This document shows positions 1 to 34,299 of a stretch of DNA of 34,299 nt, piece after piece. The position numbers and the translations under genes were made by a program. The DNA lies in the NCBI GenBank assembly GCA_903889655.1, contig CAISYL010000175.1:1-34299 (forward strand), given 5' to 3'. Each line of letters opens with the position of its first letter. The first letter of the stretch is position 1. The notes under the pieces were generated by a model. It made no database searches and was not told the DNA's origin. It worked only from the letters and a program-made list of their open reading frames with translations. The DNA is from an uncultured Alphaproteobacteria bacterium. Lineage in GTDB: Bacteria; Pseudomonadota; Alphaproteobacteria; Parvibaculales; Parvibaculaceae.

Positions 1-1
1 T

Positions 2-391
2 CTCGGCGATCCCAAGGAATATGGCGCTGGCTTGAACCTCGGCTATGCCGGTTTCACGCTGGGCGGCGCCTATTACAAGAGCGAAGATATTTATGGCAAC
101 TGGGGCGCGGTGCCTTCCGTACTCGACTTCGCCGACAGGACCTGGACGGCCGGTCTGAAGTATGCGACGGGCCCTTGGACGGTCGGCGTCGCTTATCTCG
201 ATACCGATCAGGATCTCGGCGCTTTCGTCGGCAACACAAGCATGACGTCGAAAAACTGGCAGATCGGCGGCGGCTACAACCTCGGCGCCGGCGTCGATGT
301 CGGCCTCGATCTTCAGTCCACCAAGTTCAAATTAGCCGGCTTCGACTACGACTCGAAGTCGGCCGGTCTGGTTCTCGCGATCGCCTTCTGA
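2..391 (+). CDS. Outer-membrane porin, C-terminal part (5' end outside window)
   Basis: The reading frame is open from the first base of the window and ends at 391, so only the last ~129 residues of a larger protein are present. The visible part is a run of amphipathic beta-strands (alternating Gly/aromatic/polar residues such as GAYYKSEDIYGNWG and WTVGVAYLDTD) separated by short turns. It ends in LVLAIAF, with the terminal Phe that the BAM machinery recognises in Gram-negative porins. This fits a trimeric general-diffusion porin of the alphaproteobacterial type. The role is inferred from architecture; substrate specificity cannot be read. An intrinsic terminator follows immediately. Confidence 0.8.
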   Translation, partial: LGDPKEYGAGLNLGYAGFTLGGAYYKSEDIYGNWGAVPSVLDFADRTWTAGLKYATGPWTVGVAYLDTDQDLGAFVGNTSMTSKNWQIGGGYNLGAGVDVGLDLQSTKFKLAGFDYDSKSAGLVLAIAF

Positions 392-412
392 TCAAGGCGC
401 GCGGCACGTTTG

Positions 413-442
413 AAAAGAGCGGGCTTCGGCCCGCTCTTTTTT
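413..442 (+). terminator. Rho-independent terminator of the porin gene
   Basis: A perfect 12-bp stem, AAAAGAGCGGGC (413-424) against GCCCGCTCTTTT (429-440), is closed by a TTCG tetraloop and ends in a T-run. It lies 22 bp after the porin stop codon. The A-tract on the 5' side would also let it work on the minus strand, for the convergent ThiE-like gene that ends at 441. Confidence 0.93.
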
Positions 443-1094
443 ATTTCGCTTTGCCGAGAGCAATGCCGGCAATGCCCGCCATGCCGAGCCCGGCGAGCCG
501 TTGCGCGGACCGTCTGTCGATGCCGCCCAGCGGATAGACGGCGAGACCCCGGGCCTGCGCCGCCGTTGCGAGTTGTACGAAGCGGATGATGCCGAGCGGG
601 TGGACACCTGGATGACTTTGCGTTGCGAAGACGGGTGAGATCAGCACGGCATCTGCCCCCGCCCTTGCTGCGGCGACGATGGCACCTTGCGAATGCGCGG
701 CTGAGGTGACGAGGAAGCCGGGTTTCGGTCGCCTGCCTCGCGCGAAGCGACGTTCCGTTGACTGACGAATGACGAATTCGGGCAGATGTAGTCCGTCGAC
801 ACGGAGATGAGCGCCGACGCGAAGATCGCCGGCAACCAGCAACAACACGCCACGCCGCCGCGCCAGTTGTCCAAGTTCGCGCAGATATCCGGCATCGAGG
901 ACAACGCCATAGGCGCGGTAGATGACGGCGGTCCTTTTCGGCGCGCGGCGTAGCGCCACGCGCGGATCGGGCATACGGACCGGATCCGTCATCGCGATCA
1001 AGGGCGGCAATCCGTGGATCGGCAAAGGCAGCTTGCCAGTTTTCCGGCTCGCCACTAGCTTCGGCCCTGCTTTCGGCGGGAAAGAATTGGTCAT
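441..1094 (-). CDS. Thiamine-phosphate synthase-like protein (ThiE/TenI superfamily)
   Basis: A ~217-residue TIM-barrel-type protein resembling ThiE/TenI. The N-terminal strand reads LPPLIAMTDPVRMPDP, similar to the start of alphaproteobacterial ThiE-like proteins. Later come the pattern TSAAHSQGAIVAAARAGAD, the strand AVLISPVFATQSHPG with the Ser/Thr-rich phosphate region, and a phosphate-binding YPLGGI. The usual HLGQ motif reads HLPE here, so the protein may be a ThiE paralogue and not a true thiamine synthase. The ATG at 1094 was chosen because the conserved LPPL strand must be included; a GTG at 1055 is also possible. The ATG shares the palindrome CATG with the divergent yggS start. No other thiamine genes are present. 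Confidence 0.72.
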   Translation of the reverse strand: MTNSFPPKAGPKLVASRKTGKLPLPIHGLPPLIAMTDPVRMPDPRVALRRAPKRTAVIYRAYGVVLDAGYLRELGQLARRRGVLLLVAGDLRVGAHLRVDGLHLPEFVIRQSTERRFARGRRPKPGFLVTSAAHSQGAIVAAARAGADAVLISPVFATQSHPGVHPLGIIRFVQLATAAQARGLAVYPLGGIDRRSAQRLAGLGMAGIAGIALGKAK

Positions 1095-1794
1095 GGTCGC
1101 AGAGAACCTACAACAGGGCGCGCAAGCGGGCGAGACGCCGCGTGGCCGGCTCGCGGCCATCCGGGCGCGCATCGGGGCGGCGGCCAGGGCGGCCGGCCGT
1201 TCGGCTGAGGACATTACGCTGGTCGCCGTTTCGAAAACCTTCGAGGCCCCCGATATCGAGCCGTTGATCGCGGCGGGTCAGCGGATTTTCGGCGAAAACC
1301 GCGTGCAGGAGGCGGCGGGCAAATGGCCGGCGCTGAAGGCCGCGACGCTGGATATCGAGCTTCATCTGATCGGTCCGCTGCAGACCAACAAGCTGAAGGA
1401 AGCTCTCACCCTCTTCGATGTCTTCCACACGCTCGACCGCGAGCGGCTCGCCGAGGCGCTGGTGAAAGAGCGCGACAGGGGAGCGGCCTTGCCCCGGCTT
1501 TTCATTCAGGTCAACACCGGCGAGGAGCCGCAAAAGGCGGGCATCTTTCCCGGCGAGGTCGATCGCTTTATCGCCTCGTGCCGGGAGGTTCACCGTCTTC
1601 CGATCGAGGGGCTGATGTGCATTCCGCCGGTCGATGAAGAGCCTGCGTTGCATTTCGCATTGCTCGACAAACTCGCCCGGCGCAACGGTCTCGCGAAACT
1701 CTCGATGGGTATGAGCGCGGATTTCGAAACGGCTATCGCCTTCGGCGCGACGCATGTGCGCGTCGGCAGCGCGCTTTTCGGCTCACGGAGCTAG
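1093..1794 (+). CDS. yggS: YggS/PROSC family pyridoxal-phosphate homeostasis protein
   Basis: A 233-residue protein of the fold-type III PLP-binding YggS/YlmE/PROSC family, which carries PLP and keeps the free B6 pool and amino-acid metabolism in balance. It has no known enzymatic reaction. Visible family marks are TLVAVSKT (PLP-Schiff-base Lys ~48), IFGENRVQEA, HLIGPLQTNK, FIQVNTGEEPQKAGI, LSMGMSADFETAI and THVRVGSALFG, which binds the phosphate. The length is typical. The frame is open further upstream, but homology begins just after Met 1093, which is preceded by a weak GGGAAAG. The stop codon overlaps the end of the convergent L,D-transpeptidase by 12 bp. Confidence 0.93.
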   Translation: MVAENLQQGAQAGETPRGRLAAIRARIGAAARAAGRSAEDITLVAVSKTFEAPDIEPLIAAGQRIFGENRVQEAAGKWPALKAATLDIELHLIGPLQTNKLKEALTLFDVFHTLDRERLAEALVKERDRGAALPRLFIQVNTGEEPQKAGIFPGEVDRFIASCREVHRLPIEGLMCIPPVDEEPALHFALLDKLARRNGLAKLSMGMSADFETAIAFGATHVRVGSALFGSRS

Positions 1795-2313
1795 TTCGAC
1801 TTCCATCCGCGTCTCCGGCGTGAGGCGCGCAAGAACGCTCAGCATGTCCGGCAGGCGCAGCGCGACGCAACCTTCCGTGGCGCCGAGACGGCCGCCCTCT
1901 TCCTCCTTCGCCAGATGAAAGAAGATGGCGCTGCCGGCGCCCGCCACGACGGGGTCGTCATTATAGCCGAGCGGTATGATGAGGTCGTAGAGGTGATCGT
2001 CACGCCAGAGCGCTTCGGCGCTTGCCGCATAAGGCAATTTGACCGGCCGGTTGTAGGCCGGATCCGACGCGGCATCGCACCAGCCGTCGTCGGTCGCGAT
2101 CGCTTTGCGGGGCAAGGATGTCGAGGGCGGCGTCAGGCGGTCCGGCCGGAACAGCAATTCGCGCAGGGCAAACTGTCCGACGGGCGTGGCGCCATCGCCT
2201 TCGCGTTTCGTCGGGACGATACCCGCCCGTCCGAGTGCGCAGCGATAGACATCGCCGCCGACGCGCAGGATGCCTTCATGCTCGCCAGCGCACCCTGAAA
2301 CGTAGATCATCAT
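1783..2313 (-). CDS. L,D-transpeptidase (YkuD) family protein
   Basis: A 176-residue YkuD-type catalytic domain. It has the ATPVGQFALRELLFR strand that opens the domain, His-133 in IFFHLAKEEEG and the catalytic Cys-149 in GATEGCVAL. This matches the HX(n)-[S/T]-x-GC signature, with TEGC in place of the usual SHGC. Such enzymes make 3-3 peptidoglycan cross-links or attach proteins or D-amino acids to the wall in the periplasm. No signal peptide is visible, which is common in this short subfamily. Two tandem ATGs (2313, 2310) could serve as start. The gene converges on and overlaps yggS by 12 bp. Confidence 0.85.
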   Translation of the reverse strand: MMIYVSGCAGEHEGILRVGGDVYRCALGRAGIVPTKREGDGATPVGQFALRELLFRPDRLTPPSTSLPRKAIATDDGWCDAASDPAYNRPVKLPYAASAEALWRDDHLYDLIIPLGYNDDPVVAGAGSAIFFHLAKEEEGGRLGATEGCVALRLPDMLSVLARLTPETRMEVELAP

Positions 2314-2347
2314 GATGACCGCAATTTAGGAGCACGCCCGGCGGCCG

Positions 2348-3214
2348 TCAAAGTCCATCGCCGGACGGTTGATCGACGAAGGCATTCGCGAGCGGAATGT
2401 CGGGATGGGTTTGCTTCAGGGCATCGAGCTGGTCGAGCCCGCCCTCGATGGCGCTGGCCAGATCCTTCGAGCCCGGTTTGGACGCGATATCGGCGGGTGC
2501 GGGCTTCGGCTTGCTCTCGGCAGGCGGCGCCGCAGAGGCCGCGGCCAGAGCCGGGTTGGCCGCCTTTGCCGCCTTCGGATCGGCGAAGGAATTGAGCAGC
2601 GCATTGAAGGCGTCGGGGCTCAGCTGCGGCATTGATTTCGGCACGGGCTGGGACGCGGATTGAGGCGCCGCCGTGGCCGCCGGCCGGGCGCCGGTTGCGG
2701 CCGGGGCTGCCAGCGATCCGGTGCGTTCGCTTCCGTCCAGCGCGGCAAATTTGGGCCGGTCGGGTGTCGGCGCCGACGCGGTCGGTGTCGTCGTTGATGC
2801 TGCGGGCTGGTCACCGGCGGTCGTCTGCGGGGCTGCTTCCGCCACGGCGGTCGGTTTCGCCGTGTCGCCGGTCAGGCCGGCGATCAGATGTTCGCCGAGA
2901 TCGGCGCCGGTGATGGTTGCAACGGCTGCATCGAAGACGGAGGCGACGAGGCCGATCGGACCGCCATAAAGCGCCCCGCCAGCGACGCGTGCCCCCGGGC
3001 TGATCGTGTCGCCGGTCAGGCTGCGGTAGATGCTGGAGACGACGGGGATGTGCTGGAGCGGGTTCACCGTGTCCAACAGGTCGTTGAAGCTGAGTTCGCT
3101 TCCCTTTGGCGCCGTGCCAGTTTCGCGCGCGGTGCGCAGCGCGTCGAAGGCGTCGGAAGCCATGTTGTGCTTGCCCTGATGGACAAGCGGCGCGATCGCT
3201 GTGAAGTCAGTCAT
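2348..3214 (-). CDS. Conserved alphaproteobacterial protein of unknown function
   Basis: A 288-residue protein. Residues ~45-105 hold a conserved block, with DTVNPLQHIPVVSSIYR, then GDTISPGARVAGGALYGGP and IGLVASVFDAAVATITGADLGEH. I recognise this as recurring in alphaproteobacterial hypothetical proteins, but I know no function. The glycine/alanine-rich stretch could be a re-entrant or membrane-associated helix pair. Residues ~115-230 are low-complexity (Ala/Pro/Thr-rich) and probably disordered. The C-terminus has a short helical tail ending in ANAFVDQPSG. The frame is open upstream to 3658, but that part is antisense to the sulfotransferase. The ATG at 3214, with AAAGG ahead of it, fits the start of the conserved part. 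Confidence 0.65.
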   Translation of the reverse strand: MTDFTAIAPLVHQGKHNMASDAFDALRTARETGTAPKGSELSFNDLLDTVNPLQHIPVVSSIYRSLTGDTISPGARVAGGALYGGPIGLVASVFDAAVATITGADLGEHLIAGLTGDTAKPTAVAEAAPQTTAGDQPAASTTTPTASAPTPDRPKFAALDGSERTGSLAAPAATGARPAATAAPQSASQPVPKSMPQLSPDAFNALLNSFADPKAAKAANPALAAASAAPPAESKPKPAPADIASKPGSKDLASAIEGGLDQLDALKQTHPDIPLANAFVDQPSGDGL

Positions 3215-3443
3215 CAGGCTCGAGACCTTTTCCCCGGCGCGGCTTTCGCGCCCCCGTCTGGAAGAGCAAGCCTTGGGCCACTGGAAAGCCTTGCGATAAC
3301 AAGGCCTTACGTCACCGTTTCGTTTGACTTTTCGTGCCGGTCGGCAGAGCTTGCCGGGCCGGCGCGAGCGCGGCCCGACCATCGCCATTGGTTGCCTGTC
3401 GGCGCTATGGCAAACTCGCGCCGCCGATGAAGGATCAGCGTGA

Positions 3444-5339
3444 ATGAGCAAGCGTCCCCCGAAACAAGGAAATATCTCTTTTGCGCCGCCGCCGGGTGCC
3501 CGGCCGACGGTCTCTCTTCCGGGGAGTGCCTTTGGCGGATCGCGGCCGACCGTTCCCTTGCCGCCCTCGGTCGGCGGGGTCGCGGCCAGGCCCTCGCCCC
3601 AGGAGCTGGCGGAGGCTTTGAAAAGAGGCGGGGCATTCCTCGCCAGCGGTCGGCTCAAGGAAGCTGAGGCGGTGGCCCAGCTCGCTCTGCGCTTCTTCCC
3701 CGGCCATCCGGATGCGCTTCATCTTCTCGGACTGGTGGCATATGAAGCGGGCAAACCGGAAGAGGCAGAGCGCCTTATCGGTCTTGCGGCTGCGAACGGC
3801 AAGCCGCACGCGACCCTGATGGTCAATCTGGGTAACGCGAAACGCAGCCTTGGAAAATTCGACGAAGCCGAGGCGGCCTATAATCAGGCGGTCAAGCTGG
3901 ATCGCAATTCTGCCGGCGCCTACCTCAATCGCGCGATCCTCTTCAAGCATCTCAACAAGCCGGATTTCGCGCTGCGCGACTTCGAAAGCATGACGAAGTT
4001 GTCGCCGCAGAATCCGCTCCCTTACGTCCAGGCCGTTCAGGTGGCGTTGCATTGGGGCCGTTTCAGGGAGGCGCTGGTTTTCTGCAAGGCAGCGAGGGAC
4101 CGGTTGCCGAATCCCCCTGCCGTGATCTTTGTTCTTACGGCCGAAATCTATGAGCGGCTATCGGAGTTCGACGAGGCGCTTGTTTGGATCAATCAGGCCT
4201 TGTCGATCGATCCCACGCATGTCGATGCCAAGCGCGTCAGATCGCTCATCCGGCGACGTCAGTCGAAGGGAGACAAGGCCGTTCTGATCGAGCTGCGGGC
4301 CGAACTTGAGGCGATCGATACGTCCGGTCTGGCTCCCGACCATGCACGCGCCCTGCATGCCGAGCTGGCGCAGATATGCGAGAAGCTCAACGATACCGAT
4401 GCGGCCTACTACCATTTCAAGCGGCAGAATGAAGAAGCCGCGAAGGAGGTCGACTCCGCGCATGCCGACAAGAACGAATATCTGAAGCGGGTCGAAGATC
4501 TGATAGAGGGGTTTACGCAGGAATGGCTGCGTGGCGCGAAATCGCTACCCCCCCCTCTCGACAATAGAGCTCACCGCTCGCCGCCGGTTTTTCTCGTCGG
4601 TTTCCCGAGATCGGGCACCACGCTGCTGGATCAAATTCTCGACTCGCATCCGGATGTCCAGGTTCTGGAAGAGGTTCCGGTGCTGCTACCGGTTCGTCAT
4701 GAGGTCGAAGCGGCGCCCGCCGGCTATTTGGGCCGTCTGGCGGAGATCGACGAGCGAGACCGCGAAAAGCTGAGACGGATTTACTGGCAGGCGCTCGAAG
4801 ACGAGGGTCTCGATCTGAAGAACAAGATCGTCATCAACAAGATGCCGCTCAATATCATTCAGTCGGGCCTGATCGGCCGGGTCTTTCCGGACGCGAAGAT
4901 CATCCTTGCCTTGCGTCACCCCGCCGACAGCGTTCTTTCCTGTTTCATGCAGGACTTTCAACTCAATGCGTCCATGGCAAACTTTCTGACGCTGGAGGAT
5001 GCCGCCCATCTCTATGACCGCGTCATGACGTTGTGGCAGCAGTATCGTGCGCTGCTGCCGCTCAACGTGGTCGAAGTCCGCTACGAGAACCTGATCCGCG
5101 ACATTCGTAGCGAAGTCGAGCCGGTGCTCGATTTCCTCGGTCTCGCCTGGAATGAGGCCCAGGCTGATCCGGCGGCGCATGCGCTGGCGCGCGGAACGAT
5201 CCGTACGCCATCTTATTCGCAGGTGACGCAGCCCATCTATTCGAGTTCCGCCGATCGCTGGCGGCGCTACGACAAATACCTCGCGCCTGTATTGCCCGTG
5301 CTGGAAAAGCACATCAGATATTTCGGCTATCCGCTTTGA
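3444..5339 (+). CDS. TPR-repeat sulfotransferase
   Basis: A 631-residue two-domain protein. Residues ~50-300 are tandem tetratricopeptide repeats (for example EAEAVAQLALRFFPGHPDAL and EAEAAYNQAVKLDRNSAGAY). Residues ~378-630 are a PAPS-dependent sulfotransferase domain. Its 5'-phosphosulfate loop reads VFLVGFPRSGTTLLDQILDS (~380-399) and the 3'-phosphate loop reads ILALRHPADSVLSCF (~486-500). The reaction would be sulfuryl transfer from PAPS to a protein, glycan or lipid acceptor recruited by the TPRs; the acceptor is not readable. The proline-rich linker (LPPPLD) is encoded by a run of eight C at 4548-4555. AAGGA lies upstream of the start. The response-regulator gene starts 4 nt after the stop codon, so the two are surely co-transcribed. 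Confidence 0.88.
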   Translation: MSKRPPKQGNISFAPPPGARPTVSLPGSAFGGSRPTVPLPPSVGGVAARPSPQELAEALKRGGAFLASGRLKEAEAVAQLALRFFPGHPDALHLLGLVAYEAGKPEEAERLIGLAAANGKPHATLMVNLGNAKRSLGKFDEAEAAYNQAVKLDRNSAGAYLNRAILFKHLNKPDFALRDFESMTKLSPQNPLPYVQAVQVALHWGRFREALVFCKAARDRLPNPPAVIFVLTAEIYERLSEFDEALVWINQALSIDPTHVDAKRVRSLIRRRQSKGDKAVLIELRAELEAIDTSGLAPDHARALHAELAQICEKLNDTDAAYYHFKRQNEEAAKEVDSAHADKNEYLKRVEDLIEGFTQEWLRGAKSLPPPLDNRAHRSPPVFLVGFPRSGTTLLDQILDSHPDVQVLEEVPVLLPVRHEVEAAPAGYLGRLAEIDERDREKLRRIYWQALEDEGLDLKNKIVINKMPLNIIQSGLIGRVFPDAKIILALRHPADSVLSCFMQDFQLNASMANFLTLEDAAHLYDRVMTLWQQYRALLPLNVVEVRYENLIRDIRSEVEPVLDFLGLAWNEAQADPAAHALARGTIRTPSYSQVTQPIYSSSADRWRRYDKYLAPVLPVLEKHIRYFGYPL

Positions 5340-5343
5340 TCCG

Positions 5344-6024
5344 ATGAGCGCCAAGAAACTCCTGATTGTCGACGACGACGAGGCACTGCGCGGCTCTCTC
5401 ATGGAGCAGTTGCAGCTTCATGAGGAATTCGAGGTCGCGGCGGCGCCTACGGCGGCGGCGGGCATCGAGCATGTGCGTAACGCCCATGTCGATCTCGTGC
5501 TGCTCGATGTCGGGCTTCCCGACATGGACGGGCGTGAGGCCTGCCGGCTGATGCGCCGCGACGGCCTGAAAGTGCCGGTCATCATGCTCACCGGCGCCGA
5601 CACGGAAGCAGATACCATTCTGGGTCTCGATGCCGGCGCCACGGACTACGTGACGAAGCCTTTCCGCTTCGGCGTGCTGCTTGCCCGCATCCGCGCCCAT
5701 CTGCGCACGCATGAGCAAAGCGAGGACGCCGTCTTCAAGATCGGCCCCTATTCCTTCCGGCCGAGCGCGAAGCTTCTCCTCGATGCGGCGGAGAAGAAAA
5801 TCCGCCTCACCGAGAAGGAAACCAACATCCTCAAATTTCTCTATCGCGCCGGGCAGATCGTCGGTCGCGAGGTGCTGCTCGCGGAAGTCTGGGGATATAA
5901 TTCCGGAGTGACGACCCATACGCTCGAGACGCATATCTACCGGCTCAGGCAGAAGATCGAGAAGGATCCGTCGAACGCGGAAATTCTCGTCACCGAGGCC
6001 GGGGGGTATCGGCTGGTGCCGTGA
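5344..6024 (+). CDS. OmpR/PhoB-family response regulator
   Basis: A 226-residue response regulator. The receiver domain is at ~4-118, with the acidic pocket D10/D11/D12, phosphoacceptor Asp-55 in LLDVGLPDMDG, the conserved Thr in MLTGAD and the Lys in VTKPF. A winged-helix DNA-binding domain lies at ~130-226, with KLTEKETNILKFLYRAG-type helices and the recognition region THTLETHIYRLRQKI. All key residues are intact. It should act as a phosphorylation-dependent transcription factor. No histidine kinase is encoded nearby, so it is an orphan here. It lies 4 nt downstream of the TPR-sulfotransferase, which suggests shared transcription and possibly a shared process. Confidence 0.93.
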   Translation: MSAKKLLIVDDDEALRGSLMEQLQLHEEFEVAAAPTAAAGIEHVRNAHVDLVLLDVGLPDMDGREACRLMRRDGLKVPVIMLTGADTEADTILGLDAGATDYVTKPFRFGVLLARIRAHLRTHEQSEDAVFKIGPYSFRPSAKLLLDAAEKKIRLTEKETNILKFLYRAGQIVGREVLLAEVWGYNSGVTTHTLETHIYRLRQKIEKDPSNAEILVTEAGGYRLVP

Positions 6025-6066
6025 GGCTACGGATATCCGGGGGCATCGCCCTTCGGGACGCCGGGG

Positions 6067-6231
6067 TCAGGCCTTGGCGGTCAGCGAGATGAGGGCGATC
6101 GAGCCGAGGGCTACCGGCACGGCGACGAGAGCGGCAAGGACGAGGGCCGTTGCACCCCAGATCGCGATGCCGACCAGAACCAGAAAAATGACATTGAGAA
6201 AAAAGAGCGTGGCGCTGTCGATGCGGTCCAT
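6067..6231 (-). CDS. Small two-helix membrane protein, unknown function
   Basis: A 54-residue hydrophobic protein with two adjacent predicted membrane helices (roughly residues 7-27 and 30-50), a short charged N-terminus (MDRIDSAT) and a C-terminal Lys-Ala. I do not recognise a family. The ATG at 6231 is chosen because translation from there gives a compact membrane protein; in-frame ATGs at 6276 and 6285 would add a polar N-terminal extension. It converges on the response regulator and sits downstream of the FadM/YbgC-type thioesterase gene on the same strand. Confidence 0.5.
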   Translation of the reverse strand: MDRIDSATLFFLNVIFLVLVGIAIWGATALVLAALVAVPVALGSIALISLTAKA

Positions 6232-6331
6232 GGGCGGGCTCTCGTGACGCAAGTGAACTGAAGTCGCCGCGGTCATGTGCCGCAATCCGGCCCTGGCGAA
6301 AAGTGGTCACTTCGCCGCAGCGCGCATCCGC

Positions 6332-6793
6332 TCAATTGTCGCCGTCGACAGTCGCGGTCAGCTTGTAGGTTTCGACAAATTCCGTCGGCATGCGCGTCGC
6401 CTTGCCCGTCTCGATATTGATGCAGACAAAATCGGACAGGCCGCGCAGCAGTGTCGCGCCGGTCGATGCCTTGACCATCTGGAAGCGGCGGCGAAGACGG
6501 AGCCGGCCGTCATTGCCGGTGATCCAGGTCGCGACCAGCACCTTGTCCCCCTCGTGGCTCGGCGCGAAATATTCCATCTCGTGGCGGCGCACGACCATGC
6601 CGCGATTAAGCTTCGCATAAGATGCGAAATCGAGGCCGAGCGCCTTCGAATGCTCCCAGGCGGTCTTGGCCATCCATGTCAGGTAGACGACATTGTTCGT
6701 ATGCTGAAAATCGTCGATGTGATGCGGTTCGACCGTCACCTCGTGGATGAAGGGATCGGGGTGGTCCCACAGGATCTTGTTCATGTCCGTCAT
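6332..6793 (-). CDS. Acyl-CoA thioesterase, hotdog fold (YbgC/FadM type)
   Basis: A 153-residue single hotdog domain of the 4-hydroxybenzoyl-CoA thioesterase superfamily. The N-terminal motif EPHHIDDFQHTNNVVYLTWM matches the YbgC/FadM active-site segment, with the catalytic Asp/His region followed by the N-x-Y helix. It should hydrolyse acyl-CoA thioesters in the cytoplasm; chain length cannot be predicted. A good AAGGAG Shine-Dalgarno stands 7 nt before the ATG at 6793. The next gene (6910) is divergent, and both promoters must fit in about 115 bp. Confidence 0.85.
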   Translation of the reverse strand: MTDMNKILWDHPDPFIHEVTVEPHHIDDFQHTNNVVYLTWMAKTAWEHSKALGLDFASYAKLNRGMVVRRHEMEYFAPSHEGDKVLVATWITGNDGRLRLRRRFQMVKASTGATLLRGLSDFVCINIETGKATRMPTEFVETYKLTATVDGDN

Positions 6794-6909
6794 CGCCCGG
6801 CTCCTTGTTCCCGCCTTTCTAGCCGCCGCTCGCCCCTAGGGCAATCGAGCGGTTGTTTCGTGCCGGCCTCCTCTTCGCTATGCCCAGTCTCTTCGCTATG
6901 CTTGCTCCC

Positions 6910-7395
6910 ATGAGCCTCAAGACGATCATCTCGCTGCTGCAGCGCCACGATCTTTTCGCCGATCTCGATCCGGTCAGGCTCGAGGTGCTGGCCTTTACCG
7001 CCGAACGTCCAGCCTTCGAGCCCGGCGAAACGCTCTTCGAAGCCGGTGCGACGGCCGACGACGCCTATCTGATCCTCGAAGGCGAGGCGGTGATGCTCGC
7101 CCATGTCGGCCACGAGGCGCGGGGCGGCGAGAAGCGGGCGCTGCGCCTTGACAGGGGCGACCTCATCGGCGAAACCGCTCTCTTCCATGAAGGGGTGCGG
7201 CGCTCGACGGTCAGGGCGGCGAGCCCGCTCCAGACGCTCCGCATCAGCCGCTATCTCTTCCAGCGACTGCTGGAGGAGTTTCCCGAGATGGCGGGTGCGG
7301 TCGCGCGGGCGCTCAGCCGCCGGCTCGAAAGCATGGGCGGGGAGATCGCCGAATTGAGCCGGGACATGGCGCGCGGAAACGGGAGACCGGAATGA
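6910..7395 (+). CDS. Stand-alone cyclic-nucleotide-binding domain protein
   Basis: A ~161-residue CRP-like sensor domain without a DNA-binding domain. The beta-roll begins LLQRHDLFADLDPVRLEVL. The phosphate-binding cassette reads GDLIGETALFHEGVRRSTVRA, keeping the G-E-x-A-L and R-S-T elements that contact cAMP or cGMP. It ends in a helix with an EFPEMAGAVARALSRRLES-type C-helix. It could work as an accessory sensory subunit. The ATG at 6910 (MSLKTI) is preferred because the residues between 6853 and 6909 are not CRP-like. Its stop overlaps the next gene's start (ATGA), so the two are translationally coupled. Confidence 0.8.
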   Translation: MSLKTIISLLQRHDLFADLDPVRLEVLAFTAERPAFEPGETLFEAGATADDAYLILEGEAVMLAHVGHEARGGEKRALRLDRGDLIGETALFHEGVRRSTVRAASPLQTLRISRYLFQRLLEEFPEMAGAVARALSRRLESMGGEIAELSRDMARGNGRPE

Positions 7396-7880
7396 GCGAT
7401 GCGGACGAGGAAACGGCGGAGCGCAAGGACATGGCCGCGCCGGACTGGCCGCCGAACATTCAGGCCGTCTTCAAGCGCATGGCGCCGGCGAGCCGCTATC
7501 TCGGCCTCGAAATCATTGCCGCCGATCAGGCGGCGCGCACCGTCGAGGTCGCCTTCAATGCGGGGCCGGAACTCTGCAACATGTGGGGCGGCATCCAGGG
7601 CGGCATGGTCGCGGCGATGCTCGACGATGTGATGAGCCTCGCGGTCGGCCTCGATCTCGAATGGGGCCAGATCAGCCCGACCCTCGAACTCAAGGTCTCG
7701 ATGCTCAACGCCGCAAGGCCCGGCCGCATCATCGGCCGGGGCCGTGTCATCAAGCGTGGCCGCTCGGTCGGCTTCATCGAAGGCGAATTGCTGACGGAAG
7801 ACGGAACGCTGCTCGCGACGGGAAGTTCGACGGCGACCTTCGTCACTCTGAAGCGCAAGGAAAAGCCCGCCGAGGCTTGA
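7392..7880 (+). CDS. PaaI-family hotdog thioesterase
   Basis: A 162-residue hotdog protein of the PaaI/YdiI type. The core helix region CNMWGGIQGGMVAAMLDDVM corresponds to the H-G-G-x-x-x-x-L-x-D/E signature, with Trp replacing the usual His. It is followed by TLELKVSMLNAARPGRIIGRGRVIKRGRS and GTLLATGSSTATFVTL. The likely substrate is an aromatic or short acyl-CoA. It starts with an ATGA overlap on the cyclic-nucleotide-binding gene. The stop lies 4 nt from the convergent TetR gene's stop. A charged N-terminal extension of ~20 residues is unusual but probably real. Confidence 0.85.
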   Translation: MSDADEETAERKDMAAPDWPPNIQAVFKRMAPASRYLGLEIIAADQAARTVEVAFNAGPELCNMWGGIQGGMVAAMLDDVMSLAVGLDLEWGQISPTLELKVSMLNAARPGRIIGRGRVIKRGRSVGFIEGELLTEDGTLLATGSSTATFVTLKRKEKPAEA

Positions 7881-7883
7881 TCC

Positions 7884-8552
7884 TCAGCTATAGGCGTTGG
7901 CGTCGAGATAGCTGCGTGCCCTGGCGGTCAGATGCGTTTCGAAGAGCGCGAAGTGGTGCCGCACGCCGGCATTGAGCGCCTGCTTGTCGAGTTTCACGAT
8001 GCGCCGCGTTTCGCGCAGGAAGCTCGGCCAGTAGCGGATCACCATCCAGACATTGTCGGCGAGCGGCGCCAGCTCGTCCTCGGGCATGGTGAGGTGGCCC
8101 GCCTCGATCATGTGGCGGAACATGCGTTGCAGCATCGCCGTCGTCAGCTCATAGACGCGGTGAATCTTGCTCTCGAGTTCGGGCGAGGTGCGGCCGTATT
8201 CGGCCTGGTCGCGATAGAGGAACTGGAATTCCCAGACCTCCTCGAACACCATCCGGTTGAAGAGCACATAGGAATCGAGGACCGTCTCGGGCGTCGACTT
8301 GATCGCGAGCCGCGTGTCGATGCGGCGGATCAGGCTGTATTGATGCGCGCGGACGAGGTCCTTCTTGGTGCGGAAGTGGTACCAGAGATTGCCTTCCGAG
8401 ATGCCGACCTCCTCCGCGATGCGGGCGGTCGTCACCGTGTCGTAGCCGTTCTCGTTGAAGAGACGCAGGCTCACCAGGAGAATGCGATCCTTGGTCTTGG
8501 GCGCCTTGATCGGAGGCGCTTTTGGAGGCGGTGCCTTGGTCTGGGATGCCAT
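7884..8552 (-). CDS. TetR-family transcriptional regulator
   Basis: A 222-residue protein with an N-terminal helix-turn-helix, KDRILLVSLRLFNENGYDTV then TTARIAEEVGISEGNLWYHF (~21-60). This is the canonical TetR DNA-binding signature. The remaining all-helical domain should bind a ligand and form the dimer. A basic Ala/Pro/Lys-rich extension (residues 1-20) precedes the domain. AGGA stands about 7 nt before the ATG. An 8-bp inverted repeat (8608-8639) upstream is a candidate autoregulatory operator. No divergent target gene is present; the genes on either side are convergent or unrelated (thioesterase, exonuclease III). Ligand unknown. Confidence 0.9.
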   Translation of the reverse strand: MASQTKAPPPKAPPIKAPKTKDRILLVSLRLFNENGYDTVTTARIAEEVGISEGNLWYHFRTKKDLVRAHQYSLIRRIDTRLAIKSTPETVLDSYVLFNRMVFEEVWEFQFLYRDQAEYGRTSPELESKIHRVYELTTAMLQRMFRHMIEAGHLTMPEDELAPLADNVWMVIRYWPSFLRETRRIVKLDKQALNAGVRHHFALFETHLTARARSYLDANAYS

Positions 8553-8607
8553 GATCCTGGTCGCCGTCGAGCGGCTTGTTCGCGCTTCTTATTGGTTTCC
8601 CTTGCGT

Positions 8608-8639
8608 CATATCCGACCTTTCGAAGGATCACGGATATG
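8608..8639. promoter_or_regulatory. Candidate TetR operator (inverted repeat upstream of tetR gene)
   Basis: CATATCCG (8608-8615) is perfectly repeated in inverted orientation as CGGATATG (8632-8639), with 16 bp between. It lies 56-87 bp upstream of the TetR start codon, where an autoregulatory operator is expected. A second dyad, TAGGGT-CAAT-ACCCTA, is at 8674-8689. The regulatory function is inferred. Confidence 0.45.
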
Positions 8640-8803
8640 TGCGGGTTGCGTCAATGGTGGGGCCTTGCCTGCCTAGGGTCAATACCCTAAAGTCCGGCCG
8701 CTGCTCTTACCAAGAACATGCGGGATCAACCGCAGGCCTTCAGGAGGAGCCCCAGGAGCGGGCATGGACCCGGAAGCTTTGCCCCCGGCTGGTCACCCCC
8801 CAG

Positions 8804-9610
8804 CTAAAGCTTCAGGGTCGCGATCACGGGAACGTGGTCCGATGCCCGCTCCCACCCCCTCGCCTCGCGCAGGACCTGCATCGATTGCGGGGCGTCTCCC
8901 AGCGCCGGCGTCACCCAGATATGGTCGAGCCTGCGGCCGCGATCGGCGGCGGCCCAATCCTTTGCGCGGTAGCTCCACCAGGAATAGAGCTTTTCTTCGG
9001 CCGGCACGAAGCGGCGCATCACGTCGACCCAGTCGTGCGAGGCGATGACCTCGTTCATCAGGTCCACCTCGATCGGGGTGTGGCTGACGACCTTCAGCAA
9101 TTGTTTGTGCGACCAGACGTCGTGTTCGAGCGGCGCGACGTTGAGATCGCCGACCAGAGCCATGCGGTTCTGGGATTTCCGCTTCATGCCGTCATACCAT
9201 TGCGTCATCTCGCGCATGAAGGCGAGCTTGTGCGCGAATTTCTCGTTGATCTCCGGGTCGGGTTCGTCGCCGCCGGCGGGCACATAGAAGTTGTGAACCG
9301 TCAGGCCGCCGGGCACGTCGAGATCGACCGAAAGATGGCGTGCATCGCCCTTCTCGCAAAAGGCTTTCGTCTCGATCTTTTTGAAGGGAATGCGGCTCAG
9401 GATCGCGACGCCGTGATAGCCCTTCTGGCCGTTGACCGCGACATGTTCGTAACCCGCCTTCTGGATCGCCTTCAGCGGAAAGGCGTCGTTGACGCATTTG
9501 ATTTCCTGAAGGCAAAGCACATCCGGCGCGTGATCGGCCAGCACCTTCTCGACGAGATTGATCCTTAGGCGGACGGAATTGATGTTCCAGGTGGCGAGCT
9601 TGAAATCCAA
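8804..9610 (-). CDS. xth: Exodeoxyribonuclease III (AP endonuclease)
   Basis: A 268-residue Xth-family enzyme for base-excision repair. It cleaves at abasic sites and removes 3'-blocking groups in a Mg2+-dependent reaction. The motifs are in order: KLATWNINSVRLRI, catalytic metal ligand Glu-36 in LCLQEIKC, YHGVAILSR, GDLNVAP (~152-158), DHIWVT and the C-terminal SDHVPVIATL with the Asp-His pair. The length matches ExoIII. The reading frame needs a TTG start at 9610; no upstream in-frame ATG exists and the homology begins exactly there. Shine-Dalgarno is weak. Confidence 0.95.
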   Translation of the reverse strand: MDFKLATWNINSVRLRINLVEKVLADHAPDVLCLQEIKCVNDAFPLKAIQKAGYEHVAVNGQKGYHGVAILSRIPFKKIETKAFCEKGDARHLSVDLDVPGGLTVHNFYVPAGGDEPDPEINEKFAHKLAFMREMTQWYDGMKRKSQNRMALVGDLNVAPLEHDVWSHKQLLKVVSHTPIEVDLMNEVIASHDWVDVMRRFVPAEEKLYSWWSYRAKDWAAADRGRRLDHIWVTPALGDAPQSMQVLREARGWERASDHVPVIATLKL

Positions 9611-9640
9611 GGGTCGGGCTTTCGGAAGATGTTGCGAGGA

Positions 9641-10282
9641 TCAGAAGATATTGAAGGTGAGGCCGGCGACGCCGATGGGCCAGCGGCCGCGGGCGAAGAG
9701 CGCGAATTTGCGGTGGAAGGGATGATCTTCCCCGGCGCCGGCAATGAGCGCAAGCGCGGCGTTGTGCGCGGCCTGCACGGCGGCGCCGGCGGCGGCGTCC
9801 ATCAGCGCCTCGTCGTCGATTTCGGCGAAGCTCGCGGCCTCGCGCGCGGCGGCGCCGAGGCGTCCGCCTAAAATCGCCGTCACATGCGTCAACGCGATCG
9901 CAAGGCCCTCTTCGGAAATGGCCTCGAGGGCGTCCGTCGCGAGTCCGGCCCGCAACTGTTCTTCCGCCTCCCACTGGGCGGTGTCGAAATCGGTGTTGGC
10001 GGCGGCGTCGGCCGCGTCCTCCCAGCTCGCGACGCGGGCGGGCTCCGCGTCGGGAAAGCCGAGCCCGTCGAGATAATCGCGGGCAAGTCCCTTCGCCTCG
10101 CGATCGAGAGGTTCGCCCACTGCTGCGAACCACGGCAGCAGCGCCGCTTCTTCCGCAAAGAGGCGCACACCGCGAAGCAGCGGAATTTCCTCTTCAAGCG
10201 CGTCGAGATCGTCGTCGCTCAGCGTGATATGCGGCTCGTCGTCATCGTCCTGCATGGGGTCCCAGCGCTCAAGCGCAGTCAT
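9641..10282 (-). CDS. Unrecognised acidic helical protein
   Basis: A 213-residue, acidic and Ala-rich protein with no motif I can assign. It starts with an Asp-rich segment (QDDDDEPHITLSDDDLDALE). Two helical regions with conserved Trp (RVASWEDAADAA, AQWEAEEQLR) and a hydrophobic Gly/Ala-rich stretch near residues 135-190 follow, and it ends in GVAGLTFNIF. Codon usage matches the neighbourhood, so I take it as a real gene. A start at 10255 (MQDDDD) is an alternative to 10282; neither has a strong Shine-Dalgarno. The hairpin array upstream (10316-10451) would lie in its 5' leader if transcription came from further up. Confidence 0.6.
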   Translation of the reverse strand: MTALERWDPMQDDDDEPHITLSDDDLDALEEEIPLLRGVRLFAEEAALLPWFAAVGEPLDREAKGLARDYLDGLGFPDAEPARVASWEDAADAAANTDFDTAQWEAEEQLRAGLATDALEAISEEGLAIALTHVTAILGGRLGAAAREAASFAEIDDEALMDAAAGAAVQAAHNAALALIAGAGEDHPFHRKFALFARGRWPIGVAGLTFNIF

Positions 10283-10315
10283 GGGTGATCGATCGTTCTT
10301 ATATAGCAGCCGCAG

Positions 10316-10357
10316 AAAAAGTTACGCCCCGACACTCGCAGTTTGAACGGGGCGTAA
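10316..10357 (-). terminator. Distal intrinsic terminator of the 10.4 kb hairpin array
   Basis: On the minus strand TTACGCCCCG (10357-10348) pairs over 10 bp with CGGGGCGTAA (10331-10322), across a 16-nt loop. The 3' arm is followed by C and five T. It is the second of two terminators in tandem and sits 34-75 bp upstream of the gene starting at 10282, so an attenuator role is also possible. Confidence 0.6.
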
Positions 10358-10365
10358 AAAATGAC

Positions 10366-10403
10366 GCCCCGGTTTTCACGAATTGCCCCGGTTTTCACGA
10401 ATT
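10366..10403. repeat. Perfect 19-bp tandem duplication
   Basis: GCCCCGGTTTTCACGAATT occurs twice, head to tail, at 10366-10384 and 10385-10403. Both copies lie inside an 8-bp inverted repeat (ACGCCCCG 10364-10371 with CGGGGCGT 10407-10414) related to the two flanking terminator hairpins. It looks like a recent slippage duplication in the loop of a hairpin. Confidence 0.9.
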
Positions 10404-10414
10404 GAACGGGGCGT

Positions 10415-10451
10415 AAAAAAAGTTACGCCCCGTCAGGGGGGTGACGGGGCG
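10415..10451 (-). terminator. Strong intrinsic terminator on minus strand
   Basis: A perfect 10-bp stem, CGCCCCGTCA (minus, 10451-10442) with TGACGGGGCG (10435-10426), has a six-C loop. It is followed by TAAC and seven T on the minus strand. It could terminate the spuC-type gene (stop at 10753), but the ~300-nt separation and the folded sequence between them suggest it ends a small RNA. Confidence 0.8.
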
Positions 10452-10640
10452 CAACCGCGCTTCTTCTGCGCTTGCGCCGGGAGGGGAATTCCGGCGCGTC
10501 GGGGACGGAGCACCAACCAGACGAGCGGGGGGCAGGTCGCCTGGAGGGCTTAACGCTCCGCCCTCATGCAAAGGTAGATAGGTCCAGTCCGGGGCGAGTT
10601 CAATGGCGGGACCGATGATCTTTTGATGAATTCCAATTTA
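10415..10640 (-). ncRNA. Candidate structured small RNA
   Basis: Read on the minus strand, the block contains nested stems. Nine pairs join 10555-10563 to 10503-10511 (one G-U). Inside them, eight pairs join 10537-10544 to 10517-10524 (one G-U) around a 12-nt loop. A 7-bp hairpin (10474-10480 with 10491-10497) has CCCCTC in its loop. It is followed by a GCGCAA/TTGCGC hairpin (10449-10454, 10472-10477) and the strong terminator at 10415-10451. A competing stem (10544-10549 with 10560-10565) would exclude the first fold. A -10-like TAAATT lies near 10645. No long coding frame fits. Family not recognised; a 6S-like RNA is one weak option. Confidence 0.42.
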
Positions 10641-10752
10641 GGCTGGTACACACCCGGAACCCAACAATATCAAAGGCTTATCCGATATCGGCTCGCCGGA
10701 AGCCAAAATGCCGCACCCTTTTTCGTCCCATTTTCGGGTTTCGCCGCCTCGC

Positions 10753-12135
10753 TTAGAGGACGCCGAGATCCTTCGCGATGAGGTCGATGCAACGCCGGGC
10801 GAGGCCGAACATCTCGTCGAGTTCGCTTTCGGAAATGACCAGCGGCGGGCTCAGAACCATGGTGTCGCCGATGGCGCGCATGACGAGGCCATTGTCGAAA
10901 CAATGGACACGGCAGCGATAACCGACTTCGAGTTCGCCGGGGAATTTCTCACGCGTCTTCTTGTTCTTGACGAGTTCGATCGCGCCGAGAAGGCCGACGC
11001 CGCGCGTCTCGCCGACCAGCGGATGGTCGGCGAGCTCGGCGAGCTTCTTCTGGAAATAGGCGCCCGTTGCGCCGCCGACCTTCTCGACGAGGCGCTCCTT
11101 CTGCATCACTTCGAGATTGGCGAGCGCCACCGCGCAGGCGACGGGGTGGCCGGAATAGGTGAAGCCGTGCGACCACTCCTCGTCGGAGTTGAAGACCGCA
11201 TCGCCGACACGGGTGCCGAGGCCCACCGCCGCGATCGGCTGGTAGCCGGAGGAGAGGCCCTTGGCCATGTTGATCATGTCGGGCTCGATGCCATAGGTCT
11301 GAGAGCCGAACCAGTTGCCCGTGCGGCCGAAGCCGCAGATCACTTCGTCGACATGCAGCAGTATGTCGTATTTCTTGCAGATGCGGTTGATCTCGCCCCA
11401 ATAGGTCGCGGGCGGAACGATCAGGCCGCCGGCGCCCTGCACGGGCTCGGCAACGAAGGCTGCGACATTTTCGGCACCGAGTTCGAGGATCTTTTCTTCC
11501 AGCGCGCGGGCGGTCTTCAATCCGAATTCGTCCGGGCTCATCTCGCCGCCCTCGCCGTACCAGTAGGGGCAATCGATATGAACGAAGCCCGGCAGCGGCA
11601 GATCGGCTTGCGGGTGCATCGATGTGAGGCCCGACAGCGAGGCCGCGCCCAGCGTCACGCCGTGATAGGCCTTCTTGCGGGCGATGAAGATTTTCTTGGT
11701 CGGTCTTTTCTGCAGGTTCCAGAAATAGCGGATGATCTTGATCGCGCTGTCGTTGCCTTCGGAGCCCGAATTGGCGAAGAAGAAACGATCGATGCCCCTG
11801 GGCGTCACTTCCGAAAGCTTCTGCGACAGTTCGGCCGTGTAGGGGTTCGTCGTCTGGAAGAAGCTGTTGTAATAGGGCAGTTCCTTCAGCGCCTTGTAGC
11901 CCGCTTCGGCCAGTTCCTCGCGGCCATAGCCGACCTGTACGCACCAGAGCCCGGCCATGCCGTCGATCAGCTTGTGGCCTTCCGAGTCGTAGAGGTAGAC
12001 GCCCTTGGCGTGGGTGATGACGCGCGCGCCGGTCTTGGCCAGTTCGTGATGCGTCGTGAAGGGATGGAGATGATGCGCGGCATCCATCTCCTGCCAGCGT
12101 TTCGTCTGGTTCGATCTGGCAATGGTTTCCGACAT
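10753..12135 (-). CDS. Class III omega-aminotransferase, putrescine-pyruvate type (SpuC-like)
   Basis: A 460-residue PLP fold-type I class III aminotransferase. It shows GMAGLWCVQVGYGREELA, FFFANSGSEGNDSAIK, YHGVTLGAASLSG, the PLP-pairing Asp-263 in HVDEVICGFGRTG and the Schiff-base Lys-292 in MINMAKGLSSGYQPI. The sequence closely resembles my memory of SpuC, which moves the amino group of putrescine or related diamines to pyruvate. Beta-alanine or other omega-amines remain possible. The start is ATG 12135, with GGAG about 6 nt upstream; the upstream open frame is not homologous. It is the third gene after hydrolase and synthetase genes, in the spuA-spuB-spuC order. Confidence 0.88.
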   Translation of the reverse strand: MSETIARSNQTKRWQEMDAAHHLHPFTTHHELAKTGARVITHAKGVYLYDSEGHKLIDGMAGLWCVQVGYGREELAEAGYKALKELPYYNSFFQTTNPYTAELSQKLSEVTPRGIDRFFFANSGSEGNDSAIKIIRYFWNLQKRPTKKIFIARKKAYHGVTLGAASLSGLTSMHPQADLPLPGFVHIDCPYWYGEGGEMSPDEFGLKTARALEEKILELGAENVAAFVAEPVQGAGGLIVPPATYWGEINRICKKYDILLHVDEVICGFGRTGNWFGSQTYGIEPDMINMAKGLSSGYQPIAAVGLGTRVGDAVFNSDEEWSHGFTYSGHPVACAVALANLEVMQKERLVEKVGGATGAYFQKKLAELADHPLVGETRGVGLLGAIELVKNKKTREKFPGELEVGYRCRVHCFDNGLVMRAIGDTMVLSPPLVISESELDEMFGLARRCIDLIAKDLGVL

Positions 12136-12486
12136 GGGAGTGCTCCGTGTTTCCGGGAATGTTGAGAGTGCGGAAAACGCGCGGGTTTTGTGACGCCCGC
12201 GCCGGAGCGCTCTTACGGATTGTAGCCGATGCGCGCGCAGAGGATCAGAAGCTCGTGCTTCTGTCGGCGGCTCGTATGAAAACCCGTTTCGGACATGAGG
12301 GCATTCTACAGGAGGACGCGGGGGATGCGAGTCTCGCCCCCTCCGTCGCCGTCTTGGCCGGGCTTGGCCCCGGCCATCCACGTCTTTCTTCCGGTTGCTG
12401 TCCAAGGAAGGTGCGGATGCGCGGGTCCAGCCCGCGCATGACGAGGTTCAGGTGTGAGGTTCAGGTGTGGGGCCGAGGACTTCCCT
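12136..12486. other. 350-bp gap between spuB- and spuC-like genes
   Basis: No coding sequence is supported here. The half next to spuC (12136-12349) presumably holds its own leader or promoter, though I could not pick a clear -35/-10. The other half holds the palindromic repeat at 12350-12443 and a 13-bp tandem duplication, GAGGTTCAGGTGT, at 12443-12468. Confidence 0.6.
12350..12443. repeat. Bipartite REP-like palindromic repeat
   Basis: The element has CGTC at one end and GACG at the other. The left part is a GC-rich hairpin, GGCCGGG-CTTG-CCCCGGCC-like (about 12356-12376). The right part is a perfect 9-bp hairpin, ATGCGCGGG (12417-12425) and CCCGCGCAT (12431-12439), with loop TCCAG. It resembles the dispersed intergenic repeats of alphaproteobacteria. 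A shorter relative is at 29071-29101. Confidence 0.6.
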
Positions 12487-13860
12487 TCACACGTTCAGAA
12501 GCAGATGCTCGCGCTCCCAGGCCGAGATCACCTGCTGATAGGCTTCGTGCTCGGTGTATTTGACGTCGAGATAGACCAGCACGAAATCGGTGCCGAGGAT
12601 TTCCTTCAGGTCCGACGACGAGCGCAGATTGTCGAGCGCGTCGAGGAGGTGGCGCGGCAGGCCGTAGCGTTTCGACTCGTAGGCGTTGCCCTTCATCTCC
12701 TTGGTCGGCACGAGTTCTTCCGTCATGCCGATATAGCCGCAGGCGAGCGAGGCCGCGATGGCGAGATAGGGATTGGCGTCGGCGCCCGGCACTCGGTTCT
12801 CGACGCGGCGCGCGGTGCGCTTGGCCTCGGGAATGCGCAAGCCCACCGTGCGGTTTTCATGGCCCCAATGCGTGTTGATGGGGGCGGCGAGATCGCGGAC
12901 GATGCGGCGGTAGGAATTGACGTTGGGCGCGATCAGCGGCATCGCCGCCGGCAGATATTTCTGCAAGCCGGCGATATAGGAGAGGAAGAGTTTCGAGTCG
13001 CGGCCCTGCTTGGTCGAGAAAAGATTCTCGCCCGAATCCACGTCGACCAGCGACTGGTGGATATGCATCGCGCTGCCGGGCTCGCCTTCATAGGGCTTGG
13101 CCATGAAGGTCGCATAGACGCCGTGCTTCATCGCGGCCTGGCGCATGGTGCGCTTGAACAGGAACGTCTGGTCGGCGATTTCGAGCGGGTCGCCGTGGTC
13201 GAAATTGATCTCGACCTGGGCGGCGCCGGATTCGTGGATCAGCGTGTCGATGTCGAGATCCTGCGCCTCGCAGAAATCATACATGTCCTCGAAGATCGGA
13301 TCGAATTCGTTGACCGCGTCGATGCCGTAGGACTGCCGCGCCGTTTCCTTGCGGCCGTTGGTGCCGACCGGCGGCTCCAGCGGATAGTCGGGGTCGATGT
13401 TTTTCGCGGCGAGGAAGAATTCGACTTCCGGCGCGACGACCGGCTGCCAGCCCTTGGCCTCGTAAAGCGCCAGCACCTTCTTCAGCACGTTGCGCGGCGC
13501 GATCGGCACATGGCCGCCGTCGCGGTAATTGGCGTCGCAGATGATCTGCGCCGTCGGCTCGTCGTACCAGGGCACGATGCGCACGGTCGCGGGATCGGGA
13601 TCGAGAATGATGTCCGGCTCGGTGTCGGAGAGAACGTCGCTGTCGATGAAGTCGCCCGTCACCGTCTGGCCGAAGATCGATTCCGGCAGGCGGAGTGTCC
13701 GCTCGGTCAGGCCCGAAATGAATTTCTTCGTCGGCAGGATCTTGCCGCGGGCGATGCCGGCCATGTCCGACACCATCACTTCGACTTCGGTGATGCGGCG
13801 GTCCTTCAGCCACTTCACCAGTTCGTCCTTGTTCTTCACCGTCTCATTGCCCGTCGCCAT
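12487..13860 (-). CDS. Glutamine-synthetase-family gamma-glutamylpolyamine synthetase (SpuB/PuuA-like)
   Basis: A 457-residue GS-fold ligase that would join glutamate to a polyamine such as putrescine with ATP. Visible elements are the beta-grasp N-terminus (VEVMVSDMAGIARGKILP), the metal-binding VAPEVEFFL, ESGAAQVEINFDHGDPL, the ATP/His segment GSAMHIHQSLVD and the substrate loop NSYRRIVRDLAAPINTHWGHENR. The length matches the PuuA/SpuB/GlnT class. It ends in a helix with AWEREHLLLNV. AGGAAAGAG lies ahead of the ATG. The hydrolase gene is 29 bp upstream on the same strand, which supports polyamine use over ammonia assimilation. Confidence 0.88.
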   Translation of the reverse strand: MATGNETVKNKDELVKWLKDRRITEVEVMVSDMAGIARGKILPTKKFISGLTERTLRLPESIFGQTVTGDFIDSDVLSDTEPDIILDPDPATVRIVPWYDEPTAQIICDANYRDGGHVPIAPRNVLKKVLALYEAKGWQPVVAPEVEFFLAAKNIDPDYPLEPPVGTNGRKETARQSYGIDAVNEFDPIFEDMYDFCEAQDLDIDTLIHESGAAQVEINFDHGDPLEIADQTFLFKRTMRQAAMKHGVYATFMAKPYEGEPGSAMHIHQSLVDVDSGENLFSTKQGRDSKLFLSYIAGLQKYLPAAMPLIAPNVNSYRRIVRDLAAPINTHWGHENRTVGLRIPEAKRTARRVENRVPGADANPYLAIAASLACGYIGMTEELVPTKEMKGNAYESKRYGLPRHLLDALDNLRSSSDLKEILGTDFVLVYLDVKYTEHEAYQQVISAWEREHLLLNV

Positions 13861-13889
13861 GGGGCACCGTTCTCTTTCCTGCTTGGACC

Positions 13890-14723
13890 TCAGGTCCGTT
13901 GAGTTTCAAGCGCATGTCGCGCTTTCTGCCGCGCTGCCTTGCGCACCGCATCGCCGAAGGCTCCGAGGAGCTTCTGCGAAACCGGGTTCTCCCAGTATTT
14001 CCATTCGGGGTGCCACTGCACACCCAGCGCGAAGCCCGAGGCGTCGCGCACGCTTGCCGCCTCGACCGTGCCGTCGGGCGCGCGGCCCTCGGCGACGAGG
14101 CGGTCCGCGAGCCGCGCCACGCCCTGTCCGTGAAGCGAGTTCACGCGGATCGTCCGGGTGCCGAGAATTGTCTCGAAAGCGCCGCCCTCGACAAGATCGA
14201 CCTCATGGGCCGGACCATATTGCGTGTCGAGCGGATCGTCCTTCGACTCGCGGTGGTCGAAGCGGGGCGCGAAGCCCGGCTCGCCCGGCATCTCGTGGAT
14301 ATGCTGATGCAGCGTGCCGCCGAAGGCGACGTTCAGTTCCTGAAAGCCGCGGCAGACGCAGAAGAGCGGCGCGCCGCGCTCGACGCTTGCCCGGATCAGG
14401 CCGAGCGTCAGCGCATCGCGCTGTTCGTCGAGCAGCACGCCCTCGCGCGGCGCCGTGCCGCCATAATTCTTCGGGTGAACATTGGAATGCGAACCGGTCA
14501 GGAAGATGCCATCGCAAAGCGCAAAAATCTCGTCGAGTTCCGCGTCGAGATCGAAGTGGCCTTCGTTCAGGCGCGGGACCGGCAGCAGGATGGGTTTCGT
14601 GCCGGCTCCGCCTTCGACCGCGGCGATGTATTTCTCGCCCACGGCGTGAAAGGGATGGACCCCCAGCAACTTCACGTCGCAGGGGATGCCGACGACCGGC
14701 CGTCTCGGAAGGTTTCGGGTCAT
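13890..14723 (-). CDS. Gamma-glutamyl-GABA hydrolase (PuuD/SpuA-like)
   Basis: A 277-residue class I glutamine-amidotransferase-like hydrolase of the peptidase C26 family. It starts with RRPVVGIPCDVK. The oxyanion region is FLTGSHSNVHP. The nucleophile is Cys-124 in FCVCRGFQELNVAFGG, and His-238 and Glu-240 in GVQWHPEW complete the triad. It frees GABA, or another amino acid, from its gamma-glutamyl adduct in the polyamine pathway. The first in-frame ATG is at 14723, preceded by GGGGG; a TTG at 14762 is less likely. TTGACC at 14762-14757 could be a -35 box for this first gene of the cluster. Confidence 0.9.
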   Translation of the reverse strand: MTRNLPRRPVVGIPCDVKLLGVHPFHAVGEKYIAAVEGGAGTKPILLPVPRLNEGHFDLDAELDEIFALCDGIFLTGSHSNVHPKNYGGTAPREGVLLDEQRDALTLGLIRASVERGAPLFCVCRGFQELNVAFGGTLHQHIHEMPGEPGFAPRFDHRESKDDPLDTQYGPAHEVDLVEGGAFETILGTRTIRVNSLHGQGVARLADRLVAEGRAPDGTVEAASVRDASGFALGVQWHPEWKYWENPVSQKLLGAFGDAVRKAARQKARHALETQRT

Positions 14724-14798
14724 GCCCCCAAGAGCTACCACGGCGCATAGGGGGATGGTCAAGGCAGCGCAACCGACCCGTGGAATAAATCGGGAAAA

Positions 14799-15509
14799 TC
14801 AGGGCTTTCCGACGCCGGGTCGCTGCTCGTCCTGAAGCACGAAGAGCGCATTGTCGGCCTTGACGCCGGAGCGCGTGTTGCGGAGCGCCACCGTCGTCTG
14901 TAGCCCCTGCGCATCCGTCACCACCCATTGGCGGAGCTGGAGGCTCGGCTGGTCGAAAACGAGGGTGAGGTCTCCCGGTGCGTTGCCGCTCTTGTCCTGA
15001 AGAACCAGCCGAAGCACGCCCGGCTGGCGCTGTACGCCGAGAATGCGGGTGTCTTCCACAAGGTCGATATGGGAGGCGAGGATGATGCCGAGCGGCGTCG
15101 AACTGATCGGGTAGCGCTGGGCGGCCGAAAATCCGTCCTTCACCGCGACCCAGGTGCCGTCCGCGACGACCAGCGTCTTTTGCGGCGGGGTATATTCAAA
15201 ACGCAGCCGGCCGGGTCGGCGCAGATAGAACTTGCCTTCGGCCAGCGACCCGTCGGGACCGACCTGCAGGAAATTTCCCTGAAGGTCCGAAAGCCCGTTG
15301 AGATAGGCATCCACTTTCCCGATGTCGGCCTCGTCCTCCGCCGTCAGCGGATGGGCCTTCAATGCCGGCCGCGTTTCGGCATGGGCCACCGTCACGTCGG
15401 CCGTCGCGATGGCAAGCGCCAGCACGCCGAGGCCGATCAGAGCCGCGGTGACGAGCATTGCCTGACGAATGCGTCGGCTTTGATCGAGGTTTCTCATGAG
15501 GAAAAGCAT
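14799..15509 (-). CDS. LolA-like periplasmic lipoprotein carrier
   Basis: A ~236-residue exported protein. A hydrophobic signal segment at ~19-42 ends in TVAHA-ETRP. The mature part matches the LolA fold: LNGLSDLQGNFLQVGPDGSL, AEGKFYLRRPGRLRFEYTPP, LVVADGTWVAV and the C-terminal beta-strands (TLVFDQPSLQLRQWVVTDAQG). It should shuttle lipoproteins from the inner to the outer membrane. The ATG at 15509 has AAAAGG about 7 nt upstream; 15497 is an alternative. It follows ftsK on the same strand with a 141-bp gap, an arrangement common in proteobacteria (ftsK-lolA). Confidence 0.88.
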   Translation of the reverse strand: MLFLMRNLDQSRRIRQAMLVTAALIGLGVLALAIATADVTVAHAETRPALKAHPLTAEDEADIGKVDAYLNGLSDLQGNFLQVGPDGSLAEGKFYLRRPGRLRFEYTPPQKTLVVADGTWVAVKDGFSAAQRYPISSTPLGIILASHIDLVEDTRILGVQRQPGVLRLVLQDKSGNAPGDLTLVFDQPSLQLRQWVVTDAQGLQTTVALRNTRSGVKADNALFVLQDEQRPGVGKP

Positions 15510-15650
15510 GTTGGCCTTTTGTGGCGAAAAGAAGAAAGACGAAGGGCGGCGCGGCGGCCATTTGCCGGAGAAAGGCGGGCAGTTCAATTTGAGTCTCAGC
15601 TGTGGCAACAAAGCCGCAGCTTTCGACGCTGCGCTTGCTGCGCCCAAATA

Positions 15651-18281
15651 TCAGTGGTCGCCAACCAGAACTTCGCGCTTGCCCTGATGATTGGGTGGGC
15701 TGACGACGCCCTGTTCTTCCATAAGCTCTATCAGCCGCGCGGCGCGATTGTAACCGATCTGCAACCGGCGCTGGATGTAGCTTGTCGAAGCGCGCTTGTC
15801 GCGCGCGACGATCGCCACCGCCTTGTCGTAAAGATCGTCGCCGGAGCCGCCGCCTTCGCCGTCGAGGCCGAACATCTCGCCGTTTTCTTCCGGCTCGGCC
15901 GTGATCGCTTCCAGATATTCCGGCACGCCCTGACGTTTCAGGAAAGTCACGACCTTCTCGACTTCCTCGTCCGAGACGAAGGGTCCGTGTACGCGGCGGA
16001 TGCGGCCGCCGCCGGCCATGTAGAGCATGTCGCCCTGGCCGAGCAATTGTTCGGCGCCCTGTTCGCCCAGAATCGTGCGGCTGTCGATCTTCGACGTCAC
16101 CTGAAACGAAATGCGCGTCGGGAAATTCGCCTTGATCGTGCCGGTGATGACGTCGACCGAGGGGCGCTGCGTCGCGGTGATGATGTGGATGCCGGCGGCG
16201 CGCGCCATCTGCGCCAGGCGCTGCACCGCGCCTTCGATTTCCTTGCCCGCCACCATCATCAGGTCGGCCATTTCGTCGACGATGACGACGATGAAGGGCA
16301 TGGGCGAGAGGTCCATCTCCTCTTCCTCGTAGATCGCCTTGCCCGTTTCCTTGTCGAAGCCGGTCTGCACGGTGCGGACCAGCACCTCGCCCTTGGCGTC
16401 GGCGTCGATGACGCGGGTGTTGTAGCCGTCGATGTTCCGTACGCCGACCTTCGACATCTTGCGATAGCGGTCCTCCATCTCCTTGACGACCCATTTGAGC
16501 GCGACGACGGCCTTTTTGGGTTCCGTCACGACGGGGGCGAGGAGATGCGGGATGCCGTCATAGACCGAGAGTTCGAGCATCTTCGGGTCGATCATGATCA
16601 GCTTGCACTGGTCGGGCGAGAGCCTGTAGAGGATCGACAGGATCATCGTGTTGATGCCGACCGACTTGCCCGAGCCCGTGGTGCCGGCGATCAGGAGATG
16701 CGGCATGCGGGCGAGGTCGGAGACGACGGGCTCGCCGCCGATGTTCTTGCCGAGCGCCAGCGCGAGTTTCGAACTCGCATTCTCGTAGTCCGACGTTTCG
16801 AGCAATTCGCGCAGGAAGACCATCTCGCGCTTGACGTTCGGAAGCTCGATGCCGATCGCATTGCGGCCGGGCACGACCGCGACGCGGGCCGAAACCGCGC
16901 TCATCGAACGGGCGATGTCGTCGGCGAGCGCGATCACGCGGGACGATTTGATGCCGGGCGCGGGTTCGAGTTCGTACAGCGTGACGACGGGGCCGGGGCG
17001 GACATTGATGATCTCGCCGCGGATGCCGAAATCGTCGAGCACGGATTCCAGAAGCCGCGCATTCTGTTGCAGCGCCTCGTCGCTCATCAGCGTCGCGGCG
17101 CCGAGCGATTTCGGTTTCGTCAGCAGGCTCAGCGGCGGGAGCTGGTAATCGCTTTTCGGTTCGAGCGCCAGTGTCGGCTGCGCCTCGCGGGCGGCGCGCT
17201 TCGACGGTTTGGCGATCTTCGCGGCGGTGCGGCTCACGGGCGGCACGGGCTTGCCGCCGAGCTTGGGCTCGAGGCGCGAGACGCGGCCGGGAAGCTCGTC
17301 ATCATCCTCGTCGAGATCGACGTCGATCTCGTCCTCGTCCTCTTCGTCGTCAGGCGCGGATTTCCGGGCGGCATTGCGTCCGCCGAAAGTCGCCATGCGC
17401 GCCTCGGCGATCTCGTCGGCCGAAAGCGGCGCATATTCGCCTTCGCGCATCAGCCGGTCGCGCAGGTCGGTAACGATGTCGCCGACCGCCCAGGCCATGA
17501 CGCGCAGCCGGCTCGGCTCGACGTCGGGGCGGTGGGGCCGCTTGCCGCGGCGCTGCGACGGTCGCTGTGCCACAGGCGCCGCTTCGATTTCGGCTTCGCC
17601 GCGGCGACGGCGGCGAACGGGATAGGCGAGCGGCAATTCCTCTTCGTCCTCTTCCTCCTCGCGGCGCCAGAAGGCGGCGCGGTTCGCCAGCGCAACGACC
17701 TCGTTCCATTCGAGGTCGGCGGCATAGAGCGTCAGGAAACCGGCGATGGGCGCCGCAATGAAGGCCGTCAACGCATAGGAGAGACCGTTGCCGATCACCG
17801 GAGAGGTGAAGCCGAGGCTGATATGGGTCAGCGTGTCGCCGACGATGCCGCCGAAGCCGATCCGTGGCGCCAGCGCCCAGATGCCGAGCATCGGCAACGC
17901 GCTCAGGAAGGCGGCGGAGAAAAGCGTCGCGGCGAGCCAGGCGGCGACGCGCAGCACCGGGCGGCGCACGCCGTCATGCCGCGCGAGGCGATAGCCCCAG
18001 GCGATCAGCGGCATCAGCAGAATGAGAGCCGCAAGGCCGAGCGCCTGCAGCAGCACATCCGAGACATGCGCGCCCCAGAAGCCCATCAGGTTCTGCGGCG
18101 GGGCGTTGGTCGATTTGTTCCAGCTCGGGTCGGCGGCCGACCAGCTCATCAGCGCGACGAGGCCGAAAAGACCGAGCGCGACCAGCGCCGCGCCCGCGAC
18201 TTCCTCGAAACGGCGGCCGAGAAACACGCGCACGCCCATCGGCAGAAAGGCGAGCGGGTTTGCCCAACTCCTCACACGCAT
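15651..18281 (-). CDS. ftsK: DNA translocase FtsK
   Basis: An ~876-residue septal DNA pump. The N-terminal ~200 residues hold four membrane helices ([17 protein letters not shown] and others). An acidic/basic low-complexity linker with [10 protein letters not shown] and [16 protein letters not shown] follows. The motor domain has a Walker A, GTTGSGKS, at ~533-540, then [11 protein letters not shown] and Walker [13 protein letters not shown]. The C-terminal gamma winged helix ([22 protein letters not shown]) recognises KOPS. It moves chromosome ends to dif and activates XerCD. The ATG at 18281 has GGAGG directly against it; a GTG at 18275, 6 nt after that GGAGG, is better spaced. It lies 125 bp after the dapC-like gene. 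Confidence 0.95.
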
Positions 18282-18405
18282 CCTCCAACTGTCGCGCACC
18301 GGCGCGGCTTTCGCCGGCTTGCGCGATCCCTTGCCACCCGACGGCCGCCCACGCGCCGACGCACCGATCACAGTCCCGGTTCCCTGCTCACAGCCGGTTC
18401 CCCGC

Positions 18406-19629
18406 TCACAAAATATCCGCCATGCGGGCGAGCGCTTCTTCGGTCGCGGCCTGTTCGTTGACCAGGGCGACGCGGATATAGGCGGCACCCGGATTGCCGC
18501 CGCCGTCAATCGAATCTTCGCGCGAGAGATACTTGCCGGGCAAGACCTTCACGCCGCCTTTCGCCCAAAGTTCACGCGTCGCGGCCTCGCCGTCGCCGAC
18601 ATCGAGCCAGAGGAAGAAGCCGCCTGCCGGGCGGTAGAAGCCGAAGCGATTGCCGAAGATGCGCGTCGCCGCATCGATCTTGGCGCGGTAGCGGGCGCGG
18701 TTCTCCTCGACATGAGCCTCGTCGTTCCAGGCGGCGGCCGACGCCGCCATGATCGGCAGCGGCACCTGCGGGGCCGCGACATTGCGGAAATTGCGGAAAC
18801 GGACCAGGAAGTCGCGGTCGCCGGCGATGAAGCCCGAGCGCAGGCCCGGCAGGCTCGAGCGTTTCGAGAGCGAATGGAAGACCACGACGTTCTCAAGTGT
18901 CCCCGAAAGCTCGATCGCGGCCTGAAGCGCGCCGGCCGGTTTCTCGCGGTCGTAGATCTCGGCATAGCATTCGTCGATCGCGAGCAGGATGGCGTGGCGG
19001 CGCGCGAGGCGGATCAGGTCTTTCAGGTAGTCGAGGCTCGCCACCGCGCCCTGCGGATTGGCGGGCGAGCAGAAATAGATCATCGCGGTCCGCGCCAGCA
19101 GCTCTTCGGGCAGGCCCGCGAAATCCGGCATGAAATCATTGTCGCGCGTCGCCGCCACATAGACGGGCTCGGCCCCGGCGGCGAGTGCCGCGGCCGCGTA
19201 GCATTGGTAGAAGGGGTTCGGCATCAGGATCGCCGGGCGCCGGCCCTTCTTCGACAAGGGCGTCGCGACGAAGGCGATGTTGAAGAGCGCCTCCCTTGTG
19301 CCGTTGACGGGCAGGATCTGAAGCTCAGGATCGAGCGGCTTTTTCGGGCCGATCACGTCCGGCCCCAGCCCGTAGCGGCGGCTGAGCCAGGCGGCGACGG
19401 CGGTGCGGAAATCGGGCGTGCCGGAGATCGGTGGATATTTGCCGAATTCCTTCGCGTGAGCGGCAATGGTCTCCGAGACGAAGGCCGGAAAGGGGTGCTG
19501 CGGCTCGCCCAGCGACATGACGATCGGCGGCTTGCCCGGGGCGATCCCTTCGATCAGCGCGTTGAGGCGCGGAAAGGGTCCGTCGGGCAGCGTCTCGAAA
19601 CGATTATGGCTCAGGTCCGGCGCGGTCAT
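18406..19629 (-). CDS. dapC: Class I aminotransferase, probable succinyldiaminopimelate transaminase (DapC)
   Basis: A 407-residue PLP fold-type I enzyme. It shows the substrate-side [33 protein letters not shown], the PLP ring-stacking region [24 protein letters not shown], and the Schiff-base Lys in [20 protein letters not shown]. The LGEPQHP and [12 protein letters not shown] patterns are those I associate with DapC-type enzymes of lysine and peptidoglycan-precursor synthesis. The ATG at 19629 begins the conserved part. It lies directly upstream of ftsK on the same strand, and its upstream region has a DnaA box and GANTC sites. Confidence 0.83.
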
Positions 19630-19736
19630 GAAGGCGCAGCATCTCCTCGGCAGCCCGCGCGAGCGGACATGGCAAAAAGTTCGCCCGCGAAGCAGGTGTC
19701 GCTTCACGGCGTGTCATGATCTTACCGGGCTCTCTG

Positions 19737-19806
19737 GAGTCGGTCTAGCCGTCTGGATTTGCCGGATCGGTGGAAAAACCTGTGGAGTCCTCGGGTCTTA
19801 TCCACA
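19737..19806. promoter_or_regulatory. DnaA box and GANTC sites upstream of dapC-ftsK
   Basis: A perfect DnaA box, TTATCCACA, is at 19798-19806. Two GAGTC sites (CcrM-type GANTC methylation motif) are at 19737-19741 and 19785-19789. All lie 108-177 bp upstream of the dapC-like start. TGTGGA at 19781-19786 is a partial second box in opposite orientation. Sites are seen directly; cell-cycle control is inferred. Confidence 0.45.
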
Positions 19807-19857
19807 CAAGTGGAAGTAATTCCTCAGTGTCTCGTTAACCTTTTGCCGCTGGCTCAC

Positions 19858-21108
19858 TCAGCGTTGCATCATCTCGGCTTCCGGATTGGCGCCGATCTTG
19901 TGGATGGCGAGATCCGCGCCCTGCATTTCCTCCTCGCGGGTGAGGCGGATGCCGACAAGCCGGCGGAGGGCGCCATAGACGAGGAAGCCTGCCGCCAGCG
20001 CATAGGCCGCGCCGCCCAGAGAGCCGACGAGCTGGGCGCCGAAGGAGACGCCGCCCATGCCGCCCAGCGAAGCGAGGCCGAAGATGCCGCAGGCGATGCC
20101 GCCCCAGAGGCCGCAGAGCCCGTGCAGCGCCCAGACGCCCAGCACGTCGTCGAGCTTCAGCCGGCGCTGGCTCCAGTCGAACATCGCAACGAAGAGCACC
20201 CCGGCTATGCCGCCGGTGATGAGGGCGCCGATCGGGTGCATCAGGTCGGAGCCCGCGCAGACCGCCACAAGGCCCGCCAGCGCGCCGTTATGGACGAAGC
20301 CCGGATCGTTCCGGCCGGCGATCAGCGCGGTCAGGATGCCGCCCACCATCGCCATCAGCGAATTGAGGGCGACGAGGCCGGAGATTGCGGCGAGCGATCC
20401 CGCCGACATCACGTTGAAGCCGAACCAGCCGATGCAGAGAAACCACGAGCCGAGCGAAAGCCAGGGAAGCGAGGAGGGCGGAAAGCCGATCAGCCGGCCT
20501 TCCCTGGTATAGCGGCCGGTGCGGTGACCGAGCATGGTGACGGCGCCGAAGGCGAGCCAGCCGCCCACCGCGTGAACGACGACCGAGCCCGCGAAGTCGT
20601 GAAACTTCGCGCCGAAGGTCGTCTGCAGCCAGGCCTGGAGCCCCAGATTGCCATGCCAGACGAGGCCCTCGAAGAAGGGATAGACGAGGGCGACGATGAT
20701 GGCGGTGGCGGCGAGCTGCGGCCAGAATTTCGCCCGCTCGGCGATGCCGCCCGAGATGATGGCCGGGATCGCGGCGGCGAATGTCAGCAGGAAGAAGAAT
20801 TTGACCAGATCGCGTCCCTGAGGTGCGTAAAGATGGGGCGCGCCCGCGCCGTCATTGCCGTTGAGCGTCGCGGCGGAGACGAAGAAATGGACGCCATAGG
20901 CGATGCCATAGCCGATCAGGAAATAGGCCAGCGTCGAGACGGCGAAATCGACGAGGATCTTCACCAGCGCGTTGACCTGGTTCTTGTGCCTGACCGTGCC
21001 GACCTCGAGAAAGGCGAAGCCCGAATGCATGGCGAAGACGAGGATGGCGCCCATCAGAATGAAAAACACATCCGCGCCGTCGGCGACGCTGGGTCCGGTC
21101 GAAATCAT
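19858..21108 (-). CDS. amt: Ammonium transporter (Amt family), second copy
   Basis: A 416-residue inner-membrane channel with ~11 hydrophobic helices. Amt family marks are GADVFFILMGAILVFAMHSG, FAFLEVGTVRHKN, IPAIISGGIAERAKFW, the first pore His in DFAGSVVVHAVGGW and the second in VWALHGLCGLWG. It lacks a signal peptide and is ~30 residues shorter than the other copy. The C-terminal tail (REEEMQGADLAIHKIG) keeps the PII-interacting helix. AGGAAGGACC precedes the ATG. It has its own sigma-54-like promoter (21239-21256) and stands alone downstream of the glnK terminator. It is a paralogue of the amtB at 22257-23594, not a duplicate. Confidence 0.93.
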   Translation of the reverse strand: MISTGPSVADGADVFFILMGAILVFAMHSGFAFLEVGTVRHKNQVNALVKILVDFAVSTLAYFLIGYGIAYGVHFFVSAATLNGNDGAGAPHLYAPQGRDLVKFFFLLTFAAAIPAIISGGIAERAKFWPQLAATAIIVALVYPFFEGLVWHGNLGLQAWLQTTFGAKFHDFAGSVVVHAVGGWLAFGAVTMLGHRTGRYTREGRLIGFPPSSLPWLSLGSWFLCIGWFGFNVMSAGSLAAISGLVALNSLMAMVGGILTALIAGRNDPGFVHNGALAGLVAVCAGSDLMHPIGALITGGIAGVLFVAMFDWSQRRLKLDDVLGVWALHGLCGLWGGIACGIFGLASLGGMGGVSFGAQLVGSLGGAAYALAAGFLVYGALRRLVGIRLTREEEMQGADLAIHKIGANPEAEMMQR

Positions 21109-21238
21109 CGGGTGGTCCTTCCTGCTCGCGCCCTTTCCGGCCGCGCGGCGGGGAAGCCTCGGGGACCGGGAGCCGTCTATTTATCGGATTGCCTGAAAGG
21201 CGATCTATTGCCGTCCTTTTGAACAGGCATTTTGCTCA

Positions 21239-21256
21239 ATCAAGAGGCATGCCAAG
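21239..21256 (-). promoter_or_regulatory. Sigma-54-like promoter of amt
   Basis: On the minus strand the site reads CTTGGCATGCCTCTTGAT. This is TGGCAT, 5 bp, TTGAT, close to the consensus TGGCAC-N5-TTGCW but with A for the usual C at -12. It lies 131 nt upstream of the amt start and shares the CTTGA end with the amtB and glnK elements. Confidence 0.5.
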
Positions 21257-21383
21257 GCGGAACCAAATTTGGGTGCGTGAAGAATCAAGGACTTGGCAGT
21301 CGCATCGGACCGAGGGCGATGAAATAGCAGGCAATCAGCTTATGAATCGAACAGACTGCTTGAGCAGTCGGCATAAATTTTAG

Positions 21384-21420
21384 GCAAACGAAAGAGCCCG
21401 GACGGGGACCATCCGGGCTC
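21384..21420 (-). terminator. Intrinsic terminator after glnK
   Basis: On the minus strand GAGCCCGGA (21420-21412) pairs over 9 bp with TCCGGGCTC (21402-21394), with a 9-nt loop, followed by TTTCGTTTG. It is about 150 nt past the glnK stop and separates it from amt. Confidence 0.75.
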
Positions 21421-21570
21421 CTGGGTCGTTTCGCGTGAGGCATGCCGGCCGATACGCTGCCGGAGTATGGCGACGGGTCTGGCCGTTTTCGGACCTGGCC
21501 CGTCCGTCCCATCGGCGTCTTCGCCCTCACAAATCGGGCGGGACGCCACGCAGGAAGAAACAGGCAGGGG

Positions 21571-21960
<390 letters not shown>

Positions 21961-22012
21961 TCACCCGGCGCGAAGACCCTTGCGGGTGCCGGCCGAGACT
22001 GCTCACCAATAA

Positions 22013-22031
22013 TCAAGAACCGTGCCGAAAG
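22013..22031 (-). promoter_or_regulatory. Sigma-54-like promoter of glnK
   Basis: On the minus strand the element reads CTTTCGGCACGGTTCTTGA. This is CGGCAC, 5 bp, TTGA, a near-match to the -24/-12 consensus. The same 19 bp occur at 23701-23719 upstream of amtB, at almost the same distance from the start codon (104 and 107 nt). Confidence 0.6.
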
Positions 22032-22185
22032 AGAAAAAACGCAATAAACCTCTGTTTTCACAAGTACTTCGGATCAGATACGCAGAAGCGGCGACATTCT
22101 GTACACGGCCAATGAAGGCCAATTCGTGAATAAAGAGGCAGTTGCTTGTTTCTTATGCAGGTTGCACTGCACCATCACTATACCG

Positions 22186-22227
22186 GAAAAAGAAGGGCGC
22201 CCGACCATCAGAATGGAGGGGCGCCCC
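22186..22227 (-). terminator. Intrinsic terminator after amtB
   Basis: The self-complementary GGGCGCCC occurs at 22219-22226 and again at 22195-22202, forming an 8-bp stem on the minus strand. TTCTTTTT follows. It is 30 nt past the amtB stop and isolates amtB from glnK. Confidence 0.8.
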
Positions 22228-22256
22228 TGTCCGCAACAGGCCCAGAAGGGCAGTGC

Positions 22257-23594
22257 TTACTGAACCACCTCACCATGCAGGTTGATGTCGAGGCCTTCGA
22301 CTTCTTCCTGCGGCGAGACGCGGAGACCGAAGAAGATCTTCACGATCATGAGGAGCACGAAGCTGCCGAGACCCGACCACACGAGGGTGTAGGCGATGCC
22401 CTTGAGCTGCGTGACGACCTGGCCCCAGTTGCCGTCGATGCCGCCAACCGGAGCGGTCGCGCCGGTCACCGCCATCGTCGCGAAGACGCCGGTGAGAATG
22501 GCACCGACGATGCCGCCGATGCAGTGCACGCCGAAGACGTCGAGCGCGTCGTCATAGCCGATGGCGCGCTTCACGCTGGTCGAAGCGATGAAGCAGATGA
22601 CGCCGGCGGCGATACCGATCCAGAGCGCGCCGACGGGGTCGACGAAGCCCGAAGCCGGGGTGATGGCGACGAGGCCGGCAACGGCGCCGGAGCACATGCC
22701 GAGAAGCGTCGGCTTCTTGTGGACGATCCATTCGGCGAACATCCAGGCGAGAGCGGCCATGCCGGTCGCGATCTGGGTGACGACGAAGGCAAAGCCCGCA
22801 CGGCCGTCAGCGGCGAGTTCCGAACCCGCGTTGAAGCCGAACCAGCCGACCCACAGGAGGGAGGCGCCGATCATCGTCAGGATGACGTTGTGCGGAGCCA
22901 TGTTTTCCTGGCCGTAGCCCTTGCGGGGCCCGAGCACGAGGCAGGTCACGAGACCGGCGATGCCGGCGTTGATGTGAACGACCGTGCCGCCGGCGAAGTC
23001 GAGCACGCCGGAGGTCATCAGGAAGCCGCCGCCCCACACCCAATGCGCGATCGGCGCATAGATGAAGATCGACCACAGCGTCATGAAGGCGAGGAGGGAC
23101 GAGAACTTCATGCGATCGGCGAAGGCGCCCGTGATGAGCGCCGGCGTGATGATCGCGAAGGTCATCTGGAAGACCATGAAGACGCTTTCGGGAATGACGC
23201 CCGAAATCGCGTTGACGTCCATGCCCTTGAGGAACAGACGATCGAAGCCGCCGATATAGGCGTTCATCGCGTCGCTCGGATTGGTCCGGAAGGCGAGCGA
23301 ATAGGTGATGATCGTCCAGATGACCGTCACGAGCGCCGTGATGGCGAAGTTCTGGGCGAGGATCGCCACGACGTTCTTTTTACGCACCATGCCGCCGTAG
23401 AAGAGGGCAAGGCCCGGAATTGTCATCATCAGCACCAGGGCTGACGAGGTCAGCATCCATGCGGTGCTGCCGCTGTCGATCTTGGGGGTATCTGCAAATG
23501 CACTACCTACCGAAGCGAGGAGCGCCAGCGTCGTAGCCGCAGCCCCGAGGGGGAGCTTTCGAAAGACCCCCTTTTCGTTTCCTTTCTCAGTCAT
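22257..23594 (-). CDS. amtB: Ammonium transporter AmtB, with cleavable signal peptide
   Basis: A 445-residue Amt channel. A signal peptide (residues 1-34, ending GSAFA before DTPK) precedes 11 membrane helices. Marks are MTIPGLALFYGGMVRKKNVV, IITPALITGAFADRMKF, the first pore His in DFAGGTVVHINAG and the second in DVFGVHCIGGIVG, and the acidic C-terminal tail EEVEGLDINLHGE that touches PII. The ATG at 23594 is chosen because GGAGAG lies about 6 nt before it; two upstream in-frame ATGs (23606, 23621) lack this. It passes NH3/NH4+ into the cytoplasm. The upstream region has a sigma-54-like promoter and NtrC-type sites. Confidence 0.95.
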   Translation of the reverse strand: MTEKGNEKGVFRKLPLGAAATTLALLASVGSAFADTPKIDSGSTAWMLTSSALVLMMTIPGLALFYGGMVRKKNVVAILAQNFAITALVTVIWTIITYSLAFRTNPSDAMNAYIGGFDRLFLKGMDVNAISGVIPESVFMVFQMTFAIITPALITGAFADRMKFSSLLAFMTLWSIFIYAPIAHWVWGGGFLMTSGVLDFAGGTVVHINAGIAGLVTCLVLGPRKGYGQENMAPHNVILTMIGASLLWVGWFGFNAGSELAADGRAGFAFVVTQIATGMAALAWMFAEWIVHKKPTLLGMCSGAVAGLVAITPASGFVDPVGALWIGIAAGVICFIASTSVKRAIGYDDALDVFGVHCIGGIVGAILTGVFATMAVTGATAPVGGIDGNWGQVVTQLKGIAYTLVWSGLGSFVLLMIVKIFFGLRVSPQEEVEGLDINLHGEVVQ

Positions 23595-23700
23595 CCGTCT
23601 CTCCATTGACTGCCGGGTCACTGCCCCCCGGCTTTGATGCGCGGGCGCCCTTTTCGTGTGTGCCTGGAGGCACCCACCGGCGCTTAAGCAACAAGCGTTC

Positions 23701-23719
23701 TCAAGAACCGTGCCGAAAG
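23701..23719 (-). promoter_or_regulatory. Sigma-54-like promoter of amtB
   Basis: This element is identical over 19 bp to the one upstream of glnK (minus strand CTTTCGGCACGGTTCTTGA), 107 nt before the amtB ATG. The -24 GG and the spacing fit sigma-54; the -12 dinucleotide is GA and not GC. Confidence 0.62.
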
Positions 23720-23800
23720 GGTAGAACCCCGATAGCGCCTTGATTCGCCCCGTACTTTTGGGACGCTACGGGAAATTGAACCGAGTTTGACCTCGAAAAC

Positions 23801-23846
23801 TGCACAATTATAGTGCAAATTGAGCCTCTCGCATAATATTTGTGCA
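23801..23846. promoter_or_regulatory. NtrC-type enhancer sites
   Basis: TGCACAATTATAGTGCA (23801-23817) is a perfect TGCAC-N7-GTGCA dyad, the arrangement of NtrC sites. A second, weaker 17-bp match, CGCATAATATTTGTGCA (23830-23846), is 29 bp further up, about three helical turns. Both lie 80-150 bp upstream of the amtB sigma-54-like promoter, the usual enhancer distance. The sites are seen directly; NtrC binding is inferred. Confidence 0.65.
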
Positions 23847-23915
23847 TAGACTCACGCGCATACAGGAAGCGAGACTTCAACCTGACTTTCGCGATTTCCG
23901 CGCCTCCGCTAGAAC

Positions 23916-23938
23916 TTTACGGAGTAAGGGGCCGTAAA
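23916..23938 (+). promoter_or_regulatory. Hairpin upstream of the PQQ dehydrogenase
   Basis: TTTACGG (23916-23922) is repeated inverted as CCGTAAA (23932-23938) with a 9-nt loop, 69 bp before the ATG. It may be an operator or a leader hairpin; there is no basis to choose. Confidence 0.3.
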
Positions 23939-24006
23939 TCAGAGCCCCGGCGTCGGAGAGGCCCCTTCAAGGGCCGCTCCCAGGGAAACGAACGGATGGG
24001 GAGGTC

Positions 24007-26220
24007 ATGGCTCAATCTTCGGTCAGGAGATGGCCCGCGGCGCTGAGCGTCGCGGCCTGTGTGGTGCTCGGCGTTGCGGTCGGCTGGCAATTCATTCATC
24101 GCGGCGGCGAGGCCGAGCGGCAGGCGATCGCCTCGACCTCGCCGGCGCCGGGCGGACAAGCTCCGGCTACGGAGCATCGCGGCTTTGCCGACATCGACGG
24201 GTCGCGCATCGTCAATGCCGACAGCGAGCCGGGCAACTGGATGGAGCATGGCCGCACCTATGACGAGCAGCGCTTCTCGCCGCTCGATCAGATCAACGAC
24301 AAGACCGTCGGCCAGCTCGGCCTCTCATGGGTCTACCAGACCGGCACGACGCGCGGCCTCGAAGCCTCGCCCATCGTCGTTGACGGTACGATGTTCACGA
24401 CGCTGACCTGGGGCGTCACCGTTGCGCTCGATGCGAAGACCGGCAAGGAACTCTGGCGGTTCGATCCGGAGGTGCCGGGCGAATGGGGCCGCTATGGCTG
24501 CTGCGACGTCGTCAATCGCGGCGTCGCCGTCTGGAAGGGCAAGGTCTATGTCGCGAGCTTCGACGGGCGCCTCTTCGCTCTCGATGCGAAGGACGGCCAC
24601 GTCGTCTGGAAGCTCAACACGGTTCCCGGCGCGCCCTACACCTCGACAGGCGCCCCGCGCATCATCAACGGCAAGGTGCTGATCGGCAATGGCGGCGGCG
24701 AATATGGCGTACGCGGATATATCACCGCCTACGACGCCGAGACGGGCAAACAGGTCTGGCGCTTCTACACGGTGCCCGGCGACCCCTCGAAGCCGGTCGA
24801 AAATCCCGAACTCGAAAAGGCCATTCCGACATGGAAGGGCGGCGAGTGGTGGAAGATCGGCGGCGGCGGCACCGCCTGGGATTCGATGGTCTTCGATCCG
24901 AAGCTCAACACCGTCTATATCGGCACCGGCAACGGCTCGCCCTGGACGCGCTATATCCGCTCGCCCGGCGGTGGCGACAATCTCTATCTCTCCTCGATCA
25001 TCGCGCTCGATCCCGAGACGGGAAAGATGAAGTGGTATTATCAGGAGACGCCGAGCGACAACTGGGACTACACCTCGACGCAGCCGCTGATGCTGGTCGA
25101 TCTCCCCTGGGCCGGAAAGCAGCGCAAGCTGATCCTGCATGCGCCGAAGAACGGCTTCTTCTATGTGCTCGACCGCGAGACGGGCGAGCTTCTGTCCGCC
25201 AAGAACTTCGTCACAACGACCTGGGCGAGCGGCGTCGACATGAAGACCGGCCGCCCGATCGAAACGCCCAATGGCCAGTACAACAAGCAGACGCAGTTCG
25301 TGCTGCCTTCCGCCAATGGCGGCCATAACTGGCATCCGATGGCCTACAATCCGGCGACCGGCCTCGTCTATCTGCCGACGCAGGACATCGCCGGCATCTA
25401 TTCGCTCTCTTCCGAATGGACGAAGGAGCACAAATACACGCCTGAAAAGAACTGGTGGAATCTCGGCCTCGACTGGACGGCCTATATCGACGCGATCAAT
25501 GCGCTGCCCGATCTTCCGACAAGCCACGGCTTCCTGAAAGCCTGGGATCCGCTCACCGGCCAGGTGAAATGGCAGGTCGAATATCCGGCGCCGCTCAATG
25601 GCGGCGTGCTGACGACGGCCGGCAATCTCGTCTTCCAGGGCACGGCCGACGGGCATCTCTATGCCTACAAGGCCGATAGCGGCGAGCGCGTCTGGGACCA
25701 GAACATTCAGACCGGCATCGTCGCGCCGCCCGTCACCTATGAGATCGACGGCGAGCAGTACATCGCCGTGCTGGCGGGCTGGGGCGGCGTCAACATCGCG
25801 AGCGGAGACGCGCGCACCTCGGCGGCCGCGAAATACGGTAATGACGGCAAGCTCCTCGTCTACAAGATCGGCGGCACGATGAGCCTGCCGAAGCTCGCCG
25901 AACGCGACCAGTCGATCCCGGCCTGGCCGCCGCTCACTGCGCCCAAGGACAAGGTGCGGCGCGGCGAAATCGCCTTCACCGGCCATTGCATGGTCTGTCA
26001 CGGTGCGCTTGCCGTCTCGACCGGCATCACGCCGGATCTCCGGCGCATGAACGAGAACACGCGCGCGCATTTCCAGGACATCGTGCGCGGCGGCATGTTG
26101 AAGGATAACGGCATGGCGAGCTTCGGCGACCTTCTCTCGAAGGACGACGTCGACGCGATCCTCTCCTATGTCCAGAAACGCGCGCTGGACGACCGCGCGC
26201 GCATGGCGCCCGTGCGGTAA
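24007..26220 (+). CDS. PQQ-dependent alcohol dehydrogenase with fused cytochrome c (quinohemoprotein)
   Basis: A 737-residue exported enzyme. Residues ~11-30 form a hydrophobic signal/anchor. An eight-bladed quinoprotein propeller (~60-630) carries the tryptophan-docking repeats (ALDAKTGKELWRFD, AYDAETGKQVWRF, ALDPETGKMKWYYQ), the adjacent-cysteine pair at 165-166 (YGCCDVV) that sits over PQQ, and SDNWDYTSTQPLML with the catalytic Asp region. A C-terminal cytochrome c domain has heme motif CMVCH (661-665), and the Met ligand is probably in GGMLKDNGMASFG. It oxidises alcohols in the periplasm and passes electrons through heme to the respiratory chain. GGGGAGG precedes the ATG by 3 nt. No PQQ-synthesis genes are in the window. 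Confidence 0.93.
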   Translation: MAQSSVRRWPAALSVAACVVLGVAVGWQFIHRGGEAERQAIASTSPAPGGQAPATEHRGFADIDGSRIVNADSEPGNWMEHGRTYDEQRFSPLDQINDKTVGQLGLSWVYQTGTTRGLEASPIVVDGTMFTTLTWGVTVALDAKTGKELWRFDPEVPGEWGRYGCCDVVNRGVAVWKGKVYVASFDGRLFALDAKDGHVVWKLNTVPGAPYTSTGAPRIINGKVLIGNGGGEYGVRGYITAYDAETGKQVWRFYTVPGDPSKPVENPELEKAIPTWKGGEWWKIGGGGTAWDSMVFDPKLNTVYIGTGNGSPWTRYIRSPGGGDNLYLSSIIALDPETGKMKWYYQETPSDNWDYTSTQPLMLVDLPWAGKQRKLILHAPKNGFFYVLDRETGELLSAKNFVTTTWASGVDMKTGRPIETPNGQYNKQTQFVLPSANGGHNWHPMAYNPATGLVYLPTQDIAGIYSLSSEWTKEHKYTPEKNWWNLGLDWTAYIDAINALPDLPTSHGFLKAWDPLTGQVKWQVEYPAPLNGGVLTTAGNLVFQGTADGHLYAYKADSGERVWDQNIQTGIVAPPVTYEIDGEQYIAVLAGWGGVNIASGDARTSAAAKYGNDGKLLVYKIGGTMSLPKLAERDQSIPAWPPLTAPKDKVRRGEIAFTGHCMVCHGALAVSTGITPDLRRMNENTRAHFQDIVRGGMLKDNGMASFGDLLSKDDVDAILSYVQKRALDDRARMAPVR

Positions 26221-26243
26221 GCACCGGCGTCGCAACCAAAGAC

Positions 26244-26274
26244 AAAGCCCCGGCGGAAACGCCGGGGCTTTTTG
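26244..26274 (+). terminator. Intrinsic terminator of the PQQ dehydrogenase
   Basis: A 12-bp stem, AAAGCCCCGGCG (26244-26255) with CGCCGGGGCTTT (26260-26271), is closed by a GAAA tetraloop, 23 bp after the stop. The A-rich 5' side may also let it stop the convergent amidase transcript. Confidence 0.93.
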
Positions 26275-26307
26275 TTTCCTTACCTCCCCCTCAAGGGGGG
26301 AGGGCTT

Positions 26308-27669
26308 TCACCGCAACACCGTCTCCACCGCCTTCGCGATCCGGAGCAACCTCTCCTCCGTATGCGGAGCGCCTTGCAGCATCAATCCGACGGGAATCCC
26401 CGTCGCGTCGTAACCCGCCGGCAGCGTGATCGCGCAAAGGCCGAGCTGGTTGCCGATGGTGGTGTTCCGCAGCGCCATGCGGTTCGCCCTGAAGTAGTCC
26501 GGGCCGCCCGCCTCGAGCGCCGCGATGGGCGGCGGCGTGATCGCGACGGTGGGCAGCAGCACCGCGTCGACGTCCGCCGTCGCGGCGAGATAGCGCGCGA
26601 CGATCGCCACCCGCGCCGCATCCGTCTTCATGAGTTCTGCCGAAGTGATCGAGGCGCCCGCCATCATGCGTTCGAAGACGGGGCGGTAGACGACGGCCTC
26701 GTTCGCCGCCAGGGTCTCGTGCCAGATCGCATAGGCCTCTGCGACGAGGCGGCTCGCGCCGCCGCTCCAGCCCAGCGTATCGATCTCGTCGAGTTCGGGC
26801 AGCTTGTGTTCGACGATGCGCGCACCCGCATGGACGAGGCGGCGGATCGCGAGGTCGAGCGCGGTGGCGACGCCGTCATCGAGTTCGCTCCAGGCGACGC
26901 CACCCGGCAGCCAGAAGACCGCATCCTTCAGATCGGCGCCTTCGAGGTCGAAGGGCTTCGACGCACCGAGCAGCGAGAAGAGCGCGGCCGCGTCGGCGAC
27001 ATCATGCGCGAGCGGGCCGATCGTGTCGAAGGTCGGCGAGAGCGGCACCGTGCCGGCAAGAGGCACGCGCCCCGCCGTCGTCTTCAATCCGACAAGGCCG
27101 TTCCAGGCGGCGGGGATGCGCACCGAGCCGCCCGTGTCGGTGCCGATGGCGCCCGCCGCCAGTCCGCGCGCGACGGAAACACCCGCGCCTGCGGACGAGC
27201 CACCCGGCACGCGTTCGACCGCCTCGTCGAAGGCGTTGGCCGGCGTTCCCATCTTCGGATTGATGCCGAGACCCGAAAAGGCGATCTCGGTCATGTTGGT
27301 CTTGCCGAGGCAGACGGCGCCCGCCCGCGTCGCCCGCGCCAGCACCTCGGCGTCATGCGCCGGCACGCGCGATTTCAGCGCCAGCGAACCCGCCGGGGTC
27401 ACATCGCCCGCGCTGTCGAAGAGGTCCTTCCAGGACAAGGGAACGCCATCGAGCGGATGGCGGCGTAGGCCCCGCTTCGCGCGATCCGCCGCCGCATCGG
27501 CCTCGGCGCGGGCCCGCGTTTCGGTCAGCAGGTGGTAGACGCGGCGGTCCGGATCTTCCTTTTTCGCGCGGTCGAGAAAGAATTCGGTCACCTCGCGCGG
27601 GTCGGCCTTGCCCTCCTCGAAAAGACGCCCGAACTGAAGCGCCGTCGTCATCTCGGTAAAGGCGGGCAT
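26308..27669 (-). CDS. Amidase-signature family enzyme
   Basis: A 453-residue hydrolase with the Ser-cisSer-Lys triad intact: Lys-81 in PLSWKDLFD, Ser-158 in VPGGSSAGAG and Ser-182 in TDTGGSVRIPAAWNG. The core SHDTIGPLA-like segment reads TFDTIGPLAHDV. The family covers amidases, AtzF-type hydrolases and GatA. The lack of gatB/gatC neighbours argues against GatA, so a stand-alone carboxylic-amide hydrolase releasing ammonia is likely. The ATG at 27669 has GGAG 6 nt upstream; 27681 is an alternative. The open frame continues upstream, but only as antisense to the UbiH-type gene. Confidence 0.9.
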   Translation of the reverse strand: MPAFTEMTTALQFGRLFEEGKADPREVTEFFLDRAKKEDPDRRVYHLLTETRARAEADAAADRAKRGLRRHPLDGVPLSWKDLFDSAGDVTPAGSLALKSRVPAHDAEVLARATRAGAVCLGKTNMTEIAFSGLGINPKMGTPANAFDEAVERVPGGSSAGAGVSVARGLAAGAIGTDTGGSVRIPAAWNGLVGLKTTAGRVPLAGTVPLSPTFDTIGPLAHDVADAAALFSLLGASKPFDLEGADLKDAVFWLPGGVAWSELDDGVATALDLAIRRLVHAGARIVEHKLPELDEIDTLGWSGGASRLVAEAYAIWHETLAANEAVVYRPVFERMMAGASITSAELMKTDAARVAIVARYLAATADVDAVLLPTVAITPPPIAALEAGGPDYFRANRMALRNTTIGNQLGLCAITLPAGYDATGIPVGLMLQGAPHTEERLLRIAKAVETVLR

Positions 27670-27810
27670 GGGCGTCTCCATTGATCGGGTTTCTGATTTC
27701 GGCTTTGAGGCGCGGAGAGTAGGAAAGTGCGGACACTGCGTCCATCGGCCATCCTCTCTTCCGGTATGGGGGCCTAGACTTTCGCGGCGATCCGTCCGAA
27801 CCTCCCGCCC

Positions 27811-29046
27811 ATGATGAAAGCGGATTACGAAAGCGACGTTCTGATCGTCGGCGGCGGGCTCGCGGGGCTTCCGCTGGCGCTGGCGCTGGCGCAGGGCGGC
27901 CTCACCGTCACGGTCGTCGATGCGCAGGATCCGGCGAAGACGCATGACGCGGGCTTCGACGGCCGCGTTTCGGCGATCGCCTTTGCCTCCTGCCGCATGT
28001 TCGACCGGCTCGGCGTCACGAAGCATCTCGCGGGCCAGATGCAGCCCATCAACGACATCATCGTCTCGGACGGCCGCGTCCGCGAAGGGGCGTCGCCGCT
28101 TTTCCTCCATTTCGATCACACCGAGATCGGCGACGAACCGCTCGGCCATCTGATCGAGAACCGGCATACGCGCATCGCTCTCGGCAAGGCGATCGCGGAG
28201 CAGCCGCTCGTCCGTCTGATCGCGCCGAATGCGGTCAAGTCGGTCGCCTATGATGCGGCGCATGCGACGGCGACGCTCGCCGACGGCACGGTCGTCCGCG
28301 CGAAGCTCTGCTTTGCCGCCGACGGCCGTCCCTCGCCGACGCGCGAGGCGGCGGGCATCCGCACCATCGGCTGGGATTACGGACAGACCGGCATCGTCAC
28401 CACGGTCGAACATGAGCGCCCGCATGAAGGCGTCGCGCAGGAATATTTTCTCCCCGGCGGGCCCTTTGCGATCCTGCCCATGGTCGGCAACCGCGCCTCG
28501 CTGGTCTGGACCGAGAAGACCGCGACCGCGAAGGCGATCCTCGCGCTCGACGACGACGCCTTCGCCGACGAGATGCGCGCCCGCTTCGGCGACTATCTCG
28601 GCGAATGCCGCCCGGTCGGCCCGCGCTGGTCCTATCCGCTCAATCTGCAGCTTGCCCGCGAATATATCCGCCCGCGTCTCGCGCTGATCGCCGACGCCGC
28701 GCATGGCGTCCATCCGATTGCGGGGCAGGGGCTCAATCTTGGGCTTCGCGACGTCGCCGCCGCCGCCGAAGTGGTGGTCGATGCGGCGCGGCTTGGGTTG
28801 GATATCGGCTCGCTCACCGTGCTCGAGCGCTACCAGCGCTGGCGCCGCTTCGACAATGTCGCGCTCTCATTGATGATGGACGGCCTCAACCGTCTCTTCT
28901 CGAACGACCTCACGCCCGTCCGCCTCGCGCGCGATCTCGGCCTTGGCATCGGCAACCAGATCGGCCCGATGCGCCGCCTCTTCATGCGCCATGCTGGCGG
29001 CGTCGTCGGCGACCTGCCGCGTCTGCTGAAGGGCGAGGCGCTTTAG
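27811..29046 (+). CDS. UbiH/UbiF/COQ6-family FAD-dependent hydroxylase
   Basis: A 411-residue aromatic-ring flavin monooxygenase. The N-terminal dinucleotide fold reads VLIVGGGLAGLPLALALA (~10-27). The central DG motif is CFAADGRPSPTREAAG and the FAD-binding stretch is ALIADAAHGVHPIAGQGLNL (~290-309), followed by GLRD. The C-terminal helix is LFMRHAGGVVGDLPRLLKG, usual for UbiH. It should hydroxylate a ubiquinone precursor at one of the ring positions; which position cannot be decided. No other ubi genes are in the window. Tandem ATGs at 27811 and 27814; no clear Shine-Dalgarno. Confidence 0.92.
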   Translation: MMKADYESDVLIVGGGLAGLPLALALAQGGLTVTVVDAQDPAKTHDAGFDGRVSAIAFASCRMFDRLGVTKHLAGQMQPINDIIVSDGRVREGASPLFLHFDHTEIGDEPLGHLIENRHTRIALGKAIAEQPLVRLIAPNAVKSVAYDAAHATATLADGTVVRAKLCFAADGRPSPTREAAGIRTIGWDYGQTGIVTTVEHERPHEGVAQEYFLPGGPFAILPMVGNRASLVWTEKTATAKAILALDDDAFADEMRARFGDYLGECRPVGPRWSYPLNLQLAREYIRPRLALIADAAHGVHPIAGQGLNLGLRDVAAAAEVVVDAARLGLDIGSLTVLERYQRWRRFDNVALSLMMDGLNRLFSNDLTPVRLARDLGLGIGNQIGPMRRLFMRHAGGVVGDLPRLLKGEAL

Positions 29047-29070
29047 CTCCCGGTCTCTATTCGCGTTGTT

Positions 29071-29101
29071 CGTCATCGCCCGGCTTGGCCGGGCCATGAC
29101 G
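29071..29101. repeat. Short REP-like palindrome
   Basis: CGTCAT-cg-CCCGGC (29071-29084), TTG, GCCGGG-cc-ATGACG (29088-29101) form a nearly perfect 31-bp palindrome, 24 bp after the UbiH-type stop. It is related in sequence to the repeat at 12350-12443. It may also help end the transcript, but it lacks a T-run. Confidence 0.6.
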
Positions 29102-29219
29102 ATAAGGGGGGCGAAGCGGGCCGGGCACAGCTCTGGAGATAACCGGATAGGTGGGGAGCAGCGTCACGCTGGTCAAGGGGCTTTCGTCCGTAGCGAGACG
29201 AAAGAAACTTATCCCCGGT

Positions 29220-29247
29220 CCCTGAAACGTCCCTGAAACGACCCTGA
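29220..29247. repeat. Short tandem repeat CCCTGAAACGW
   Basis: Two full 11-bp units, CCCTGAAACGT and CCCTGAAACGA, and a partial third, CCCTGA, lie just downstream of the DUF971 gene's stop. An 8-bp dyad CTTTCGTC/GACGAAAG is next to it (29181-29204). Function unknown. Confidence 0.7.
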
Positions 29248-29255
29248 GTCGGCGC

Positions 29256-29624
29256 CTAGTCCCGTCCCAGTCCCTTCGCTTCAAGCGCTGCCAGATATTC
29301 CGCCCAGATCGCATCATGCTCGCGGCCTAGGCGGTAAAGCGTTTCCCACGTATAGAGCCCGCTGTCGTGGCCGTCGCTGAAGATCAACCGCACCGCGTAA
29401 TTGCCGACGGGTTCGAGCCCGTCGATGGCGACGTTGCGTTTGCCGGGAACGGTCTGCTTCTGTCCCGCGCCATGCCCCTGCACTTCGGCCGACGGGCTTT
29501 CGACGCGGAGATATTCGGCCGGCAGACGAAACGTGCCGCCGCCCTCGAACGTCACTTCGAGGATGCGCTCGGCTTTCTTCAGCTTGATATCGGACGGCCA
29601 GGGCCGGTCCGTCTCACTCGTCAT
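29256..29624 (-). CDS. DUF971 family protein (GBBH-like N-terminal domain)
   Basis: A 122-residue protein matching the gamma-butyrobetaine-hydroxylase-like N-terminal domain (DUF971): [60 protein letters not shown] and [15 protein letters not shown]. In stand-alone form the family is linked by others to iron-sulfur or P-loop ATPase functions. It lacks the usual Cys/His metal site that I can place with certainty. Its start overlaps the Trm112-like stop by 11 bp, so the two are translationally coupled. It is the last gene of the minus-strand run. Confidence 0.88.
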
Positions 29625-29808
29625 CGAGCGAGCGGGCTTCGTCGGCGAGCATGATCGGGATGCCGTCGCGGATCGGGAAGGCGAGGCGTGCCTTGTCGGA
29701 AACGAGTTCCTGCCGTTCGCGGTCGTAGCGCAGCGTCGTCTTCGTCACCGGACAGACCAGGATTTCGAGGAGCTTCGGATCGACCTCGGGGGCGCGCGTG
29801 TCGGCCAT
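29614..29808 (-). CDS. Trm112-family small protein
   Basis: A 64-residue Trm112/YcaR-like protein, with [19 protein letters not shown] and the conserved C-terminal [17 protein letters not shown]. In bacteria these act as small partners or activators of other proteins, methyltransferases in particular. Only one of the four zinc-type Cys (CP in LVCPV) is retained, as is common in bacterial members. Overlaps the DUF971 start; 13 bp after the LON-domain gene. Confidence 0.9.
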
Positions 29809-29821
29809 GATTTTCTTTCTG

Positions 29822-30505
29822 CTACTGAACGGTGTTGTCGCTCGTCGGCGAGGTCTGCTGCAACGCGATCTCGGTCAGCGCGATCAGCATCTGGTTGCGG
29901 TCCTCGATGGTCTTGGCCTCGAGCAGCGCCTGCTTCTCGCGCGGCCCGTAGGGGCTGATGACCGAAAGCGAATTCACCAGCGTCTCATTCGACGACTGCT
30001 TGATGGTCTGCCAGTCGGCCTGCAGCCCATGCGTTTCGAGATAGGTCTTCAGGATCTTCAGCAGCCGGTCGCGGCTGACCTCTTCCGCGCCGAGGTCGGG
30101 CGTGAGATCGCCCTCGAACTCCGTCCAATCGACCGCGCATCGGCGATAGGGCGTCGTGGTCGCGAGTTCCGAGACGATGCGGAATCGCGCGATGCCGGAC
30201 AGCGTAATGAGAACGCGGCCGTCCTGCGTCTCGGTCCATGAGGTGAGGCGTCCGGCGCAGCCGATGGCGCAGAGCTTCGGCGTCGCGTCGGCATCGCGCG
30301 ACGCAGCGATCGCAGCCTCGCCGTCCGGCTGCACCATGCCGATGATGCGCTCGCCGCGCAGCGCGTCGTCGACCATCTTCAGGTAGCGCGGCTCGAAAAT
30401 GTTGAGCGGCAGCTGGCAGCGCGGCAATAGCAGCGCGCCGGCCAGCGGGAAAACCGGAATCGAGGCGGGCAAATCCGCGAGGCTCTGATAGCGGTCGTCG
30501 CTCAT
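29822..30505 (-). CDS. LON substrate-binding domain protein
   Basis: A 227-residue protein made of the N-terminal (PUA-like) domain of Lon protease alone. It has [38 protein letters not shown]-type GMVQPDGE and [20 protein letters not shown], with no ATPase or protease domain. Such proteins are common in alphaproteobacteria beside thioredoxin-TPR genes. A role in protein quality control is inferred. The gene lies 21 bp after the thioredoxin-type stop. Confidence 0.9.
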
Positions 30506-30526
30506 ATGTCTGCCTGTCGGTCGGGC

Positions 30527-31456
30527 CTAGCTGAACAGGATCGAGGAAAGGCGACGGCGGCCCGACAGCGTCACCTCATCCTTCGGGCCATAGGCTTCGA
30601 AGAATTCGACGAGCTGCTTGCGCGCCGCCTGTTCGTTCCAGTTGCGGTCATATTCCATGATGATCAGAAGCTGGTCGACCGCGCCTTCCCTGTCGCCTTT
30701 CGCGTTGAGGGCAAGCGCAAGGTTGAAGCGCGCTTCGTGGTCCTTCCTGTTCGCGGCGAGGCGGGCTTCGAGTTCGGCGGTGTCGCCGGCATCGGCCGAT
30801 TTCTCGGCGAGCGACAAGGCCGCCTGCGTCGCGATGATGTCAGGATCGTTCTTCCCGTCGGGGCGGACGAGGCCGAGCGTCTGGCGGGCGCGGTCGAAAT
30901 CGCCGCTCTGGATGTAGCAGCGCGCGAGGCCGGCTACGGCGGCCGGCAGCCCGGGCTCGAGCTGGATCGCGCCGGCAAAGGCCTGCGCCGCCGTGGAGAG
31001 ATCCTTCTCCTCGAGCGCGGCTTGCCCCGCCTCGACCAGTTCCTCGGCCGGCGAGGGGCCGACGCCGCCCGCAAGCTTCTCGATGAAGGCGCGGACCTGG
31101 CTTTCGGGCAGCGCGCCCATGAAGCCGTCGACCGGCTGGCCGCCCTTGAAGGCGAAGACCGCCGGGATCGACTGGATGCGGAGCTGCTGGGCGACTTCCG
31201 GATGATCGTCGATGTTCATCTTGACGAGGCGGACCGCGCCGCGCGCCGCCATCACGAGCTTTTCGAGAACGGGCGTCAGCTGCTTGCAGGGGCCGCACCA
31301 GGGCGCCCAGAAATCGACGATGACCGGCACCTGCATCGAGGCGTCGAGCACGTCGCGGGCGAAGGTCTGCGTCGTCGTGTCCTTGATGAGCTCGCCGGCC
31401 GTGGCGGCGGGGGTCGCGGCGGGCGCCGCCGGCTTCAATCCGAATGTGGGTTCCAT
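30527..31456 (-). CDS. Thioredoxin-TPR co-chaperone (CnoX/YbbN-like)
   Basis: A 309-residue protein. Residues ~28-135 are a thioredoxin domain with active site WCGPC (Cys-54, Cys-57), in FWAPWCGPCKQL, and cis-Pro in IQSIPAVFAF. Residues ~155-305 are TPR-like helices (LEEKDLSTAAQAFAGAIQLE, ARCYIQSGDFDRARQTL). This is the CnoX/YbbN architecture, which protects oxidised clients and hands them to chaperonins. The CXXC is complete (CGPC), so reductase activity is likely, unlike E. coli CnoX (SXXC). GAGGAAGG precedes the ATG. First gene of a tight run with LON-domain, Trm112-like and DUF971 genes. Confidence 0.92.
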   Translation of the reverse strand: MEPTFGLKPAAPAATPAATAGELIKDTTTQTFARDVLDASMQVPVIVDFWAPWCGPCKQLTPVLEKLVMAARGAVRLVKMNIDDHPEVAQQLRIQSIPAVFAFKGGQPVDGFMGALPESQVRAFIEKLAGGVGPSPAEELVEAGQAALEEKDLSTAAQAFAGAIQLEPGLPAAVAGLARCYIQSGDFDRARQTLGLVRPDGKNDPDIIATQAALSLAEKSADAGDTAELEARLAANRKDHEARFNLALALNAKGDREGAVDQLLIIMEYDRNWNEQAARKQLVEFFEAYGPKDEVTLSGRRRLSSILFS

Positions 31457-31543
31457 CTCGGTGGCCTTCCTCTCGCGCTTCGCATGGGGCGCGGTCGTTT
31501 CGCTGCTCCCAATGTGGGGCCGCGATTATTTGGAAACAATGGT

Positions 31544-32113
31544 TTAGCGGTTTGGTGCCGCGTCCGGCAACCCTTGCGCCTCTTCCTGGGCCGCGACCAG
31601 ATCGACGATCCTCGGCTCGTGGCCGGTCAACCGCAGGAAGCGCAGTAGGTCGTCGCGGGCAATGGCCGTTGTCGCGGTGTTTTCGAGCGGGTGATAATGC
31701 AGCCGTTCATGCGCGAGCATGGGGGCGTCGAGGATGACGGCGATGTCGCCGGCCGGATCGTTCACCAGCGCGAAGGGCGTCACCGAGCCCGGCCGGACGC
31801 CGAGCTTTTCCCACATCAGCTCCGGATTGGCGAAGGACAGCCGGGCCGAGCCCAGCGGTCCGCCGAGGCTGTTGAGCTTCAGCGCGCGGGCCTCCAGCGT
31901 CACGATCAGGAAAAGCGCCCCCTTCTTGTCCTTCAGGAAGAGGTTCTTGCAATGCCCGCCTTGCGCCCATTCCGGGCCCCATCCGGCGCGGGCGGCTTGC
32001 GCCTCCTCGACCGTATGCAGGGGCTCGTGATGGCGCGTCTCATGCGGAATGCCGGCCCGGTCGAGCCAGGCGAGGAAGGCATCCTTGGTGTGGAGGGGAG
32101 CGGTGTCGGGCAT
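31544..32113 (-). CDS. Prolyl-tRNA deacylase (ProXp-ala / YbaK domain)
   Basis: A 189-residue free-standing editing domain that removes alanine from Ala-tRNA-Pro. Marks are HEPLHTVEEAQ, GGHCKNLFLKDKKGALFLIV (with the invariant Lys of the KNLFLxD motif), RLSFANPELMWEKLGVRPGSVTPFALVND (GSVTPF signature) and LHYHPLENTATTAI. The length and motifs match ProXp-ala and not YbaK. GAGGAAAA precedes the ATG by about 5 nt. The thioredoxin gene is 87 bp downstream. Confidence 0.92.
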   Translation of the reverse strand: MPDTAPLHTKDAFLAWLDRAGIPHETRHHEPLHTVEEAQAARAGWGPEWAQGGHCKNLFLKDKKGALFLIVTLEARALKLNSLGGPLGSARLSFANPELMWEKLGVRPGSVTPFALVNDPAGDIAVILDAPMLAHERLHYHPLENTATTAIARDDLLRFLRLTGHEPRIVDLVAAQEEAQGLPDAAPNR

Positions 32114-32198
32114 GCGGTTTTCCTCGCATGCCGAAGGCCCGGCGACAAGTCCGACGCGTTATTTCGGAGGCCGCCGCGTTCTGTCGAAGGCCACGTCA

Positions 32199-32603
32199 TT
32201 ATGTCGAAGGGAAGTGCTCGACATGGATTTCCGCGGTACGTCCGAAATAGACGGCCCGGCGTCCGGTAAACGAGACGATATAGCCGGCGCAGCCCGCCGC
32301 CCTGGCCTTGGCGCAGAAGCCCTTGTAGGTGTAGCCCGGCGCCAGCGTCTGCGCCTCGCGGATCGCCGCACCCAGAGCGGCCGGGTCGAAGGCCGCGCCA
32401 ACGGCCGTCTGTGCGGCATGGGCGGGCAGCTCGATGCTCTCGCCGTCCGGCAGATAATAGGTCGCCACGGCGCGACGGAAGTCGACCATATAGCTCTCGA
32501 AACCCGCTGTCGTCAGCGTGCCGACGATTTGCGGGAAGGTCATGCTGTTGGTCTCGGCACCGTCGAGACATTGCCGGGCAATAGCCGTTTGCTGCGCGTT
32601 CAT
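32199..32603 (-). CDS. DUF1398 family protein (YbcV-like)
   Basis: A 134-residue protein matching DUF1398: FPQIVGTLTTAGFESYMVDFRR, TYYLPDGESIELP, ALGAAIREAQTLAPGYTYKG and FCAKARAAGCAGYIVSFTGRRAVYFGR. It is a small soluble protein of unknown biochemical function. AAAGGA precedes the ATG. It lies 32 bp downstream of the MarR gene on the same strand, so it is probably the regulated partner of that gene. Confidence 0.85.
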   Translation of the reverse strand: MNAQQTAIARQCLDGAETNSMTFPQIVGTLTTAGFESYMVDFRRAVATYYLPDGESIELPAHAAQTAVGAAFDPAALGAAIREAQTLAPGYTYKGFCAKARAAGCAGYIVSFTGRRAVYFGRTAEIHVEHFPST

Positions 32604-32635
32604 GGGCGCATTCCTTTCGTTATGATGGAGCGTCG

Positions 32636-33085
32636 CTAATCGACGGGGATCGTCTTGAGCCCGCGCCTTTCGACAATGGCCTTGAGGACACGCTCGACGG
32701 TCGCCCGCTCATCGGCCGTCAGATCGCCGAAGAATTCGGCGTCGTTCCGATCCGCCAGCGCGGCGAGCTTCGGCACGAGGTCGTTTCCCTTGCGGGTCAG
32801 GGCGAGCCTGTGCGCGCGCCTGTCGTCCCTGCTGTCTTCACGGGCGATGAGCCCCTTGTCGATCAGGCGATCGGCGAGCTTGCTGATGGCGCCGCGCGTC
32901 AGGCCGAGCTTTTCCGCCAGCCGGCTGGGTGCGATGTTCTCTCCGTCGAAGAGTTCGCGCAGCACCACCCATTCGGCCACCGTCACATCATGCCCTTCGA
33001 GCTTTCGGGCGAAGGCATGGGAGACATGGTTCGACACATAGCGAAGCCAGTAGCCCATATGCGATGTGAGAAGCGAAGCCGCCAT
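32636..33085 (-). CDS. MarR-family transcriptional regulator
   Basis: A 149-residue winged-helix regulator. The helix-turn-helix is at ~50-80 (APSRLAEKLGLTRGAISKLADRL), and the wing contains the family signature EDSRDDRRAHRLALTRKG. Dimerisation helices are at both ends. GAGG precedes the ATG by about 5 nt. A perfect 16+16 bp inverted repeat (33097-33140) starts 12 bp upstream, so strong self-regulation is likely. It likely controls its operon with the DUF1398 gene; ligand unknown. Confidence 0.94.
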   Translation of the reverse strand: MAASLLTSHMGYWLRYVSNHVSHAFARKLEGHDVTVAEWVVLRELFDGENIAPSRLAEKLGLTRGAISKLADRLIDKGLIAREDSRDDRRAHRLALTRKGNDLVPKLAALADRNDAEFFGDLTADERATVERVLKAIVERRGLKTIPVD

Positions 33086-33096
33086 GAAAACCTCAA

Positions 33097-33140
33097 TTGT
33101 TGACTAGGAAACTACATGGATCATGTTTCCTAGTCAACAA
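33097..33140. promoter_or_regulatory. Palindromic MarR operator/promoter
   Basis: TTGTTGACTAGGAAAC (33097-33112) is perfectly repeated in inverted orientation as GTTTCCTAGTCAACAA (33125-33140) with a 12-bp spacer. It holds a -35-like TTGACT in each arm and overlaps the likely promoter 12-55 bp upstream of the MarR ATG. A dimer could bind each arm, or two dimers could bind cooperatively. Confidence 0.82.
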
Positions 33141-33296
33141 CATTGTCACTGCGGTGGGAGGCGTGGGCATCGTTCGCATTTTAGCGCGGCTCGCGCCCCG
33201 CAAACCCCTCTTGCAATGGGAAGGGCGATGGGTCATAACACGGCCCTCATAAAGACGGGGCCAGCTCAAGACGGAGCCGGGCCGCTGTCATCGGAT

Positions 33297-33371
33297 GCGG
33301 GTGTAGCTCAGGGGTAGAGCACAACCTTGCCAAGGTTGGGGTCGAGGGTTCGAATCCCTTCGCCCGCTCCA
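33297..33371 (+). tRNA. tRNA-Gly (anticodon GCC)
   Basis: Acceptor stem GCGGGTG (33297-33303) with CGCCCGC (33361-33367, one G-U pair), anticodon stem CAACC/GGTTG and loop TTGCCAA giving anticodon GCC (33329-33331), T-arm GAGGG-TTCGAAT-CCCTT and encoded CCA (33369-33371). All arms fold. An A/T-rich stretch follows it, with no clear terminator. Confidence 0.96.
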
Positions 33372-33569
33372 AATTTTTCCGATAGAAAATTAACGATTCA
33401 GCTGCAAGGCGCGATCACCTAGCAGCATAGGCTCGGTTCGAGATGAGGACGGGCGAAAAATGGCTCGGAAAAGGACCGTGCCCATAGTGGGGGCAGATGG
33501 CGGGGCATCGTACAACGAAAAGGTGGACCAATGGCCCGCCCTTGGTCACACCAAGAGACATTCAGCGAA
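33372..33569. other. Junction between tRNA-Gly and the island-like gene
   Basis: About 200 bp of mixed composition with no supportable gene. No integrase remnant or second copy of the tRNA 3' end is visible. If an island starts here, its other end is outside the window. Confidence 0.4.
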
Positions 33570-34256
33570 TCATGCTTCGATCTTTAAATCTAGCTTGATC
33601 GCGTCAGACGACATGCCGGACAGCCGGGCGATTTCGCTGCGCGCCCACGTCAACACGTCGCCGACCGTAGCGAATGTCGGGGCTTCATCGACTTCGTGAT
33701 GTTCGTGCGGCGCTTCGACTGCCACGGGTTCCGCCGCATCGGGCATCCCCGCCTCCAATTCGTCGATCGAATAGTGTGCGATGGCCGGATATTCGACCGC
33801 CAAGCCTGCCCCGGCCCGGGTGGGAAGGTCGGTGTCGGCGGCGTCCAGTTTAACCCACATCCCGAAGTTATCGCGGACGATATGGCCGTTCTCAATCCGT
33901 GCGGCGTAGGATTTGTCGAACCGCTGACGAACTACTTTCGCCGGGAACAAATATACGTCCACGCTCTGTGGATTTTCGGGATCATCGACGGCAGATACGA
34001 TCACGAGTTCAACGTCGTCGAGCGTCTTCCAACGGGTCCCGTTATCGAGCGGCGGGAATGCAATCCAACGATCTCGTGTCGTGCGAATGGATGCGATTTT
34101 GGTTTCGCCATCCTTCGACGCCTCCCAAGTGTTGCTCAATCCACGTCCGGGCTGGCGCTTCATCGCATAGCCGTACTTCTCCGCGCCTTTAAGGGCGGCG
34201 CGAATCATTAACCGCCACGAAGCGGTTTCGCCCATTTCCTTCAGACGGTTTGCCAT
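33570..34256 (-). CDS. Unrecognised protein downstream of tRNA-Gly, probable island cargo
   Basis: A 228-residue protein. Residues ~1-140 look like an alpha/beta domain with a basic N-terminus (MANRLKEMGETASWRLMIRA, AEKYGYAMKRQPGRG), a segment IRTTRDRWIAFPPLD and a strand DVYLFPAKVVRQRF. An acidic, His-rich linker (APHEHHEVDEAP) follows, then a short C-terminal module, VGDVLTWARSEIARLSGMSS then DAIKLDLKIEA. I do not recognise the family. The ATG at 34256 has a perfect AAGGAGGT 5 nt upstream. Base composition is visibly less GC-rich than in the rest of the window. It lies just past a tRNA-Gly, a common integration site. Confidence 0.72.
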   Translation of the reverse strand: MANRLKEMGETASWRLMIRAALKGAEKYGYAMKRQPGRGLSNTWEASKDGETKIASIRTTRDRWIAFPPLDNGTRWKTLDDVELVIVSAVDDPENPQSVDVYLFPAKVVRQRFDKSYAARIENGHIVRDNFGMWVKLDAADTDLPTRAGAGLAVEYPAIAHYSIDELEAGMPDAAEPVAVEAPHEHHEVDEAPTFATVGDVLTWARSEIARLSGMSSDAIKLDLKIEA

Positions 34257-34299
34257 ACTTACCTCCTTTGCATTCATCGTTTCAAAATCAATTAGAACA

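Follow-up and report, generated by a model that had tools for sequence, protein, structure and literature searches.

On the minus strand of the window (the whole 34,299-nt stretch analysed here, from an uncultured alphaproteobacterium of the family Parvibaculaceae), the interval between spuC and a 213-aa gene of unassigned family can form several GC-rich hairpins. An earlier note proposed that positions 10415-10640 hold an undescribed structured RNA with two mutually exclusive folds, possibly related to 6S RNA. We therefore asked what this interval encodes, i.e., a separate RNA gene, a leader of the genes downstream, or merely the end of the spuC transcript, and to which known RNA, if any, it is related.

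The minus strand of the spuC-213-aa interval folds into four stem-loops

The element and its neighbors are arranged as follows.

14799-15647, minus strand: lolA homolog, which by tblastn immediately precedes the RNA in other families
13890-14762, minus strand: puuD-like polyamine gene
12487-13860, minus strand: puuA/GS-like polyamine gene
10753-about 12126, minus strand: spuC, polyamine gene
10575-10603, minus strand: promoter (TTGAAC 10603-10598, 17-nt spacer, TATCTA 10580-10575), start site predicted
10567-10415, minus strand: RusT-like sRNA of ~153 nt, predicted 5' end A10567, 3' end within the U-run
10503-10563, minus strand: stem-loop 1 as a whole
10563-10555/10511-10503, minus strand: stem-loop 1, helix P1, 9 bp (GGGCGGAGC with GCUCCGUCC)
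10549-10547/10514-10512, minus strand: stem-loop 1, helix P2
10544-10537/10524-10517, minus strand: stem-loop 1, helix P3, 8 bp (CCAGGCGA with UCGUCUGG)
10536-10525, minus strand: stem-loop 1, apical loop CCUGCCCCCCGC
10474-10497, minus strand: stem-loop 2, GCGCCGG/CCGGCGC, closing on AAUUCCCCUC, a loop presumed to be the seed and to correspond to the RusT seed loop
10457-10471, minus strand: stem-loop 3, GCGC-AGAAGAA-GCGC, at the position of the Hfq-binding stem-loop 3 of RusT
10415-10456, minus strand: stem-loop 4, intrinsic terminator (15 pairs over 10456-10421, C6 loop, U7 tail to 10415)
9641-10282, minus strand: 213-aa gene, family unassigned, no Pfam/NCBIfam match, adjoining the RNA across families
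8804-9610, minus strand: xth, exodeoxyribonuclease III (TIGR00633), locus marker and also a neighbor in distant genomes

Read from 10567 to 10415 on the minus strand, the predicted RNA is AUGAGGGCGGAGCG...GGGGCGUAACUUUUUUU. The fold of 10400-10640 has an energy of -101.6 kcal/mol, compared with -76.9 +/- 4.5 kcal/mol for shuffled sequences (z = -5.45; 0 of 200 shuffles as good). The 9-bp and 8-bp stems that the earlier note had drawn are both present, as are the two further hairpins (10497-10474 and 10471-10457) and the strong terminator that follows them. The interval given there does enclose the RNA, but its upper end precedes the probable 5' end by ~70 nt, and 10603-10575 is promoter. The loop of stem-loop 2, which includes CCCCUC at 10486-10481, is unpaired with a probability of 0.8-1.0. 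Beyond the terminator (10311-10435) lie more terminator-like inverted repeats and T-runs, some of them exact tandem copies, whose number differs between Parvibaculum species.

The proposed switch did not hold. The competing stem, 10565-10560 with 10549-10544, can be drawn, but it is ~9.5 kcal/mol worse than the main fold and is not conserved: across 26 sequences, 59.6% of cells form a standard pair, and covariation is no higher than in shuffles. This stem is a coincidence of GC-rich sequence.

Covariation supports the fold

We evaluated the fold with a covariance model (R2) that was trained on 21 sequences from outside Parvibaculum and given an explicit structure. When 24 sequences from the window, Parvibaculum, and the sister genus were aligned to R2, double-sided changes were found in 30 of the 44 pairs; the covariation score was 0.379, with slid controls reaching no more than 0.132. 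In a 94-sequence alignment, which was fitted to the structure and has one row that is a spurious match (L139 2615-2804), 40 of the 44 pairs had changes on both sides, 92% of cells paired, and the covariation score rose to 0.587 (slid controls, at most 0.095). Compensatory changes occur in both of the stems named in the earlier note, and in alignment A6 every pair of P1, P2, and P3 in stem-loop 1 shows double-sided changes. Stem-loop 3 is paired in 98.6% of cells, and the terminator (helix 8) has double changes at 13 of 13 pairs. Single-sequence folds, which are independent of the alignment, yield the same four stem-loops, and conservation is far higher in the loops than in the stems. The covariation support for the fold is overwhelming, with slid and shuffled controls far off.

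A conserved promoter and terminator mark the RNA as a separate gene

All 26 full-length copies from Parvibaculum and the sister genus carry TTGAA, a 16-17-nt spacer, and a TATCTA-like -10 box, the latter ~7 nt ahead of the conserved 5' end. Among distant copies, TTG[AC][AC]A occurs no more than 45 nt upstream in 64 of 81, compared with 6% of shuffles. Since the element has its own promoter and its own terminator, and since the promoter is conserved, we conclude that it is a separate gene. Transcription, and its start at A10567, are predicted from these signals and from RusT (see below). Together, homologs, covariation, promoter, and terminator strongly support the structured minus-strand RNA that had been proposed. 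A leaderless peptide (AUGAGGGC at the predicted start) was also considered and rejected, as its frame and AUG are not retained in relatives.

These results bear on whether the interval is simply the 3' untranslated region of spuC, followed by an array of terminators with chance structure. The RNA does lie downstream of spuC on the same strand, and further terminator-like repeats do come after it; however, this explanation is refuted by the conserved promoter of the RNA itself, by the covariation, and by two genomes (L026 and L028) in which spuC is not adjacent and the RNA is retained. We consider it virtually untenable.

The RNA is found in many alphaproteobacterial families

Apart from the window's own genome, which is itself Parvibaculum, blastn recovered the element from 25 of 26 genomes of the genus, and also from 2 genomes of the sister genus. 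A covariance model built from 26 sequences (R1) matched 37 of the 40 genomes of the order, with a single strong copy in each, and also found full-length copies in several other families. A pattern scan across named genomes, which selected copies by their loops, returned 111 stretches; among the 80 listed titles, nearly all were labeled as Alphaproteobacteria or as orders, families, or genera within them (including Parvibaculum, Parvularculaceae, Marinicaulis, Rhizomicrobium, and Rhodospirillales and Hyphomicrobiales bins), the remaining labels being broader. A model match was present at all of these loci but one.

Because the pattern-scan copies were picked by their loops, they are unusable for measuring loop conservation. 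We therefore turned to 36 loci found by the model only, one of which was read at wrong coordinates and scored negative. A C6 run was present in the first part of 27 of these (9% of shuffles), and a CCCCU-type element lay further 3' in 33 (11% of shuffles). The C-run is retained in nearly all homologs with an enlarged stem-loop 1, and CCCCUCCC, or a one-letter variant of it, forms the loop of stem-loop 2 in most homologs, including those of Caulobacteraceae type.

For a further model, R3, the best score in genomes of other classes was 34 bits, which is the noise level, so that R3 matches below ~42 bits were not trusted; matches of at least 42 bits, taken as credible, were found in 40 of 385 genomes of the class (hand count). 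A plasmid search gave no match. As judged from these sequence matches, the RNA is common to Parvibaculum and many alphaproteobacterial families.

The RNA lies between lolA and xth

In Parvibaculum, spuC, the RNA, and the 213-aa gene are all encoded on one strand, and the puuD-, puuA-, and spuC-like genes (10753-14762) separate the RNA from lolA. Other families have lolA, or puuD beside lolA, immediately upstream of the RNA; downstream comes xth, frequently preceded by the 213-aa gene. The same arrangement recurs among weak blind model matches in further families (L225-L236), of which 11 of 12 adjoin lolA and/or xth; we therefore regard those matches as real. Gene order across these many families indicates that the ancestral order is lolA-[RNA]-(213-aa gene)-xth. 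With regard to the neighbors themselves, other lineages (L109, L141, L148, and L164) have only puuD separating lolA from the RNA, and the 213-aa protein is encoded between the RNA and xth in several alphaproteobacterial families.

Could the RNA instead regulate the 213-aa gene (or xth) in cis, as a leader or attenuator that may be an alternatively folding riboswitch? In most genomes it is upstream of the 213-aa gene on the same strand with an intrinsic terminator in between, as such a leader would be, and a competing stem can be drawn. However, the RNA is also retained in front of genes other than the 213-aa gene and xth (L103, L109, L141, and L164), and its distance to the next gene varies widely. 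Furthermore, conservation peaks in the loops with no aptamer-like core, and the alternative stem is both energetically costly and unconserved, as described above. We thus find a cis-acting role highly improbable and continue to treat the RNA as a gene of its own.

Comparison with Rfam and with 6S RNA

The Rfam search of the window found nothing at gathering scores, and at relaxed thresholds the window and its homologs gave sub-threshold matches only, driven by the terminator. The 6C RNA (RF01066) resembles the element in having hairpin loops with runs of C; it was rejected because all copies tested scored 26.5-35.9 bits against a cut-off of 47, with matches confined to the 3' hairpins. The main texts of the Breaker-lab structured-RNA papers contained no matching motif. 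Without a covering Rfam family, the RNA is likely unannotated at present. The description of the RNA as new therefore stands for Rfam and for Parvibaculum, but not with respect to Caulobacter, where RusT has the same lolA-xth locus and four-hairpin anatomy.

The suggested relation to 6S RNA, according to which the element would bind RNA polymerase, drew on its long hairpin with internal loops. This idea is refuted by the genuine 6S RNA of the genome, which lies on another contig (L001, G000:C277:20456-20612; RF00013, 66.7 bits, cut-off 46.4), while the element has no RF00013 match; we give it practically no weight.

The element is very probably a distant homolog of RusT

Caulobacter crescentus encodes RusT (CCNA_R0199), an sRNA of 118 nt that binds Hfq, in the interval between lolA (CCNA_03820) and xth (CCNA_03821) (PMC11005374, mBio 2024). 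RusT was reported as an sRNA of Caulobacteraceae and has four stem-loops; the second loop holds the seed (nt 45-57, including C53), and the Hfq site is at stem-loop 3 (PMC11005374). Iron limitation induces RusT via NtrYX, its main targets are TonB-dependent receptors, and uptake channels are thereby shut down when iron is scarce (PMC11005374).

The element shares with RusT the lolA/xth interval, the strand of its neighbors, and four stem-loops ending in an intrinsic terminator. It also has a C-rich loop in stem-loop 2 (UUCCCCUCCC, the counterpart of which in a probable Caulobacteraceae genome is UAUCCCCUCCC), and TonB-receptor mRNAs, the known targets of RusT, are its predicted targets. The two differ in length (~153 nt here), in stem-loop 1, which here forms a long hairpin of three helices capped by a C6-C8 loop of its own, and in stem-loop 3, which here is GCGC-n-GCGC and is conserved in position only. 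In addition, Parvibaculum has polyamine genes and the 213-aa gene between the RNA and lolA or xth.

We used genomes close to Caulobacter as a bridge. A GapR fragment of genome G652 (family f63) is ~90% identical to Caulobacter GapR, and f63 was taken as Caulobacteraceae by this proxy; family f70 was rejected as Caulobacteraceae, its GapR being only ~65% identical. In three probable Caulobacteraceae genomes (G652, G649, and G684), the lolA-xth interval holds an RNA of the same anatomy with a UCCCCUCCC loop; the loop reads UAUCCCCUCCC or closely resembles it. In G652, the predicted RNA is 121 nt long and its CCCCU occupies nt 50-54, at the position of the RusT seed, so that nt 53 falls within the C-run. 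R3 matched the G649 lolA-xth copy blindly (E = 8.8e-7, 42.2 bits) and the G684 copy weakly (4.5e-4, 30.2 bits), and gave no match at the lolA-xth locus of G652. The sequences of stem-loops 1 and 3 are unlike the Caulobacteraceae type, and the enlarged stem-loop 1 with its second C-rich loop is a variant missing from Caulobacteraceae-type copies. Separately, the Caulobacter sRNA family CC2171 (RF01867) has matches in f63, f70, f39, f176, and f180, above the cut-off in f63 and f70.

The main alternative is an alphaproteobacterial sRNA family of separate descent, which would resemble RusT only in lying at lolA-xth and in acting in a C-rich, anti-Shine-Dalgarno manner. Stem-loops 1 and 3 do differ, and model scores for Caulobacteraceae-like copies are low. 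However, coincidence would have to account for the same locus, strand, and order of four hairpins, for a near-identical loop of stem-loop 2 (UAUCCCCUCCCGG), for graded intermediates at the same locus in other families, and for the blind model match in G649. We regard independent origin as unlikely. Homology with RusT is most likely on the basis of locus, anatomy, the shared loop, and the matches in other Caulobacteraceae-like genomes, RusT itself having been compared by description. Altogether, these results suggest that the element is very probably a distant RusT homolog, a stand-alone trans-acting sRNA that would act on TonB-receptor mRNAs.

Other Caulobacter and Agrobacterium sRNAs resemble the element in the use of C-rich loops. 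GsrN pairs such a loop with G-rich mRNA leaders, but in most species it neighbors general-stress genes, and, transcribed from a sigma-T promoter, it activates katG (PMC5869019). CcnA, reported to be wide in Alphaproteobacteria, directs a C-rich loop at GGGG of mRNA leaders, but it is 182 nt long and located at the replication origin (PMC8959179). Both were rejected as the identity of the element because their loci differ. PmaR of Agrobacterium likewise binds targets through an accessible C-rich loop, but it is a spoon-shaped single hairpin limited to Agrobacterium and one Rhizobium (PMC6234868).

G-runs are enriched at TonB-receptor starts

If the element is a RusT, G-runs that its C-rich loops could bind are expected in TonB-receptor mRNAs. 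For the genome of the window, GGGG occurs no more than 22 nt before the chosen start in 14 of 16 TonB-receptor genes, but among short-chain dehydrogenase genes in 4 of 26 (p = 5e-6). This pattern was noticed first and counted afterwards; a second genome, G014, was then used as the test. In G014, GGGG precedes the start in 6 of 9 TonB-receptor genes, compared with 15.1% of 543 background genes (p = 8e-4); all sets shared one simple start-codon rule, and the calling of background genes was crude. Loop-mRNA duplex energies at predicted starts were weakly better than background for stem-loop 1 (p = 0.017-0.018) and not significantly so for stem-loop 2 (p = 0.07-0.15). As a further observation, the TonB-receptor genes of the window's genome and of G014 (L277-L293 and L324-L332) appear to use a G4-G6 run as ribosome-binding site rather than the usual GGAGG type.

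The enrichment supports the targeting model without proving it, as the G-runs could have another cause. It also makes plausible the earlier suggestion that the loops can pair with Shine-Dalgarno regions. Our model predicts an RNA of ~153 nt whose transcription starts at a sigma-70-type promoter of its own and stops at the terminator described above. The C-rich loops of stem-loops 1 and 2 (CUGCCCCCCGC and UUCCCCUCCC) would then base-pair with G-runs in mRNA ribosome-binding sites, chiefly in the mRNAs of TonB-dependent receptors. By analogy with RusT, Hfq would bind stem-loop 3 and the U-tail, and pairing would block translation, such that outer-membrane uptake is remodeled under iron shortage.

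DISCUSSION

Structure, locus, and covariance model extend RusT from Caulobacteraceae to many alphaproteobacterial families, with strong covariation for the fold. What is new is a variant with two C-rich loops and a testable target rule, namely G-runs at the starts of TonB-receptor genes. In a broader reading, to which we give even chances, RusT is one branch of an old, class-wide lolA-xth sRNA family whose members outside Caulobacteraceae have two C-rich seed loops and impose a G-run code on the ribosome-binding sites of TonB-receptor mRNAs. If this is true, one sRNA would set outer-membrane uptake across many Alphaproteobacteria.
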